This document shows, one piece after another, positions 1-64,000 of a stretch of 64,000 nt of DNA. The notes under the pieces were generated by a model. It was not told where the DNA came from. It saw only the letters and a list, made by a program, of their open reading frames with translations, and searched no databases. The stretch is from the NCBI GenBank assembly GCA_947454155.1, contig CANGIT010000001.1, forward strand, positions 62,001 through 126,000, in the 5' to 3' direction. Each line of letters begins with the position of its first letter. Position 1 is the stretch's first letter. Both the position numbers and the translations under genes were made by a program. Source of the DNA: Chitinophagaceae bacterium (GTDB taxonomy: Bacteria > Bacteroidota > Bacteroidia > Chitinophagales > Chitinophagaceae).

Positions 1-399
1 GGGTTGTAATTCAATATGGTTGATGGCGCCATCCCAATGCAGGTAAGGCATCCACGCAACATTCACCAACGCCGGAGCATTCCTTTGACTAAAGCTATTG
101 TTGACTCCATGACTCAGCGCATGGTCGTAATTGGAAAATGCTGCAAATTGTTGATGACAATTGGCGCAACTTACCTCTCCATCGCTGCTGAGTTGACCAT
201 CGTAAAACAATTTTTTTCCCAGCTGAAAACCTTCTTCAGTGAGTTTATTGTATTTGAAAATAGGTTTTGGCGCAGGCCAGCTTTTAGGGTATAAAAAAGG
301 AATGGGCTGGGGTTTTACAGACGCTGGCGGATTGAATCCTTCCACAATCAAACCCAATGTGAATAAGCAAAAAAAAGATATGATGAATCTGGTTTTCAA
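1..399 (-). CDS. Di-heme cytochrome c peroxidase (MauG/CCP family), C-terminal part cut off by window start
   Basis: Minus-strand translation from TTG(399) reads LKTRFIISFFCLFTLG...GKKLFYDGQLSSDGEVSCANCHQQFAAFSNYDHALSHGV...RNAPALVNVAWMPYLHWDGA; CxxCH heme motif and RNAPAL.N motif; in-frame stop just upstream of the TTG. Confidence 0.75.
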   Translation of the reverse strand, partial: MKTRFIISFFCLFTLGLIVEGFNPPASVKPQPIPFLYPKSWPAPKPIFKYNKLTEEGFQLGKKLFYDGQLSSDGEVSCANCHQQFAAFSNYDHALSHGVNNSFSQRNAPALVNVAWMPYLHWDGAINHIELQP

Positions 400-408
400 C
401 GGTTGAAA

Positions 409-813
409 TCAATTATGAAAAGAAATCTTTTTCCGGCCTTCCTTTTTTTGGCCTTCAATTTTTTTTGTCTCCAATCTTTTTTCTTTGGCCGCTTTGGTTG
501 GTTTAGTCGTTTTTCTTTTTTTGGGGATGATCAAGGCCTTGGTGATCCAGGTATTCATCTTTTGCATCACGTCCTGTTTATTTGAGAGTTGCGTACGGGC
601 TACCTGACTTTTGGCGATTAAAAAACCTTCCTGGTTTATTTTGTTGACAAGTTTCTTTTCAATGCGTTCTTTTTCTTCTGATGTAAAAAGTTTCGAGTGT
701 TGCACATGCCAATAACCTTCCACCATGGTTTCTACCTTGTTTACATTTTGTCCGCCCTTTCCTCCGCTTCGGGCTGTTTTGAATTTTATTTCATGGGAAA
801 CGTCTGCCATCAT
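409..813 (-). CDS. arfB: Peptidyl-tRNA hydrolase / alternative ribosome-rescue factor ArfB-like
   Basis: GGQ motif in SGGKGGQNVNKVET, short protein, long Lys/Arg-rich C-terminal tail. Confidence 0.85.
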   Translation of the reverse strand: MMADVSHEIKFKTARSGGKGGQNVNKVETMVEGYWHVQHSKLFTSEEKERIEKKLVNKINQEGFLIAKSQVARTQLSNKQDVMQKMNTWITKALIIPKKRKTTKPTKAAKEKRLETKKIEGQKKEGRKKISFHN

Positions 814-912
814 ACCAAAATTACCAATAAAAGGCCCTAAAAGGAAAATCGGGCTGTTTTCCGGGGGTTAAATATTTTCTTAACCGAAAAAAATTGTACA
901 TTTTTGCATCTC

Positions 913-1692
913 ATGGTCAATACCGGCTTAAATAACAATATTTATCAGTCCCTCGTTGAAAGAAAACATCGCCAGTGTAAATCATTCGCTGTGCTGATAG
1001 ACCCCGACAAAGTGGATGATCAGTCAATGGAGGAATTGATTCCATTGGTCATAGATGCCGGTGTAGATTATCTTTTCGTAGGGGGTAGTTTGGTGGTATC
1101 CTCATACCTTGATGATTGCGTGCAACTGATAAAGCAACACACCAATATTCCGGTGATTTTATTTCCGGGGTCTCCCTCTCAAATTTCAAAATACGCCGAC
1201 GCGCTCTTGTATCTTTCATTAATCAGTGGAAGAAATCCCGAGCTGTTAATTGGTCAACATGTGGTATCTGCGCCTTTTGTAAAACAAAGCGGCTTGGAAA
1301 TCATGTCCACAGGTTATATGGTCGTAGACGGAGGTGCTCCTACCACAGTGTCTTACATCAGCAATGCCAGTCCATTGCCTTCAGACAAGAATGATATTGC
1401 CATGTGTACAGCAATGGCAGGAGAAATGCTGGGTATGAAGTTGATATACATGGATGCCGGAAGCGGAGCCAAAAGACCAGTATCAGAATCCATGATCCGT
1501 AAAGTAGCCTCTTGTATAAGCGTTCCGTTGATCGTAGGCGGTGGCATCACTTCCCCCGAAAAGGCTTACCTCAATGTGAAAGCGGGCGCTGATGTGATTG
1601 TAGTGGGCAATGCGATAGAAAAAGATGCTTCCCTGATTAAAGAGATGGCGGCTGCCGTTCATTCCGGTGCGACCAACGTTTCATCTTTTTAA
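913..1692 (+). CDS. Geranylgeranylglyceryl phosphate synthase family protein (PcrB/GGGPS-like)
   Basis: TIM-barrel prenyltransferase motifs: AVLIDPDK, YLFVGGS, VILFPGSPSQIS, YMDAGSGA, PLIVGGGI, GADVIVVGNAIE; ATG at 913 preferred over TTG at 904. Confidence 0.85.
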   Translation: MVNTGLNNNIYQSLVERKHRQCKSFAVLIDPDKVDDQSMEELIPLVIDAGVDYLFVGGSLVVSSYLDDCVQLIKQHTNIPVILFPGSPSQISKYADALLYLSLISGRNPELLIGQHVVSAPFVKQSGLEIMSTGYMVVDGGAPTTVSYISNASPLPSDKNDIAMCTAMAGEMLGMKLIYMDAGSGAKRPVSESMIRKVASCISVPLIVGGGITSPEKAYLNVKAGADVIVVGNAIEKDASLIKEMAAAVHSGATNVSSF

Positions 1693-1740
1693 TGGGCTTT
1701 TTCTCAATACTCTCTATCTTACACGTATTAAACCTCTTTA

Positions 1741-2778
1741 ATGTCCAACCCTCATCTCAACAACAATAAGGAAAATCTGCAGTCGGCAGACAAGGAATTT
1801 GAAAACAACATAAGGCCGGGTTATATCGCAGAATTCAGTGGCCAGCAACAGATCATCGACAATATCACCGTTTTTATCAAAGCCTCCAAAATGAGGGGCG
1901 AAGCATTAGATCATATTCTTTTTCATGGCCCGCCCGGATTGGGCAAAACCACTTTGTCGAGGATTGTTGCCAACGAAATGGGGGTGAGCATCAAGGAAAC
2001 CTCTGGACCTGTCATTGAAAAGCCGGGCGACCTCGCCGGATTACTCACCAATCTAGAACCTAATGATGTATTGTTCATCGATGAAATTCATCGGCTTAGT
2101 ACGGTAGTTGAAGAATATCTCTATGCGGCGATGGAAGATTTTCGCATCGATATCATGATTGACAGCGGACCTAATGCCAGAAGCGTACAGTTGAATCTTA
2201 ATCCTTTCACACTTATTGGCGCCACCACTCGCAGTGGTTTACTTACAGCTCCTTTGTTGTCGAGATTCGGCATCAAATCACGACTGGAATATTACGATGC
2301 TGAAACATTGAAAAACATTCTTCTCAGAAGCGCCGGTATACTCAATTCAAAAATCACAAGTGATGCGGCATCTGAAATTGCAAGAAGAAGCAGAGGCACA
2401 CCAAGAATTGCCAATGGGCTACTGCGAAGGGTCAGAGATTTTGCCCAAGTTTTGGGTAATGGTGTAATTGATATGAATATCACCAAGCATTCGCTCAAGG
2501 CTTTGAATGTGGATGAACATGGCCTTGACGAAATGGATAATCGTATTTTGGGTGCCATCATTGAAAAATTCAAGGGAGGGCCAGTGGGTATTACCACTAT
2601 CGCTACAGCAGTTGGGGAAGAGCCCGGAACGCTGGAAGAAGTATATGAGCCATTTCTGATTCAGGAGGGATTCATCATGCGAACACCAAGAGGAAGGGAG
2701 GCTACGGAAAAAGCCTACAGGCACTTAGGAAAAGTGCCGCACAAAGGCGGCACTCAGAGGGATTTATTTGGGGGTTAA
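1741..2778 (+). CDS. ruvB: Holliday junction branch migration DNA helicase RuvB
   Basis: Walker [12 protein letters not shown], Walker [19 protein letters not shown] sensor, C-terminal winged helix [10 protein letters not shown]. Confidence 0.98.
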
Positions 2779-2789
2779 GAAACTTAAGA

Positions 2790-3491
2790 TTAAGCCACTC
2801 GCTCTACTAGTCTGAAACCATTTCCATGGATGTTTACAATTTCCAGATGCTCATCTTCTTTCAGGTATTTACGAAGTTTGGCGATATATACATCCATGCT
2901 GCGACCATTAAAGTAGGTGTCGCTGCCCCAGATTCTTTTTAAAGCGGCTTCACGTGGCAGCAAATCGTTTTTATATTCAGCAAGCATTTTCAACAATTCA
3001 TTTTCTTTGGGAGATAAGGTGACGGTTTTACCGGCAAAGGTCAGTTCGCGTAAGCGGGGATTGAAATGATAATTACCCAAATCGAACTCGGCGTTGGCTT
3101 CTTCGCGATGTACCTCCTCATTGCGCTTGATGATGGCTTTGATTTTATGGAGTAACACCTCGCTATCGAACGGCTTGGTGATATAATCATCCGCGCCTAA
3201 TTTATAACCTTGAATAATGTCGTCTTTCATGGTTTTAGCACTCAGGAAGAAAAGTGGCACATCGGGATTGACATCTCTGATTTCCTCGGCTACGGTGAAG
3301 CCATCCATGTTGGGCATCATTACATCCAGGAGACAGATATCGAACTTTTCTCTTTGAAAAGCAGCCAGTCCTAAGCGGCCGTCTCTCTCCAGTGTAACAT
3401 CGTAATCGTTCAATTCAAGATAGTTTTTCAATACCATTCCGAGGTTGGAGTCATCTTCGCAAAGCAAGATTTTTGGTTTTACTGTTTCCAT
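2790..3491 (-). CDS. Response regulator transcription factor, OmpR/PhoB family
   Basis: Receiver domain (CEDDSNLG, LLDVMMPNMDGF, K in YITKPF) and winged-helix DNA-binding C-terminus (SPKENELLKML...SMDVYIAKLRKYL). Confidence 0.93.
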   Translation of the reverse strand: METVKPKILLCEDDSNLGMVLKNYLELNDYDVTLERDGRLGLAAFQREKFDICLLDVMMPNMDGFTVAEEIRDVNPDVPLFFLSAKTMKDDIIQGYKLGADDYITKPFDSEVLLHKIKAIIKRNEEVHREEANAEFDLGNYHFNPRLRELTFAGKTVTLSPKENELLKMLAEYKNDLLPREAALKRIWGSDTYFNGRSMDVYIAKLRKYLKEDEHLEIVNIHGNGFRLVERVA

Positions 3492-3662
3492 GGCAATTCG
3501 TTTTTGTTAACTCCAAATTATATCAATGATTTATTAATTCACGAAAAATCAGAATAATTTTTTGTTAAAGGGAAATGATGATTTAAAATTCAGTAATAAA
3601 AGAATCAAAAAGCCAGCAATTATTTTATGCCATTTAGCAAGTGAACTGTTGTTGAGTAGGCG

Positions 3663-4637
3663 TCATCTCTTATGGCGTTCAAATCTTTTGTCGGTAAGGG
3701 TTTTAAGGAATGCCACAAGGTCTTTCTTTTCCGAATCGGTGAGTCCTAAAGGCTTTTGTAATGAACTGTCGATATTCACAGCATGAGGCACGAATCGACG
3801 CGGGTTATTGTAATAATCAATCACTTGCTCAAGCGTGCTGAACATGCCATTGTGCATGTAAGGAGCCGTTACTGCAATATTTCTGAGTCCCGGAGTTTTG
3901 AATTTCCCCAGGTCATTGATGTTTTTGCTGATTTTCATTCTTCCGCTGTCATTCAATTGTCTTCCGTCAAACAAGCCGATGTTCTTAAATCCATCATCTG
4001 TAAAATCTTCCATGAAATGGCAGTCAAAACATTTGGCTTTATCGCCGATGAATAATTTTCTACCTCTTTCTTCTGTCGCGGAAAGATGACCTGTGTTGTT
4101 GCTCCAATCATCGAATTTACTGTTGACCGTTTCCAGCGTTTTTTCGAAAGCAGCAAAAGCGGCTCCCAGATTATTTTCATTAGGGGCTTCATGAAAGACG
4201 TCCTGAAAATAATCACGGTAAAGTTGATTTTTATTTAACCGGTTGATGGCTGTAGAAATGGGCAATCCCATTTCATCTGGATTTGAGATCGGCATCAAGG
4301 CTTGTTCTTCAAGTGACGCAGCTCGTCCATCTATAAAAAAGTAAGGCCTGTTTTTCATGTTTAATACAGAGGGCGTATTTCTGGCTGTGGGCTTGCCGCC
4401 AATGCCCTTGCTAAATGCCATTGTGTCGGCAAATGCAAATTCGGGTTGATGACAACTGGCGCAGCTGATGGAAGAGTCCAAAGAAAGCAGCTTTTCGTGA
4501 AACAGCATTTCTCCTAAATTTGCCTTGCTGATTTTTGGGTCATTTAATGGCATGACGGAAGCGCTTAAGATCGCAATGGAAAGGATAATAATTACAATGA
4601 GATGTATTGCTTTCACAATTGCAAAGTTAAGCTGCAC
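3663..4637 (-). CDS. Di-heme cytochrome c peroxidase family protein
   Basis: Signal peptide/TM, two CxxCH motifs (CASCH, CFDCH), RNTPSVLNM, APYMHNGMFSTLEQVIDYYN. Confidence 0.92.
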   Translation of the reverse strand: MQLNFAIVKAIHLIVIIILSIAILSASVMPLNDPKISKANLGEMLFHEKLLSLDSSISCASCHQPEFAFADTMAFSKGIGGKPTARNTPSVLNMKNRPYFFIDGRAASLEEQALMPISNPDEMGLPISTAINRLNKNQLYRDYFQDVFHEAPNENNLGAAFAAFEKTLETVNSKFDDWSNNTGHLSATEERGRKLFIGDKAKCFDCHFMEDFTDDGFKNIGLFDGRQLNDSGRMKISKNINDLGKFKTPGLRNIAVTAPYMHNGMFSTLEQVIDYYNNPRRFVPHAVNIDSSLQKPLGLTDSEKKDLVAFLKTLTDKRFERHKR

Positions 4638-4691
4638 ACATTGATTATCCTGTTGATTTTGTTTTGAGATTCACGGAAGATTGTATGGTTA

Positions 4692-4699
4692 TAATTTTG
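4692..4699 (+). promoter_or_regulatory. Putative TAnnTTTG -7 element (TAATTTTG) of a possible intergenic transcript
   Basis: TAATTTTG match; TTTG at 4663-4666 is 25 nt upstream, longer than the usual spacing. Confidence 0.3.
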
Positions 4700-4911
4700 A
4701 AAAAGTAATTCAAAAAAAATAAAAGAAGATCGTGTGATTGCCAGCCACTAGTAGACTTTTTATCACTTCAATCTGTTCTTTATCAATCTGTTCATTAATG
4801 GTCATTAAAAAATTATCGGCTATAAAAATATTATCCGAAAAAAAAATTGGAATAAAGACAATTGCTATCTATCTTCGTTTCGGTTTTTCATAGGATATTG
4901 GATTTTAAAGC

Positions 4912-4948
4912 GGGACTAGATATCTATCTTGGTCCCTTTTTATTTTTT
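4912..4948 (+). terminator. Rho-independent terminator with no + strand gene upstream
   Basis: GGGACtaGATAtcTATCttgGTCCC followed by TTTTTATTTTTT; U-tract only on the + strand. Confidence 0.6.
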
Positions 4949-4976
4949 ATAAGTTACCATTGGGGTAGCATTACTT

Positions 4977-6887
4977 TTACTTCTTGCAACTGTATCTTCC
5001 TTCGCTGTCTATCAGAATCAATAGCTCATCTTGCATATACTTCAGCACCTGTTTAACTTGATGTATTTCGAGATCAATTGTCTTCTCTCTGATTTCCTCA
5101 AAGCTTACAGGTTTTAAAGAGGCCAATTTATTTATGATTTGACTTATCGCTTCAAATTGTTGTTTGGAAATTTTCTTTGTGGTGTTTGTAGCACAATTGT
5201 CGCAAATTTCGCAGGGTTTTGCATCGGCATCATTGAAATAATTCGCTATCATCATACTTCTGCATAAACTTTTGTCTGTGGCATAATGAATCATCGCCTT
5301 GATTCTTTCCAAATGTTTTTCTTTTCTTTTTCTGATGGATGCCATATTAAATCGATAATCGTCGCGGTACATCCTGTTGCGCAGCAAAGTGAGCTGAGGC
5401 TTTTCGCTTTGTGGTTTATATTGAACAATGCCTATTTGATGTAAAAAAATCAGCTGTTTGCTTACTTGTTCAGTTGTGATTCTTAATATGCCTGCCAGCT
5501 GTCGTTCAAATATCGATGTAGGGTAGTTGAAAATTCCTTCGTAATTCCTAAGTAGCGCCCTGATCATTTCTACTGTGCCGGAGTAATTATTTTCCACCGT
5601 TCTCATTTCCTCTTTAGAGCAGGTGAAGGATAGTTGAGATGGTTTGTATGCCGACTCTGTCAAATAAAGCAATCCTTCCTGCGACAGTGTTTGCAGCACA
5701 TAATTGGTTTGAACAGGGTGCAGCTTGAATGCGTTTGCAAATGTGCTGATATCAAAGTCGAATGTCTGACCCTCACCTGCGCCTGCAGGCACCTGAAGAT
5801 GATTCATCAGCGCTGCATAGATTTGTTTCAGTATTTCAGGTTCGGGATACCGTAAAGTATTGGTTTGATATAAATCATCGGCTTCACGCTGGTCGAAAAG
5901 CAGTACTACATTCGAAGATTTTCCGTCTCTTCCTGCTCTTCCTGCCTCCTGGTAATAATTCTCCAGACTTTCGGGTATGCTGAAGTGGACCACACATCTC
6001 ACATCTGGCTTGTCGATGCCCATGCCGAATGCGTTGGTGCAAACAATGATGCTGATTTTATTTCGTATCCAGTCTTCCTGCTTTTTATTTCGTTCTTCTT
6101 TTTTCAAACCGGCATGGTAAAAATCGGCACTGAAGCCATGCATTTTCAAAAGGGCCGCCGTTTCTTCGGTTTGACGTCGGCTTTTGGCGTACACAATGGC
6201 TGAACCTGAATTCTTTTTCAATAGTTCAATCAGTGTTATGGCTTTAGATTCCGGCGTCATCACATGATATGCGATGTTGGGTCGTTCAAATGATTGCTGA
6301 AACCTCTGATGTTTTTTTTGAAAAGATAATTTCTCACAAATGTCATCTTGCACTTCTTTGGTGGCTGATGCGGTGAGGGCAATGATGGCAACACCGGGAA
6401 GTTGTTGGCGTAGCGCAGCAATCTTTAAGTAGGAAGGCCTGAAATCGTAACCCCACTGCGATATGCAATGTGCCTCATCTATGGCAATCAATGTGGTTTG
6501 CATTGCCGGCAAATATTCTAGAAACAATCTGCTTTCCAATCTTTCGGGAGAAAGGTATACGAATTTGTATCTTCCGGACGCTGCATCTTCCATTGCTTTT
6601 TTTACTTCGCGATAGGAGAGTCCTGAATGAATGGCGATGGCCGAAATTCCTCGTTGGTTAAGATTTTCCACCTGGTCATTGATCAACGCAATCAAAGGTG
6701 AAACCACCAGGCAGACACCCGGTTTCATCAGGGCAGGAACTTGAAAACAAATTGATTTGCCGCCGCCCGTAGGCAGCAAGGCCAGCACATCTTCGTTGCG
6801 GATGACAGCATTCACTATGTCTTCCTGCAAGGGTCGAAAATGGTCGTAACCCCAGTATTGTTTCAATATGGTTCGGGCATCACTCAA
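4977..6887 (-). CDS. recQ: ATP-dependent DNA helicase RecQ
   Basis: LPTGGGKSICFQVPAL, DEAHCISQWGYDFRPSY, QEAGRAGRDG, Zn-binding CEICDNC; no evident HRDC domain. Confidence 0.96.
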   Translation of the reverse strand: MSDARTILKQYWGYDHFRPLQEDIVNAVIRNEDVLALLPTGGGKSICFQVPALMKPGVCLVVSPLIALINDQVENLNQRGISAIAIHSGLSYREVKKAMEDAASGRYKFVYLSPERLESRLFLEYLPAMQTTLIAIDEAHCISQWGYDFRPSYLKIAALRQQLPGVAIIALTASATKEVQDDICEKLSFQKKHQRFQQSFERPNIAYHVMTPESKAITLIELLKKNSGSAIVYAKSRRQTEETAALLKMHGFSADFYHAGLKKEERNKKQEDWIRNKISIIVCTNAFGMGIDKPDVRCVVHFSIPESLENYYQEAGRAGRDGKSSNVVLLFDQREADDLYQTNTLRYPEPEILKQIYAALMNHLQVPAGAGEGQTFDFDISTFANAFKLHPVQTNYVLQTLSQEGLLYLTESAYKPSQLSFTCSKEEMRTVENNYSGTVEMIRALLRNYEGIFNYPTSIFERQLAGILRITTEQVSKQLIFLHQIGIVQYKPQSEKPQLTLLRNRMYRDDYRFNMASIRKRKEKHLERIKAMIHYATDKSLCRSMMIANYFNDADAKPCEICDNCATNTTKKISKQQFEAISQIINKLASLKPVSFEEIREKTIDLEIHQVKQVLKYMQDELLILIDSEGRYSCKK

Positions 6888-6908
6888 TTTGTAAAGGAAG
6901 AACTCAAA

Positions 6909-9023
6909 TTAATAAACCTTTTTGATATACAACTGTAAAGAAATTACAGCCAACATCACATCACTGAAGCCCATGGCCAATGCGGAGAAAGTTGGCGTAA
7001 GAAAGCCCAAAGCGGCAACAGGAATAGCTACAATATTGTAAGCAAAGGCCCAGAAAAGATTCTGTCGAATGGTCAAATAGGTGTGCTTGCCCAATCCCAA
7101 ACCCATTGGCAGGTATCTAAGTCCTTTGTTCATCAATATCACATCGGCTTGTTGAGCGGCAAGCGCCGATGCTTCACTTAACGAAATGCCAAGCGTGGCT
7201 TTTGCCAATGCAGGTGCATCATTGATGCCATCGCCTACCATGGCAGTGGGACTGATCAGGTTTAAAGCTTCAATTTTTTTCAGTTTCATTTCGGGTGTAT
7301 GGGAGGCAAATACCTCATGGATACCAAGTTCTTTTGCCACAAGAATTGCCTTGTCTTTATGATCGCCGGTAAGCAATATCGTTTTGATCTGTTGTTGGTT
7401 CATCCAACGCACCACATCCGCAGCTTCAGGTCTGATTTCATCTTTGATGTCTATCCATCCCAACGACGCCCCGTTTTTATAAACATGTATGTTATGTACT
7501 GATTCATTTTCACTTGTTGAGTTTTGAATTTTTGCTCTTACTTCATAAACATTGCCTTCTTCATCTTCGCCTCTTACACCCATGCCTTTGATCTCTTCCG
7601 CTTTTTTCCATCTGACCACCTTGCTGTCTTTCCACTCCAGTACAATGCTTTTTGCAATGGGATGGTTGGAATATTTTTCGAGGGAGAAGACGATGGATTT
7701 AAACTGCTGGTCGCTGATGTCGGTATGGTACTGTTGTACCACAAATCGGCCAGTTGTGAGAGTGCCGGTTTTATCAAACACGATTTGCCTGATATTCTTA
7801 AAAGACTCAAGAGCAGCTGCGTTTCTGAAAATGATGCCGTGCTTTGCTGCTCTGCCCATGCCCACCGATATGGCCGCAGGCGTGGCCAATCCCATGGCGC
7901 AGGGACAGGAAATGACCAGTACCGCGATGGCTCTCATCATAGATTCAACCCCATCCACACCAAAACCGAAATGATTGACGCCATATGTAAGCAAGGAGAT
8001 GATCAGCACAGCCGGAACAAATACCGCACTGATGCGGTCGGCCAGCTTTTGCATGGGTGGCTTTTCGTTTTGAGCTTCTTGCGCCATGCGGAGAATGCCT
8101 GATAGCACAGTATCCTTTCCTGTGGCAGCTACTTGTGCTTTAACGGTACCACTTTCGAGTATGCTTCCGCCAAGCAGAAAATCTTTTTTTGTCTTTGTAA
8201 TTGGCAAACTTTCTCCGGTAATGATGGCTTCATTCACACTACCATCACCCCAAAGAATTTTACAATCGATAGGAACTGTTTCGCCTGTTCTGATCAATAT
8301 CAGATCGCCTGTTTTCAACTGTGTGTTTTCCAGGGGGAAGATCTGCTCCTGGTGTTGATCGTCGAAGGCAATCATGTTGGCCATCACCCGCTGCGATTGC
8401 GCCAGTTTATTCAAGGACTTCCTCGTCGATTGCATGGCGGCTTCCTCGAGGTAATTTCCAAGAAAAACCAGTGTGATGATCGAGGCTGTGGTTTCAAAAA
8501 AAAGATAAGTGTGGTTTTGAAGCCAGAACATACCGGCCAGGCTGTATAAGAAAGAGATGGAAGAACCTAAGGCTACCAGCACGTTCATGTTCGGTATGCC
8601 ACTCCGTAAACTCATCCAGGCACTTTTGCCAAAATAGCGCATGCCCAATGCAAATACGGGCAGGCATAACGACAGTTGTACCCAAGGCAGACTCAACCAG
8701 TGCAGGTCAAACCAATGATGAAACATATGCAACATCAGCAAGGCGGTAAATGGCAAAGTGAATAAAAAACGCTGCTTGTTATTTTGCAGTAATTTTTTTT
8801 TCGGCGTTGTTGTAGTTGCTTCATGAACCACCGTATAACCAAGCTGGCTGATGCCCGATTCAATTTGCTGCAGTTCTTTTTGTGAGGGGTTGATAAAACT
8901 TACTTTTCCGTCGATGGGATTTACCGACACTTCTTCCATGCCTTCTTTTTGGAGGTACTTGGTGATGCTGAGAGCGCAATTGCTGCAGGTCATGCCTTCT
9001 ACGGTCCAATCTGTCTTCTTCAT
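6909..9023 (-). CDS. Heavy-metal (copper) translocating P-type ATPase
   Basis: N-terminal HMA motif GMTCSNC, TM motif CPC (ISCPCAMGLATP), DKTGTLT, GDGINDAPAL; start set at ATG 9023 (MKKTDWTVEGMTCSNC). Confidence 0.95.
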   Translation of the reverse strand: MKKTDWTVEGMTCSNCALSITKYLQKEGMEEVSVNPIDGKVSFINPSQKELQQIESGISQLGYTVVHEATTTTPKKKLLQNNKQRFLFTLPFTALLMLHMFHHWFDLHWLSLPWVQLSLCLPVFALGMRYFGKSAWMSLRSGIPNMNVLVALGSSISFLYSLAGMFWLQNHTYLFFETTASIITLVFLGNYLEEAAMQSTRKSLNKLAQSQRVMANMIAFDDQHQEQIFPLENTQLKTGDLILIRTGETVPIDCKILWGDGSVNEAIITGESLPITKTKKDFLLGGSILESGTVKAQVAATGKDTVLSGILRMAQEAQNEKPPMQKLADRISAVFVPAVLIISLLTYGVNHFGFGVDGVESMMRAIAVLVISCPCAMGLATPAAISVGMGRAAKHGIIFRNAAALESFKNIRQIVFDKTGTLTTGRFVVQQYHTDISDQQFKSIVFSLEKYSNHPIAKSIVLEWKDSKVVRWKKAEEIKGMGVRGEDEEGNVYEVRAKIQNSTSENESVHNIHVYKNGASLGWIDIKDEIRPEAADVVRWMNQQQIKTILLTGDHKDKAILVAKELGIHEVFASHTPEMKLKKIEALNLISPTAMVGDGINDAPALAKATLGISLSEASALAAQQADVILMNKGLRYLPMGLGLGKHTYLTIRQNLFWAFAYNIVAIPVAALGFLTPTFSALAMGFSDVMLAVISLQLYIKKVY

Positions 9024-9056
9024 GTTTGCAGGGCAGGCGGGGTTTCTTGCCTTCTG

Positions 9057-9064
9057 CAAAATTA
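9057..9064 (-). promoter_or_regulatory. Putative -7 box (TAATTTTG) for copA-like gene
   Basis: TAATTTTGC on minus strand 34 nt upstream of ATG 9023. Confidence 0.4.
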
Positions 9065-9102
9065 TTTGATTCAATTTGCATCTGCCTTACTAATAATGAA
9101 AA

Positions 9103-9110
9103 TATCTTTG
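9103..9110 (+). promoter_or_regulatory. Putative -7 box TATCTTTG immediately upstream of tsaE ATG
   Basis: TATCTTTG-CGTC-ATG; matches Bacteroidota TAnnTTTG consensus. Confidence 0.5.
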
Positions 9111-9114
9111 CGTC

Positions 9115-9528
9115 ATGGAAATCAGTTTCAATCTGGAGGAAATCAATCATGCTGCCCGCGAATTCCTGCATATGTCAGGCAATGCCCGCTGTTTTGCTTT
9201 TCATGGTGAGATGGGTGCAGGGAAAACCACTTTTATAGCCAAAGTTTGCAAACTGTTGGGGGTTGCAGAAGGGCAGAGCAGTCCTACATTTTCCATCATC
9301 AACGAATATGTCACTCAACAAAAGGCTAGCATTTTCCATATTGATCTTTACCGTCTAAAGGACGAGCAGGAAGCTAAAGCGGCGGGCGTAGAGGATTGTA
9401 TCTTTTCAGGTAATTATTGTTTTGTGGAATGGCCCGAAAGAGCGGCATCGCTTTTTCCGGAAGGTACTGTTCATTGTTTTCTTTCTTTGGCAGGTCACGA
9501 CCGCAGAATCCTGCAATTAAAGTTGTAA
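9115..9528 (+). CDS. tsaE: tRNA threonylcarbamoyladenosine biosynthesis ATPase TsaE
   Basis: HGEMGAGKTTF Walker A, SSPTFSIINEY, IFHIDLYRL, FVEWPERA. Confidence 0.95.
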   Translation: MEISFNLEEINHAAREFLHMSGNARCFAFHGEMGAGKTTFIAKVCKLLGVAEGQSSPTFSIINEYVTQQKASIFHIDLYRLKDEQEAKAAGVEDCIFSGNYCFVEWPERAASLFPEGTVHCFLSLAGHDRRILQLKL

Positions 9529-9565
9529 CTTGTAAAGGCTTTTTCATCTATCATTCACACTGCTT

Positions 9566-10780
9566 ATGTCGTCATTAAAACCAATCGTTGATGCCTCCAT
9601 CAATATAGAAACGCAAGAAGAGATGTTGGACATCAAACCGAAAGGCGAGTCTTTGCTGATCGGTATTCCCAAAGAAACTTCATTAAATGAAAACAGAATA
9701 GCGCTTACGCCTGAAGCCGTTGGCGTCTTGATGGCCAATGGGCATCAGGTGGTGATGGAAACCAATGCAGGTAAGGGCGCCAATTATACCGATAAAGATT
9801 ATTCGGAAGCTGGTGCGAGAATTGTCTATGATAAAAAAGAGATTTTCAATTGCCACATCATCGTCAAAAGTGCTTTGGTAACAGAAGAAGACTGCGAGTT
9901 GCTGAAACCCAATACCACCATCATTTCTCCGATACACATGGCTATCGTTAGCAGAAGCATCCTCGAGAAAATGATGGATAAGAAAGTGACAGCCATCAGC
10001 TTTGAAAATCTGAAAGACGAAAGCGGACATAATCCCATCGTCAGAAGCATGAGTGAAATTGCAGGAAGTGCAGTGATGATTATCGCCGGACAATATTTGA
10101 GCAATGCCAATGATGGCAAAGGAGTGCTCTTGGGAGGCATCAGTGGTATTCCGCCTACCAAGGTGATCATCATTGGAGCCGGCACAGTAGGCGAATATGC
10201 CGCCAGAAACGCCCTCGCCATGGGAGCCAGCGTAAAAGTTTTTGATAATAGCATTTATCGGTTGAAACGTTTGCAGAACAATATCGGCATGCGCATCTGG
10301 ACTTCTGTATTGGAACCCAAGATCCTGAGTAAACAGCTCAAAACCTGCGATGTAGCCATAGGGGCACTCAGTGGTGCTGCAGGTCGAACGCCCGTTGTGG
10401 TTACCGAGGAGATGGTCAGTAATATGCGCCCGGGATCGGTAATTGTAGATGTGAGCATCGACCATGGAGGCTGCTTCGAAACCAGTAAGGTAACCTCTCA
10501 CGAAAATCCAGTCTTCAATAAATACGAAGTGATTCATTACTGCGTACCCAACATTCCCAGCGGATTCGCCAGAACCGCTTCACATGCCATCAGTAATGTA
10601 CTGATGCCCCTTTTGATAGAAACTGGCGAAGACGGTGGTATCGACAATCTGGTCTGGCACCGCATGAATGTGCGCAGCGGTATTTATATTTTCAAAGGCA
10701 GCCTTACCAATTTTTATCTCAGTGAAAGATTCGATTTGAAGTATACGGATCTCAATTTGCTTATTGCCAGCAGGAGATAA
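9566..10780 (+). CDS. ald: Alanine dehydrogenase family protein
   Basis: IGIPKETSLNENRIALTPEAV N-terminus, KSALVTEEDCELL, GAGTVGEYAARNALAMGASVKVFD Rossmann motif, PNIPSGFARTASHAISN. Confidence 0.9.
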   Translation: MSSLKPIVDASINIETQEEMLDIKPKGESLLIGIPKETSLNENRIALTPEAVGVLMANGHQVVMETNAGKGANYTDKDYSEAGARIVYDKKEIFNCHIIVKSALVTEEDCELLKPNTTIISPIHMAIVSRSILEKMMDKKVTAISFENLKDESGHNPIVRSMSEIAGSAVMIIAGQYLSNANDGKGVLLGGISGIPPTKVIIIGAGTVGEYAARNALAMGASVKVFDNSIYRLKRLQNNIGMRIWTSVLEPKILSKQLKTCDVAIGALSGAAGRTPVVVTEEMVSNMRPGSVIVDVSIDHGGCFETSKVTSHENPVFNKYEVIHYCVPNIPSGFARTASHAISNVLMPLLIETGEDGGIDNLVWHRMNVRSGIYIFKGSLTNFYLSERFDLKYTDLNLLIASRR

Positions 10781-10841
10781 GTCAAAAGTCTTTACTGTAA
10801 CATGAGGCATAATTGTGCTTCATGCGCATATCCCCTTTGGG

Positions 10842-11456
10842 TCATTTATATTTTTCTATGGAAATGATTTCCTTACAGCCTTCATATTCATTCTTGTCGT
10901 TGCTGCAAACAATCAGGATGCGATTATCGGTGAATTGTGCCATCAGGTGATGATAGAGCTCGATACCGGATGCATCGAGATTGGTAGTGGGCTCGTCGAG
11001 CAGCAATATTTGGGTTTGGCTTAAAAAAGCTTGTGCGAGTTTTAGTCTTTGTTTCATTCCGCTGCTGAAATAACGAATCTGTTTATGTGCAGCTTTTTTC
11101 AATCCAACCTGATGAAGGCAATCTTCAATAGACAGTAACAGTGGTTTGAATTGTTGGTGAAAGTGCAGCAACTCCATTGCGGTCATTTCTTCTATCAGTT
11201 CGAGGTATGGAGCCACAATGGAAACTTCTTTGTAAGCTTCGGCTTCTGCCATCTCCCGGCCTTCGCCATCCGTAAAAACAATCTTGCCTTCGCTGGCCAT
11301 CACAGCCCCGGCGATCACTTGCAATAAGGTGGACTTTCCGGAGCCATTCGGACCGGTAATGGCATAACTGTATGAAGATTTGAATTCATGATCGAAACCT
11401 CGGAAGATCCATTCACGATTGTAGCGTTTGCCCGTTTGTGTGAGGGTGATCTTCAT
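10842..11456 (-). CDS. ABC transporter ATP-binding protein (CcmA-like, no permease nearby)
   Basis: Walker A GPNGSGKST, signature FSSGMKQRLKLA, Walker B ILLLDEPTTNLD. Confidence 0.9.
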   Translation of the reverse strand: MKITLTQTGKRYNREWIFRGFDHEFKSSYSYAITGPNGSGKSTLLQVIAGAVMASEGKIVFTDGEGREMAEAEAYKEVSIVAPYLELIEEMTAMELLHFHQQFKPLLLSIEDCLHQVGLKKAAHKQIRYFSSGMKQRLKLAQAFLSQTQILLLDEPTTNLDASGIELYHHLMAQFTDNRILIVCSNDKNEYEGCKEIISIEKYK

Positions 11457-11462
11457 GATGGA

Positions 11463-12260
11463 TTATTCGTCGTCGTTGTTGCCTTTGGTATATCTTTTTA
11501 TGATGCCTCTGCCGCTTTCACGGATGAAGGTTACGATTTCGTCCCTTTCATCGGTGGCCGCCAGTTCCTCTTCAATATAATTCAGGGCCTGCGACGTGTT
11601 CATGTTCTTGTTGTAGATGATTCTGTAGATGTCGAGTATCTGATTGATTCTGTCGAGTGAAAATCCTCTTCTTTTCAAACCCACGGAATTCACACCGGCA
11701 TAGCTGAGTGGCGTACGACCTGCTTTGATATAAGGCGGAACATCTTTGCTGACCAGTGAACCTCCAGCCACAAATGCGTGCTGGCCAATTTGAACAAACT
11801 GATGGATAGCGCACATGCCCGCAAGAATGGCATGATCTCCCAAGGTAACATGCCCTGCCATCTGCGTGTTGTTGCTCATGATGCAGTTGTTGCCAACGAT
11901 GCAGTCATGCGCGATATGGCTGTAGGCCATGATCAGGCAGTTGTCACCAATTTTGGTGGTCCATCTGTCTTTGGTTCCTCTGCTGATGGTCACAAACTCG
12001 CGGATGGTGGTGTTGTTACCGATTTTCACTGTAGTTTCTTCGCCTTCAAATTTCAGGTCCTGAGGAATGCCGGCAATCACTGCGCCCGGAAAAATGCGAC
12101 AATTTTCTCCGATTCTGGCGCCTTCCATGATGGTCACATTGCTGCCAATCCAGGTGCCGCTTCCGATTTCCACATTCTGATGAATGACGGTAAATGGATC
12201 GATTTTTACGTTTGGGGCCAGCTTGGCATTGGGGTGAATATAGGTATGTGGATGAATCAT
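11463..12260 (-). CDS. lpxA: Acyl-ACP--UDP-N-acetylglucosamine O-acyltransferase LpxA
   Basis: Left-handed beta-helix hexapeptide repeats, IHPHTYIHPNAKLAPNVKIDPFTVI, NSVGLKRRGFS, adjacent to lpxC/fabZ. Confidence 0.96.
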   Translation of the reverse strand: MIHPHTYIHPNAKLAPNVKIDPFTVIHQNVEIGSGTWIGSNVTIMEGARIGENCRIFPGAVIAGIPQDLKFEGEETTVKIGNNTTIREFVTISRGTKDRWTTKIGDNCLIMAYSHIAHDCIVGNNCIMSNNTQMAGHVTLGDHAILAGMCAIHQFVQIGQHAFVAGGSLVSKDVPPYIKAGRTPLSYAGVNSVGLKRRGFSLDRINQILDIYRIIYNKNMNTSQALNYIEEELAATDERDEIVTFIRESGRGIIKRYTKGNNDDE

Positions 12261-12297
12261 GTTTTTGTTTTTGTGTCGAATTAAAGATAAACAGCTA

Positions 12298-13704
12298 TTA
12301 GTTTCTTTTTACCAGTTGTGCGGTGAATTCTCCCTCTGTACAGAGTTTGCCTGCAACATAAACGCTGCCTCTCATCACACAAATACCTCTTCTGATGGGT
12401 TCAATGAGCTCCATTTTCAGCAACATGGTATCGCCGGGCACTACTTTTTGTTTGAATTTACAATTGTCTATCTTCAGGAAATAAGTGTCATAGCTTCCCT
12501 CCGGCATCGAATTGATGCACAAGATGCCGCCAGTTTGGGCAAGGGCTTCAATTTGCAAAACGCCGGGCATTACCGGATTACCGGGGAAATGTCCCTGGAA
12601 AAAAAACTCATTGAAAGTTACGTTTTTCACACCCACGATATGCTTGTCGGAAAGTTCCACAATCTTATCTACCAAAAGGAAAGGGTAGCGGTGTGGTAAG
12701 GTTTTTTCAATTTGTTGTAGCGTATAAACTGGTGACTGTGCAGGATCGTACACAGGGATGTCTTTGGTGTGTTTGTTCTTTTTGATGTATTGCTTGATCT
12801 TTTTGGCGAACTCCACATTGCTGCTGTGGCCGGGGCGGTTGGCAATGATATGGGCTTTGATCGGATAGCCAATGAGTGCAAGATCGCCAATCACATCCAA
12901 TAACTTATGGCGGGCCGGCTCATTGGGATAACGCAATTCCAGATTATTGAGATAACCTTCGTTTTTCACTTCCACTTTGGTTCTGCCAAAAGCTTTGGCC
13001 AATCTGGCCATTTCCTCATCATTGATGGGTTTGTCCACAACAACAATCGCATTATTGATGTCGCCTCCTTTGATAAGGTTGTGTTCCAAAAGTGTTTCCA
13101 GTTCGTGCAGAAAGCAAAAGGTTCTGCAGGGTGCAATTTCAGTTTTGAAATCGCGCATGTTTTTTAAACTGGCATGCTGAGTGCCTAAAACAGGGCTGTT
13201 GAAATCGATCAGTGTCGTTAACTCATAATTTGTGGAAGGCAGTGCGGTGATTTCCACTCTTTTGGCTTCGTCGTAGAATGAAATGTTGGTGTCGATGCTG
13301 TACCAGGCTTTGGCTGCATCTTGCTCCAACACACCCGTTTCTTCAATGATTTTTACAAAAGGAGCGCTGCTGCCGTCGATGATGGGGATCTCGGGGCCAT
13401 TGAGTTCAATCAGACAGTTGTCTACGCCCATGCCCACCAATGCGGCCAAGATATGCTCCACTGTACTTACTCTTACTTCTCCCTGTTCGAGGGTGGTGCC
13501 CCTGGATGTGTCTGTTACCAGGTCGCAATCTGCTTTGATGGGGGCGGTTCCTGCCAGGTCAACGCGTTGAAACTGATAGCCGAAACCCGGATTGGCTGGC
13601 TTCAGGGTCATATCCACATTGATTCCGGTATGCAATCCGGTACCGGAAATTTGAATCACTCCGGCTAAAGTATGTTGTTTATCAGGATTGAAATTCTTAT
13701 CCAT
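12298..13704 (-). CDS. lpxC/fabZ: Bifunctional UDP-3-O-acyl-N-acetylglucosamine deacetylase / 3-hydroxyacyl-ACP dehydratase (LpxC-FabZ fusion)
   Basis: N-terminus QHTLAGVIQISGTGLHTG, VSTVEHILAAL (LpxC); C-terminus LPHRYPFLLVDKI, GHFPGNPVMPGVLQIEALAQ (FabZ); start set at M(13704). Confidence 0.96.
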   Translation of the reverse strand: MDKNFNPDKQHTLAGVIQISGTGLHTGINVDMTLKPANPGFGYQFQRVDLAGTAPIKADCDLVTDTSRGTTLEQGEVRVSTVEHILAALVGMGVDNCLIELNGPEIPIIDGSSAPFVKIIEETGVLEQDAAKAWYSIDTNISFYDEAKRVEITALPSTNYELTTLIDFNSPVLGTQHASLKNMRDFKTEIAPCRTFCFLHELETLLEHNLIKGGDINNAIVVVDKPINDEEMARLAKAFGRTKVEVKNEGYLNNLELRYPNEPARHKLLDVIGDLALIGYPIKAHIIANRPGHSSNVEFAKKIKQYIKKNKHTKDIPVYDPAQSPVYTLQQIEKTLPHRYPFLLVDKIVELSDKHIVGVKNVTFNEFFFQGHFPGNPVMPGVLQIEALAQTGGILCINSMPEGSYDTYFLKIDNCKFKQKVVPGDTMLLKMELIEPIRRGICVMRGSVYVAGKLCTEGEFTAQLVKRN

Positions 13705-13829
13705 GCTCCAAAAATTTGCCGCGAAGATACCCATTATTTTTTTGCGGAGGGCAGGTTTGACAGGATTTGCAGGAAAGGCCAGTTTGTCCTATGCTTTTTA
13801 AAATCGAACTAATTTTTTCTTCTCAATCT

Positions 13830-14864
13830 TTACTTCATGGAACGAATCAACTCTTCGAGTTCTTTTACTTTTTTCTCCAGTTGAGGAAGATTGCGGGCCA
13901 CTGCCTGACTTCGTAAAGCTGAGGTGTAGTCATAAGCCGGAGATCCGGTTACAGCCGTATTGGGTATTTTGATGGATTTGCTTACCCCACTCTGAGCATT
14001 GATTTTACTGCCGTCGGCGATGGTAATATGTCCTACGATGCCTGCCTGTCCGCCAATCATTACATTCTTGCCAATTTTGGTGCTGCCACTCACACCGGTC
14101 TGGGCGGCAATGACTGTATTGTTACCTACCTCCACATTGTGTGCGATTTGCAGTAGATTGTCGAGTTTGGCACCGGAACGAATGATGGTGCTTCCAATGG
14201 TGGCTCTGTCAATAGTGGTGTTGGCGCCAATTTCCACCTTATCTTCAATGACCACATTGCCAATTTGTGGTACTTTCTTCAGTGTGCCATCAGGTTGTGG
14301 CGCAAATCCAAATCCGTCGCTGCCGATTACTGTGTTGGCATGGATAGTAACTTGTGTGCCAATCACACAGTCGTGATAAATTTTAACTCCGGGATGGATG
14401 TTGCTTTGCTGCCCAACTTTTACATTTTTACCCAGGTAAGCCCCCGCATGAATCTTGCTGCCATTCCCCACCACGGCATTTTCGCCAATGTAGGCAAATG
14501 CACCGATAAAAGTATTTTCTCCAATGGTCGCTGAAGGGTGAATGTAACAAGGTTCTTCTTTACCTGTGAGCTGTTGGGAAATAAGTTGCTGATATGCGTC
14601 CAGGAGGATGGCAAAGGAAGAATAAGCATCGGCCACACGAATCAATGTGGCATGGATGGGTTGACGTAAAGCCTGAGCATCGTTGATGATGATGATGGAG
14701 GCTCCGGTGGTGTAAAGAAATTCTTCGTATTTGGGGTTGGCTAAAAAAGCCAATTGGCCCGCTTGGGCTTCTTCGATTTTGCCAAAAGATGATACAGTCG
14801 CAGCCTCATTTCCTTCTACCTTTCCATTGATGATTTGTGCGATTTGTGCTGCGCTGAATTGCAT
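13830..14864 (-). CDS. lpxD: UDP-3-O-(3-hydroxyacyl)glucosamine N-acyltransferase LpxD
   Basis: Hexapeptide repeats, [53 protein letters not shown]. Confidence 0.96.
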
Positions 14865-14880
14865 ATGATTTAAATGATAT

Positions 14881-16068
14881 TTATTGGGGGAAACAAATGT
14901 AATGTTTTTTGACCTTGCCTTTCAGGTTCTCATTGATCAGTGCATTGTCTACTGTTGAGATGTCTTTCACATTGCCGTCTTTGAACAAGATCTGAATGTG
15001 TTCATTTTCGAAATTGTAGGTGCTGCTCGCAGCTACACCCGTGTACACCAGCCATTGCACGTCATCTTCAGACAAGCCAAAAGCTTTTTTCGTTGCATCG
15101 GATTTTTCTTTTATCAATGATTCCGGTATTTCCTCCGAGAAATATTTCACTTTCAGCAGTTTTCTGTCGAGAATACCTTTGCAAAGTGTCGACAACACGA
15201 TGTCTGGGTGATGGCACCATTGTTTGATGGCCATCATCACATCATTGTCGTCCATGCTGCAAAACTGGTCCAGTGTTACCTCTGCGATAGGCTGGTTGAT
15301 GAAACTGTTAAGCGGTTCGGCACAGGCTGCATGGATATGTTTGGCTCTTTTGATGATGCGCTGGAGCATCTGTTCAGCGGCCAAAACGGTTTTATGAAGA
15401 TAAACCTGCCAGTACATCAGCCTTCTGGCCACCAGGAATTTCTCGATGGAATAAATTCCTTTTTCTTCCACCATCAAAACGCCATCTTTCACCACCAGCA
15501 TCTTGATGATACGATCATAGGCCACGGCGCCTTCTATCACACCGGTAAAAAAACTGTCCCTGGTGAGATAGTCCATCCGGTCTACATCCAGCTGGCCACT
15601 GATCAGCTGATGAAGAAACTTTTTGGGGTATTTGTTGGTGAAAATATCGATGGCCATTTGTAACCGCCCGTTGAAAGTATGGTTCAAATCACGGATCAGC
15701 ATCAATGAAAGTTCCTCGTGATGCAAATGTTCGGCCAGTACATGCTCAAGTGCATGCGAAAAAGGTCCGTGTCCGATATCATGCAACAGGATGGCGATTT
15801 TTGCCGCCTGTTGTTCTTCGGGCGTGATGTCTACGCCTTTGCCGGTGAGCTCTTGCAACGCCCAGCGCATCAGGTGATAAGCGCCCAGCGAATGATGAAG
15901 TCTCGAATGCACTGCACCGGGATAAACCAGGTGCGCCATGGCCATCTGGCTGATCCTGCGCAAACGCTGATAATGCGGATGGGCAATGATCTGACTGATC
16001 AATTCGTCGTCGATGGTGATAAAACCATAAACGGGGTCGTTGATGATCTTGTGAAAATTGGCGGCCAT
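14881..16068 (-). CDS. HD domain-containing phosphohydrolase
   Basis: [47 protein letters not shown]. Confidence 0.93.
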
Positions 16069-16113
16069 ACGCTTTTGGAAAATTTATTGTTAATACAGAA
16101 ATGACAAGTTTTG

Positions 16114-16121
16114 CAAAGCTA
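16114..16121 (-). promoter_or_regulatory. Putative -7 box TAGCTTTG for the HD-domain gene
   Basis: Minus strand TAGCTTTGC about 46 nt upstream of ATG 16068. Confidence 0.4.
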
Positions 16122-16241
16122 CAAAGCAGCCGTTAATAAGTTACATTTGTGAGGAAGGAATTCAAAAGCAATGAGGTTTGGCATTTTGTAATGAACAATT
16201 AAGTTTTCACAAATCACCATTTTACTTTTATAAATTATAAC

Positions 16242-17798
16242 ATGAGCATAGCAAGCATACTTTGGGTTGATGATGAAATTGAAAGCATGACCTCTCAAAT
16301 CATGTTTCTGGAAAACAAAGGATATGAAATGCACACAAAAACCAATGGTTTTGATGCGGTAGAATTTGTGAAAGATAATTTTGTAGATGTGGTATTGCTC
16401 GATGAAACCATGCCAGGCATTACAGGCTTGCAGACTTTACAGCGAATGAAAGAAATCAATAGCCACCTTCCTGTGGTATTGATCACAAAAAATGAAGCCG
16501 AAAATCTGATGGATGAAGCTATTGGCAGCCAGATCAGCGATTATCTCATCAAGCCGGTAAACCCCAACCAGGTATGGCTTAGTTTAAAAAAGATCATTGA
16601 CAACAAAAGGCTGGTGGCAGAAAAAACAACTTCTGCTTATCAACAGGAATTCAGAAGTCTGTTCATGGCTTTCAACGACAATCCCGATCATCGGCAATGG
16701 ATGGATATTTATAAAAAGCTTGTTTACTGGGAGCTCGAAATGCAAAAGAGCGACAGCCCGGAAATGCAGGATGTATTTTTTTCTCAGAAACACGAGGCCA
16801 ATACCGAATTCTTCAAATTCATTTCTAAGCATTACGCACAATGGATGTCGCCCAAGTGCGACGATGCACCCATCATGAGCCATAACCTGCTTCGATTTAA
16901 GGTATTACCTCATCTCGAAAAAGGGGCACCTTTATTTTTTGTACTAATTGACAATCTTCGCTTCGACCAATGGAAATCCATCCAATCGATTTTTGCAGAA
17001 AGTTTTCGCATTCATGAAGAAGATTCATTTTACTCCATTTTACCTACCGCCACCCAATACTCACGCAACGCAATTTTCGCCGGATTGTTACCTGTTGAAA
17101 TTGAAAAGAATTTTTCCGCACAATGGAAAAACGATGATGAGGAAGGTGGAAAAAATTTGCATGAGGAAGAGTTATTAAAAGCCCAACTGAGGAGATTGGG
17201 GAAGGGGGACATCAAAATCTCTTTCACCAAAATCACGAACAACCTGGATGGTCAACGCATGGTAGACAATATGCATAATCTGATGCAAAACGACCTCAAT
17301 GTGATCGTGTATAATTTTGTGGATATGCTCAGTCATGCCCGCACCGAAATGGAAGTGCTGAAAGAGCTGGCCGGCGATGAAACCAGCTACAGAAGCCTTA
17401 CCGCCAGTTGGTTTGAGCACAGTCCGCTGCATCAGGCTTTAAAAAAAGTAGCAGACAAACAGCTTAATCTGATTGTAGCCACCGACCACGGCAGTACAAG
17501 AGTGAAAACTGCTGTTCGTGTGGTAGGCGACAAACAAACCACTGCCAATTTAAGGTACAAGCATGGTAGAAATCTGAGCTATGAAGCCAAAGATGTGCTG
17601 GCTTTCAGAAATCCTTCAGAGGCCGGATTGCCGGTGCCTAACGTCAACTCCTCTTATATTTTTGCAAAGGGCGATCAGTTTCTCTGTTACCCCAACAATT
17701 ACAATCATTTTGTCAACTACTACCGCAATACCTTTCAACATGGCGGTGTGAGTTTGGAAGAAATGATCATCCCTGTCATCCGGATGTCTACAAGGTGA
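16242..17798 (+). CDS. porX: PorX-like response regulator with PglZ (alkaline phosphatase superfamily) effector domain; T9SS regulator
   Basis: Receiver domain ILWVDDEIESM...VVLLDETMPGITGL...DYLIKPV followed by PglZ-type domain (FFVLIDNLRFDQWK, ILPTATQYSRNAIFAGLLP, VATDHGSTRV). Confidence 0.92.
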   Translation: MSIASILWVDDEIESMTSQIMFLENKGYEMHTKTNGFDAVEFVKDNFVDVVLLDETMPGITGLQTLQRMKEINSHLPVVLITKNEAENLMDEAIGSQISDYLIKPVNPNQVWLSLKKIIDNKRLVAEKTTSAYQQEFRSLFMAFNDNPDHRQWMDIYKKLVYWELEMQKSDSPEMQDVFFSQKHEANTEFFKFISKHYAQWMSPKCDDAPIMSHNLLRFKVLPHLEKGAPLFFVLIDNLRFDQWKSIQSIFAESFRIHEEDSFYSILPTATQYSRNAIFAGLLPVEIEKNFSAQWKNDDEEGGKNLHEEELLKAQLRRLGKGDIKISFTKITNNLDGQRMVDNMHNLMQNDLNVIVYNFVDMLSHARTEMEVLKELAGDETSYRSLTASWFEHSPLHQALKKVADKQLNLIVATDHGSTRVKTAVRVVGDKQTTANLRYKHGRNLSYEAKDVLAFRNPSEAGLPVPNVNSSYIFAKGDQFLCYPNNYNHFVNYYRNTFQHGGVSLEEMIIPVIRMSTR

Positions 17799-18011
17799 TG
17801 AAAACAAGTTAAACGGCTCATTTTTACCACTATCTGCATCAGCAAATTTCATCCTTCATTATTTATCAACGGTTGTTGAAAAGTATATTTCAATTTCCCG
17901 CCGAATTAGAGGAAGTTGCATGACGTCAACCGTTCAATCGGATTGAAATAATCTGTAAAAGGGCCGATGCCTTTTGAACAACTAAGACCATATTTGAAAA
18001 CTAGTATCAAC

Positions 18012-18281
18012 ATGAAATTCAATCAACACACACTGGATAAAATCGAAAGGATGATAGAAGAGGGCGGTTACATCGTCCGTTTTGAAAAAGGCACCTTTCA
18101 GAGTGGATACTGTATTCTGCAACAGAAACGCGTGGTTGTGCTCAATAAATTTTTACCTACCGAAGGTAGAATCAATACTCTGATAGATCTTTTGCCACTG
18201 CTCAACATCAATATCGACGATTTGACTCACGAAGGTCAGAAGCTTTACGAAGAATTGATGGAAAAGGAACTCGTACATTGA
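18012..18281 (+). CDS. Conserved hypothetical protein
   Basis: ORF in a dense co-directional cluster; start placed at MKFNQHTL; no recognised motif. Confidence 0.7.
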   Translation: MKFNQHTLDKIERMIEEGGYIVRFEKGTFQSGYCILQQKRVVVLNKFLPTEGRINTLIDLLPLLNINIDDLTHEGQKLYEELMEKELVH

Positions 18282-18314
18282 TGATTGGCTGATTTTCACG
18301 ACTTATTCATTACC

Positions 18315-19094
18315 ATGTTTGCACCGCCGTTAACCATCACATTCTTAGGTACCGGCACCAGCAGTGGCGTTCCAATGATTGCCTGCAACTGCGAAGTTTG
18401 TCAGTCTCCCGACGCCAAAGACAAAAGATTAAGAAGCAGCATTTTGGTGCAAAGCGATACTACCACAATAATAATTGACACCGGCCCGGATTTCAGAACA
18501 CAAATGCTTAGGGCAGATGTAAAAAATCTCGACGCCGTGCTGTTTACCCATCCTCACAAAGATCATATTGCCGGACTCGATGACATCAGGGCGTATAATT
18601 ATTTTCAGCAAAAACCCATGAAGATTTATGCCAACGACATTACGCAGCAGGCATTGAAAAAAGAGTTCAGTTATGCATTTGCCGACTTCAAATATCCTGG
18701 TATCCCGGAATTGGAACTTCATGTTATCCCGGCCACTACATTTCATATTGGTGACATTCCGGTTACACCCATTACTGTATGGCATATGAAAATGCCTGTG
18801 CTTGGTTTTCGTTTTGGTTCATTCACCTATATCACAGATGCCAACAGGATTGAAGAAGAAGAGAAATCCAAAATTCGTGGTTCCGAAATACTTGTTTTAA
18901 ATGCGCTCAGAAAAGAAAAGCACATCTCTCATTTTACATTGGATGAGGCTATCGAAATGGCAAATGAACTGAAAGTGCCTTGCGCCTATTTTACCCATAT
19001 CAGTCACCAGCTGGGACTACATATTTCTGTGACATCCAACCTGCCCAAGGGCATGCATTTAGCACATGATGAACTGGTGATAACCACCTCCTGA
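18315..19094 (+). CDS. MBL-fold metallohydrolase (PhnP/RNase Z-like)
   Basis: TFLGTGTSSGVP, IIDTGPDFR, FTHPHKDHIAGLDD, FTHISHQLG. Confidence 0.93.
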   Translation: MFAPPLTITFLGTGTSSGVPMIACNCEVCQSPDAKDKRLRSSILVQSDTTTIIIDTGPDFRTQMLRADVKNLDAVLFTHPHKDHIAGLDDIRAYNYFQQKPMKIYANDITQQALKKEFSYAFADFKYPGIPELELHVIPATTFHIGDIPVTPITVWHMKMPVLGFRFGSFTYITDANRIEEEEKSKIRGSEILVLNALRKEKHISHFTLDEAIEMANELKVPCAYFTHISHQLGLHISVTSNLPKGMHLAHDELVITTS

Positions 19095-19110
19095 TCCGTG
19101 CTTTTTCTTC

Positions 19111-19140
19111 TTGAATTCACCCATATGCCGAATAGCTTTG
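19111..19140 (+). promoter_or_regulatory. Promoter: TTG-N19-TAGCTTTG directly upstream of HhH-domain gene
   Basis: TTG at 19111-19113, TAGCTTTG at 19133-19140, then CATC and ATG 19145. Confidence 0.55.
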
Positions 19141-19144
19141 CATC

Positions 19145-20053
19145 ATGTCGGGAAACAATTATTTTCAGTATTTCAACTTTACAAAAACAGAGCGCAATGG
19201 TATTCTGCTCATGGCATTCATAGATCTTTTGTTGATTTTTTTGCCCGATTTGTACATAAATTCCTTCTCCTCGCCATCCGCCGAATCGCCTCAGTTGTTA
19301 GCTATTTTTCAGGAGATTCAAAGCTCACAAAAGGCAAACGAATTGGTCATAAGTAAAGATGGGAAGGAGTTGAAGAATAAAGCTTCAGAAATTTCTGTGC
19401 AGCTTTTTAATTTCGACCCCAATCATACTTCTACGGAAGATTGGATGCGTTTGGGTATCAATGAAAAAACCGTTGGCACCATCCAAAAATACCTGGATCA
19501 CGGAGGTCGATTCCGAAAGCCCGAAGACATTAAAAAGATTTGGGGCTTTCCCGAAAAAAAAGCCAATGCCTTGATGCCCTATGTGAAAATTGAAAAAGAG
19601 AATAATCATTGGGTTAGCCCCAAAAATAATTTGCATACGGCCAGTCCTAAAAAAATGATTGAGTTGAACGAGGCCGATTCTCTTACTTTGGATAGATTAC
19701 CGGGTATTGGTCCTGCCTTGGCTCATCGTATTCTCTCCTTCCGGAAAAGGCTTGGAGGTTTTTATCAAATAGAACAGTTGAAAGAAGTGTGGGGGCTCAG
19801 AGATTCTGTAATCGAAATCATGAAAAGCCGTTGTTTTGTAGAAGAGAACCACACGAAAAAAATGGACCTGAACAACGTAAGTATCGAGGAGATGAAAATT
19901 CATCCCTATTTCGGTTATAAAACTGCGAGGGCGATCATCGCCTATCGCTTGCAGCATGGCGATTTCAAAACGTTAGATGACATTCAACAAATCATTTCCA
20001 TTGATGAAGAAACTTATAGAAAAATCATTCATTATTTAGTGGTCAATAAATAA
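19145..20053 (+). CDS. Helix-hairpin-helix (ComEA-like) domain protein with N-terminal TM segment
   Basis: Repeated HhH motifs: LDRLPGIGPALAHRILSFRKRLGGFYQIEQLKEVWGL; HPYFGYKTARAIIAYRLQHGDFKTLDDIQQI. Confidence 0.88.
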   Translation: MSGNNYFQYFNFTKTERNGILLMAFIDLLLIFLPDLYINSFSSPSAESPQLLAIFQEIQSSQKANELVISKDGKELKNKASEISVQLFNFDPNHTSTEDWMRLGINEKTVGTIQKYLDHGGRFRKPEDIKKIWGFPEKKANALMPYVKIEKENNHWVSPKNNLHTASPKKMIELNEADSLTLDRLPGIGPALAHRILSFRKRLGGFYQIEQLKEVWGLRDSVIEIMKSRCFVEENHTKKMDLNNVSIEEMKIHPYFGYKTARAIIAYRLQHGDFKTLDDIQQIISIDEETYRKIIHYLVVNK

Positions 20054-20113
20054 AAAAAACTAACGATCGTTGGTATTTCTTAATGCCTAACTTGCGTGTA
20101 TAATCTTCCGTTT

Positions 20114-21253
20114 ATGGACTTCAATGTTTCAGAATTAACACAACAGGTAGCTGCTTCCGCAAAAGATTTCGCCCATCAGCACATTCGCCCACATTTGATG
20201 GATTGGGACGAATCGCAGGAGTTCCCCGTCTCTGTTTTCAAAGAACTTGGAAAGTTGGGCATGATGGGGGTATTTGTCCCTGAACAGTATGGAGGTACCG
20301 GTTTGGGTTATTTTGAATACAGTCAGATTATTCAGGAGATTGCCAAAGTATGTGGTTCAATCGGCCTTTCATTGGCTGCTCATAATTCCTTGTGTACAGG
20401 TCATATCCTGGCTTTTGGCAATGAAGAACAAAAGATGAAATACCTGCCCAAGCTGGCTACGGCCGAATTCATCGGTGCCTGGGGACTTACTGAGGCAAAC
20501 ACCGGAAGTGATGCCGGCAATATGAAAACCACTGCTGTAAAAGATGGAGGTAACTGGATCCTCAATGGTACCAAAAGCTGGATCACACATGGGAAATCAG
20601 GTGATGTGGCTGTAGTCATTTGCCGAACAGGGGAACCCAGAACGAAAAACAATTCAACCGCGTTCATTGTAGAAAGAGGAACGCCCGGTTTTTCGGCCGG
20701 AAAAAAAGAAAACAAGTTGGGCATGCGTGCCAGTGAGACTGCCGAAATGATTTTTGAAAATTGTATCATCTCCGATGCCAATCGTTTAGGGGAAGTAGGA
20801 GATGGATTTAAACAAGCGATGAAAGTGCTGGATGGCGGCAGGATTTCAATCGCAGCTTTGAGTTTGGGTATTGCCAAAGGCGCTTATGAAGCAGCCGTTA
20901 AATATGCCAAAGAGCGCCATCAGTTCGATCAGCCGATCGCCAATTTTCAGGCGATCGCTTTTAAGCTGGCCGATATGGCCACCAAAATTGAATGTGCCGA
21001 ATTGCTCATCCATCAGGCCTGCGATTTGAAAATGAAACATTTGCCCATGACCAAAGAATCGGCTATGGCAAAGTATTACGCCAGTGAAATCGCCGTGGAG
21101 ATCAGCACAGACGCTGTACAGATTTTTGGCGGTTATGGCTATACCAAGGATTTTCCGGTGGAGAAATTTTACAGAGACAGTAAGCTTTGCACTATCGGAG
21201 AGGGTACCAGCGAGATACAAAAGTTAGTGATCAGCAGAGAAGTGCTGAAGTAA
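20114..21253 (+). CDS. Acyl-CoA dehydrogenase
   Basis: WGLTEANTGSDAGNMKTTA, IQIFGGYGYTKDFPVEKFYRDSKLCTIGEGTSEIQKLVI. Confidence 0.96.
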   Translation: MDFNVSELTQQVAASAKDFAHQHIRPHLMDWDESQEFPVSVFKELGKLGMMGVFVPEQYGGTGLGYFEYSQIIQEIAKVCGSIGLSLAAHNSLCTGHILAFGNEEQKMKYLPKLATAEFIGAWGLTEANTGSDAGNMKTTAVKDGGNWILNGTKSWITHGKSGDVAVVICRTGEPRTKNNSTAFIVERGTPGFSAGKKENKLGMRASETAEMIFENCIISDANRLGEVGDGFKQAMKVLDGGRISIAALSLGIAKGAYEAAVKYAKERHQFDQPIANFQAIAFKLADMATKIECAELLIHQACDLKMKHLPMTKESAMAKYYASEIAVEISTDAVQIFGGYGYTKDFPVEKFYRDSKLCTIGEGTSEIQKLVISREVLK

Positions 21254-21313
21254 GTGAGGGGTTATTCAATAAAGATGCTTCCCTTCATTGTCAATCAAAG
21301 CATGACAAGAGTG

Positions 21314-22282
21314 TCACATTCCGTTTTTTATTTTTTCATTTTGAACTGGAGAATAGTCATTTTTTAGTTGTCCATTGACGATGATATTTTCAAAATAACA
21401 TTTGACACCGGTGGCCGAATTCATATCTTCTGCATTTTGGATGTGAAAATGTAAATGAGGCTCTGATGAATTGCCAGAATTTCCGCAAAAGCCAAGAAGG
21501 TCGCCTTTTTTTACTTTTTCTCCTTCCTTCACTACGATGGAATGTTGCTTGAAATGAGCAAAAAACAGAAATTCGTTTTTAATCGTCTTGATGATTACAG
21601 TATTTCCAGGAATATACACGGGATTCAAAATGCCAGGCTTATTGTCTTTTACGCCATCTACCACCAAAACAATTTCTCCATCGCAAGGAGCAAATAATTC
21701 TTTGCCGAATGCGAAATAGTCATCATTGGTTTTTCCATCACTTTTAAATGAATTTCCTTTGCTGTCGGTAATTAATATATCAAAAGCGTTTTTTTGAGCT
21801 TCATGGTCAAAGTGATGATTTATTTCTTTTGTATCGCCTCCCCAAATAACCGTCCATTCATCTTTGAAAGGCAATGTCAATTTGGTTTTATTCCGACCAA
21901 GCTTGGGAAGTCCAGCTTCTTTAAAAGGCTTAATCAAAAGTCCATTTATTTTGGCGTTGTCATCAACTGAAATGTTTACAGCAAATAGTGCCCTTTCGAA
22001 ATTTGTTTTGTATGAGGCGTAAGTCTGTTCGTAAAATGCAAATTCTCTTTTGATTATTTTTCCTGCCTGAAATTTCAGGTCTTTTAAGAAAGCCCTTGTT
22101 TTGTCAACAGGCAGTGCATTTTGCATTTCAGAAGAAAAGCTTGAGAAGATGGTATCGAAATTATCTGCATTGTAGTTGAATTCAAAACTGTCTGCAACTG
22201 CTTTGTAGGAGATTGTTTCTTTTTGTCCCCATGCGATGTGGGTTATGATAAGTGCAGCAGAGAGTATAATAAATCTCTTCAT
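21314..22282 (-). CDS. Secreted M23 family metallopeptidase with N-terminal DUF3887-like domain
   Basis: Signal peptide; HFKQHSIVVKEGEKVKKGDLLGFCGNSGNSSEPHLHFHIQ (M23); N-terminal region ADSFEFNYNADNFDTIFSSFSSEMQNALP resembles DUF3887. Confidence 0.88.
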   Translation of the reverse strand: MKRFIILSAALIITHIAWGQKETISYKAVADSFEFNYNADNFDTIFSSFSSEMQNALPVDKTRAFLKDLKFQAGKIIKREFAFYEQTYASYKTNFERALFAVNISVDDNAKINGLLIKPFKEAGLPKLGRNKTKLTLPFKDEWTVIWGGDTKEINHHFDHEAQKNAFDILITDSKGNSFKSDGKTNDDYFAFGKELFAPCDGEIVLVVDGVKDNKPGILNPVYIPGNTVIIKTIKNEFLFFAHFKQHSIVVKEGEKVKKGDLLGFCGNSGNSSEPHLHFHIQNAEDMNSATGVKCYFENIIVNGQLKNDYSPVQNEKIKNGM

Positions 22283-22365
22283 TGTTTTCCTATATTATGA
22301 CAACTGAAAATTACTACAAATCGTTAATGGATAATTGCCTAAAGAGTGTGTTATGTGAATTGGCA

Positions 22366-22695
22366 TTAACGACTTTCTAAAATACTTATCAAATCAGGTA
22401 GAAACTCTTCTCGAATTTCCCATACGATGAAATAATTAATTCCCATATAGTCATGTGCAACTCGATTTCTGAAACCACGAATTTTGTGCCAGTCAATTTC
22501 AGGGATTTCATCTTTAATGGAATCAGGAAGACGATTGGCCGCTTCACCAATTATTTCAAAATTTCGAATAACAGCGTCAACTCTCATGCTGTCGGACTTG
22601 AATTCATCATAAGTCAACCCTTTTGTATAATCAAGAATCTTTTGTGCAGATTCAATAATATCTTGAAAAAGTAAATCCGGAGAGCGTTTAGACAT
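22366..22695 (-). CDS. hepT: HepT-like HEPN ribonuclease toxin (DUF86)
   Basis: RNRVAHDY matches Rx4HxY HEPN motif; overlaps upstream MNT gene by 8 bp. Confidence 0.9.
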   Translation of the reverse strand: MSKRSPDLLFQDIIESAQKILDYTKGLTYDEFKSDSMRVDAVIRNFEIIGEAANRLPDSIKDEIPEIDWHKIRGFRNRVAHDYMGINYFIVWEIREEFLPDLISILESR

Positions 22696-22978
22696 AGATT
22701 AAGTCTTCTTTAATAGCTTCAAAATAACGAGGCTTGATTCCGTCACGTGTTATTAAATCCACTTTTCTTTTTAATCTTGATTCTAATAAATCTGCGAGAG
22801 TAAAAAATTCCATTCCAATAGGTCTTGAGAAATCGACAAGAATATCAATATCACTTTTGTCGGTAAAGTCTTCACGAGTAATGGAGCCAAATAATCCAAG
22901 AGTAGAGACTCCGAATCTTTCAGTTAACTCATCTTTCATTGAAGATAAATCAGCTTTAATATATTCCAGTCCATTCAT
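22688..22978 (-). CDS. mntA: MntA-like minimal nucleotidyltransferase antitoxin
   Basis: GLFGSITREDFTDKSDIDILVDF nucleotidyltransferase motif; paired with HepT. Confidence 0.9.
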   Translation of the reverse strand: MNGLEYIKADLSSMKDELTERFGVSTLGLFGSITREDFTDKSDIDILVDFSRPIGMEFFTLADLLESRLKRKVDLITRDGIKPRYFEAIKEDLIYV

Positions 22979-23077
22979 ACATTGAAGATAAAGAAAAGCA
23001 CTGAATTTGAATTGACCTGTAAATATTGAAAGAGAATAAAATCGTATGAGCTAGATGAAGTAATTCAACATAGCATC

Positions 23078-25306
23078 TTACTCCGTATCATACCTGGTCA
23101 CCTTTTCGATACCAGGCAGTCTGAGTAATTCATTCACAAGTGTCTCCAGTTGTTCCTTATCCTGCACATACACTTTCACATTGCCTTCGAAGATACCATC
23201 ATGAGCTTCAATGGTCATGGCAGCGATGTTCACTTTGAGTTCGCCGCTGATGAGGTTGGTGATTTTGTGAATGACGCCCACATCATCGAGTCCGATGATT
23301 TTAAGGCCGGTAAGGAAAGATATTTCTTTGTTCTTGGCCCATTTGGTTTTAACTACACGATGTCCATAATTCGCCAGCAGTCGAGTGGCATTGGGGCAGT
23401 TGGTGCGGTGGATTTTCAATCCCTCGCCGGTGGTAACAAATCCAAAAACGTCATCGCCGGGAATTGGCTTGCAGCAATTGGCCAGTGTGTACATGATCTT
23501 GTCGCTGCTTTCACCAAAAATAATCAGCTCCGTATCTTTTTTTGACAAGGGCTTGATTTCCTGTGCCTCATTTTTTTCTTCTGCTTTTGGCGCTTTTGGC
23601 GCTATCAGCTTGTCGCCATGGATTGTAAACTCCTTCAGTTCCTTGAGGTCGATTTTTCTGATGGCGATGTCGTACAACAAATCCAATGTACTGGCCACTT
23701 TGTAGAAGTTGGCCACTTCTTCAAGATTCGCCGCATTCATGACCGCATTGATCGAATTGAATTTTCTTTCCAGCACACCTTTTCCAATGTCGGCCACCTG
23801 TCTTTTTTCCTCTTTCAGAGAATCTTTGATCTTGGTTCTGGCTTTCGAAGTGATCACATGGTTGAGCCATTCAGCGGTTGGCTTTTGCTTCGCGCTGGTG
23901 ATGATTTCAATCTGATCGCCACTTTTAAGCTTGTAGCTGATGGGCACCAGTTTGTGGTTGACCTTGGCCCCGATACATTTGATACCCACAGCGGTGTGCA
24001 CATTGAAAGCGAAGTCGAGCGCGGATGCGCCTACAGGCAACATTTTCACATCTCCTTTCGGCGTATAAACATAAATTTCCTCGGCCAAAAAGGAAGTCTT
24101 GAAATCCTGCAGAAAATCAAGAGAATTGCTGTCTTGTCCGGTCAGGGCCTCTCTGATCTGGTTGAACCATTTGTCGAAATTACTTTCATCATCTTTTTCT
24201 TCTTTGTATTTCCAATGGGCGGCCAGTCCTTTTTCAGCGATATCGTTCATCCTTTGTGTTCTGATCTGCACTTCCACCCATCTTCCCTGTGGCCCCATCA
24301 CTGTTGTATGTAAGGCTTCGTATCCGTTGCTCTTTGGATTGCTGAGCCAGTCGCGAAGACGGTCGGGCGAAGGGTTGTACATGTCGGTAATGATGCTATA
24401 TACTTTCCAGCAATCTTCTTTTTCTTTTTCCGGCAAGGCGTTCACAATCACACGAATGGCAAAAAGATCGTACACCTCTTCAAACGAAACGCCTTTCTTT
24501 TTTATTTTATTCCAGATGGAATGTATGCTTTTGGGCCTTCCGTAAATATCAAAATCAAGTCCTGCTATCTGCAGTTTTTCTTTTAAGGGCTTGATGAAAT
24601 CATTGATATAACGGGTGCGTTCTCTCTTTGTTTCCTGCAGTTTTTTGGCGATGTAACGGTAGGTGTCGGATTCCATGTATTTCATGGCTAAATCCTCAAG
24701 TTCTGTTTTGATCACATACAATCCCATTCTGTGTGCAAGAGGTGCGTATACGTAGATGGTTTCGGATGATATTTTCAACTGCTTCTCACGTTTCATGTGC
24801 TCCATGGTACGCATGTTGTGCAGTCTGTCGGCCAGTTTGATCAGAATTACTCTGGGGTCATCTGTGAGGGTAAGCAGGATTTTTCTGAAATTTTCGGCTT
24901 GGATGCTTGAATTCCCATCAATGACATTGTTGATTTTTGTAAGCCCATCTACGATTTTTGCAATCTCGGCGCCGAATTCGCGCTGAATATCTTCAAGAGT
25001 GATATCGGTATCTTCCACCGTATCGTGCAACAAAGCACAGATGGTACTTCTGATGCCCAACCCGATTTCTTCAACACATATTTTGGCTACGGCAATGGGG
25101 TGAAGGATATAAGGCTCACCACTTTTACGCCTCATGGTTTTGTGAGCGTTGACGGCCATTTCAAATGCGCTGCGCAATAATTCTTTATCTCCCGGCTTCA
25201 TCTTTTGCTTCAATACCCTGAGCAGCCCGCGGTATTGGCGCAAGATTTCTTTTTTCTCTTCCTCCTCATTTAATGTATATGGCTGTATTGTTTCTAAGGT
25301 TTCCAT
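23078..25306 (-). CDS. RelA/SpoT-family (p)ppGpp synthetase/hydrolase
   Basis: HD hydrolase (CALLHDTVEDTD, KLADRLHNMRTMEHM), synthetase (GRPKSIHSIWNK, GYEALHTTVMGP), TGS and C-terminal ACT domains. Confidence 0.97.
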   Translation of the reverse strand: METLETIQPYTLNEEEEKKEILRQYRGLLRVLKQKMKPGDKELLRSAFEMAVNAHKTMRRKSGEPYILHPIAVAKICVEEIGLGIRSTICALLHDTVEDTDITLEDIQREFGAEIAKIVDGLTKINNVIDGNSSIQAENFRKILLTLTDDPRVILIKLADRLHNMRTMEHMKREKQLKISSETIYVYAPLAHRMGLYVIKTELEDLAMKYMESDTYRYIAKKLQETKRERTRYINDFIKPLKEKLQIAGLDFDIYGRPKSIHSIWNKIKKKGVSFEEVYDLFAIRVIVNALPEKEKEDCWKVYSIITDMYNPSPDRLRDWLSNPKSNGYEALHTTVMGPQGRWVEVQIRTQRMNDIAEKGLAAHWKYKEEKDDESNFDKWFNQIREALTGQDSNSLDFLQDFKTSFLAEEIYVYTPKGDVKMLPVGASALDFAFNVHTAVGIKCIGAKVNHKLVPISYKLKSGDQIEIITSAKQKPTAEWLNHVITSKARTKIKDSLKEEKRQVADIGKGVLERKFNSINAVMNAANLEEVANFYKVASTLDLLYDIAIRKIDLKELKEFTIHGDKLIAPKAPKAEEKNEAQEIKPLSKKDTELIIFGESSDKIMYTLANCCKPIPGDDVFGFVTTGEGLKIHRTNCPNATRLLANYGHRVVKTKWAKNKEISFLTGLKIIGLDDVGVIHKITNLISGELKVNIAAMTIEAHDGIFEGNVKVYVQDKEQLETLVNELLRLPGIEKVTRYDTE

Positions 25307-25448
25307 GTAAGGACACGAATTTACTTTATTTTAAGTGCCCAATAGAAACGGACAGGTTCTTATTTTATTATAATCGACCATTCTACACTTTTGCCAAAAA
25401 CAACATAGATATTCCCTTAATTTCTGCAATTTTGTTTCTTTAAATCAC

Positions 25449-25456
25449 TACCTTTG
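25449..25456 (+). promoter_or_regulatory. Putative -7 box TACCTTTG upstream of tRNA-Leu
   Basis: TACCTTTGC 40 nt before mature tRNA 5' end. Confidence 0.4.
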
Positions 25457-25496
25457 CCCCCCGTTTGAAAAAGTTCATCAGTTTCAAATCAATCTT

Positions 25497-25578
25497 GCGG
25501 ATGTGGCGAAATTGGCAGACGCACCAGACTTAGGATCTGGCGCCGTGAGGCGTGTAGGTTCGACTCCTATCATCCGCA
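25497..25578 (+). tRNA. tRNA-Leu, anticodon TAG
   Basis: GCGGATG/CATCCGC acceptor stem, CCAGA-CTTAGGA-TCTGG anticodon arm, long variable arm, GTTCGACTC T-arm; no encoded CCA. Confidence 0.95.
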
Positions 25579-25680
25579 CTGCTTTCTATTCATCAGCGTT
25601 GGCACTAGCCGGCGCTGATTGATAGATGGACCTACAAAGCGGATCAATCATTAGTCAAGTATTTATAAACATCATCAATC

Positions 25681-27045
25681 ATGTCGACAGCAACAAGAGA
25701 AAACATTGGTCTCTTACACGATAAACTGACCATCACCGTAGTGAAAGAAGATTATTTATCTTCTTACGAAAAGAAACTGAAAGAATTCAGCAAAACAGCC
25801 AATATTCCGGGTTTCAGAAAAGGTATGGTACCTGTTGGGATGGTGAAAAAAATGTATGGACCTTCCATTTTCAATGATGAAGTATTGAAGTCTGTTGAAA
25901 AAAAATTATACACTTATTTAAGCGAAGAAAAGCCAGATATTTTTGCTCAGCCTATGCCCATGCAAAAAGACCTGAACCAGCTCGATCACGATAATCCGGG
26001 TGAATACGGATTTGCTTTTGAAATCGGACTCAAACCATCATTCGAACTTCCCGATTTTGGAAAAAAGACATTGTCTCTGCATCAGGTGGAAGTGACCGAA
26101 GAGATGGTTAATGAGGAAATGAACCGCATGCAAATCAAGGGTGGGCAAATGACAGAGCCTGAAGCTATCGACAATGAGGAGAATGTGCTGAATCTTACTT
26201 TTACTGAAAGCGATAAAGACGGGAATGCAACAGAAGGTGGTATTCAGAAAGAAAACTCCGTGTTGCTGAAATACTTTACACCTAAAATGCAAAAAGAACT
26301 GCAGGGTAAGAAAGCCGGAGACAATATGGTATTTCAGTTGTCAAAGACTTTTGAAGGAGATAAACTTGAAATGATGCTGCAAGACCTCGGTTTTGATAAG
26401 TACGACAATGATGCCGCTTCAAAATATTTCAAACTTGAAATAACTAAACTCGGATTGATCCAGAAGCGAGAATTGAATGAAGATTTTTTCAATGAGGTTT
26501 ATCCTGGAAAAGGAATCGCCACCGAAGCCGATTTCAAAAACACACTCAAAGAAGACATTGCCAAATATTGGGAATCGCAAAGCCGCAATCAGTTGCATGA
26601 TCAGATTTATCATTTATTATTGGATGATACCACCATGCAGTTCCCAGAAGACTTTTTAAAAAGATGGTTACAGACCGGAACTGATAAACCTAAAACCGCT
26701 GCAGAAGCCGAAGCTGAATATCCTACTTTCCAAAATCAGTTGAAGTGGACGCTAATCAGCGACAAAATCATCACTGACAACAAGCTGGAAGTTTCCCAAG
26801 ACGACCTCCGCAATTACATGAAAGAAGAAGTATTACGTTATTTTGGTCAGATGAGTTTGGGTGAAGACATGAGCTGGCTGGAAAGCTACATAGACAGAAT
26901 GATGAAGGATGAAAAGCAAGTGGATGCTTCATATCGCAGATTGATCACCGAAAGATTGTTCGACTTTGTTGAAAAACAAGTTAAGACCAAATCCAAAACA
27001 GTTACTGCCGACGAGTTGAATGCTATGCAGCATCACCATCATTGA
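25681..27045 (+). CDS. tig: Trigger factor
   Basis: N-terminal ribosome-binding motif GFRKGMVPVGMVKKMYG, PPIase-like and C-terminal domains; ends in natural MQHHHH. Confidence 0.92.
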   Translation: MSTATRENIGLLHDKLTITVVKEDYLSSYEKKLKEFSKTANIPGFRKGMVPVGMVKKMYGPSIFNDEVLKSVEKKLYTYLSEEKPDIFAQPMPMQKDLNQLDHDNPGEYGFAFEIGLKPSFELPDFGKKTLSLHQVEVTEEMVNEEMNRMQIKGGQMTEPEAIDNEENVLNLTFTESDKDGNATEGGIQKENSVLLKYFTPKMQKELQGKKAGDNMVFQLSKTFEGDKLEMMLQDLGFDKYDNDAASKYFKLEITKLGLIQKRELNEDFFNEVYPGKGIATEADFKNTLKEDIAKYWESQSRNQLHDQIYHLLLDDTTMQFPEDFLKRWLQTGTDKPKTAAEAEAEYPTFQNQLKWTLISDKIITDNKLEVSQDDLRNYMKEEVLRYFGQMSLGEDMSWLESYIDRMMKDEKQVDASYRRLITERLFDFVEKQVKTKSKTVTADELNAMQHHHH

Positions 27046-27048
27046 TGG

Positions 27049-27170
27049 ATTAGTATGCTAAAATGCTAGCAGGTTAAGATGCTAATTAGTTAATCCGCTA
27101 ATATGCTCGCTGATGGATGAATTAGCATCCTAATTGGTTAGGAAGCAGCAAATTGATAAATGCTAATTGA
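27049..27170. repeat. Degenerate intergenic tract of ATGCTAATT/GTTA words, direct and inverted
   Basis: ATGCTAATT at 27079-27087, inverted AATTAGCAT at 27120-27128, ATGCTAATTG at 27160-27169, plus partial copies. Confidence 0.55.
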
Positions 27171-27324
27171 TTTACAATACTGCTTGTGATGATAAGCTGG
27201 ATTAAGCCATGATTAGTAGTATTCATCTCTCCAACAATTTTTGCGAACTATACATACTAGCAAGTTAACAAAGCCACAATAGCGTGAGCTGGCAAACTAT
27301 CCAATTTGGGTTATCCTCCGTGTT

Positions 27325-28875
27325 TTACAGCTTTATCTCCTCATCGCTGTCGTCGAAAAATCTGAATTCGGTGAGATGATAATGGTTGTCGGCTACCACT
27401 TTGATTTTTTGTTTGTATTTCCAGCTCCATTTGAGGCGGCGGGAAATCAAACCACTGGTGAGGTAGTTATAAATGATGGGATGCACCACAATCGTGAGTC
27501 CTTTGTGGCGTTGCATGATCAGATAATTGAGATTCTTGGCAATTTCATCTTCGAGAATCAATGTAGAGGCGATGGTGCCTGAGCCATTGCAGCTTGGGCA
27601 AACTTCGCTTGTATTGATATTTGTTTCTGGTCTCATACGCTGACGCGTAATTTGCATCAAACCAAATTTGGTGATGGGAAGCACTGCATGTTTAGCTCTG
27701 TCGGTGCGCATCAATTCTTCCATGGCATCGGCTAATTTCTTTTTATTTTCCATCAGCTTCATATCGATGAAGTCAACAACTATAATGCCACCCAAATCCC
27801 TTAATCGGAGCTGCCTTGCAATTTCTTCTGCAGCTTCCAGATTTGTTTCCAGCGCATTTTGCTCCTGATTGTTACTTACGCTTTTGTAACCACTGTTCAC
27901 ATCAATCACATGAAGCGCTTCAGTATGTTCAATGATCAGATAGGCACCGCTGGGAAGGTTTACTGTTTTGCCAAATGAGGCTTTTACTTGTTTTGTAACG
28001 CCAAGGCTGTCGAAAATAGCAGTACCATTTTGATTATAGAAAGAGAGGATATCTAGTTTGTCGGGAGCAATTCTTTGTAAATAGTTCTTGGTTTCAGCAA
28101 ACAGCTTTTTGTCGTTGATAACAATGCGGTTGAAATCCGGGTTGAGCAGATCGCGCAAGATGCTGTTGGTTTTACCCTGCTCGCTTAAAATGCGGGTGGG
28201 TGCAATTGCGCCACTTAAATTTGCCTGTATGGTTTTCCAAGTTTGCTCAAGACTAAGCAAATCTTCATGAAGTTCGGCCGTATTTTTTCCTTCAGCGGCT
28301 GTTCTTACAATAACGCCAAGATTTTTGGGTTTAACTGCTTCTATAATTTTTTGCAATCTTTTTCTTTCATCCGAAGAATGAATTTTTCGGGAAACAGCCA
28401 CCACATCGTTGAAAGGTGTTACCACCACAAATCTTCCAGGCAGGGAAATCTCGCAAGTCAAGCGAGGACCTTTGGCAGCAATAGGTTCTTTGAGAATCTG
28501 CACCAGCACATTGGGCTTGCCTCCGAGCACGTCGTTGATTTTTCCTGTTTTGACGATTTCGGGTTCAATTTTGAATTTACCAAAATCGGCAGCCTCGCCT
28601 TTGCGCTGCTGCATGGATTGCTGGGTGAATTTTAGAATTGACTTTACATATGGGCTTAAATCAGTGTAATGAAGGAAAGCATCCTTATCAAAACCGACGT
28701 CCACAAATGCAGCATTGAGTCCGGGAATAAGCTTCTTTACTTTTCCAAGATATAAGTCTCCCACTGCGAAACTGGCATCAGCTTTTTCACTGTGCAGTTC
28801 CACCAATTTCTTATCTTCCAGCAAAGCGATTTCCACGCCCCCTGGAATCACGTTAATGATTAACTCCTTGGTCAA
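27325..28875 (-). CDS. rng: Ribonuclease E/G family protein
   Basis: S1-like N-terminus YLGKVKKLIPGLNAAFVDVGFDKDAFLHYTDL, DVNSGYKSV, IIVVDFIDMK, CPSCNGSGT Zn-link. Confidence 0.96.
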   Translation of the reverse strand: MTKELIINVIPGGVEIALLEDKKLVELHSEKADASFAVGDLYLGKVKKLIPGLNAAFVDVGFDKDAFLHYTDLSPYVKSILKFTQQSMQQRKGEAADFGKFKIEPEIVKTGKINDVLGGKPNVLVQILKEPIAAKGPRLTCEISLPGRFVVVTPFNDVVAVSRKIHSSDERKRLQKIIEAVKPKNLGVIVRTAAEGKNTAELHEDLLSLEQTWKTIQANLSGAIAPTRILSEQGKTNSILRDLLNPDFNRIVINDKKLFAETKNYLQRIAPDKLDILSFYNQNGTAIFDSLGVTKQVKASFGKTVNLPSGAYLIIEHTEALHVIDVNSGYKSVSNNQEQNALETNLEAAEEIARQLRLRDLGGIIVVDFIDMKLMENKKKLADAMEELMRTDRAKHAVLPITKFGLMQITRQRMRPETNINTSEVCPSCNGSGTIASTLILEDEIAKNLNYLIMQRHKGLTIVVHPIIYNYLTSGLISRRLKWSWKYKQKIKVVADNHYHLTEFRFFDDSDEEIKL

Positions 28876-28979
28876 AATGAAATACTTTTAAGACCCGTAT
28901 GCATCACGGCAGGATATACAGCGAAAGTTGCCTATAAAAGACAATGCTGTAATTAGAAGTGAAATAAAAGCAACGAAAT

Positions 28980-29021
28980 AATGTAATTCCCTAACCTCAA
29001 AATAAGTAAGGGAACTACATT
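28980..29021 (-). promoter_or_regulatory. Strong stem-loop in the presumed 5' leader of the RNase E/G gene
   Basis: Minus-strand AATGTAGTTCCCTTAC-TTATTTTGAG-GTTAGGGAATTACATT: 16-nt arms with one G-U and one mismatch; no U-tract follows. Confidence 0.55.
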
Positions 29022-29044
29022 ACATTAATCCTAAGGGATTAAGC

Positions 29045-29134
29045 TTATCTCTTTTTATGACGATTCTTTCTTAAACGTTTTTTGCGCTTATGAGTAGCGA
29101 TTTTATGACGTTTTCTTTTTTTACCACAAGGCAT
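29045..29134 (-). CDS. 29-aa highly basic protein (COX24/AURKAIP1-like or small ribosome-associated protein)
   Basis: ATG..TAA reading MPCGKKRKRHKIATHKRKKRLRKNRHKKR; 17 of 29 residues Lys/Arg; below the ORF-track length cut-off. Confidence 0.8.
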   Translation of the reverse strand: MPCGKKRKRHKIATHKRKKRLRKNRHKKR

Positions 29135-29173
29135 AACCTAGTCTTTTTTTATGAATAAATAATATATAAATGC

Positions 29174-30022
29174 TTATCGTTTATTGAGACTTCCGATTCT
29201 TTCGTCAATCTCTTTTGTGTAATCAGGATCGTTAACCATTTTCTTAAGTATGTTGTAACATTTGATAGCGTTTGGTTTATCACCTTTGGCTGCATAAGTA
29301 TCAGCTAAAAAGGCCATCGCTTCAATGTTGCCCGGTTCATTAAGGATTACTTTGGTCAACCTGCCGATTGCTTTGTCGTATTGTCCCGAAACGTAACCTC
29401 CAACACCCAGCACCAATTGCGCTTTCATGTTAGAAGAATCTCTTCTCACCACATCAAGCAAACTTAAAATACCTTTCATGGTTTGCTGAGGATCACCGTT
29501 TCTTCCTTTGCCGTAGATATAGCAGCTGGCAAGGTCAATTTTGAGATCATCATTTTCCGGATTCAACGCAATTGCCTTTTCAAAAAGTTGAATGGCTTCA
29601 CTGGATTCCCAATTTAATTTGGCTGCATCTTCCTCTGTTCTCAAGCCACTCAAAAATAATTGGGCAGCGAAGGTGAGGTTTTTTTCCGAATTATCCAACT
29701 TTGCAGCTTCTCCTGAATAAAAAGCGTAGCCTTCAAATTTTTTTAAGCTGTCTTTCCAGAGGTCAGCGGCGGTATGAAGTAACTTGATTTTTTGAGAAAG
29801 TTCTGTGGTGGAGTTCAGGGAGTCGTCAATAAGCTTTAACCTGTTTTTAATGGTGACAGGAACTGCTTGTTCTTTTATAAATGATTGAATGTCAAAGTTT
29901 AGTACTTCTTTTGGGGCGGATGACATTACAGGTTTTGTTTCGGAAATGGTAGGGCCAAAACAGTATAGTAATACAATCAGTAAAATGCCGGAGACGATTA
30001 GAATTCCCTGTTTGAGATTCAC
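29174..30022 (-). CDS. Tetratricopeptide-repeat protein with N-terminal membrane anchor
   Basis: TPR-like helices (NPENDDLKIDLASCYIYGKG..., NIEAMAFLADTYAAKGDKPNAIKCYNIL); GTG at 30022 preferred because a terminator lies between 30023 and 30055. Confidence 0.82.
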   Translation of the reverse strand: MNLKQGILIVSGILLIVLLYCFGPTISETKPVMSSAPKEVLNFDIQSFIKEQAVPVTIKNRLKLIDDSLNSTTELSQKIKLLHTAADLWKDSLKKFEGYAFYSGEAAKLDNSEKNLTFAAQLFLSGLRTEEDAAKLNWESSEAIQLFEKAIALNPENDDLKIDLASCYIYGKGRNGDPQQTMKGILSLLDVVRRDSSNMKAQLVLGVGGYVSGQYDKAIGRLTKVILNEPGNIEAMAFLADTYAAKGDKPNAIKCYNILKKMVNDPDYTKEIDERIGSLNKR

Positions 30023-30055
30023 AAAAAAAACCTGCCGGGTTTTTATAAGGGCAGG
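30023..30055 (-). terminator. Rho-independent terminator of the HU/IHF gene
   Basis: Minus strand CCTGCC-(13 nt)-GGCAGG followed by eight T residues. Confidence 0.75.
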
Positions 30056-30070
30056 AGGCAAATGTACTGA

Positions 30071-30394
30071 TTAATCTTCATTGTCGTCCTTAACATCAGG
30101 CGCTTCTTTGATGTTTGTCGATGTTTTGATTTCATGAACAAACTCTTTAGCCGGTTTGAACGCTGGGATAAAATGCTCTGGAATGGCAACGGAAACATTT
30201 TTTTTAATGTTCCTTCCGATCTTGGCTGCCCTTTTCTTGATGATAAAGCTGCCAAAGCCCCGGATGTAAAGGTTTTCGCCGGATGCCATAGTGGCTTTAA
30301 CTTCTCTAAACATCGTTTCCAGCGTCACCAGTACATCAACTTTCGGAATGCCTGTTTTTTCAGAAATCTTGTTTATCAAGTCTGCTTTTCTCAT
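30071..30394 (-). CDS. HU/IHF family DNA-binding protein
   Basis: MRKADLINKISEKTGIPKVDV, YIRGFGSFIIKKRAAKIGRNI, PAFKPAKEF. Confidence 0.95.
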   Translation of the reverse strand: MRKADLINKISEKTGIPKVDVLVTLETMFREVKATMASGENLYIRGFGSFIIKKRAAKIGRNIKKNVSVAIPEHFIPAFKPAKEFVHEIKTSTNIKEAPDVKDDNED

Positions 30395-30499
30395 ATAAAA
30401 AGAATTTGAAAAGTAAATTAGAAAAAATTTTCTAAAAAAACAAAAATAAAATAATGATAATCAATAGGTTTGTTTGATAATAGCTTAATCCGGCAAAAA

Positions 30500-31564
30500 A
30501 TGAGCTCCAATCAGTACTTTTTTACTTCAAAACTCATGCATTGGAATGAACATGCCAATCACAGAGACATGCCCTGGAAAGGGGAAAAGGATCCTTATAA
30601 AATATGGCTCAGTGAAGTTATTTTACAGCAAACAAGAGTGGAGCAAGGTTGGGCGTATTACAATCGGTTCATTAAAAAATACCCAAACATTAAAAAACTG
30701 GCTGCGGCAAAAGATACGGATGTTTTTAAACTGTGGGAAGGCTTGGGTTATTATTCCCGTTGCAGAAACTTATTATATACAGCGAGGCTGATTACAGAAA
30801 AAAATAATGGCATTTTTCCGGTTACATATCAAGAGGTCATTAATTTGAAAGGTGTAGGGTCTTATACAGCAGCTGCCATCACCTCTTTTGCTTACAATGC
30901 GCCTCATGCAGTAGTAGATGGCAACGTCTCACGTGTGCTTTCCAGGGTATTCGGAATAGCCACACCCATTGACAGTACAAAAGGGAAAAAAGAATTTGAA
31001 GCAAAGGCTGATGCGTTGCTGGATAAAAAACAACCTGCATTATACAACCAGGCCCTGATGGACCTTGGTGCCACAATTTGCAAACCTCGGTCGCCATTGT
31101 GTGAAGATTGTCCCTTCATGAAAAATTGTAAGGCATTTGTGACTGAATCCCAACACTTGTTTCCCATCAAAGAAAAACAGCTGAAAATAAAAAACAGGCG
31201 GTTGCATTATTTTATTGTGGAAACCAAAGATGGTTATTGGATCAGAAAAAGAATGGAAAACGACATTTGGCAGCAATTGCATGAATTTGTACTGATTGAA
31301 ACGGATATATCTGTTGACTTAAAGTCGCTGAAAAAGACAAAGGCCTTTCAATCTTTGTTTCCTGCCAATCAAGAAATAAATGAAGAGTTTGAAAAAGTAA
31401 CTCAGCAATTGACGCATCAAGCCATCCATGCCAGTTTCTACAAAGTGTTTTTGGATAAATGGCATCCCGGCGCCGATTTTTTCAATGTCAGTATAAAACA
31501 AATGCAGAAGCTGGCGTTCCCTAAATTGCTGGCGGCCTTCATAAAAAATTACTTGCGACCTTAA
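30500..31564 (+). CDS. mutY: A/G-specific adenine glycosylase MutY
   Basis: EVILQQTRVEQ, LKGVGSYTAAAITSFAY HhH-GPD, DGNVSRVLSR, CKPRSPLCEDCPFMKNC Fe-S ligands. Confidence 0.96.
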   Translation: MSSNQYFFTSKLMHWNEHANHRDMPWKGEKDPYKIWLSEVILQQTRVEQGWAYYNRFIKKYPNIKKLAAAKDTDVFKLWEGLGYYSRCRNLLYTARLITEKNNGIFPVTYQEVINLKGVGSYTAAAITSFAYNAPHAVVDGNVSRVLSRVFGIATPIDSTKGKKEFEAKADALLDKKQPALYNQALMDLGATICKPRSPLCEDCPFMKNCKAFVTESQHLFPIKEKQLKIKNRRLHYFIVETKDGYWIRKRMENDIWQQLHEFVLIETDISVDLKSLKKTKAFQSLFPANQEINEEFEKVTQQLTHQAIHASFYKVFLDKWHPGADFFNVSIKQMQKLAFPKLLAAFIKNYLRP

Positions 31565-31665
31565 CACCGCACCACTAAAAAAATAAAAACTATCTTTATT
31601 TTTGTTCAGATAAACAGCCGTATTGGTAACCCGACAGTTACCATCGCTAATTTAAATTTTCAATC

Positions 31666-33021
31666 TTGGAGTATCATTCGGCATTAACGTTCAATCATTG
31701 GAGCCTGCTTTTCATTTCTCCCGCAGCTTCTACCATTTTTATTGTCACACTGCTTATTCTTTTTGTTTCTTCTTTCATCATAGCCGGAAGTGAAGTGGCC
31801 TTTTTTTCCTTGTCCACTAGAGATATCAACGTACTGAGAAAAAGAAAAAACCCATCACTGAAAAGAATTGTCTTGCTGATGGAACAGCCCAAAATATTAC
31901 TGGCCTCCATGCTGATTGCCAACAGCTTTGTAAATATTGGCATCATTCTGATTTCAAATATATTGATCGATGGATGGTTCGCATCACCTCAGGGCCACGG
32001 ACTATTCTACTTTATCTTAAAAGTGGGGTCAGTCTCTTTTTTGATTGTTCTTTTTGCAGAGGTGCTTCCCAAAGTATGGGCTACTCACCATAAAATCTGG
32101 TTTGCCTCCACCTTTTCCCTCATCATTGAAATTATCAATACGATTTTTCTGGGCATGAGCAAGAAGTTTGTTCGCTACAGCGATAATATTGAAAAACGCG
32201 GACTGCTTTCCTCATCACCTGCCGAAGATGCCAGTAATCTGGATTACGCCATTGATCTGCTTCCGGAAAATGAAGCAAGTCTAGAGGAAAAACAAATATT
32301 GAAAGGCATCAGAAAATTCAGCGGAACTCATGTGAAACAAGTGATGCGTACACGCTTAGACGTAAGTGGTGTTGATGCTTTACTTAATTTTCATCAGATA
32401 TTGAAAGCTATTGAAGATCTTCATTATTCGCGGATCCCGGTTTATCGCTCCAGTCTAGATGAAATTATTGGCATGCTTCATATCAAAGATTTGTTGCCCC
32501 ATTTGGATAAGCCTGAGGATTTCGACTGGCATCACCTGATCAGAACCCCTTTTTTTGTTCATGAACACAAGCTGATTGAAGACTTGCTGCAAGACTTCAG
32601 AAACAAACGCATTCACTTTGCGATTGTAGTGGATGAATTTGGCGGCACTTCCGGAATCGCCACGCTGGAGGATATCCTGGAGGAAGTGATTGGTGATATC
32701 AAAGATGAGTTTGATGATGAGGAAAACGCCAACAAAAAACTCGATGAAAACAATTTTGTGTTTGAAGGAAAAACGATGATTCAGGATGTTTGCCGAGCCA
32801 TCAAAATGCCGGCAAATACTTTTGATGTGATAAGGGGTGACAGCGATTCATTGGCGGGCCTTGTGCTGGAAATTGCAGGAGAATTTCCTCAGGTGAATGA
32901 AACTATAGAACATGGCCAGTTTATTTTCATTCCTCTTGAAATAAGAAAAAACAGAATTGATAAAGTCAAGCTCACCATCAAACCTTCTGCCTCGCAAGCC
33001 TTAAAAACACAAGAACAATAA
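31666..33021 (+). CDS. gldE: Gliding motility-associated protein GldE (CNNM/CorC-like, CBS domains)
   Basis: SEVAFFSLS DUF21 domain, CBS pair (HVKQVMRTRLDVSGV, DEFGGTSGIATLEDILEEVIGDI), CorC_HlyC C-terminus; followed by gldD; TTG start in track. Confidence 0.88.
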   Translation: MEYHSALTFNHWSLLFISPAASTIFIVTLLILFVSSFIIAGSEVAFFSLSTRDINVLRKRKNPSLKRIVLLMEQPKILLASMLIANSFVNIGIILISNILIDGWFASPQGHGLFYFILKVGSVSFLIVLFAEVLPKVWATHHKIWFASTFSLIIEIINTIFLGMSKKFVRYSDNIEKRGLLSSSPAEDASNLDYAIDLLPENEASLEEKQILKGIRKFSGTHVKQVMRTRLDVSGVDALLNFHQILKAIEDLHYSRIPVYRSSLDEIIGMLHIKDLLPHLDKPEDFDWHHLIRTPFFVHEHKLIEDLLQDFRNKRIHFAIVVDEFGGTSGIATLEDILEEVIGDIKDEFDDEENANKKLDENNFVFEGKTMIQDVCRAIKMPANTFDVIRGDSDSLAGLVLEIAGEFPQVNETIEHGQFIFIPLEIRKNRIDKVKLTIKPSASQALKTQEQ

Positions 33022-33057
33022 TTTCTCCCCGTACATCAATTTGACAATACATCCATC

Positions 33058-33711
33058 ATGAAGCCTGCTTTCTTTCTTTTTTTGCTCTTAGTTGCCTGCT
33101 CTTGTAATTCACCCTACACGAGCAAGAAAAAAGGTTATTTCCATGTCGATTTGCCAGCACATCAATACCAGGCATTCGACAAGTCAACGTTTCCTTATGC
33201 TTTCGAATATCCGGTTTATGGCAACATCATTCAGGACAGTACATATTTTGACAGTACCCCTGAGAATAATTACTGGGTGAATGTGGATTTCCCATCTTTC
33301 AATGCAAGACTATTTTTGAGTTACAAAGAAATCGGTGGCAAAGCGCCTTTTAAAATCAGGCAATCTGATGGCATGTACAAGGATTCATTGGGCATCAACC
33401 AGTTCGATCTGATGGTAAATGACGCCTTCAACCTCACCAATAAGAATGATGTGGTAGCCAACAAAATCAACGACAGCTTGATGCGAACAGCCAATGGAAT
33501 CACAGGTGTTTATTTTAAGGTGGGAGGTAACGCAGCCACCGCCCGCCAATTTTTCCTGAGCGATACGCTGCATCATTTCATCAGAGGGGCATTGTATTTT
33601 GAAGCTACGCCCAATGCCGACTCATTAAGGCCTGTATTGAACTTTTTAAGCAAAGACCTCGACCATCTCATCAATTCATTCCGCTGGAAAAACAAAGCTG
33701 CTGCCAATTGA
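33058..33711 (+). CDS. gldD: Gliding motility lipoprotein GldD
   Basis: Lipobox LLVACSCN, PKKKGYFHVDLPAHQY-type N-terminus, location after gldE. Confidence 0.88.
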   Translation: MKPAFFLFLLLVACSCNSPYTSKKKGYFHVDLPAHQYQAFDKSTFPYAFEYPVYGNIIQDSTYFDSTPENNYWVNVDFPSFNARLFLSYKEIGGKAPFKIRQSDGMYKDSLGINQFDLMVNDAFNLTNKNDVVANKINDSLMRTANGITGVYFKVGGNAATARQFFLSDTLHHFIRGALYFEATPNADSLRPVLNFLSKDLDHLINSFRWKNKAAAN

Positions 33712-33764
33712 AACATTAATTCAATAACATAGCAATTTCAAGTCTATTAATGCCGAATCCCTCG

Positions 33765-33772
33765 TAATTTTG
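33765..33772 (+). promoter_or_regulatory. Putative -7 box TAATTTTG immediately upstream of DUF3109 gene ATG
   Basis: TAATTTTG-CGGC-ATG. Confidence 0.45.
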
Positions 33773-33776
33773 CGGC

Positions 33777-34361
33777 ATGATAGCCATAGACCATGTATTA
33801 CTGAGCGACAAAATCTTTAGCGAGCAGTTTGTTTGTGATCTCACCCGGTGCAAGGGTGCCTGCTGTGTGGATGGTGATGCCGGAGCTCCCTTAAACAAAG
33901 AAGAATTGAAAAATATTGATGAGGTGTATGATAAGGTTGTTCCCTATCTTTCGCCGGTAAGCATCAGTGAAATCGAAAAACAAGGCCGTTATGTTTATGA
34001 CAGAGAGTTTGGCTGGGTGACCCCTACCATAAACAACAGCATCTGCGTATATGGCATTGTAGATCAGCAGGGAATTGTGAAATGTGGCATCGAACAGGCT
34101 TATCTCGATGGAAAAGTGAAGTGGAAAAAACCCATCAGTTGCCACCTTTTTCCGGTGATCGTAAAGAAAAGTAAAGATGGCGTTACAGAATATGCCAACT
34201 ATGAACCCAGAGAAGACAATTGCAAAGCCGCTTGTGCATTGGGAAAAAAACTGAAAGTGCCGGTATATCAGTTTTTGAAAGAACCTCTCGTCAGAAAGTT
34301 TGGGGAAGAGTTCTATGAAGCCTTAGACGCAACAGCGCAACATCTTAAAAAAGACAAATAA
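33777..34361 (+). CDS. DUF3109 family protein (Cys-rich, putative Fe-S/Zn)
   Basis: FVCDLTRCKGACCVDGDAGAPL, CGIEQAYLDGKVKWKKPISCHLFPV, NCKAACALGKK. Confidence 0.9.
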   Translation: MIAIDHVLLSDKIFSEQFVCDLTRCKGACCVDGDAGAPLNKEELKNIDEVYDKVVPYLSPVSISEIEKQGRYVYDREFGWVTPTINNSICVYGIVDQQGIVKCGIEQAYLDGKVKWKKPISCHLFPVIVKKSKDGVTEYANYEPREDNCKAACALGKKLKVPVYQFLKEPLVRKFGEEFYEALDATAQHLKKDK

Positions 34362-34448
34362 ATCAACTTTTGATTGTCTGCATCAATTCTATTTCAAGCA
34401 GACCAACAAAAAATCACACTTATTTCATAAAAAACAAATCATCATCCT

Positions 34449-35258
34449 TTGAAAAAAAATATTTTAATCTCATCCATCTTCTCTTTGGCGGTATTATTGA
34501 TTTCTTCTTGCAATGTCAACAAAGCCAAAGTAGACGATGAGTTAGGTGCTTATTTCAAATCAAGACATGTAGATGGTTGTTTCGCCATGCTTAATAATGC
34601 AGATGGCGCCATCACCGTGTACAACATGGGCCTGGATACGCAACGCTTTTCTCCGGCCTCAACATTTAAAATACTCAATTCGATGATCGCTTTGCAAACC
34701 GGTGCGGCCACCAGCGAAAAAATGGTCATCAAATGGGATAGTTTGCAGCGAAGCAATCAGGCTTGGAACAAGGACATGGACATGCAGGAAGCATTCAAAG
34801 TAAGCTGTGTGCCTTATTATCAGGAGCTGACCAGAAGGATTGGTGCTGAAAGAATGAAAAACTGGATAGATTCAATTGGTTATGGCAATAAAAATATAGA
34901 AGGACCTATTGATTCTTTCTGGCTGAACAATAAATTAAAAATCTCACCCGATGAACAATTGGGCTTCATGAAGCGTTTGTATTTCGATCAGCTGCCTTTC
35001 AGAAAATCTGTACAGGAATCGGTAAGAAGAATGATGTTGCAGGAAGATAACAGTGCTTATCAGTTATCGTACAAAACCGGATGGGGTGCGGATGCTCAAG
35101 GACAAATCGGATGGGTTTGCGGTTGGATTGAAGAAAACAGGCACGTATATTTCTTTGTCACCCTGGTGCGTTCAAAAGGAGCCCTGTCAGAAATGCCAGC
35201 TTGGGAAATCACAAAAGATATCCTTGCCCACTACGACTTCTTCAAGGGGAAAAAATAA
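34449..35258 (+). CDS. Class D (OXA-type) beta-lactamase family lipoprotein
   Basis: STFK, SCV (SxV), YGN and KTG motifs in order; LKISPDEQLGFM; lipobox LLISSC; TTG start. Confidence 0.9.
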   Translation: MKKNILISSIFSLAVLLISSCNVNKAKVDDELGAYFKSRHVDGCFAMLNNADGAITVYNMGLDTQRFSPASTFKILNSMIALQTGAATSEKMVIKWDSLQRSNQAWNKDMDMQEAFKVSCVPYYQELTRRIGAERMKNWIDSIGYGNKNIEGPIDSFWLNNKLKISPDEQLGFMKRLYFDQLPFRKSVQESVRRMMLQEDNSAYQLSYKTGWGADAQGQIGWVCGWIEENRHVYFFVTLVRSKGALSEMPAWEITKDILAHYDFFKGKK

Positions 35259-35306
35259 ACAGCATATAGCATTGCACTTCACTGCAAATCTCAAATAATA
35301 ATCATT

Positions 35307-37280
35307 ATGCAATTGTTTTGCGAATCGTTGACGGCTTTTAAAAGACTCCCTACCAGAGAGGTGAAAGTAGGGCAGCTTCTGATGGGCGCCCATCATCCTG
35401 TGAGGGTACAAACCATGACCACCACCGACACCATGGATACCATGGCTACGGTTGAACAAGCGATTCGATGTATTGAAGCCGGCGCCGAATTGGTGAGAAT
35501 CACCGCCCCTTCAAAAAAAGAAGCCGAAAATCTTCAGCACATCAAAGATGAACTCAGAAAAAGAGGTTACAACACCCCATTGGTGGCGGATATTCATTTT
35601 ACTCCCAATGCCGCAGAAATTGCCGCCAAAATAGTAGAAAAGGTGCGCGTGAATCCAGGCAATTATGTCGACAAGAAAAAATTTGAACAGCTTGAATATT
35701 CCGATGAGGAATATCAGGAGGAGTTGGAGAGGATCAGGGAAAAATTTACACCACTTATCCTCATCTGTAAAGAACATGGCACAGCCATGCGCATCGGCAC
35801 CAACCATGGAAGTCTCAGCGACAGAATCATGAGCCGTTATGGCGATACGGCCATTGGTATGGTGGAAAGTGCGATGGAGTTTTTACGCATTGCACGCAGT
35901 GAAGACTATCACAACATCGTGTTGAGCATGAAGAGCAGCAACCCTCAAGTGATGGTGCAGGCATATCGTTTGCTGATCAATCACATGATGACGGAGTTCG
36001 GAGAATGCTATCCATTGCATCTGGGTGTTACTGAAGCCGGTGATGGCGAAGATGGAAGAATCAAATCTGCCATTGGCATCGGCACTTTGCTTGAAGACGG
36101 CATTGGCGACACTATTCGTGTATCCTTGACCGAAGACCCGGAATTCGAAATCCCGGTTTGTCGCGACCTGATTGCCAGATATGCCAATGCAGAAGAAAGA
36201 AACATCGTCTCTTTGCCTGTTGTTGAAAAAATAAGTTTTGATCCCTTTCATTACAGGAGAAGAGTCACCCATCAGGTGGGCAATATCGGTGCCGGGCAGG
36301 TGCCTGTGGTTATCGCCGACCTTATCAAGTTCAATCATATACAGCCATCCGACTTGATGGCCATCGGCTATCATTACGACGAGGCCTCAGACAAATGGAA
36401 CATTGCCGATGCGGCTGCGGATTATATCTATTGCGTAAAAGAGCCCACGTTCGCGCTGCCCGGAACCCTGAAAGTCATTCTTGATTATGCGGATTGGATC
36501 AATGCTGCCGATCACGAAAAATGTATGCCCTTATTTTCTGCAAACGAATACATCAATGCAGAAAATAAAAAGTCGGCGATGATGAATTTTGTGATGGTCG
36601 ATTGTTATTCCAATGCCTCTGATAGTGAAGCGCAAAACCGCATCCTGGAAACAATAGCACAGGACCCCACTGTTGTAATCTGCTTAAGCACAACCAATGT
36701 CAATGCGGTGCAATCTATCAGACGGATGTTCATGCATTTGCAGGAAAAAGGCATTGCTCATCCTGTCATTGTGATTACAGATAGTAACAAAAATACCGAT
36801 GAGCAGTCGTTGATCCATTATGCGGTGGAAAATGGCGCCTTGCTGCTGGATGGTTTTGGCGACGGTATTTGCATCGGTTACCATTATGGTGATAAAACCA
36901 AAATGCCGCCGTTGGCCCAGTTGAATTCCATCGCCTTCGGGATACTGCAGGCAACGCGTACACGAATTTCCAAAACAGAGTACATCAGTTGCCCGAGTTG
37001 CGGCCGCACACTTTTTGATTTGCAGGAAACCACTGCAAGAATCAGAGCGGTCACCCATCATCTCAAAGGCGTCAAAATCGCCATCATGGGTTGCATTGTG
37101 AATGGGCCGGGGGAAATGGCTGATGCCGACTTCGGATATGTGGGCAGTGGAGTGGGTAAGATCACCTTGTATAAAAATAAAGACGTGGTGAAAAGAAACA
37201 TCAACAGTGATGTGGCGGTAGACGAATTGATAGAATTGTTGAAAGAAAACGGGGCCTGGGTAGAGCCTGCTGTTGTTTGA
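35307..37280 (+). CDS. ispG: 4-hydroxy-3-methylbut-2-enyl diphosphate synthase IspG, long three-domain form
   Basis: TREVKVGQLLMGAHHPVRVQTMTTTDT, RVNPGNY, C-terminal CPSCGRTLFDLQ and MGCIVNGPGEMADADFGYVG; 657 aa. Confidence 0.96.
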   Translation: MQLFCESLTAFKRLPTREVKVGQLLMGAHHPVRVQTMTTTDTMDTMATVEQAIRCIEAGAELVRITAPSKKEAENLQHIKDELRKRGYNTPLVADIHFTPNAAEIAAKIVEKVRVNPGNYVDKKKFEQLEYSDEEYQEELERIREKFTPLILICKEHGTAMRIGTNHGSLSDRIMSRYGDTAIGMVESAMEFLRIARSEDYHNIVLSMKSSNPQVMVQAYRLLINHMMTEFGECYPLHLGVTEAGDGEDGRIKSAIGIGTLLEDGIGDTIRVSLTEDPEFEIPVCRDLIARYANAEERNIVSLPVVEKISFDPFHYRRRVTHQVGNIGAGQVPVVIADLIKFNHIQPSDLMAIGYHYDEASDKWNIADAAADYIYCVKEPTFALPGTLKVILDYADWINAADHEKCMPLFSANEYINAENKKSAMMNFVMVDCYSNASDSEAQNRILETIAQDPTVVICLSTTNVNAVQSIRRMFMHLQEKGIAHPVIVITDSNKNTDEQSLIHYAVENGALLLDGFGDGICIGYHYGDKTKMPPLAQLNSIAFGILQATRTRISKTEYISCPSCGRTLFDLQETTARIRAVTHHLKGVKIAIMGCIVNGPGEMADADFGYVGSGVGKITLYKNKDVVKRNINSDVAVDELIELLKENGAWVEPAVV

Positions 37281-37371
37281 TTTTTAGCATGACGATTCTG
37301 AATCCAGTCAGCTAAAAATTAAATTGACCAAGCATTATCCAAGTCTCCACCATTGTTACAACAGATAAAAG

Positions 37372-38970
37372 ATGAAAACAGATTTTTTAGTGATTGGGTC
37401 CGGCATAGCAGGATTGACCTATGCGTTGAAAACAGCACAGCATTTTCCGGATAAGACCGTAACCGTCATCACTAAAACAAAGAGCGACGAAACCAATACG
37501 AAATATGCCCAGGGCGGCATTGCCGGCGTGATGAATGTAGACGCCGACAGTTTCTCCAAACACATTGATGACACCTTGATTGCCGGCGATGGACTTTGCA
37601 ATCATCACATTGTAGACATCGTGGTGAAGGAAGGCGTGGACCGCATCAACGAACTGATTCAATGGGGGGCCAATTTTGACAGAGAGCCAGATGGCGATTA
37701 TAAATTGGGAAAAGAAGGAGGACACAGCGAGCACCGTATCCTTCACCATAAGGATGTTACCGGAAAAGAAATGGAGAGAACCCTGCTGGAGGCCATCAAA
37801 AAATGTCCAAACATACATCTCATCAGCCATTGCTTCGTTCTTGATCTCATCACACAACATCATCTGGGTTATCTGGTAACAAAATCCACTCCCGATATCG
37901 AATGTTATGGAGTATATGTCCTTAACCTTCAAACCAATCAAATTCAAAAAATAGTTTCCCGCATCACGATGCTGGCTTCCGGCGGAAACGGACAGGTATA
38001 CCGAACCACCACCAATCCCACAATCGCCACAGGTGATGGTGTGGCCATGGTATATAGGGCCAAGGGTAGAATTGAAAACATGGAATTCATTCAGTTTCAT
38101 CCCACAGCATTATATGAGCCGGCCATTCAAGGACACTCTTTTCTCATCACGGAAGCGGTTAGGGGCGATGGTGGCATTCTGCGCAATCAGAAGGGAGAGG
38201 CGTTCATGGAGAAATATGACGAAAGGAAAGACCTCGCTCCCCGCGATATTGTAGCCAGAGCCATTGACCATGAAATGAAGATCAATGGTACGGAATTCGT
38301 TTATCTCGATTGTCGTCATATGGATGCAGACAAATTCAGAGAACATTTCCCAAACATTCACCAAAAATGCCTGAGTATCGGCATTGATTTCAGCAAAGAC
38401 ATGATACCTGTGGCACCTGCGGCTCATTACAGTTGTGGTGGTGTAAAGACAGACGAGTGGGGCCATACTTCCATCCGACATCTTTTTGCCTCCGGCGAAT
38501 GTGCCAGCACAGGTTTGCATGGCGCCAACCGATTGGCCAGCAATTCGCTGCTGGAAGCCATGGTATTTGCGCATCGCAGCTATCAGGCCTCAATTCGCGA
38601 AATTGACAACATCGGCTTCAGAGAGGATGTGCCCGATTGGAATGCGGCCGGTACCACAGCTCCTAAAGAGATGATCCTCATTACGCAAAGCTTGAAAGAA
38701 TTAAAACTGCTGATGAGTGATTATGTGGGCATCGTTCGAAACAATGAAAGATTGAGTCGGGCCAACAGAAGGCTTGATCTTTTACATGAAGAAACAGAAC
38801 AGTTGTACCACCACACAGAAGTTTCACCGCAATTATGCGAATTAAGAAACATGATTACTGTGGCATATCTGATTGTAAAAAGTGCCGAATTGCGAAAAGA
38901 AAGCAGAGGCCTTCATTTCAACACCGATTTCCCTCACAGAAATCAACTTCTCCAAAATACCATACTCTGA
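37372..38970 (+). CDS. nadB: L-aspartate oxidase NadB
   Basis: VIGSGIAGLTYAL FAD motif, KYAQGGIAGVM, EGGHSEHRILHHKDVTGKE, HYSCGGVKTDEWG, GLHGANRLASNSLLEA. Confidence 0.96.
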   Translation: MKTDFLVIGSGIAGLTYALKTAQHFPDKTVTVITKTKSDETNTKYAQGGIAGVMNVDADSFSKHIDDTLIAGDGLCNHHIVDIVVKEGVDRINELIQWGANFDREPDGDYKLGKEGGHSEHRILHHKDVTGKEMERTLLEAIKKCPNIHLISHCFVLDLITQHHLGYLVTKSTPDIECYGVYVLNLQTNQIQKIVSRITMLASGGNGQVYRTTTNPTIATGDGVAMVYRAKGRIENMEFIQFHPTALYEPAIQGHSFLITEAVRGDGGILRNQKGEAFMEKYDERKDLAPRDIVARAIDHEMKINGTEFVYLDCRHMDADKFREHFPNIHQKCLSIGIDFSKDMIPVAPAAHYSCGGVKTDEWGHTSIRHLFASGECASTGLHGANRLASNSLLEAMVFAHRSYQASIREIDNIGFREDVPDWNAAGTTAPKEMILITQSLKELKLLMSDYVGIVRNNERLSRANRRLDLLHEETEQLYHHTEVSPQLCELRNMITVAYLIVKSAELRKESRGLHFNTDFPHRNQLLQNTIL

Positions 38971-39008
38971 TGCATCTGTCTTCTATGTCTTTTGATGTCA
39001 TCTTTGGT

Positions 39009-39016
39009 TAACTTTG
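39009..39016 (+). promoter_or_regulatory. Putative -7 box TAACTTTG upstream of acyltransferase gene
   Basis: TAACTTTGC 11 nt before ATG 39028; TTTG upstream at atypically short spacing. Confidence 0.4.
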
Positions 39017-39027
39017 CGCCATCCATC

Positions 39028-39933
39028 ATGTATTATCTTGTTTACGGCATATTGTACCTGTTTTCACTTTTACCGATGTTTATTCTTTACGGTATAAGTG
39101 ACTTCGCGTATTTCATCATCTGCCATGTTCTTGGATACCGTAAGAAAGTGGTGATGCATAATCTCTCCATTGTTTTTCCTGAAAAATCAATCGCAGAAAA
39201 AAAAAGAATAGCCAGGAAGTTTTACAGAAACCTGACGGATACATTTATTGAAACCATCAAGCTGATCAGCATTTCCGAAAAGAAATTCAGGAAGATGGCT
39301 TCAATCGACTTAACTGCTGCCATTGAGATGGCAGGTAAAGGCAAGTCGGTTCAGTTTATGGCCGGACACCAATTCAATTGGGAGCTGGCCAACTGGCTGA
39401 TTGCGGCACAAATGCCTATTCCGTTTGTTGGTGTGTATATGAAAATCAAGAATCCGGCGATTAACAAGATATTCTTCGACCTACGGGCCAAAAAAGGTAC
39501 GATGCTGGTGGCAGCAACAGAATTTCGAAACAAGATGCACCAATTGCTGAATACACAGTACAGTATTGGATTAGCTGCCGATCAAAATCCAGGTACACAC
39601 TCAGCAGCCAACTGGCTTTATTTTTTTGGTAAGCCCACTCCATTCGTCAGTGGTCCGGATAAAGCCGCCATTCGAAACGGCTGTGCAGTGATTTATGTAA
39701 AAATGGTCAAGTTGAAAAGGGGGCAATACCGTTTTGATACCCTGGTGCTGGCAGAAAACGGAGCCGAGTTGGTAGAAGGAGAGCTGACCAGAAGGTACAG
39801 GGACAAGCTTGAAGAGATGATCAGAGAACGCCCCGACAATTACTTATGGAGTCATCGGAGATGGAAAGCGCCTTACCAGAATGCCTATGTTTCCAAATGG
39901 ATAGACAATGTCCCTGCGCCCGACATGCCATAA
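39028..39933 (+). CDS. Lysophospholipid/lipid A acyltransferase (LpxL/HtrB family)
   Basis: MYYLVYGILYLFSLLPMFILYGISDFAYFI, GHQFNWELANW, AADQNPG, WSHRRWK. Confidence 0.92.
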   Translation: MYYLVYGILYLFSLLPMFILYGISDFAYFIICHVLGYRKKVVMHNLSIVFPEKSIAEKKRIARKFYRNLTDTFIETIKLISISEKKFRKMASIDLTAAIEMAGKGKSVQFMAGHQFNWELANWLIAAQMPIPFVGVYMKIKNPAINKIFFDLRAKKGTMLVAATEFRNKMHQLLNTQYSIGLAADQNPGTHSAANWLYFFGKPTPFVSGPDKAAIRNGCAVIYVKMVKLKRGQYRFDTLVLAENGAELVEGELTRRYRDKLEEMIRERPDNYLWSHRRWKAPYQNAYVSKWIDNVPAPDMP

Positions 39934-39978
39934 GCGATCTTTTGCTGAAATATTTCTATACAGTTTTCAGTTGAACTA

Positions 39979-41382
39979 TCAGTTAAGCGTAGCTGCTTCC
40001 TTTACAATCTTTACTTTTTCCTGTTCTTTGATCTTGGCCCATCCCCCCAAAACGTTTCTCAGATTATTGATGCCTTGTTTTTTAAGGAGTGATGCCGCAA
40101 TCACACTTCTGTAACCACCCGCGCAATGGATATAAAGGTTTTGTCTGTCTTCGAACTGAGCCAATTGAGCAATGTCATTCATCTCGTGCAGCGGCAGATT
40201 CATGGCATCTTCGAGATGGCCTTCGCCAAACTCATTTTCTTTGCGCACATCCACCACCAGCAAATTGGGATCATGGGGCATATCCATCATCAGCTCATCA
40301 GCTTCCACATCAATGATCATGTCTACCGTTTCTCCTGCATTCACCCAGGCTTCAAAGCCACCATCCAAACAACCTTTCATCTTCTCGAATCCAACACGGG
40401 CCAAACGAATAACCGATTCTTCTTCTTTGCCATTTTCTGTGATCAAAATGATATCCTGGTCGAATGAAAGCAACGATCCAGCCCATTCTGCAAATCTTCC
40501 TTCAAGTCCGATGGAGATTGATCCGGGAACAAACCCGTTGGTGAACACATTTGCGTGTCTTGTATCCAATATCAGCGCGCCATTGGAAGCGGCGGTTTTA
40601 AAATCAGAGATGGAAAGTTTATTTGTTCCATTTGCCTTCACCTTATCTACAGCATCGTAACCACTCTGATTGATTTTGGCATTGATGGCAAAATAAGGCG
40701 GAGCGGCTTGCAAACCGGTAGTGACTGATTTTATAAATTCTTCTTTGCTCTGTGCTTTGAGTGCGTAATTTTTTTCTTTTTGGAGGCCAATGGTGGAGTG
40801 GGTATCGGGTCCCAGGTTTTTTCCGCAACTGCTGCCGGGGCCATGCGCCGGATACACAAGGATATGGTCTTCGAGCGGAATGATTTTTTCCTGAAGGGTA
40901 TCGTACATGATGGCTGCCAGATCCTCACTGCTCATGTGGCCACTGCTGAGGTCGGGACGGCCAACATCTCCAACAAACAATGTGTCTCCGGTAAAAATTG
41001 CATGAGATTTTCCTGCTGCATCGCGCAACAGAAAACATGAGCTTTCCAATGTATGGCCAGGCGTGTGCAGCACTTCTATGGTCAGCTCACCAAGCGTAAA
41101 AATTTCATGGTCTTTGGCATGGGTTACGGGATAGTTTGTTTTGGCGTTGGGACCAAATATGATTGGAGCGCCGGTAGCTTTGCTTAAATCAATATGACCA
41201 CTCACAAAGTCGGCATGAAAATGAGTTTCAAAAATATACTTGATGGCTGCATTTCTTTCTTTGGCCAATGCAATATAGGCATCAATATCGCGAAGCGGAT
41301 CGATGATGGCCACTTCGCCTTTACTTTCGATATAATAAGCTGCTTCACTCAGGCAATTGGTATAAAATTGTTTGATGTACAT
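39979..41382 (-). CDS. MBL-fold persulfide dioxygenase-type hydrolase fused to two rhodanese domains
   Basis: THFHADFVSGH, HTPGHTLES, GDTLFVGDVGRPDL; C-terminal rhodanese with HCAGGYRS; first rhodanese lacks a Cys at the equivalent loop; start set at MYIKQFYT. Confidence 0.92.
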   Translation of the reverse strand: MYIKQFYTNCLSEAAYYIESKGEVAIIDPLRDIDAYIALAKERNAAIKYIFETHFHADFVSGHIDLSKATGAPIIFGPNAKTNYPVTHAKDHEIFTLGELTIEVLHTPGHTLESSCFLLRDAAGKSHAIFTGDTLFVGDVGRPDLSSGHMSSEDLAAIMYDTLQEKIIPLEDHILVYPAHGPGSSCGKNLGPDTHSTIGLQKEKNYALKAQSKEEFIKSVTTGLQAAPPYFAINAKINQSGYDAVDKVKANGTNKLSISDFKTAASNGALILDTRHANVFTNGFVPGSISIGLEGRFAEWAGSLLSFDQDIILITENGKEEESVIRLARVGFEKMKGCLDGGFEAWVNAGETVDMIIDVEADELMMDMPHDPNLLVVDVRKENEFGEGHLEDAMNLPLHEMNDIAQLAQFEDRQNLYIHCAGGYRSVIAASLLKKQGINNLRNVLGGWAKIKEQEKVKIVKEAATLN

Positions 41383-41397
41383 TGAAAAAATTTTGGC

Positions 41398-41436
41398 AAA
41401 AATAAAAAAAAGCGGCTGCATCATGCAACCGCTTTT
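41398..41436 (-). terminator. Rho-independent terminator after ArsR-family gene
   Basis: Minus strand AGCGGTTGCA-TGA-TGCAGCCGCT followed by a T-rich run. Confidence 0.75.
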
Positions 41437-41455
41437 CAGATAATTTGAATTTCAG

Positions 41456-41803
41456 TTAATCTACGAGTTCACCAACGAATTTGTTGATTTCTTCAATTCT
41501 TTTGTAATTGACGGTATAGTAAATGAATTTACCATCACGTTGTGTAACAACGATACCGGCTCTTCTTAAGATAGCCAGATGTTGTGAAGCTACTGATTGC
41601 TCAAGACGAAGTCTTACATAAATTTCAGTAACAGTAATCTTTTTTTCTGAATCGATGAGTGCAAGAATCTGCTGACGAAGCTTGTGGTTGAGGGCTCTTA
41701 AAACAAGTGCTGCCTTTTTGAGGTTGTAAAAATTTACTTTCAAAGACTTGCCAAGGTTTTCAGCGCCTACATTGTTGTCCTCTGGTTGATTTGGAACAAT
41801 CAT
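41456..41803 (-). CDS. ArsR-family winged-helix transcriptional regulator without cysteines
   Basis: ALNHKLRQQILALI, LRLEQSVASQHLAILRRAGIVVTQRDGKFIYYTVN wHTH; no Cys in the sequence. Confidence 0.92.
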   Translation of the reverse strand: MIVPNQPEDNNVGAENLGKSLKVNFYNLKKAALVLRALNHKLRQQILALIDSEKKITVTEIYVRLRLEQSVASQHLAILRRAGIVVTQRDGKFIYYTVNYKRIEEINKFVGELVD

Positions 41804-41844
41804 AGGTTATTAAATTTTAAGTTTATAATGGAAATAAAGCGAGG

Positions 41845-41875
41845 CAAATATAGGGATTCATGATTATTATGCAAA
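41845..41875 (-). promoter_or_regulatory. Textbook Bacteroidota promoter TTTG-N19-TATATTTG for ArsR gene
   Basis: Minus strand TTTG (41875-41872), 19 nt, TATATTTG (41852-41845). Confidence 0.7.
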
Positions 41876-41909
41876 CATTCACAATGAATTAGTTGCCGTT
41901 GTGAAAATT

Positions 41910-42599
41910 TTAACTTTTTGGTTGTGTTGATACAGATTCATGTTCTTTTATATACAGTGGTTCACTCCATCGAATATCATCATAAATGGATTCATTATTT
42001 CTGATATAACTCATCATGGCCAATGATTGGCAATAATTCAAATTGTTCACAAATGTCGCATTATGATGATTGATGATATGACTAAATTTTTCAGATCCAT
42101 TGCCGCAAAAAATAATTTTATTGTCATTCAATTCCTTAGCAAATGAATTGTCATTCAAGATCATTGCGCAAGGATTGGTCACAGTATTAAGATTAATGTC
42201 GTACAAAGCGGTGAAAACTTCCATGCGTCTGGCATCAATCATGGGGCATAACAAAGCTTCCTTCTGTAGAGTGACTTTTTCTGCAGCATGGGCCAGCAGT
42301 TGAAGTGAATTGATGCTTATCAACGGAAGCCCGAGTGCATAACAAAGTCCTTTCGCTGTTGACAATCCAACACGTAATCCGGTGTATGAACCGGGGCCAG
42401 TTGTAACGGCAATTGCATGTAGATCTTGCATCGAAGTGCCAGCAGCATCCAATAATTCCTTTATAGCAGTGTGCATGAAAACTGCATGGTCTTTTTGAAT
42501 GTCGTTGGTTCGGAGCTGAACAATCTGTCCATCTATAGCTACGCTTACAGAGGCCGATTCCAATGCTGTATCTATATTGAGTATAACTGTTTTCATCAA
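41910..42599 (-). CDS. tsaB: tRNA threonylcarbamoyladenosine biosynthesis protein TsaB
   Basis: LNIDTALESASVSV, TTGPGSYTGLRVGLSTAKGLCYAL, PMIDARRMEVFTALY. Confidence 0.95.
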   Translation of the reverse strand: MMKTVILNIDTALESASVSVAIDGQIVQLRTNDIQKDHAVFMHTAIKELLDAAGTSMQDLHAIAVTTGPGSYTGLRVGLSTAKGLCYALGLPLISINSLQLLAHAAEKVTLQKEALLCPMIDARRMEVFTALYDINLNTVTNPCAMILNDNSFAKELNDNKIIFCGNGSEKFSHIINHHNATFVNNLNYCQSLAMMSYIRNNESIYDDIRWSEPLYIKEHESVSTQPKS

Positions 42600-43201
42600 C
42601 CTTGTTTTTCGAGTAATGGACAGGGGGTGTAAATCACATTTTGTTTAGCCAACACCTTTAGCAACTCAAGCACTGGAAATGCGCCTATTTCCTGAAGCCA
42701 TTCAAAAGGTCCTTTCGGATATCCTGTTCCCAGTTTCATGGCGATGTCTATTTCTTCTTCTGTACTTACGCCTTGTTCTTTGGCGAAAAAACCTTCATTG
42801 ATGATCATAGCGATAACTCTTGCAGAAACAAAACCCGGCTCATCAGGTTGCAACATGTGTTTAATATTCAGCTCATTTAGAATTTCAACATGACCTTGTG
42901 TGATTGTACCGGCAAGTTCCCACAAATTTCTTTTTACAAAACCATTCCAGCCATTCATACGAATGACATTTCCGGAGTGAGTGAAATTTTTCAAAGGAAA
43001 GCTGACGCTATTGATGAAGACGGGGCAGGAGATGGTGGAATAATCACCAAGGCAGGCATCCGGCGATAAATTGAAAAAAGCATGAAGATGCTCAATCTCA
43101 TTCAATTCTTTCCAATTGTTGATGTGTATCCATTGATGTTGGTCAAATCTATTTGTCAATTCATTAAATGTCTTCTCATCAGATAGTACCGCGAAGTTCA
43201 T
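42596..43201 (-). CDS. 3-hydroxyacyl-CoA dehydrogenase C-terminal-domain protein with degenerate N-terminal domain
   Basis: PGFVSARVIAMIINEGFFAKEQGVSTEEEIDIAMKLGTGYPKGPFEWLQEIG matches 3HCDH C-domain; no GxGxxG Rossmann motif; 4-bp overlap with tsaB. Confidence 0.8.
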   Translation of the reverse strand: MNFAVLSDEKTFNELTNRFDQHQWIHINNWKELNEIEHLHAFFNLSPDACLGDYSTISCPVFINSVSFPLKNFTHSGNVIRMNGWNGFVKRNLWELAGTITQGHVEILNELNIKHMLQPDEPGFVSARVIAMIINEGFFAKEQGVSTEEEIDIAMKLGTGYPKGPFEWLQEIGAFPVLELLKVLAKQNVIYTPCPLLEKQG

Positions 43202-43239
43202 GTGCAAAAGTTTTGGCAAAAATAGGTTTGGGAATAGGA

Positions 43240-43247
43240 TATATTTG
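43240..43247 (+). promoter_or_regulatory. Putative -7 box TATATTTG upstream of RidA-family gene
   Basis: TATATTTGC 18 nt upstream of ATG 43266. Confidence 0.4.
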
Positions 43248-43265
43248 CATATCGATAAAATAAAA

Positions 43266-43652
43266 ATGATGGCCGAAAAAAATATCATCAGCACGATTGA
43301 CGCACCAGCCCCCATTGGTCCATATAATCAGGCGGTAAAATCCGGAAATCTTATTTTCATCTCAGGTCAGATCTCTTTGATTCCCGGCACTGAAACGCTG
43401 GTCAATGAAAGTATTGCAGCAGAAACTCATCAGGTGATGAAAAACATTGGTGCCATCCTGAAATCTGAAGGCCTTGATTTCAGCCACATCATCAAAACGA
43501 CAATTTTCCTGAGTGGTATGGAACACTTCGCAGAAGTGAACCAGGTGTATGGACAATACTTCTCCTCAGATTTTCCTGCACGCGAAACAGTCGCTGTAAA
43601 AGGACTTCCTCGCAATGTGAATGTTGAAATCAGCATGATAGCTTCACTTTAA
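43266..43652 (+). CDS. RidA (YjgF/YER057c/UK114) family protein
   Basis: APAPIGPYNQAVKSGNLIFISGQI, FPARETVAVKGLPRNVNVEISMIA. Confidence 0.96.
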   Translation: MMAEKNIISTIDAPAPIGPYNQAVKSGNLIFISGQISLIPGTETLVNESIAAETHQVMKNIGAILKSEGLDFSHIIKTTIFLSGMEHFAEVNQVYGQYFSSDFPARETVAVKGLPRNVNVEISMIASL

Positions 43653-43654
43653 TC

Positions 43655-44575
43655 ATGATCATCATTACAGCTCCAGTTCATCCTTCATTTATTGAACGAC
43701 TTCAGCAGCTTCAACTATCTTACGAATATCAACCTCAACTGGATGATGTTGGATTAGCTGCCATCATACACAACGCAACCGGGTTGGTAGTAGCTACCCA
43801 TATTCCCATAGACAAAAAATTGATCAACCAGGCCACTTCTTTACAATGGATTGCCCGATTGGGCAGTGGAATGGAACATATCGATGTCGTGTATGCTGCC
43901 GAAAAAAATATCAGATGCATCAGTAGTCCCGAAGGCAACAGTAATGCTGTGGCAGAGCATGCCGTTGGGCTCTTGCTTAATTTTCTCAGAAATATTTCCA
44001 GCAGTCAGCTCGAAGTAAAATCATTACAATGGAACCGAGAGTCCAACAGAGGATATGAAATTGGAAGCAGAACTGTTGGCGTTATTGGCTATGGAAATAC
44101 AGGAAGCAGATTTGCCCAACTGATGTCAGCATTTGGAGCTCGTGTGCTGGTATATGATAAATATAAGTCCGGATTTGGCTCTTCCACAATCATCGAAACA
44201 GATTTCAACACTTTGATGTATGAGGCTGATATTGTCAGTGTTCATCTGCCATTGAACAATGAGACTTCTAACTTTATAAACGAAGACTTCTTTTCAATAA
44301 TGAAAAAAAAAGCCCTCCTCATCAATACCTCGAGAGGAGGTATCATGAATACTTCTGCGTTAATTCAAGCTATTCAAAACGGAAGGCTTGCAGGAGCACT
44401 ACTTGATGTTTTGGAAAACGAGAAATTAGCCACACTTACAAAGGAGCAAAAGGAAAATTTCGATTTCCTTATTCAGCATCCATCCGTCATCATGACTCCT
44501 CACATAGCAGGGTATACCCATGAAGCTTTTTACAGAATGGGACAGATTATACTTGAAAAATTAGGGTTGGCTTAG
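43655..44575 (+). CDS. D-2-hydroxyacid dehydrogenase (phosphoglycerate dehydrogenase-like)
   Basis: GSGMEHIDV, VGVIGYGNTGSRFAQLMSAFGARVLVYD, LINTSRGGIMNTSAL, TPHIAGYTHEA. Confidence 0.94.
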   Translation: MIIITAPVHPSFIERLQQLQLSYEYQPQLDDVGLAAIIHNATGLVVATHIPIDKKLINQATSLQWIARLGSGMEHIDVVYAAEKNIRCISSPEGNSNAVAEHAVGLLLNFLRNISSSQLEVKSLQWNRESNRGYEIGSRTVGVIGYGNTGSRFAQLMSAFGARVLVYDKYKSGFGSSTIIETDFNTLMYEADIVSVHLPLNNETSNFINEDFFSIMKKKALLINTSRGGIMNTSALIQAIQNGRLAGALLDVLENEKLATLTKEQKENFDFLIQHPSVIMTPHIAGYTHEAFYRMGQIILEKLGLA

Positions 44576-44611
44576 TTTTTACTTTTCCTTTTTACTATAT
44601 TTGTCTTTACG

Positions 44612-44646
44612 CAACGCTTTAGTCATCTGAGGCGTTGTATTTTTTT
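44612..44646 (+). terminator. Terminator/attenuator-like hairpin in the greA upstream region
   Basis: CAACGCTTTAG-TCAT-CTGAGGCGTTG (11-bp stem incl. G-U pairs) followed by TATTTTTTT. Confidence 0.7.
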
Positions 44647-44668
44647 AGAGAATACTAAACGCAATTTT

Positions 44669-45142
44669 ATGGCAGAAACGAATTATGTAACGAAGGATAC
44701 TTTTCAAAAAATGCAGGAAGAATTACAGCGCATGAAAGCGGTGGATCGTCCTGCAGCCAGCAAGGCCATTGCTGAAGCCCGTGAAAAAGGTGATTTGAAA
44801 GAAAATGCAGAATATGATGCGGCAAAAGAGGCGCAAGGTATGCTGGAGGCGAAGATTAAACACTTGGAAGGCGTCATCGCAACGGCAAGGATTCTGGATG
44901 AATCGAGTATTGATTCCAGCAGAGTGAGCATTCTTACAAAAGTTACCGTTACCAATCTGGCCATCAACAAGTCCATGACGTATCAAATAGTATCTGAAAA
45001 AGAAGCCAGTTTGAAGGATGGCAAAATATCGGTTACTTCTCCCATCGGAGCTGGATTGCTGGGCAAGGTAGTGGGTGATATCGCAGAGGTGACGGTGCCT
45101 GCAGGAAAAATAAAATTCAGAATCGAAAATATCACTGTTTAG
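44669..45142 (+). CDS. greA: Transcription elongation factor GreA
   Basis: RPAASKAIAEAREKGDLKENAEYDAAKEAQGMLEAKIKHLE, SPIGAGLLGKVVGD. Confidence 0.97.
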   Translation: MAETNYVTKDTFQKMQEELQRMKAVDRPAASKAIAEAREKGDLKENAEYDAAKEAQGMLEAKIKHLEGVIATARILDESSIDSSRVSILTKVTVTNLAINKSMTYQIVSEKEASLKDGKISVTSPIGAGLLGKVVGDIAEVTVPAGKIKFRIENITV

Positions 45143-45160
45143 CAATAAAGCTTCATTTAC

Positions 45161-45550
45161 ATGACTATCTTTTCCAAAATCATTTGTGGAGAAATTCCTT
45201 CATATAAAATTGCGGAAGATGAGCATTTCTATGCTTTTCTGGATATTTTTCCTTTGGTCAAAGGGCATGTTTTGGTGGTGCCCAAAGTGGAAACGGATAA
45301 GTTTTTTGATTTGGATCAACAATATCTTTCACAAATGCTACTGTTTGCACAGCCTATCGCCAAGGCAATTGAAGTAGCATTTCCCTGCAACCGTTGTGGC
45401 CTCAGTGTTGTAGGACTGGAAGTGCCTCATGCCCATATGCATTTAATGCCCATCAACTCCGAAGATGACCTGAATTTCACAAGGGCAAAACTCTCACTTT
45501 CCAAAGAGGAGTTGGAAGCGGTACAGCAAAAAATTCTTGCAGCGCTCTAA
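45161..45550 (+). CDS. HIT family protein
   Basis: IFSKIICGEIPSYKIAEDEHFYAFLDI; HAHMHLMPI histidine triad. Confidence 0.96.
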   Translation: MTIFSKIICGEIPSYKIAEDEHFYAFLDIFPLVKGHVLVVPKVETDKFFDLDQQYLSQMLLFAQPIAKAIEVAFPCNRCGLSVVGLEVPHAHMHLMPINSEDDLNFTRAKLSLSKEELEAVQQKILAAL

Positions 45551-45552
45551 AA

Positions 45553-46116
45553 TTATTTTTTTAAACGTTCCGGATTTTTAGTCAGGAAATCTTTCCAGTC
45601 TTTTGATTTGGTTGCACCTGTACTCAACACCGTGCGGTTTTGAAAATGATGACATACGGCTACAGCCAATGCATCTGAAGCATCAAGGTAAGTGGGTATT
45701 TCCTTTAATTTGAATAGCTGTTTCAACATGCTGAACACTTGCTCTTTTGAAGCGTTGCCATTTCCGGTTACAGATTGTTTTACTTTTTTGGGAGCATATT
45801 CCGTTATGGGTATTTTATATTGCATGGCGGCGGCAATAGCCACACCTTGCGCTCTTCCCAGCTTCAGCATGCTTTGCACATTCTTGCCAAAAAATGGAGC
45901 TTCAATAGCAAAATCGGAAGGATGATGAATGGAGATGAGGTCGGAAACTTTTTGATGTATTTTTTCCAGCCTTTTATAGGCATCATCTTTAGCATTGAGT
46001 TTTATGACGCCCATGCTTATTAGTTTCATATCATTGCCTGTAACGGCTATGATGCCATAACCCATCACGAGGGTGCCCGGGTCGATACCTAAAATGATTT
46101 TTGATGCTTTTTGCAA
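45553..46116 (-). CDS. ruvC: Crossover junction endodeoxyribonuclease RuvC
   Basis: IILGIDPGTLVMGYGII, AIEAPFFGKNVQSMLKLGRAQGVAIAAA, ASDALAVAVCHHF; start likely TTG 46116. Confidence 0.94.
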   Translation of the reverse strand: MQKASKIILGIDPGTLVMGYGIIAVTGNDMKLISMGVIKLNAKDDAYKRLEKIHQKVSDLISIHHPSDFAIEAPFFGKNVQSMLKLGRAQGVAIAAAMQYKIPITEYAPKKVKQSVTGNGNASKEQVFSMLKQLFKLKEIPTYLDASDALAVAVCHHFQNRTVLSTGATKSKDWKDFLTKNPERLKK

Positions 46117-46149
46117 GTGGGGGCTTAATTTTACCGAACAATATTCGTC

Positions 46150-47148
46150 TTGAACAAAAATATCAAAATATTCGTCAATTACTTCCTGGGGCCTTTGTTG
46201 TTTATTGCTCTTTCTTATTCTCTGTATAAACAGATTATTCATCAGCCTGATCTTCCGGCAAGATGGCATCAGATCAAAGCAAGTTGGTGGCAGCCTGCTT
46301 TTTTATGGGTGATTGTTTTGATGCTGATCAATTGGGGATTGGAAGCTGCAAAATGGCAACTGCTGGTCAAACCTTTGGAACACATCGGTTTTTTGAAAGC
46401 GTATCAATCTGTATTGGCCGGATGCAGCATCACCATGCTTACCCCTAACCGTACTGGTGAGTTTGGCGGCAGGGTGATGTTTCTGAAAACTGAAAACAGA
46501 CTGAAAGGAATCGCAGCAACAGTGTTGGGCAGTATGAGTCAGTTACTCATCACTTTGATGGCAGGTTGTTTGGGGGTATATTATTTCAGGCATCCCTTGT
46601 ATTTAAAAGGAGTTGGCATGCAGTCATGGTTTCAGCAATGGATTTTCAGTGATGGAGTAATCGCTTTGAGTATGCTTTTGATGGCCGGCTTGTTATTGTT
46701 CATCTTCAAAGGGAAATGGCTGGTTTTGCTTTCGCAGAAAATAAAAATGATGCATAAGCTGACAAGCTATATTGAGGTCATCAAAACTTATAGAAACAAA
46801 GATTTGTTAAGACTGATCACTTATTCATCATTGAGGTATTTAGTTTTTATTTTGCAATACCGGATGATATTTCAATTACTACAGGTACACATGCCCTTAT
46901 TGGAATGCATGGCATTGGTGGCTGTTTTTTATTTGATGATGGCCCTGGTGCCAACCATCGGATTCACAGAGTTACCGGTAAGGGGAGCAGCAGCAGTACT
47001 GGTTTTCGGCATCTACTCGAACAATGTTATCGGCATTCAGGCTGCAACGTTAAGCATTTGGTTCATCAATCTGGTAATACCGGCGTTTGTTGGCAGCATC
47101 TTTATTTTAGGCGTTAAATTAATGAAAGAAAAAAATGAATTGGATTAA
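46150..47148 (+). CDS. Flippase-like/lysylphosphatidylglycerol synthase TM-region family membrane protein
   Basis: Multiple TM segments, QSVLAGCSITMLTPNRTGEFGGRVMFLK, PTIGFTELPVRGAAAVL; TTG start. Confidence 0.82.
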   Translation: MNKNIKIFVNYFLGPLLFIALSYSLYKQIIHQPDLPARWHQIKASWWQPAFLWVIVLMLINWGLEAAKWQLLVKPLEHIGFLKAYQSVLAGCSITMLTPNRTGEFGGRVMFLKTENRLKGIAATVLGSMSQLLITLMAGCLGVYYFRHPLYLKGVGMQSWFQQWIFSDGVIALSMLLMAGLLLFIFKGKWLVLLSQKIKMMHKLTSYIEVIKTYRNKDLLRLITYSSLRYLVFILQYRMIFQLLQVHMPLLECMALVAVFYLMMALVPTIGFTELPVRGAAAVLVFGIYSNNVIGIQAATLSIWFINLVIPAFVGSIFILGVKLMKEKNELD

Positions 47149-47938
47149 AATGATTCCTTTTCTGGCCATCGGCTGGACTTTGCCTGCTCAGCCCAATGAG
47201 CAAAATGGTGAGTTTTGCGGTATCACCAATACTTCTTTCAAATCTGGCGAAACCGTCAACATGACTGTTTTTTACAGTACTATGGGTGCCTATGTTGGCG
47301 CGGGAGACGCTACTTTTACCACTACAATTGAAAGATTAAACGGCAAGCCGGTTTATCATGCCGTAGGTGTAGGTAAAACCTATTCTTTTTTCGACAACTT
47401 TTTTAAAGTGAGAGACCGTTACGAAAGTTATTTCGATACGGCAACCATGCAACCATACAAATTCATTCGTAATGTAGATGAAGGTGGTTACAAGATTTAT
47501 AACAATGTCACCTTCAACCAATCGGCCAATACTGCCATCAGCAGCAATGGCGTATTCAAAATTTCCGATTGCATGCAAGATGTGGTAAGTGCAATCTATT
47601 ATGCCAGAAACATTGACTTCAATAAATATAAGCCAGGTGATAAAATTCCTTTCGACATGTTTTTGGATGACGAGGTTCATCATCTCTATCTTAAATACAT
47701 GGGAAAGGAAAAAGTGAAGACGCGTTATGGAAAATTCAGGGCAATCAAAATCAAGCCTTTGCTGATCAAAGGAACCATATTTGAAGGCGGCGAAGGTATG
47801 AATGCCTGGATCAGCGACGACCCCAACCATCTGTTGTTGAGAGCCGAAAGTCCGATTGTAGTAGGCAGTATAAAGGTAGATATGATGGGTTATCAGAACT
47901 TGCGTTACCCGCTAACTTCATTTATGGGTTTACGCTAG
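47135..47938 (+). CDS. DUF3108 domain-containing protein
   Basis: Secreted protein with YGKFRAIKIKPLLIKGTIFEGGEGMNAWISDDPNHLLLRAESPI. Confidence 0.82.
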   Translation: MNWIKMIPFLAIGWTLPAQPNEQNGEFCGITNTSFKSGETVNMTVFYSTMGAYVGAGDATFTTTIERLNGKPVYHAVGVGKTYSFFDNFFKVRDRYESYFDTATMQPYKFIRNVDEGGYKIYNNVTFNQSANTAISSNGVFKISDCMQDVVSAIYYARNIDFNKYKPGDKIPFDMFLDDEVHHLYLKYMGKEKVKTRYGKFRAIKIKPLLIKGTIFEGGEGMNAWISDDPNHLLLRAESPIVVGSIKVDMMGYQNLRYPLTSFMGLR

Positions 47939-47940
47939 CA

Positions 47941-48780
47941 TCACTTCCACTCAGACAATTTGAATTTCTCTCCGGCTCTTATTCCTTTCTCTGTCATTTG
48001 TAAAGCGCAACATTCCGTCTGTGCATCATGTTCAAAAAACAGCGTATAATTATTTTCAGCCGCTTCTTTTAGAAAGGTTTTCTTTTCATTTAACGTGGTC
48101 AGCGGAAACATGTCGTAAGCCATCACATATGGAATGGGTATGTGTGCTGCGGATGGCAAGAGGTCTGCCATGTAAACAAGTGTTTTTTCTTTGTATTTGA
48201 TGTGAGGAATCATCATCGCCTCTGTGTGGCCAAACACTTCTTTCACCTGGAACCAGGAAGGTAGTTGATCACCACAATGGTCTGCAAATTTGAGCTGTCC
48301 GCTTTCCTGAATCGGAAGTATGTTTTCTTTCAGAAATGAGGCTTTTTCTCTTTCGTTGGGTGCAACCGCCCATTGCCAGTGTTTGGAATGGCTCCAATAG
48401 GTGGCCTTGGAAAAGGCCGGGATAAGCTTTTCGTTTTCACGGATGATACTGCCGCCACAATGGTCGAAATGCAGGTGCGTAAGAAATACATCAGTAATAT
48501 CGCTGCGGTCAAAACCAAGCTGCCGGAGTGATTGATCAAGGTTGTCATGGCCATGCAGGTAATAGTGGCCAAAAAATTTCTCATCTTGTTTGTTGCCGAT
48601 GCCATTGTCGATTAAAATCAGTCTGTTTCCTTCTTCTATCAGCAGGCAGCGCAATGCCCATGTACACATATTGTTTTCGTCTGCGGGATTCAGTTTATTC
48701 CAAATCGTTTTAGGTACAACACCAAACATGGCGCCGCCATCGAGTTTGAAAAGTCCGGTTTCAATGGTATGAAGATTCAT
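47941..48780 (-). CDS. MBL-fold metallohydrolase (quorum-quenching lactonase-like superfamily)
   Basis: LIDNGIGNK, FLTHLHFDHCGGS, FGHTEAMMIPHI, HDAQTE. Confidence 0.9.
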   Translation of the reverse strand: MNLHTIETGLFKLDGGAMFGVVPKTIWNKLNPADENNMCTWALRCLLIEEGNRLILIDNGIGNKQDEKFFGHYYLHGHDNLDQSLRQLGFDRSDITDVFLTHLHFDHCGGSIIRENEKLIPAFSKATYWSHSKHWQWAVAPNEREKASFLKENILPIQESGQLKFADHCGDQLPSWFQVKEVFGHTEAMMIPHIKYKEKTLVYMADLLPSAAHIPIPYVMAYDMFPLTTLNEKKTFLKEAAENNYTLFFEHDAQTECCALQMTEKGIRAGEKFKLSEWK

Positions 48781-50075
48781 GATGATATTTTCTTTTTTTC
48801 TTTTTGTAATGCACTAAACAGTACAAAAAGTCCTATGATGAAAAATATAATAAGTGTGAGTACTGAATTTCTTTGAGAACCCGTCATCTCTGTAATAAAT
48901 CCAAAACTGAACATACCGATGACGATGGCGATTTTTTCTGTTACATCAAAAAAGCTAAAAAATGAAGTGGTGTCATGGGTTTCGGGCATGAGTTTGCTAT
49001 ATGTACTTCTGCTTAAGCTTTGAATGCCACCCATTACAAATCCCACAGCAATCGCCAAAGCATAGAAAGCATAAATATTTCCTGTGGGCAGGAGGTAACC
49101 TCCCACACAGAGTCCTATCCAAACCAGCACACAAATTATCAGTGTGTTGAAATTGCCGATTTTTTCAGAAAGCTTGGAGATGAAAAGGGCACCGGGAATG
49201 GCAATGAGCTGAATGATCAAAATGGCAATGATAAGATTGGTGGTGGGGATTTGCAATTCACTTTTTCCATAAAGTGTTGCAGCCAGCATCACGGTTTGTA
49301 CGCCCATGTTGTAAAAGAAAAACGAAATCAAAAATCGTTTCAAAACAGGCAATTGTTTTAACTGATGCCATACTTTGATCAATTCTTTGTATCCGCCTGT
49401 TATCAGGTTGACAGATTGTTTCCTTTCGACTGCCAATTTTTTTGGCAACCTGGATAAGGCCAGCTGCCCAAATGCCCACCACCAAATGCCCACCATCAAA
49501 AAAGAGATTTGTGATGCCTTGCCGGTAGTAATTCCAAACGTATCAGGCATCAGTACTAACACAAAGCATAGAATTTGAAGTATTACACTGCCAATATAGC
49601 CCATAACAAATCCTTTGGCGCTTACCCTGTCTCGATCTTCGGGGGCTGCGATTTCTGGGAGATAAGAATTGTAAAAAACGAGACTGCTCCAAAATCCAAT
49701 ACAGGCAATCAGCATACAAATCAAACCAAATATCAGATTATCGGCATCGAAAAAATACAATAATGAACAAGCAATGCTGCCCATGGTACAAAAAAAGAAA
49801 AGAAACTGTTTTTTATTGCCTTTAAAGTCTGCAATAGAAGATAATATTGGACTTAACAAGGCGACAATTACGAAAGCTACAGCCAGCGTGTAGCTATACA
49901 AAGCGGTATTGACAAACTTCCCTCCGAAAAGGCCCACTTCATTTTTTCCGTTGTGGCTGGTAACGGCTTCATAATAAGCAGGAAAAATCGTAGAAGTAAT
50001 CACCAGGTTGTAGACCGAATTGGCCCAATCGTACATGGCCCAACCATTGATGACTTTTTTAGAGGCTGTTTGCAT
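48777..50075 (-). CDS. MFS transporter, UMF1/Atg22-like family
   Basis: VINGWAMYDWANSVYNLVITSTIFPAYY N-terminus and 12 TM-like pattern; GGIQSLSRSTYSKLMP. Confidence 0.9.
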   Translation of the reverse strand: MQTASKKVINGWAMYDWANSVYNLVITSTIFPAYYEAVTSHNGKNEVGLFGGKFVNTALYSYTLAVAFVIVALLSPILSSIADFKGNKKQFLFFFCTMGSIACSLLYFFDADNLIFGLICMLIACIGFWSSLVFYNSYLPEIAAPEDRDRVSAKGFVMGYIGSVILQILCFVLVLMPDTFGITTGKASQISFLMVGIWWWAFGQLALSRLPKKLAVERKQSVNLITGGYKELIKVWHQLKQLPVLKRFLISFFFYNMGVQTVMLAATLYGKSELQIPTTNLIIAILIIQLIAIPGALFISKLSEKIGNFNTLIICVLVWIGLCVGGYLLPTGNIYAFYALAIAVGFVMGGIQSLSRSTYSKLMPETHDTTSFFSFFDVTEKIAIVIGMFSFGFITEMTGSQRNSVLTLIIFFIIGLFVLFSALQKEKKKISS

Positions 50076-50215
50076 AAATGTAGTATAGTGTTGAGGCTGC
50101 TTCAACTTTAAGCCATACCCAACCATAAGATGGCTACAGGTAAAAAGTAGCAAGCACTAAAATGAAATCATTGAGTGCATGAAAATACTACATCTGTTCA
50201 ATATGAGATGAAAAA

Positions 50216-51067
50216 TCAATCGAGGAGATATCCTTTATAAATCAGGAGAAGTGTAACAAGACCAGCGATTATTCTGTAATAGCCCCAAAGTTTAAAACCG
50301 TTTTTCTGGAGAAATTTGATGAAAAAACGGATAGCCAGCATGGCCAAAATAAAGGCTGCTATGTTTCCAATCACGAAAGATGTGATTGATGCAGATGATG
50401 CGGTGATGAGTTCGTATCCGTGAATCTTGTTTCCTGCAAGTGCAAGCCCTTCGCTATCTACATTCCAGTTTTTTACAAATACTGAATAAGCGGTGGCGGC
50501 AGCCATTGTGGGTACTGCCAGAAAAAAAGAAAATTCTGCAGCTAAGGCGCGGGTTAGTTTTAAACTCATCCCTCCTAAAATTGTAGAAGCACTTCGGCTA
50601 AGGCCCGGAAATAAAACTGCCAAACATTGAAAGAGTCCAATCTTGAGCGCATCTGAATTTTTAATTTTCTCATTGGTGTCAATCACATGGTCAACAAAAA
50701 TTTTATCAATGAAAAGAAACAAGACGCCACCCAGTATCATAATCACAGCAAGTACCAGAGGCTTCTCAAGAATTTTATCAATCTGGTTACCCAGCAAATA
50801 GCCTAGAATCAAAGCAGGTAAAACAGCAATGAAAAGTTTACTATAAAATGAAGGGTTTTTGATTTGAATGAATTTCTTCCAATATAAGAAGACGACAGAA
50901 AGAATTGCGCCCATCTGAACGGCGATGGTGAAAACCTTGGTGAATTTATCATTGTTGTCAATGCCTAGAAGGCCCTCTGTAATCCGCATATGAGCTGTTG
51001 AAGAGATGGGCAGAAATTCTGTAATACCTTCCACAACGCCAATGATCAGTGATTGTAAGTTGTTCAT
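50216..51067 (-). CDS. uppP: Undecaprenyl-diphosphatase UppP/BacA
   Basis: GVVEGITEFLPISSTAHMRI, PGLSRSASTILGGM. Confidence 0.96.
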   Translation of the reverse strand: MNNLQSLIIGVVEGITEFLPISSTAHMRITEGLLGIDNNDKFTKVFTIAVQMGAILSVVFLYWKKFIQIKNPSFYSKLFIAVLPALILGYLLGNQIDKILEKPLVLAVIMILGGVLFLFIDKIFVDHVIDTNEKIKNSDALKIGLFQCLAVLFPGLSRSASTILGGMSLKLTRALAAEFSFFLAVPTMAAATAYSVFVKNWNVDSEGLALAGNKIHGYELITASSASITSFVIGNIAAFILAMLAIRFFIKFLQKNGFKLWGYYRIIAGLVTLLLIYKGYLLD

Positions 51068-51139
51068 TTTATTGGATAAAAAAAATGCGGAGTCGTTAAA
51101 ACTTCGCATCATATATTCATTAAATTGATTTTTTTAATA

Positions 51140-51400
51140 TCAATTTTGTTTTGGTTTTTTCATTATGGCAACAATTTCTATGCCAAATCCTAAAATGATG
51201 AGTATAGGGGCCACCGTTATCCTTGTAGCACTATAAACTTCTTTGGGATCGAAAACTTTTGTATCTGCACTTTTACCCCCTGCCATCAAAAAGAAACCGA
51301 TGGCAAGCAGTACAAGTCCAACTAACATCAAAATGTAATTCTCTTTTGTAAAGAGCTCCTGCCTGGTAGACGTTGTTGGCTTATCTAATTTTATTGACAT
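51140..51400 (-). CDS. DUF3098 family small membrane protein
   Basis: Two TM helices, FTKENYILMLVGLVLLAIGFFLMAGG, DPKEVYSATRITVAPILIILGF; between ftsX and uppP. Confidence 0.85.
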   Translation of the reverse strand: MSIKLDKPTTSTRQELFTKENYILMLVGLVLLAIGFFLMAGGKSADTKVFDPKEVYSATRITVAPILIILGFGIEIVAIMKKPKQN

Positions 51401-51440
51401 CTGATTTGGTTTTTACGCTTGCAATATTATGGAATTTAGA

Positions 51441-52319
51441 TCAATAAAGGTCATCCAGTTTCATTTGCAGGTATTTGATGACTGCCCGATGCGTACTGGC
51501 GATAGAAATGGTGAGTCCTAAAATGATAACCAATAAGAATAAGAGGGCTAATCCTGTATTGTCATGCAAAAGCTTGAAATCCGGAAAAACACCTTCAATC
51601 GAAAGTACGGTAGTCCAGATTGCGGCAATGGCAATACCGGAAGCGATGAGTCCATTGATCAGCGCCCTCCGATTGATAGGTCTTGCGATAAAGCCTCGTG
51701 TGGCGCCAACCATTTGCATGGTTTTGATCAGAAATCTGTTGCTGTACATGGCTAGCCTAATGGTGTTGTCGATGGAAAACACCACTAAAACAGTGAGGAG
51801 AATGGCTACAATTAGGAAGATGACGCCCGCAGTTTTCACATAGGTGCTAACTTTGGCTACAGTTTCGGTAGGAAATGAAAATTCTGAGATGATACCGGGA
51901 TAATTAGTCTGCAGGTTGGAGGAAAGGATATTCAAACTGTCTGTTTCCACATGGCTGGCTTTCACATAAAAATCAATGCTTTCGGGAAGAGGATTATTCT
52001 TTAAAAAAGTATGCCAGGTAGTATCATTATCTGTATTCCAGCGTTGGATGGCTATTTCTTTGGTTACATACTCTACATTTTTAGTGTAGGGGATGGTTTG
52101 GATATAACTGACTAAACTATCAATTCTTTTTTTAGGGGCGTCTCTGTTCAGATAAGCATGTACCTGAATGTTTTCTTTGAAGTAATCTCCTGTTTTTCGG
52201 AGATTGAGAAAAAACCATCCTACGATGCCGAAAAGAAAAAGTACGAGTGAAATGCCAATGATTGCATAGCCATAAGACGGTTTACTTTTCTTGCTGGATA
52301 GTTTTCCTGTTTGAGACAT
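51441..52319 (-). CDS. ftsX: Cell division permease FtsX
   Basis: Single N-terminal TM, large periplasmic domain, MQMVGATRGFIARPINRRALINGLI; start set at MSQTGK. Confidence 0.92.
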   Translation of the reverse strand: MSQTGKLSSKKSKPSYGYAIIGISLVLFLFGIVGWFFLNLRKTGDYFKENIQVHAYLNRDAPKKRIDSLVSYIQTIPYTKNVEYVTKEIAIQRWNTDNDTTWHTFLKNNPLPESIDFYVKASHVETDSLNILSSNLQTNYPGIISEFSFPTETVAKVSTYVKTAGVIFLIVAILLTVLVVFSIDNTIRLAMYSNRFLIKTMQMVGATRGFIARPINRRALINGLIASGIAIAAIWTTVLSIEGVFPDFKLLHDNTGLALLFLLVIILGLTISIASTHRAVIKYLQMKLDDLY

Positions 52320-52385
52320 AATAGCTGATGTTTGTTGCAATGTTGTTATGGTGCACAAAAATAAAGGATTTTGCCTGCTTTGCTT

Positions 52386-52393
52386 TACTTTTG
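52386..52393 (+). promoter_or_regulatory. Putative -7 box TACTTTTG for leuS
   Basis: TACTTTTG 49 nt upstream of ATG; divergent ftsX box TATTTTTG on minus strand at 52356-52363. Confidence 0.35.
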
Positions 52394-52442
52394 TAGCCCC
52401 TAAAAACTGATTATTTGTTAAAAAGTCAGAAGGGTTAAAATC

Positions 52443-55223
52443 ATGGAATACAGCTTTATAGACATCGAGCAAAAATGGCAAAAGTCATGGAAAGACAATG
52501 GCACTTACAGCGTGTCCAATGATTCTGACAAGCCACCCTTTTATGTGTTGGACATGTTTCCTTATCCAAGCGGAGCCGGTTTACATGTTGGCCATCCTTT
52601 GGGCTATATTGCCAGCGATATTTTTAGCAGATACAAAAGACTCAAAGGGTACAATGTTTTGCACCCAATGGGCTTCGACAGCTTCGGACTGCCGGCCGAA
52701 CAATATGCCCTCGAAACCGGACAGCACCCTGCAGACACTACCGAAAAAAACATCGCCACCTTCAAGCGTCAGTTGGATAAGATTGGTTTTTGTTATGATT
52801 GGGACCGCGAAGTGAGAACCAGTGATCCCGATTATTACAAATGGACACAATGGATATTTTTAAAATTATTCAACAGCTGGTTCGATCATGATCTGAAAAA
52901 GGCAAGGCCAATGGAGACACTAATTGAGCGTTTTGAAAAGGAAGGGGCCGATTTGACATTGAAACACACGCCAAGCATTTTTACTGCCAAACAATGGGCG
53001 GAATTTTCAAAAGCTGAACAAGCAGATGTGCTGATGCATTATAGACTAGCATTTTCTGCATATGGTGAGGTGAATTGGTGTGAGGCATTGGGGACAGTTT
53101 TGGCCAATGACGAAGTGGTGAATGGGGTTAGTGAAAGAGGCGGACATCCTGTTGTCAAGAAAAAAATGCGTCAATGGTATTTGCGCATCACCGATTATGC
53201 CGATCGCTTGCTGGATGGTTTACATACCGTGGAATTCAGTGAGTCGATGAAAGAAATGCAGCGCAACTGGATAGGGAAAAGTGAAGGAGCAGAATTGGAT
53301 TTTAAAGTTCATTCGGAACTCACCTCCAATAATTCAACTGAAGCTGAGCCCAAGAACATCACTGTTTATACCACAAGACCCGACACCATTTTTGGTGTGG
53401 ACTTTCTGGTACTGGCGCCCGAACACGAAATGGTTCAACAACTGACCACTGCCGATCAACAGGAAGCGGTTGCGACTTATCTCAGCTATGTCAAAAGCAG
53501 AAGCGACCGCGAAAGAATGGCCGACACCAAACATATCACCGGATGTTTTACCGGAGCGTATGCTGTGCATCCCTTTACAGAAAATAAAGTGCCCATTTGG
53601 ATTGCAGAATATGTTTTGTCGGGCTATGGCACAGGCGCCATCATGGCTGTACCTTGTGGCGACCAGCGCGATTTTCTTTTCGCTTCTCATTTTAATATTC
53701 CCATTACCAATATCATTGGTCACCATTTTACCGGAAATGAAGCTCATCCCAGTAAAGAAGCCGTGCTGGAAAATTCCGGATTCCTAACGGGTATGATCAT
53801 GCGCGACGCACTTCCTGTGGCGATTGATAAAATGGTTGAAATGGGAATTGGAAAAAGAAAAGTGAATTATAAGATGCGTGATGCCGGATTCAGCCGCCAA
53901 CGATACTGGGGTGAACCCTTTCCCGTGAAATGGCTGGATGGAGTGGCCACTGCACAAGATGAAAATCAATTACCACTTACTTTGCCTCATGTTGAGAAAT
54001 ACGGACCGGGTCCGGAAGGTGAGGGTCCGCTGGCCAACATCGCCTCATGGAAAGAACAGCAATATGAAACTTCCACCATGCCCGGATATGCCGGCTCTTC
54101 CTGGTATTTCCTCAGGTACATGGATCCCAAAAACAGCAACGCTTTTTGCGACAGAAAAGCCAGTGATTATTGGGGGCAAGTGAGTGTTTATATCGGAGGT
54201 ACAGAGCATGCTGTAGGGCATTTACTATATAGCCGAATGTGGACTAAAGTATTGCATGACCTTGATTTGATTGGATTCGACGAGCCCTTCCGTAGACTGG
54301 TTAACCAGGGGATGATTCAGGGCAGCAGCAGATTTGTCTATCGCATAAAAGGAACACAGACTTTCGTTTCATACGGACTGATAAAAAATTATGAAACCGA
54401 TAAGTTGCATGTGGATGTGAATATCGTCAACGGATTGGAACTCGACACCTCGGCTTTCAAAAAATGGAAACCCGACTTTGCATCTGCTGAATTCATCTTA
54501 GAAGAAGACGGCAAATACATCTGTGGTTCGGAAGTTGAAAAAATGTCCAAATCCAAGTTCAATACAGTGAACCCCGACGATCTTGTGTTGAAATATGGGG
54601 CCGATACTTTCAGGATGTATGAAATGTTTCTGGGTCCCTTGGATCAAAGCAAACCCTGGGATACAAAAGGCATTGAAGGGGTGCATCGTTTTCTGCGTAA
54701 ACTATGGCGTTTGTTCTATGATGAAGTGAATGGGAAAATTTGGAGTGAAGAAACGCCCTCAGCAGCAGAGTTGAAGGTGTTGCACAAGACGATTAAAAAA
54801 ATCGATGCTGATACGGAGCATTTTTATTTCAACACGGCCATCAGTGCCTTCATGGTTTGTGTGAATGAGCTCTCTGATTTGAAGTGTTATAAAAAAGTGG
54901 TGCTCGAACAGTTGCTTGTCATTTTAGCACCTTATGCGCCTCACATCACTGAAGAACTCTGGCATGCGTTAGGGCATGAAATCAGTGTACTGGATGTCAC
55001 ATTCCCTGTTTTTGAAGAGAAATATCTGACCGAGCAAACCAAAGATTATCCTGTTTCTATCAATGGTAAAACAAGAACCAATATATTGATAGACCTCAAT
55101 GCAGAACAGTCGGAGGTGGAAGCCTTGGTATTATCGAACGAAGTGGTACAAAAATGGATGGAAGGCAAGACACCCAAGAAAATTATTTTTGTGAAAGGGA
55201 AAATGGTGAATGTGGTGGTATAA
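52443..55223 (+). CDS. leuS: Leucyl-tRNA synthetase
   Basis: MFPYPSGAGLHVGHPLGY, KMSKSKFNTVNPDD, CP1 editing domain TTRPDTIFGV, GYGTGAIMAVPCGDQRD. Confidence 0.98.
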   Translation: MEYSFIDIEQKWQKSWKDNGTYSVSNDSDKPPFYVLDMFPYPSGAGLHVGHPLGYIASDIFSRYKRLKGYNVLHPMGFDSFGLPAEQYALETGQHPADTTEKNIATFKRQLDKIGFCYDWDREVRTSDPDYYKWTQWIFLKLFNSWFDHDLKKARPMETLIERFEKEGADLTLKHTPSIFTAKQWAEFSKAEQADVLMHYRLAFSAYGEVNWCEALGTVLANDEVVNGVSERGGHPVVKKKMRQWYLRITDYADRLLDGLHTVEFSESMKEMQRNWIGKSEGAELDFKVHSELTSNNSTEAEPKNITVYTTRPDTIFGVDFLVLAPEHEMVQQLTTADQQEAVATYLSYVKSRSDRERMADTKHITGCFTGAYAVHPFTENKVPIWIAEYVLSGYGTGAIMAVPCGDQRDFLFASHFNIPITNIIGHHFTGNEAHPSKEAVLENSGFLTGMIMRDALPVAIDKMVEMGIGKRKVNYKMRDAGFSRQRYWGEPFPVKWLDGVATAQDENQLPLTLPHVEKYGPGPEGEGPLANIASWKEQQYETSTMPGYAGSSWYFLRYMDPKNSNAFCDRKASDYWGQVSVYIGGTEHAVGHLLYSRMWTKVLHDLDLIGFDEPFRRLVNQGMIQGSSRFVYRIKGTQTFVSYGLIKNYETDKLHVDVNIVNGLELDTSAFKKWKPDFASAEFILEEDGKYICGSEVEKMSKSKFNTVNPDDLVLKYGADTFRMYEMFLGPLDQSKPWDTKGIEGVHRFLRKLWRLFYDEVNGKIWSEETPSAAELKVLHKTIKKIDADTEHFYFNTAISAFMVCVNELSDLKCYKKVVLEQLLVILAPYAPHITEELWHALGHEISVLDVTFPVFEEKYLTEQTKDYPVSINGKTRTNILIDLNAEQSEVEALVLSNEVVQKWMEGKTPKKIIFVKGKMVNVVV

Positions 55224-55378
55224 AACATTTCGTTTATGGGAATCTTTTTTGGCATATTTGCCAAGAGTCGCTGATATTGCCCACTGGCTTCGAAGTTTTC
55301 CTGAACAAACCGTTCATTCATTTGTTTAATCATTTATTAGCTTTTAATCATTACATTTACTCAAATCAACTTTTCAAT

Positions 55379-57301
55379 ATGGAAATCAAACCAGGTGCGC
55401 TGCTTCAGCATATAGACAGTCCCGCTGATTTAAAGAAGCTGGGCAAAGATGAAATGCAGCAGGTTTGTAACGAATTGCGCCAATACATCATCGATGTGGT
55501 GAGTGTTTACGGCGGTCACTTTGGCGCGAGTTTGGGCGTAGTGGAATTGTCAGTAGCCTTGCATTACGTGTTCAATACACCCTATGATCAACTTGTATGG
55601 GATGTGGGTCATCAGGCCTATGGACATAAAATCCTGACCGGCAGAAGAGACAATTTTCCCACCAACAGAAAATACAACGGATTAAGCGGTTTTCCTAAAA
55701 GAAGCGAAAGCGAATATGATGCGTTTGGCGTAGGACACTCTTCTACTTCTATTTCCGCTGCCTTAGGGATGGCCATGGCTTCGCATTACAAAGGAGAAAA
55801 AGACAGACAACATATTGCGGTAATCGGAGATGGGGCCATGACCGCCGGTCTGGCTTTTGAGGCGATGAACCATGCCGGCATCGAAAAAAGCAATGTGATC
55901 ATCATTCTTAACGACAATTGCATGAGCATCGACCCCAATGTTGGGGCTTTGAAAGAATATCTTACCGACATCACCACTTCTCATACCTACAATGATCTCC
56001 GCGACAATGTATGGAAAGCGTTGGGTAAGTTGCCGGTTGGCAAAAACTTCTCCCGCGAAATGGCCAGCAAGCTGGAAGCTTCCATCAAAGGACTCGTGAA
56101 CAAAAGCAGTAATCTTTTTGAAGCGCTGCAACTCCGTTATTTTGGTCCGATAGATGGCCATAATGTCAACAAGCTCATAGATACTTTAAAAGACCTGAAA
56201 GATATACCCGGTCCTAAATTGCTACATATCAAAACGGTCAAAGGCAAGGGATATGAACTTGCTGAGAAAGACCAAACCAAATGGCATGCCCCCGGTTTGT
56301 TTGATAAGGTGACAGGCGAAATACTAAAGAAAACTTTCGATGCGCCACAGCCACCCCGATACCAGGACGTGTTTGGCCATACCATCATTGAGCTGGCAGA
56401 AAAAAATCCGAAAATCATCGGTATCACTCCAGCCATGCCCAGTGGATGTTCGTTGAAATATATGATGGAGCAAATGCCGGATCGCGCATTTGATGTGGGC
56501 ATTTGCGAACAGCATGCTGTTACGTTGAGCGCAGGTATGGCAACGCAAGGACTGAAAGTATTCTGCAACATTTACTCTTCTTTCATGCAAAGGGCCTACG
56601 ACATGGTGATCCATGATGTAGCCATTCAAAAATTGCCGGTTATCTTCTGTCTCGACCGTGCCGGCCTGGTGGGCGACGATGGCCCCACTCACCACGGCTG
56701 TTACGATATCGCCTACATGCGTTGTGTGCCGAACCTGATCGTCAGTTCTCCCATGAATGAAGAAGAGTTGCGCAATCTGATGTACACTGCGCAGTCAGAC
56801 AATAATGAACTACCTTTTGTAATTCGCTATCCAAGAGGCGAAGGCGTGATGGTGGACTGGAAAAAAACCATGAAAGAAATAAAGGTGGGCACGGGAAGAA
56901 AACTTAGAGATGGAAAAGATATCGCAGTACTTACATTGGGGCATCCCGGCAACTTTGCCGTTTCCGCCATCCATGAAGTGAAAAAAGACGGCATTCATCC
57001 GGCGCATTACGACATGCGTTTTGTAAAGCCACTCGATCAAGAGATGCTGCATGAGGTTTTCAGTAATTTCAATAAGGTAATTACAGTTGAAGACGGAACT
57101 GTGGTAGGTGGCTTCGGATCGGCAGTACTCGAATTCATGAACGAACACGGTTACAAGGCTGATGTGAAAATATTAGGCATCCCCGACAGAATCGTAGAAC
57201 ATGGCACACCTAAACAATTATATGATGAGATAGGTATTGATGCGAACGCGATTGCGGAACAATTGAGAGCAATGGCAGCTGTAGGGAGCGTTGTTGTTTA
57301 G
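55379..57301 (+). CDS. dxs: 1-deoxy-D-xylulose-5-phosphate synthase
   Basis: GGHFGASLGVVELSVALHYVFNTPYDQLVWDVGHQAY, VIGDGAMTAGLAFEAMNHAG, DGPTHHGCYDIAYMR; ATG at 55379. Confidence 0.97.
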   Translation: MEIKPGALLQHIDSPADLKKLGKDEMQQVCNELRQYIIDVVSVYGGHFGASLGVVELSVALHYVFNTPYDQLVWDVGHQAYGHKILTGRRDNFPTNRKYNGLSGFPKRSESEYDAFGVGHSSTSISAALGMAMASHYKGEKDRQHIAVIGDGAMTAGLAFEAMNHAGIEKSNVIIILNDNCMSIDPNVGALKEYLTDITTSHTYNDLRDNVWKALGKLPVGKNFSREMASKLEASIKGLVNKSSNLFEALQLRYFGPIDGHNVNKLIDTLKDLKDIPGPKLLHIKTVKGKGYELAEKDQTKWHAPGLFDKVTGEILKKTFDAPQPPRYQDVFGHTIIELAEKNPKIIGITPAMPSGCSLKYMMEQMPDRAFDVGICEQHAVTLSAGMATQGLKVFCNIYSSFMQRAYDMVIHDVAIQKLPVIFCLDRAGLVGDDGPTHHGCYDIAYMRCVPNLIVSSPMNEEELRNLMYTAQSDNNELPFVIRYPRGEGVMVDWKKTMKEIKVGTGRKLRDGKDIAVLTLGHPGNFAVSAIHEVKKDGIHPAHYDMRFVKPLDQEMLHEVFSNFNKVITVEDGTVVGGFGSAVLEFMNEHGYKADVKILGIPDRIVEHGTPKQLYDEIGIDANAIAEQLRAMAAVGSVVV

Positions 57302-57446
57302 AAGAATTTGCAACAGTTTAATCGTTTAAATCACTTCGTTGCCTTTCTGTTCACAGGGTTTCATGGTTAACGCGTTGCTGCTTTTGTAATTTCCTGAGTT
57401 AGCCAGTTAGCAGGTTTGTAAGTTGATTATTTAGCATGTGATAATC

Positions 57447-57505
57447 ATCAAATCATCAAACCATCAAACCATCAAATTATCAAATTATCAAATTATCAAA
57501 TCATC
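57447..57505. repeat. Tandem 8-bp repeat, seven copies of ATCAAAYY
   Basis: ATCAAATC ATCAAACC ATCAAACC ATCAAATT ATCAAATT ATCAAATT ATCAAATC ATC. Confidence 0.95.
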
Positions 57506-57509
57506 CCAA

Positions 57510-58223
57510 TCATAACCCCATCGGCACTTCAATGGCCAGCAATTCGGTTGCTTCATTGGCTGTAACGCTGAATTGGTCGCATTCCCAAATGCCCAACGCA
57601 TCTCTTTTTTTCAGTTTGATGTCATTTACTTCTGCATTGCCGCTGATCACAACCAGATAAACGCCATTGCCAGAAAATCCGTTGGTATAGTCTATTGAAC
57701 TGCCGGCATCCATTTTGGCCAATGAAAAACGGGCTTCCTGATTGATCCACAAGGCAGCGTCCTCTTCTTTGGGTGAAACAACAATCTGCCATTTGTTATT
57801 CCTGTCTTCCACATTAAATGTTCTTTGGTCGTAACGTGGCGTGATATTTCTGAGTTTAGGGAAAACCCAGATTTGAAAAAGTGTAAGCGGCTCTGTTTTT
57901 GAAGCGTTGGCTTCCGAATGAACGATGCCCGAACCTGCGCTCATGATCTGAATGTCGCCGGCTTTGATAATGCCATGTCCACCGGTATTGTCGCGATGTT
58001 CGATGCTTCCGGTCAAGGGGATGGTGACAATTTCCATGTTGTCGTGCGGATGCGGCGGAAACATGCCACCGCCCATGATGAAATCATCATTAAGCACGCG
58101 CAATAAACCAAAATGAACTTTTTTAGGATCGTGATATCCAGAAAAAGAGAAATAGTAATTAGGTTTCAACCAGCCGTAATCGGCGGATCCGCGTTCTTCG
58201 GCAAGATGGTGAATGGTTTTCAT
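57510..58223 (-). CDS. Pirin family protein
   Basis: FSFSGYHDPKKVHFGLLRVLNDDFIMGGGMFPPHPHDNMEIVTIPLTGSIEHRDNTG cupin. Confidence 0.95.
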   Translation of the reverse strand: MKTIHHLAEERGSADYGWLKPNYYFSFSGYHDPKKVHFGLLRVLNDDFIMGGGMFPPHPHDNMEIVTIPLTGSIEHRDNTGGHGIIKAGDIQIMSAGSGIVHSEANASKTEPLTLFQIWVFPKLRNITPRYDQRTFNVEDRNNKWQIVVSPKEEDAALWINQEARFSLAKMDAGSSIDYTNGFSGNGVYLVVISGNAEVNDIKLKKRDALGIWECDQFSVTANEATELLAIEVPMGL

Positions 58224-58371
58224 GGTGGTAAGAAATGATGATTCAATAAGAAATGTAAAATAATGTATGTAGAATGTAAAACGAGTTTACAAGTTCCTAG
58301 GACTATTAGTGTTCAATTGTATTCTACAATTTGGCATCCCAAATTGCTAATCACAATCAAACATCAAATTT

Positions 58372-59175
58372 CTAATTCAGTTGATTGAAATCCTCGTCAT
58401 TCAACTGCGAACTCACTTCTTCTTCGCGGTTTTCGTTGTATTCGATGATGAAGTTGTTTCGTCCTTCTCCAATTAAAATTTGCATGTATTTCTGTTGCAC
58501 TAGCTCAAGCATGTTGAGAAAAAGGAAAATGGCATGTATACGGTTTTGACATACTTCAAAAATCTTTTCGAACGACAATGTTTTTTCCCTGCTGGCGATA
58601 TCGAGCATATAGTCGCGGCACTCCTCCATGGTGTAGTCGTATTGCACTACAGTATGTACAGGCTTGTTGTTTCTTTGCTGAATGCGTTGGATCACTTTTT
58701 CAAAAGCCTTCATAAGCTTGAAAAGCGTCACCGCCTGTATTTCTGTGCCTTCGCCCGACTCTTCGCCAATCTGAGCCAGTTCTTTTTGTACATTGCCCCT
58801 TTTGATCATCAGCATGCGCAGGGCTTCCATTTCAGCCAGTTGGGCGGAGGCCTCTTTGAATTTTTTATATTCCAGAATTTTATCCACCAATTCCATCCTT
58901 GGATCAATCTCATTGCCATCTGCATCGAGCTCTTTACGCGGCAGCAACATTTTCGCCTTAATGCGCATCAAAGTGCTAATGAACAAAATGAATTCACTGC
59001 TCAGTTCTATGTTAAGTATTCCTGACTGATGAATATGTTCAAGAAAGTCATTCGTGATTTTGGTAATCGGAATGTTGTAAATATCCAGTTCATCTCTTTC
59101 AATAAAAAACAGCAACAGGTCGAAGGGACCTTCGAATTCTTCGAGTTTGATCTGATAGGAAGGGTTATTGCTCAA
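58372..59175 (-). CDS. scpA: Segregation and condensation protein ScpA
   Basis: YQIKLEEFEGPFDLLLFFIERDELDIYNIPITKITNDFLEHI; winged-helix C-terminus FLNMLELVQQKYMQI. Confidence 0.94.
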   Translation of the reverse strand: MSNNPSYQIKLEEFEGPFDLLLFFIERDELDIYNIPITKITNDFLEHIHQSGILNIELSSEFILFISTLMRIKAKMLLPRKELDADGNEIDPRMELVDKILEYKKFKEASAQLAEMEALRMLMIKRGNVQKELAQIGEESGEGTEIQAVTLFKLMKAFEKVIQRIQQRNNKPVHTVVQYDYTMEECRDYMLDIASREKTLSFEKIFEVCQNRIHAIFLFLNMLELVQQKYMQILIGEGRNNFIIEYNENREEEVSSQLNDEDFNQLN

Positions 59176-59203
59176 AATAGGGGCATTTAAAAATAAAGGA
59201 CAT

Positions 59204-59211
59204 CAAAGATA
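59204..59211 (-). promoter_or_regulatory. Putative -7 box TATCTTTG for scpA
   Basis: Minus strand TATCTTTG 28 nt upstream of ATG 59175. Confidence 0.4.
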
Positions 59212-59239
59212 TAAACTTAGCGGCAGTGGTAGTTGAAAA

Positions 59240-60199
59240 TTATCCACCTTTATTGGTGCCGAATTTATAGGCAAAACCGATGCCCATCAGTTGCAGCCAT
59301 TGTGGTGCAGGACCTTTGCCGGGCTCCACGTTTTTAGTGTCGTTATCGTAGATCATGTCTACATTGAAAGTAAAGTTGATATACTTAGTGATTTTGGCTG
59401 TTATGGCATTGGTCCAATAGACATCGATGTTTTTGGGTTCTTTTTTATAATTGGAAAACAAGTCGAGTTTGGTTTTGTACGTGAATTTCTTCCCGAGTTT
59501 AGCGGTGTAGTTGGCAGAAAGAAAGGCCCCGAATTCTGAGCGTGCATTTTTTCCGGAATCAACGCCGTAGAGTCTTTTGATGCCAATGTCGGTTACTATG
59601 ATCCACTTGGCGGTGATGGGAGAAAAGAACAAAGAGAAGTTGTCTTTGGGTCGATAATCAAATCCTTGTGAAAGAATGATGTAAGTGGGTTGAAAACTTC
59701 TGGAGGTCAATGTGGGCGTATCGACACCTTGTGCATTTTTTGAATAGTTGTAACCATTGGCAAACTGAGAACGTAAATTGAAGAGGGAAGCCACGTTCAC
59801 TTTTTTCGACATGGCGAAGCCATATTTACTGACCATATCGATACGGTCGCTGGATTTTCTGCGGCCAAGGCTGGTGGTTTGCACGATACCGTAATTGAGG
59901 TCGAGGCTATTGTCCCAGGAATGTTTATCGGTTTTATAAAAAGCGTAAAGATTAATATACGCATTCAGAGAGAAAGAAAATTTATCACCTCCCGCCGACC
60001 AGTTGCTGAGAGAGCCCTGATTGACATTGAGATTGAAGGCGCCTCCCTTTTTCCAAACTTTGGGAATGGTATCTGCCGGATCTTTTTTGATTGCTTTTTC
60101 GGCCTCTTTTTTCAGGTCGGTGATTACTGCGTCTTGAGCCTGGGCATGTATGAACAGGCATAAAAAGAAGCCTGCCAAGATGAATGGTCTTTTCAACAT
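59240..60199 (-). CDS. DUF3078 domain-containing secreted/outer-membrane protein
   Basis: Signal peptide; KKGGAFNLNVNQGSLSNWSAGGDKFSFSLNAYINLYAFY motif. Confidence 0.88.
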   Translation of the reverse strand: MLKRPFILAGFFLCLFIHAQAQDAVITDLKKEAEKAIKKDPADTIPKVWKKGGAFNLNVNQGSLSNWSAGGDKFSFSLNAYINLYAFYKTDKHSWDNSLDLNYGIVQTTSLGRRKSSDRIDMVSKYGFAMSKKVNVASLFNLRSQFANGYNYSKNAQGVDTPTLTSRSFQPTYIILSQGFDYRPKDNFSLFFSPITAKWIIVTDIGIKRLYGVDSGKNARSEFGAFLSANYTAKLGKKFTYKTKLDLFSNYKKEPKNIDVYWTNAITAKITKYINFTFNVDMIYDNDTKNVEPGKGPAPQWLQLMGIGFAYKFGTNKGG

Positions 60200-60228
60200 G
60201 GGTTATAAAATTTGTAACGAAATAAGTA

Positions 60229-60600
60229 TTATTTTTTTAAGGCATCTCTGATTTCCATCAGCAACAGATCTGTGCTTGAAGGACCAGTGGGCTCGGCTTT
60301 TTCTTCTTTCTTTTTTAATGCGTTCATAGCTTTTATCAGCGAAAACAATACCACGCTGATCATGAAAAATTTGATCAATGCCGCCAGGAAATTACCGTAT
60401 TTGACTTCGCCCCAACTCAAATTGGCAATATCATGAACTTTTGCTGCATTGAGGGCCGGGGTCAGCAAAAGTGGGGTGATGATATCGTCCACCAAGGATG
60501 ATACGATGGCTCCAAAAGCGCCACCGATAATTACGGCTACTGCCAGTTCGAGGATGTTGCCTTTCATGATGAAAGACTTGAATTCTTTGATGAAACTCAT
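60229..60600 (-). CDS. mscL: Large-conductance mechanosensitive channel MscL
   Basis: KEFKSFIMKGNILELAVAVIIGGAFGAIVSSLVDDIITPLL. Confidence 0.97.
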   Translation of the reverse strand: MSFIKEFKSFIMKGNILELAVAVIIGGAFGAIVSSLVDDIITPLLLTPALNAAKVHDIANLSWGEVKYGNFLAALIKFFMISVVLFSLIKAMNALKKKEEKAEPTGPSSTDLLLMEIRDALKK

Positions 60601-60736
60601 GCTTGTTGAATTAAAGGTCAAAAATTGAAGTTGCTTTTTTTACTGAGCTTTTAAGCAAAGCATCAACAAAAAATAAAAGTATTGATTATTGATTATTTGC
60701 CCAATTTTGCTTTTCAATTCAAAGAAAATACTGATC

Positions 60737-61615
60737 ATGGGCGATAATTTCATCAAATGGCTATTGTTCATCGCGCTTTCCCTGATTTGGGGCAGCAGCT
60801 TTATTTTGATGAAAGTAGGCATGGAAAACCTCAGCCCTTTCCAGGTGGCATCGGTCAGGATAGTGGCTTCAGGTATCGTTATGTTGCCTATGGCATTGAA
60901 GAGTTTCAAAACCATCCCCTCCAAAAAAATACTGCTTGTCTTGCTGTCGGGGGCATTGGGCAGTCTGTTTCCTGCTTATCTTTTTTGCCTGGCCGAAACA
61001 GGCATCGACAGCTCACTGGCCGGGGCCTTGAACTCGCTGACCCCCATTTTTACCATCATTACTAGTGTGCTTTTTTTTCGCATGAAAACCCCTTGGCAAA
61101 AAGTTCTTGGGATATTAATCGCATTTTCAGGCTGTGCGGGTTTGTTTTTTAGCCAGGCGATGATTTCCGGTGGAGAGCATTATGGGTTTATCTTTTTTGT
61201 GCTGGTGGCTACTTTTTGCTATGGTTTAAATGTAAACGTGGTGCAGCATTATTTAAAGGAAATTCCCTCACTCAGTATTGTGGCCATGGCCATGACCCTT
61301 TGTGCCATTCCTGCGCTGTCGGTGCTTTTTTGGACCGGCTTTTTTTTTATGCCTATGACACCTGGCGTTTTAAAATCAGTTGGATTTTCCGCTCTACTGG
61401 GAGCCATGGGTACTTCATTGGCCAATCTCTTGTTTTACATGTTGATTAAAAAGTCAGGGCCACTATTCGCCTCTATGGTAACTTATGGTATCCCCTTTGT
61501 GGCCATTTTATGGGGAATAGGGTTTCACGAAAACATTGGTTGGATGCAGATTGTCAGCCTTTCGGTGATTTTGGGTGGGGTTTATGTGGCCAATTCGGGT
61601 GCAAAGGCACAATAA
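60737..61615 (+). CDS. EamA/DMT superfamily transporter
   Basis: LIWGSSFILMKVGMENLSPFQVASVRI and 10-TM pattern with duplicated halves. Confidence 0.92.
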   Translation: MGDNFIKWLLFIALSLIWGSSFILMKVGMENLSPFQVASVRIVASGIVMLPMALKSFKTIPSKKILLVLLSGALGSLFPAYLFCLAETGIDSSLAGALNSLTPIFTIITSVLFFRMKTPWQKVLGILIAFSGCAGLFFSQAMISGGEHYGFIFFVLVATFCYGLNVNVVQHYLKEIPSLSIVAMAMTLCAIPALSVLFWTGFFFMPMTPGVLKSVGFSALLGAMGTSLANLLFYMLIKKSGPLFASMVTYGIPFVAILWGIGFHENIGWMQIVSLSVILGGVYVANSGAKAQ

Positions 61616-61671
61616 TTCAATTTTCACTCTAAAAATTAGCCTTGAGTTTTTAATTTCCGGCTTTCAACCCT

Positions 61672-61679
61672 TACCTTTG
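61672..61679 (+). promoter_or_regulatory. Putative -7 box TACCTTTG for atpD
   Basis: TACCTTTGC 36 nt upstream of ATG 61716. Confidence 0.4.
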
Positions 61680-61706
61680 CGCCCGAAATCAATACGTCAT
61701 TTCTAA

Positions 61707-63221
<1,515 letters not shown>

Positions 63222-63224
63222 CAA

Positions 63225-63327
63225 GTTTAATGTTGAAGGTTTAAAGGTTTAATAGTTATTTCGAATCGGGATTAACCCCAATATAAACCTGAAATCATCA
63301 ATCCATTAAACTCTTAAACCATTAAAC
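63225..63327. repeat. Inverted pair of GTTTAATG-word tracts between atpD and atpC
   Basis: Left arm GTTTAATGTTGAAGGTTTAAAGGTTTAAT (63225-63253), right arm CCATTAAACTCTTAAACCATTAAAC (63303-63327). Confidence 0.75.
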
Positions 63328-63335
63328 GTTATTAC

Positions 63336-63593
63336 ATGAAATTAGAAATACTCACACCCGAACAGAAAATATTCAGCGGAGATGTTTATGGCGTTCAGTT
63401 GCCGGGCATCAGCGGATTATTTGAAGTGTTGGACAAGCATGCTCCACTGGTCAGTGCCTTGAAATCAGGTTCATTGAAGGTGCTTACCGATAAAAACAAT
63501 TCCACTTCTTACTCGATACAAGGTGGTTTTGTAGAGGTGCTGAACAACAAGACAACTGTTCTGGTAGAAGGTGCCAGCGAGAAAGAAAAATAA
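63336..63593 (+). CDS. atpC: F-type ATP synthase subunit epsilon
   Basis: MKLEILTPEQKIFSGDVYGVQLPGISGLFEVLDKHAPLVSALKSG; follows atpD. Confidence 0.95.
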   Translation: MKLEILTPEQKIFSGDVYGVQLPGISGLFEVLDKHAPLVSALKSGSLKVLTDKNNSTSYSIQGGFVEVLNNKTTVLVEGASEKEK

Positions 63594-63617
63594 TTCACAT
63601 CAGTTGTATTCATATTG

Positions 63618-63646
63618 ATCCCGTCTTTTCGACGGGATTTTTTTAT
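63618..63646 (+). terminator. Rho-independent terminator after atpC
   Basis: ATCCCGTC-TTTTC-GACGGGAT perfect 8-bp stem followed by TTTTTTATTT. Confidence 0.9.
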
Positions 63647-63825
63647 TTGAAAGTTACTGAATGTCAAAGGCTTCTTTTTACAAGAGACAAAGCAACAGAA
63701 CTGACGCAAAATAGGTCTTATTAAATATTGACAAAGGAATGACACAGCAATCTGCTTTATTATAGACGAATTGCAGACTTTCGCTGAAAGTATACAATCA
63801 CTTATTTTCCAAAAAGGACAGCATT

Positions 63826-64000
63826 ATGAAAAAGCTTTTTTTCTTTATGATTTTTTGTGTTTCTGCCAGTCACCTGATGGCACAAGACAAAGACAGATAC
63901 TCCGGATTAAATGAAATCAAACTTAATATTCCAATGGCCATTGCAGCCTTGCCTGAAATCAATTATGAAAGGTCTGTTGACGATAACGTAGGGATTGGAT
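63826..64000 (+). CDS. N-terminus of a secreted, probably outer-membrane beta-barrel protein; truncated by window end
   Basis: MKKLFFFMIFCVSASHLMAQDKDRYSGLNEIKLNIPMAIAALPEINYERSVDDNVGIG with signal peptide ending in MAQ. Confidence 0.7.
   Translation, partial: MKKLFFFMIFCVSASHLMAQDKDRYSGLNEIKLNIPMAIAALPEINYERSVDDNVGIG

Follow-up and report, generated by a model that had tools for sequence, protein, structure and literature searches.

Introduction

The closest described counterparts of the gene analyzed here encode bS22, which has already been published for F. johnsoniae and Borrelia (PMC10618245, PMC10085706). The study of the Borrelia ribosome reports the F. johnsoniae protein together with a pocket of h2, h27, h44 and h45 and with H68 (PMC10618245), and the study of C. 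acnes places bS22 at h27, h44, h45 and H67 and also reports the F. johnsoniae protein (PMC10085706). The bS22 proteins of F. johnsoniae, Borrelia and Actinobacteria are found in one pocket of the 30S subunit and have been compared there with mS38 and eL41 (PMC10618245, PMC10085706). Those of Actinobacteria (M. smegmatis, 5o61; C. acnes, 8crx) are tiny and basic and, according to the papers, occupy this same pocket. mS38 (COX24/AURKAIP1) and eL41 also occupy this small-subunit pocket near h44, although mS38 is much longer than the protein of the present locus and eL41 is a shorter, straight helix. A further small protein, bL38, contains beta-structure and belongs to the 50S subunit, and is treated as distinct from the helical bS22 of the 30S subunit (PMC10618245). 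In F. johnsoniae, bL38 has beta-strands and adjoins uL6, uL14 and bL19.

The window, i.e., the whole 64,000-nt stretch of Chitinophagaceae DNA that was analyzed, contains a short minus-strand ORF which a sequence-only reading had proposed to encode a small ribosome-associated protein of the COX24/AURKAIP1 type, co-located with the RNase E/G and HU genes. The features of the locus are as follows:

27325..28875, minus strand: RNase E/G (PF10150, E 1.5e-98), conserved downstream neighbour of the bS22 ORF
28975..29024, minus strand: strong hairpin between the bS22 ORF and RNase E/G (z = -4.7 for a 96-nt stretch)
29045..29134, minus strand: ORF of 29 aa, ATG to TAA, assigned to bS22
29135..29155, minus strand: short leader aaaaaaagactaggtt preceding the bS22 ATG, similar in close relatives
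29174..30061, minus strand: TPR-repeat protein (PF14559, E 1e-14), directly upstream of the bS22 ORF, position conserved
30071..30394, minus strand: HU-family DNA-binding protein (PF00216, E 2.7e-23), conserved upstream neighbour

Sequence and conservation of the ORF

The ORF was found at exactly 29045-29134 on the minus strand, as had been claimed, and its product MPCGKKRKRHKIATHKRKKRLRKNRHKKR has 17 Lys/Arg and 3 His among 29 residues. This falls within the length and composition typical of bS22 (about 28-35 aa, more than half Lys/Arg), and the relatives that were read are 29-35 aa long. The window has 253 ATG ORFs with a length of 25-45 aa, and in this one alone do Lys and Arg make up 50% or more of the residues; no ORF of this kind reached that share when the window was resampled 60 times with a first-order Markov model. 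Compared with 29 order-level relatives, codon differences are synonymous in 215 cases and non-synonymous in 27, where random single changes would be expected to give a synonymous share of about 19%, and the changes fall mainly in the third codon position (226, with 24 and 27 in positions 1 and 2). The opening ATG-CCT-TGT-GGT, start codon included, is common to close relatives. The ORF is a real gene under purifying selection; it is ordinary for Bacteroidota, and looks missed only owing to its shortness.

No clear Shine-Dalgarno (SD) sequence was seen in the leader. In distant members of the phylum (loci L067, L068, L070, L072, L080 and L082), SD-like GGAGGT or AGGTGA motifs precede bS22, with none in the genus of the window.

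Full-length relatives were detected in 58 of 60 close genomes, the two genomes lacking a match being 57% and 65% complete. Across the phylum, 289 of 297 genomes carry one, nearly all as a single match, so the gene shows single-copy conservation at this scale. The surroundings of the gene were compared in 88 bS22 loci, the locus of the window included, with up to 1.5 kb taken on each side. In the window, the ORF sits in a 298-nt gap between the RNase E/G and TPR ORFs, with 39 nt from the TPR stop codon to its start codon. The complete set of HU, TPR and RNase E/G surrounds bS22 in 48 of the 88 loci, and eight further loci have HU and RNase E/G without a detected TPR homologue. An HU homologue, alone or alongside other neighbours, is found near bS22 in 72 of the 88 3-kb loci. 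The most distant members retain the link to HU or TPR only, or none. The co-location with RNase E/G and HU that had been read from the window is thus a conserved gene order, HU-TPR-bS22-RNase E/G.

The gene does not always stay in this cluster, as whole-genome search shows that Rhodohalobacter and many Balneolaceae have kept bS22, but away from HU (loci including L133, L152 and many MAG loci). The gene is relocated in Rhodohalobacter and related genomes, and because it is present there at a distance from HU, the HU neighbourhood is not required for bS22.

Relation to known ribosomal proteins

A PDB search with the window protein returned three distinct chains, all ribosomal and all aligned over residues 1-29. 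These are 7jil chain 5 (E 1.6e-9 by single sequence, 2.3e-15 by profile), 9i5v chain 10 (2.1e-9 and 1.5e-13) and 8fmw chain V, the Borrelia bS22 (1.6e-7 and 4.5e-10). The window protein is thereby homologous over its full length to bS22 chains of the Bacteroidota/Borrelia type in solved ribosomes, which bears out the proposal of a small ribosome-associated protein, and the search of Bacteroidota ribosome structures that had been advised led to F. johnsoniae 7jil chain 5, matched end to end. This F. johnsoniae protein, whose identical sequence is found in 9oz9, 9ozn, 9ozz and 9p0e, is of the same length class and the same phylum, with 83% identity over 29 residues, and differs by few substitutions (C3S, I12V, L21A, K23A and R29K). 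It is most likely a true ortholog of the window protein. The bS22 of Borrelia burgdorferi also aligns end to end, yet comes from another phylum; a GUG start codon has been described for it (PMC10618245). The depositors of 7jil and related entries label the matching chain both 'S22' and 'L38'. An all-basic Lys/Arg helix of 29 aa fits bS22. Judged by homology, the window ORF is Bacteroidota bS22, and its product is already known and not new.

The assignment to the COX24/AURKAIP1 type held in part. The window protein had no family match in Pfam or NCBIfam, and ten members of the bS22 family had none in NCBIfam. At the 23-bit cut-off of PF08213 (COX24_C), neither the window protein, nor its whole genome, nor F. 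johnsoniae bS22 was matched, whereas mycobacterial bS22, included as a control, scored 46 bits. Only the actinobacterial bS22 matches COX24_C, and the Bacteroidota type does not. BLASTP of the window protein against mycobacterial bS22, whose sequence was verified as a PDB chain, gave no alignment, and hhalign gave a weak match of 19 columns with a probability of 21%. Membership in the COX24_C sequence family was therefore rejected, as the control matches and the window protein does not. The part of the label that stands concerns position and shape, and the proposal that the protein works like COX24/mS38 is supported by analogy with the structures in the literature. Chain x of 9j1m, with 66 residues, consists of the 33-residue mycobacterial bS22 repeated exactly in tandem, which is probably a deposition oddity.

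A short ORF that matches neither Pfam nor NCBIfam could in this way be settled as a ribosomal protein. Annotation misses Bacteroidota bS22 because neither collection has a matching profile, and a model built from the bS22 sequences gathered here would fix this gap.

The locus might also be explained without a ribosomal protein. An AT-rich, Lys-rich frame could arise by chance in an intergenic gap, and the ORF is indeed short, sits in a gap of 298 nt and lacks a family model. However, this explanation is refuted by the end-to-end matches to solved ribosomal chains, the presence across the phylum and the codon pattern with its bias towards third-position change, to which the resamples add that not one comparable ORF appeared; its probability is very low. 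The conserved neighbourhood of HU, TPR and RNase E/G would also suit a nucleic-acid-binding or regulatory micropeptide of this cluster, for instance a partner of RNase E/G or HU, and not a structural ribosomal protein. Such a peptide is very improbable, since orthologues are modelled in ribosomes and the gene sits away from HU in Rhodohalobacter and many Balneolaceae.

Proposed position and role

We are close to certain that the best explanation as a whole is a bS22 gene, expressed from an HU-TPR-bS22 cluster, whose product lies in the pocket of h2, h27, h44 and h45. The location and contacts of the window protein are taken from the published structures of orthologues and probably apply to it. 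Translated from the gene cluster upstream of RNase E/G, the protein would form a short bent helix, probably packed into this 16S pocket near the decoding centre and the neck. Upon subunit joining it would touch H67/H68 of the 23S rRNA and so add an intersubunit contact. Its Lys, Arg and His side chains would neutralise the phosphate backbone, which should stiffen the top of h44. We infer that HU, TPR and bS22 may be co-transcribed, and that bS22 may affect h44 stability, subunit association or initiation.

Lineage-specific absence

The eight phylum genomes without a bS22 match (of 297) were searched with the profile at E values up to 10, and none convincing was found. In G285, G333 and G345 (loci L095, L094 and L092), both HU and the gene at the other end of the interval are intact, with no bS22 between them. 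G333 is taken as the same genome as Fodinibius halophilus, since an identical 16S locus lies at identical contig coordinates in both. Searched genome-wide, F. halophilus, F. roseus, F. sediminis and F. salsisoli gave no convincing match, and the flanking genes are intact in F. halophilus. bS22 is also absent genome-wide from Salinibacter ruber, and in Salinibacter, the genus of G205, a bS22-like frame is lacking both from the HU-TPR stretch and from the DNA beyond it. The second contig of G205 showed complete identity with plasmid NC_007678.1 of S. ruber DSM 13855 across the 15 kb that were compared. The remaining negative genomes (G307 and G350) are fragmented assemblies. Further losses had been considered in the many Balneolaceae in which no bS22 lies beside HU, but the whole-genome search found the gene elsewhere in Rhodohalobacter and most MAGs; only the losses in Fodinibius and Salinibacter stand. 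Loci illustrating the absence in these two genera also include L110, L111, L112, L126, L099-L101 and L186-L188.

A compensating change in the 16S pocket was sought in the two losers examined, F. halophilus and Salinibacter G257, and none was found. The pocket of F. halophilus (h2, h27, the ends of h44, and h45) is that of relatives keeping bS22 save one base change, and in G257, which has a readable 16S, the pocket is without clear alteration. Aliifodinibius salipaludis keeps bS22 adjoining HU, and since both this species and Rhodohalobacter halophilus, which by their names come from salty habitats, keep the gene, a strict link between loss and halophily is not claimed. We consider it fairly probable that the otherwise near-universal bS22 gene was lost altogether on at least two occasions, by some members of Fodinibius and by Salinibacter, without a matching pocket change where the 16S was found. 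It would then be dispensable in some lineages of the phylum, because the gene is absent there while close relatives keep it and the pocket is unchanged. The losers may also hold a divergent replacement below detection.

An addition to the bS22 explanation would be that the protein also tunes SD-independent initiation, and that Fodinibius and Salinibacter, having lost it, differ in their initiation preferences. SD pairing is reportedly not used by Bacteroidia (PMC9976891). In yeast, h44 and selected mRNAs are affected when mS38 is deleted, and mycobacterial bS22 has been proposed to act in leaderless initiation (PMC6582356). On the other hand, losers whose 16S could be read show no change in either the 16S pocket or the anti-SD. 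E. coli likewise does without bS22, and we regard this tuning role as unlikely. If the losses are true, Fodinibius and Salinibacter are natural knockouts for the role of bS22 in h44 stability or SD-independent initiation.

Intergenic signals

Scans for promoters and terminators around bS22 gave nothing over chance level, and Rfam had no match in the intergenic region. The hairpin at 28975-29024 lacks a strong T tail and had no match in the terminator scan. It possibly forms the 3' end of the HU-TPR-bS22 transcript or a site of its processing, and could control the adjacent nuclease gene as a terminator or as an element sensitive to RNase. Most relatives also have hairpins downstream of bS22, with sequences unrelated to that of the window.
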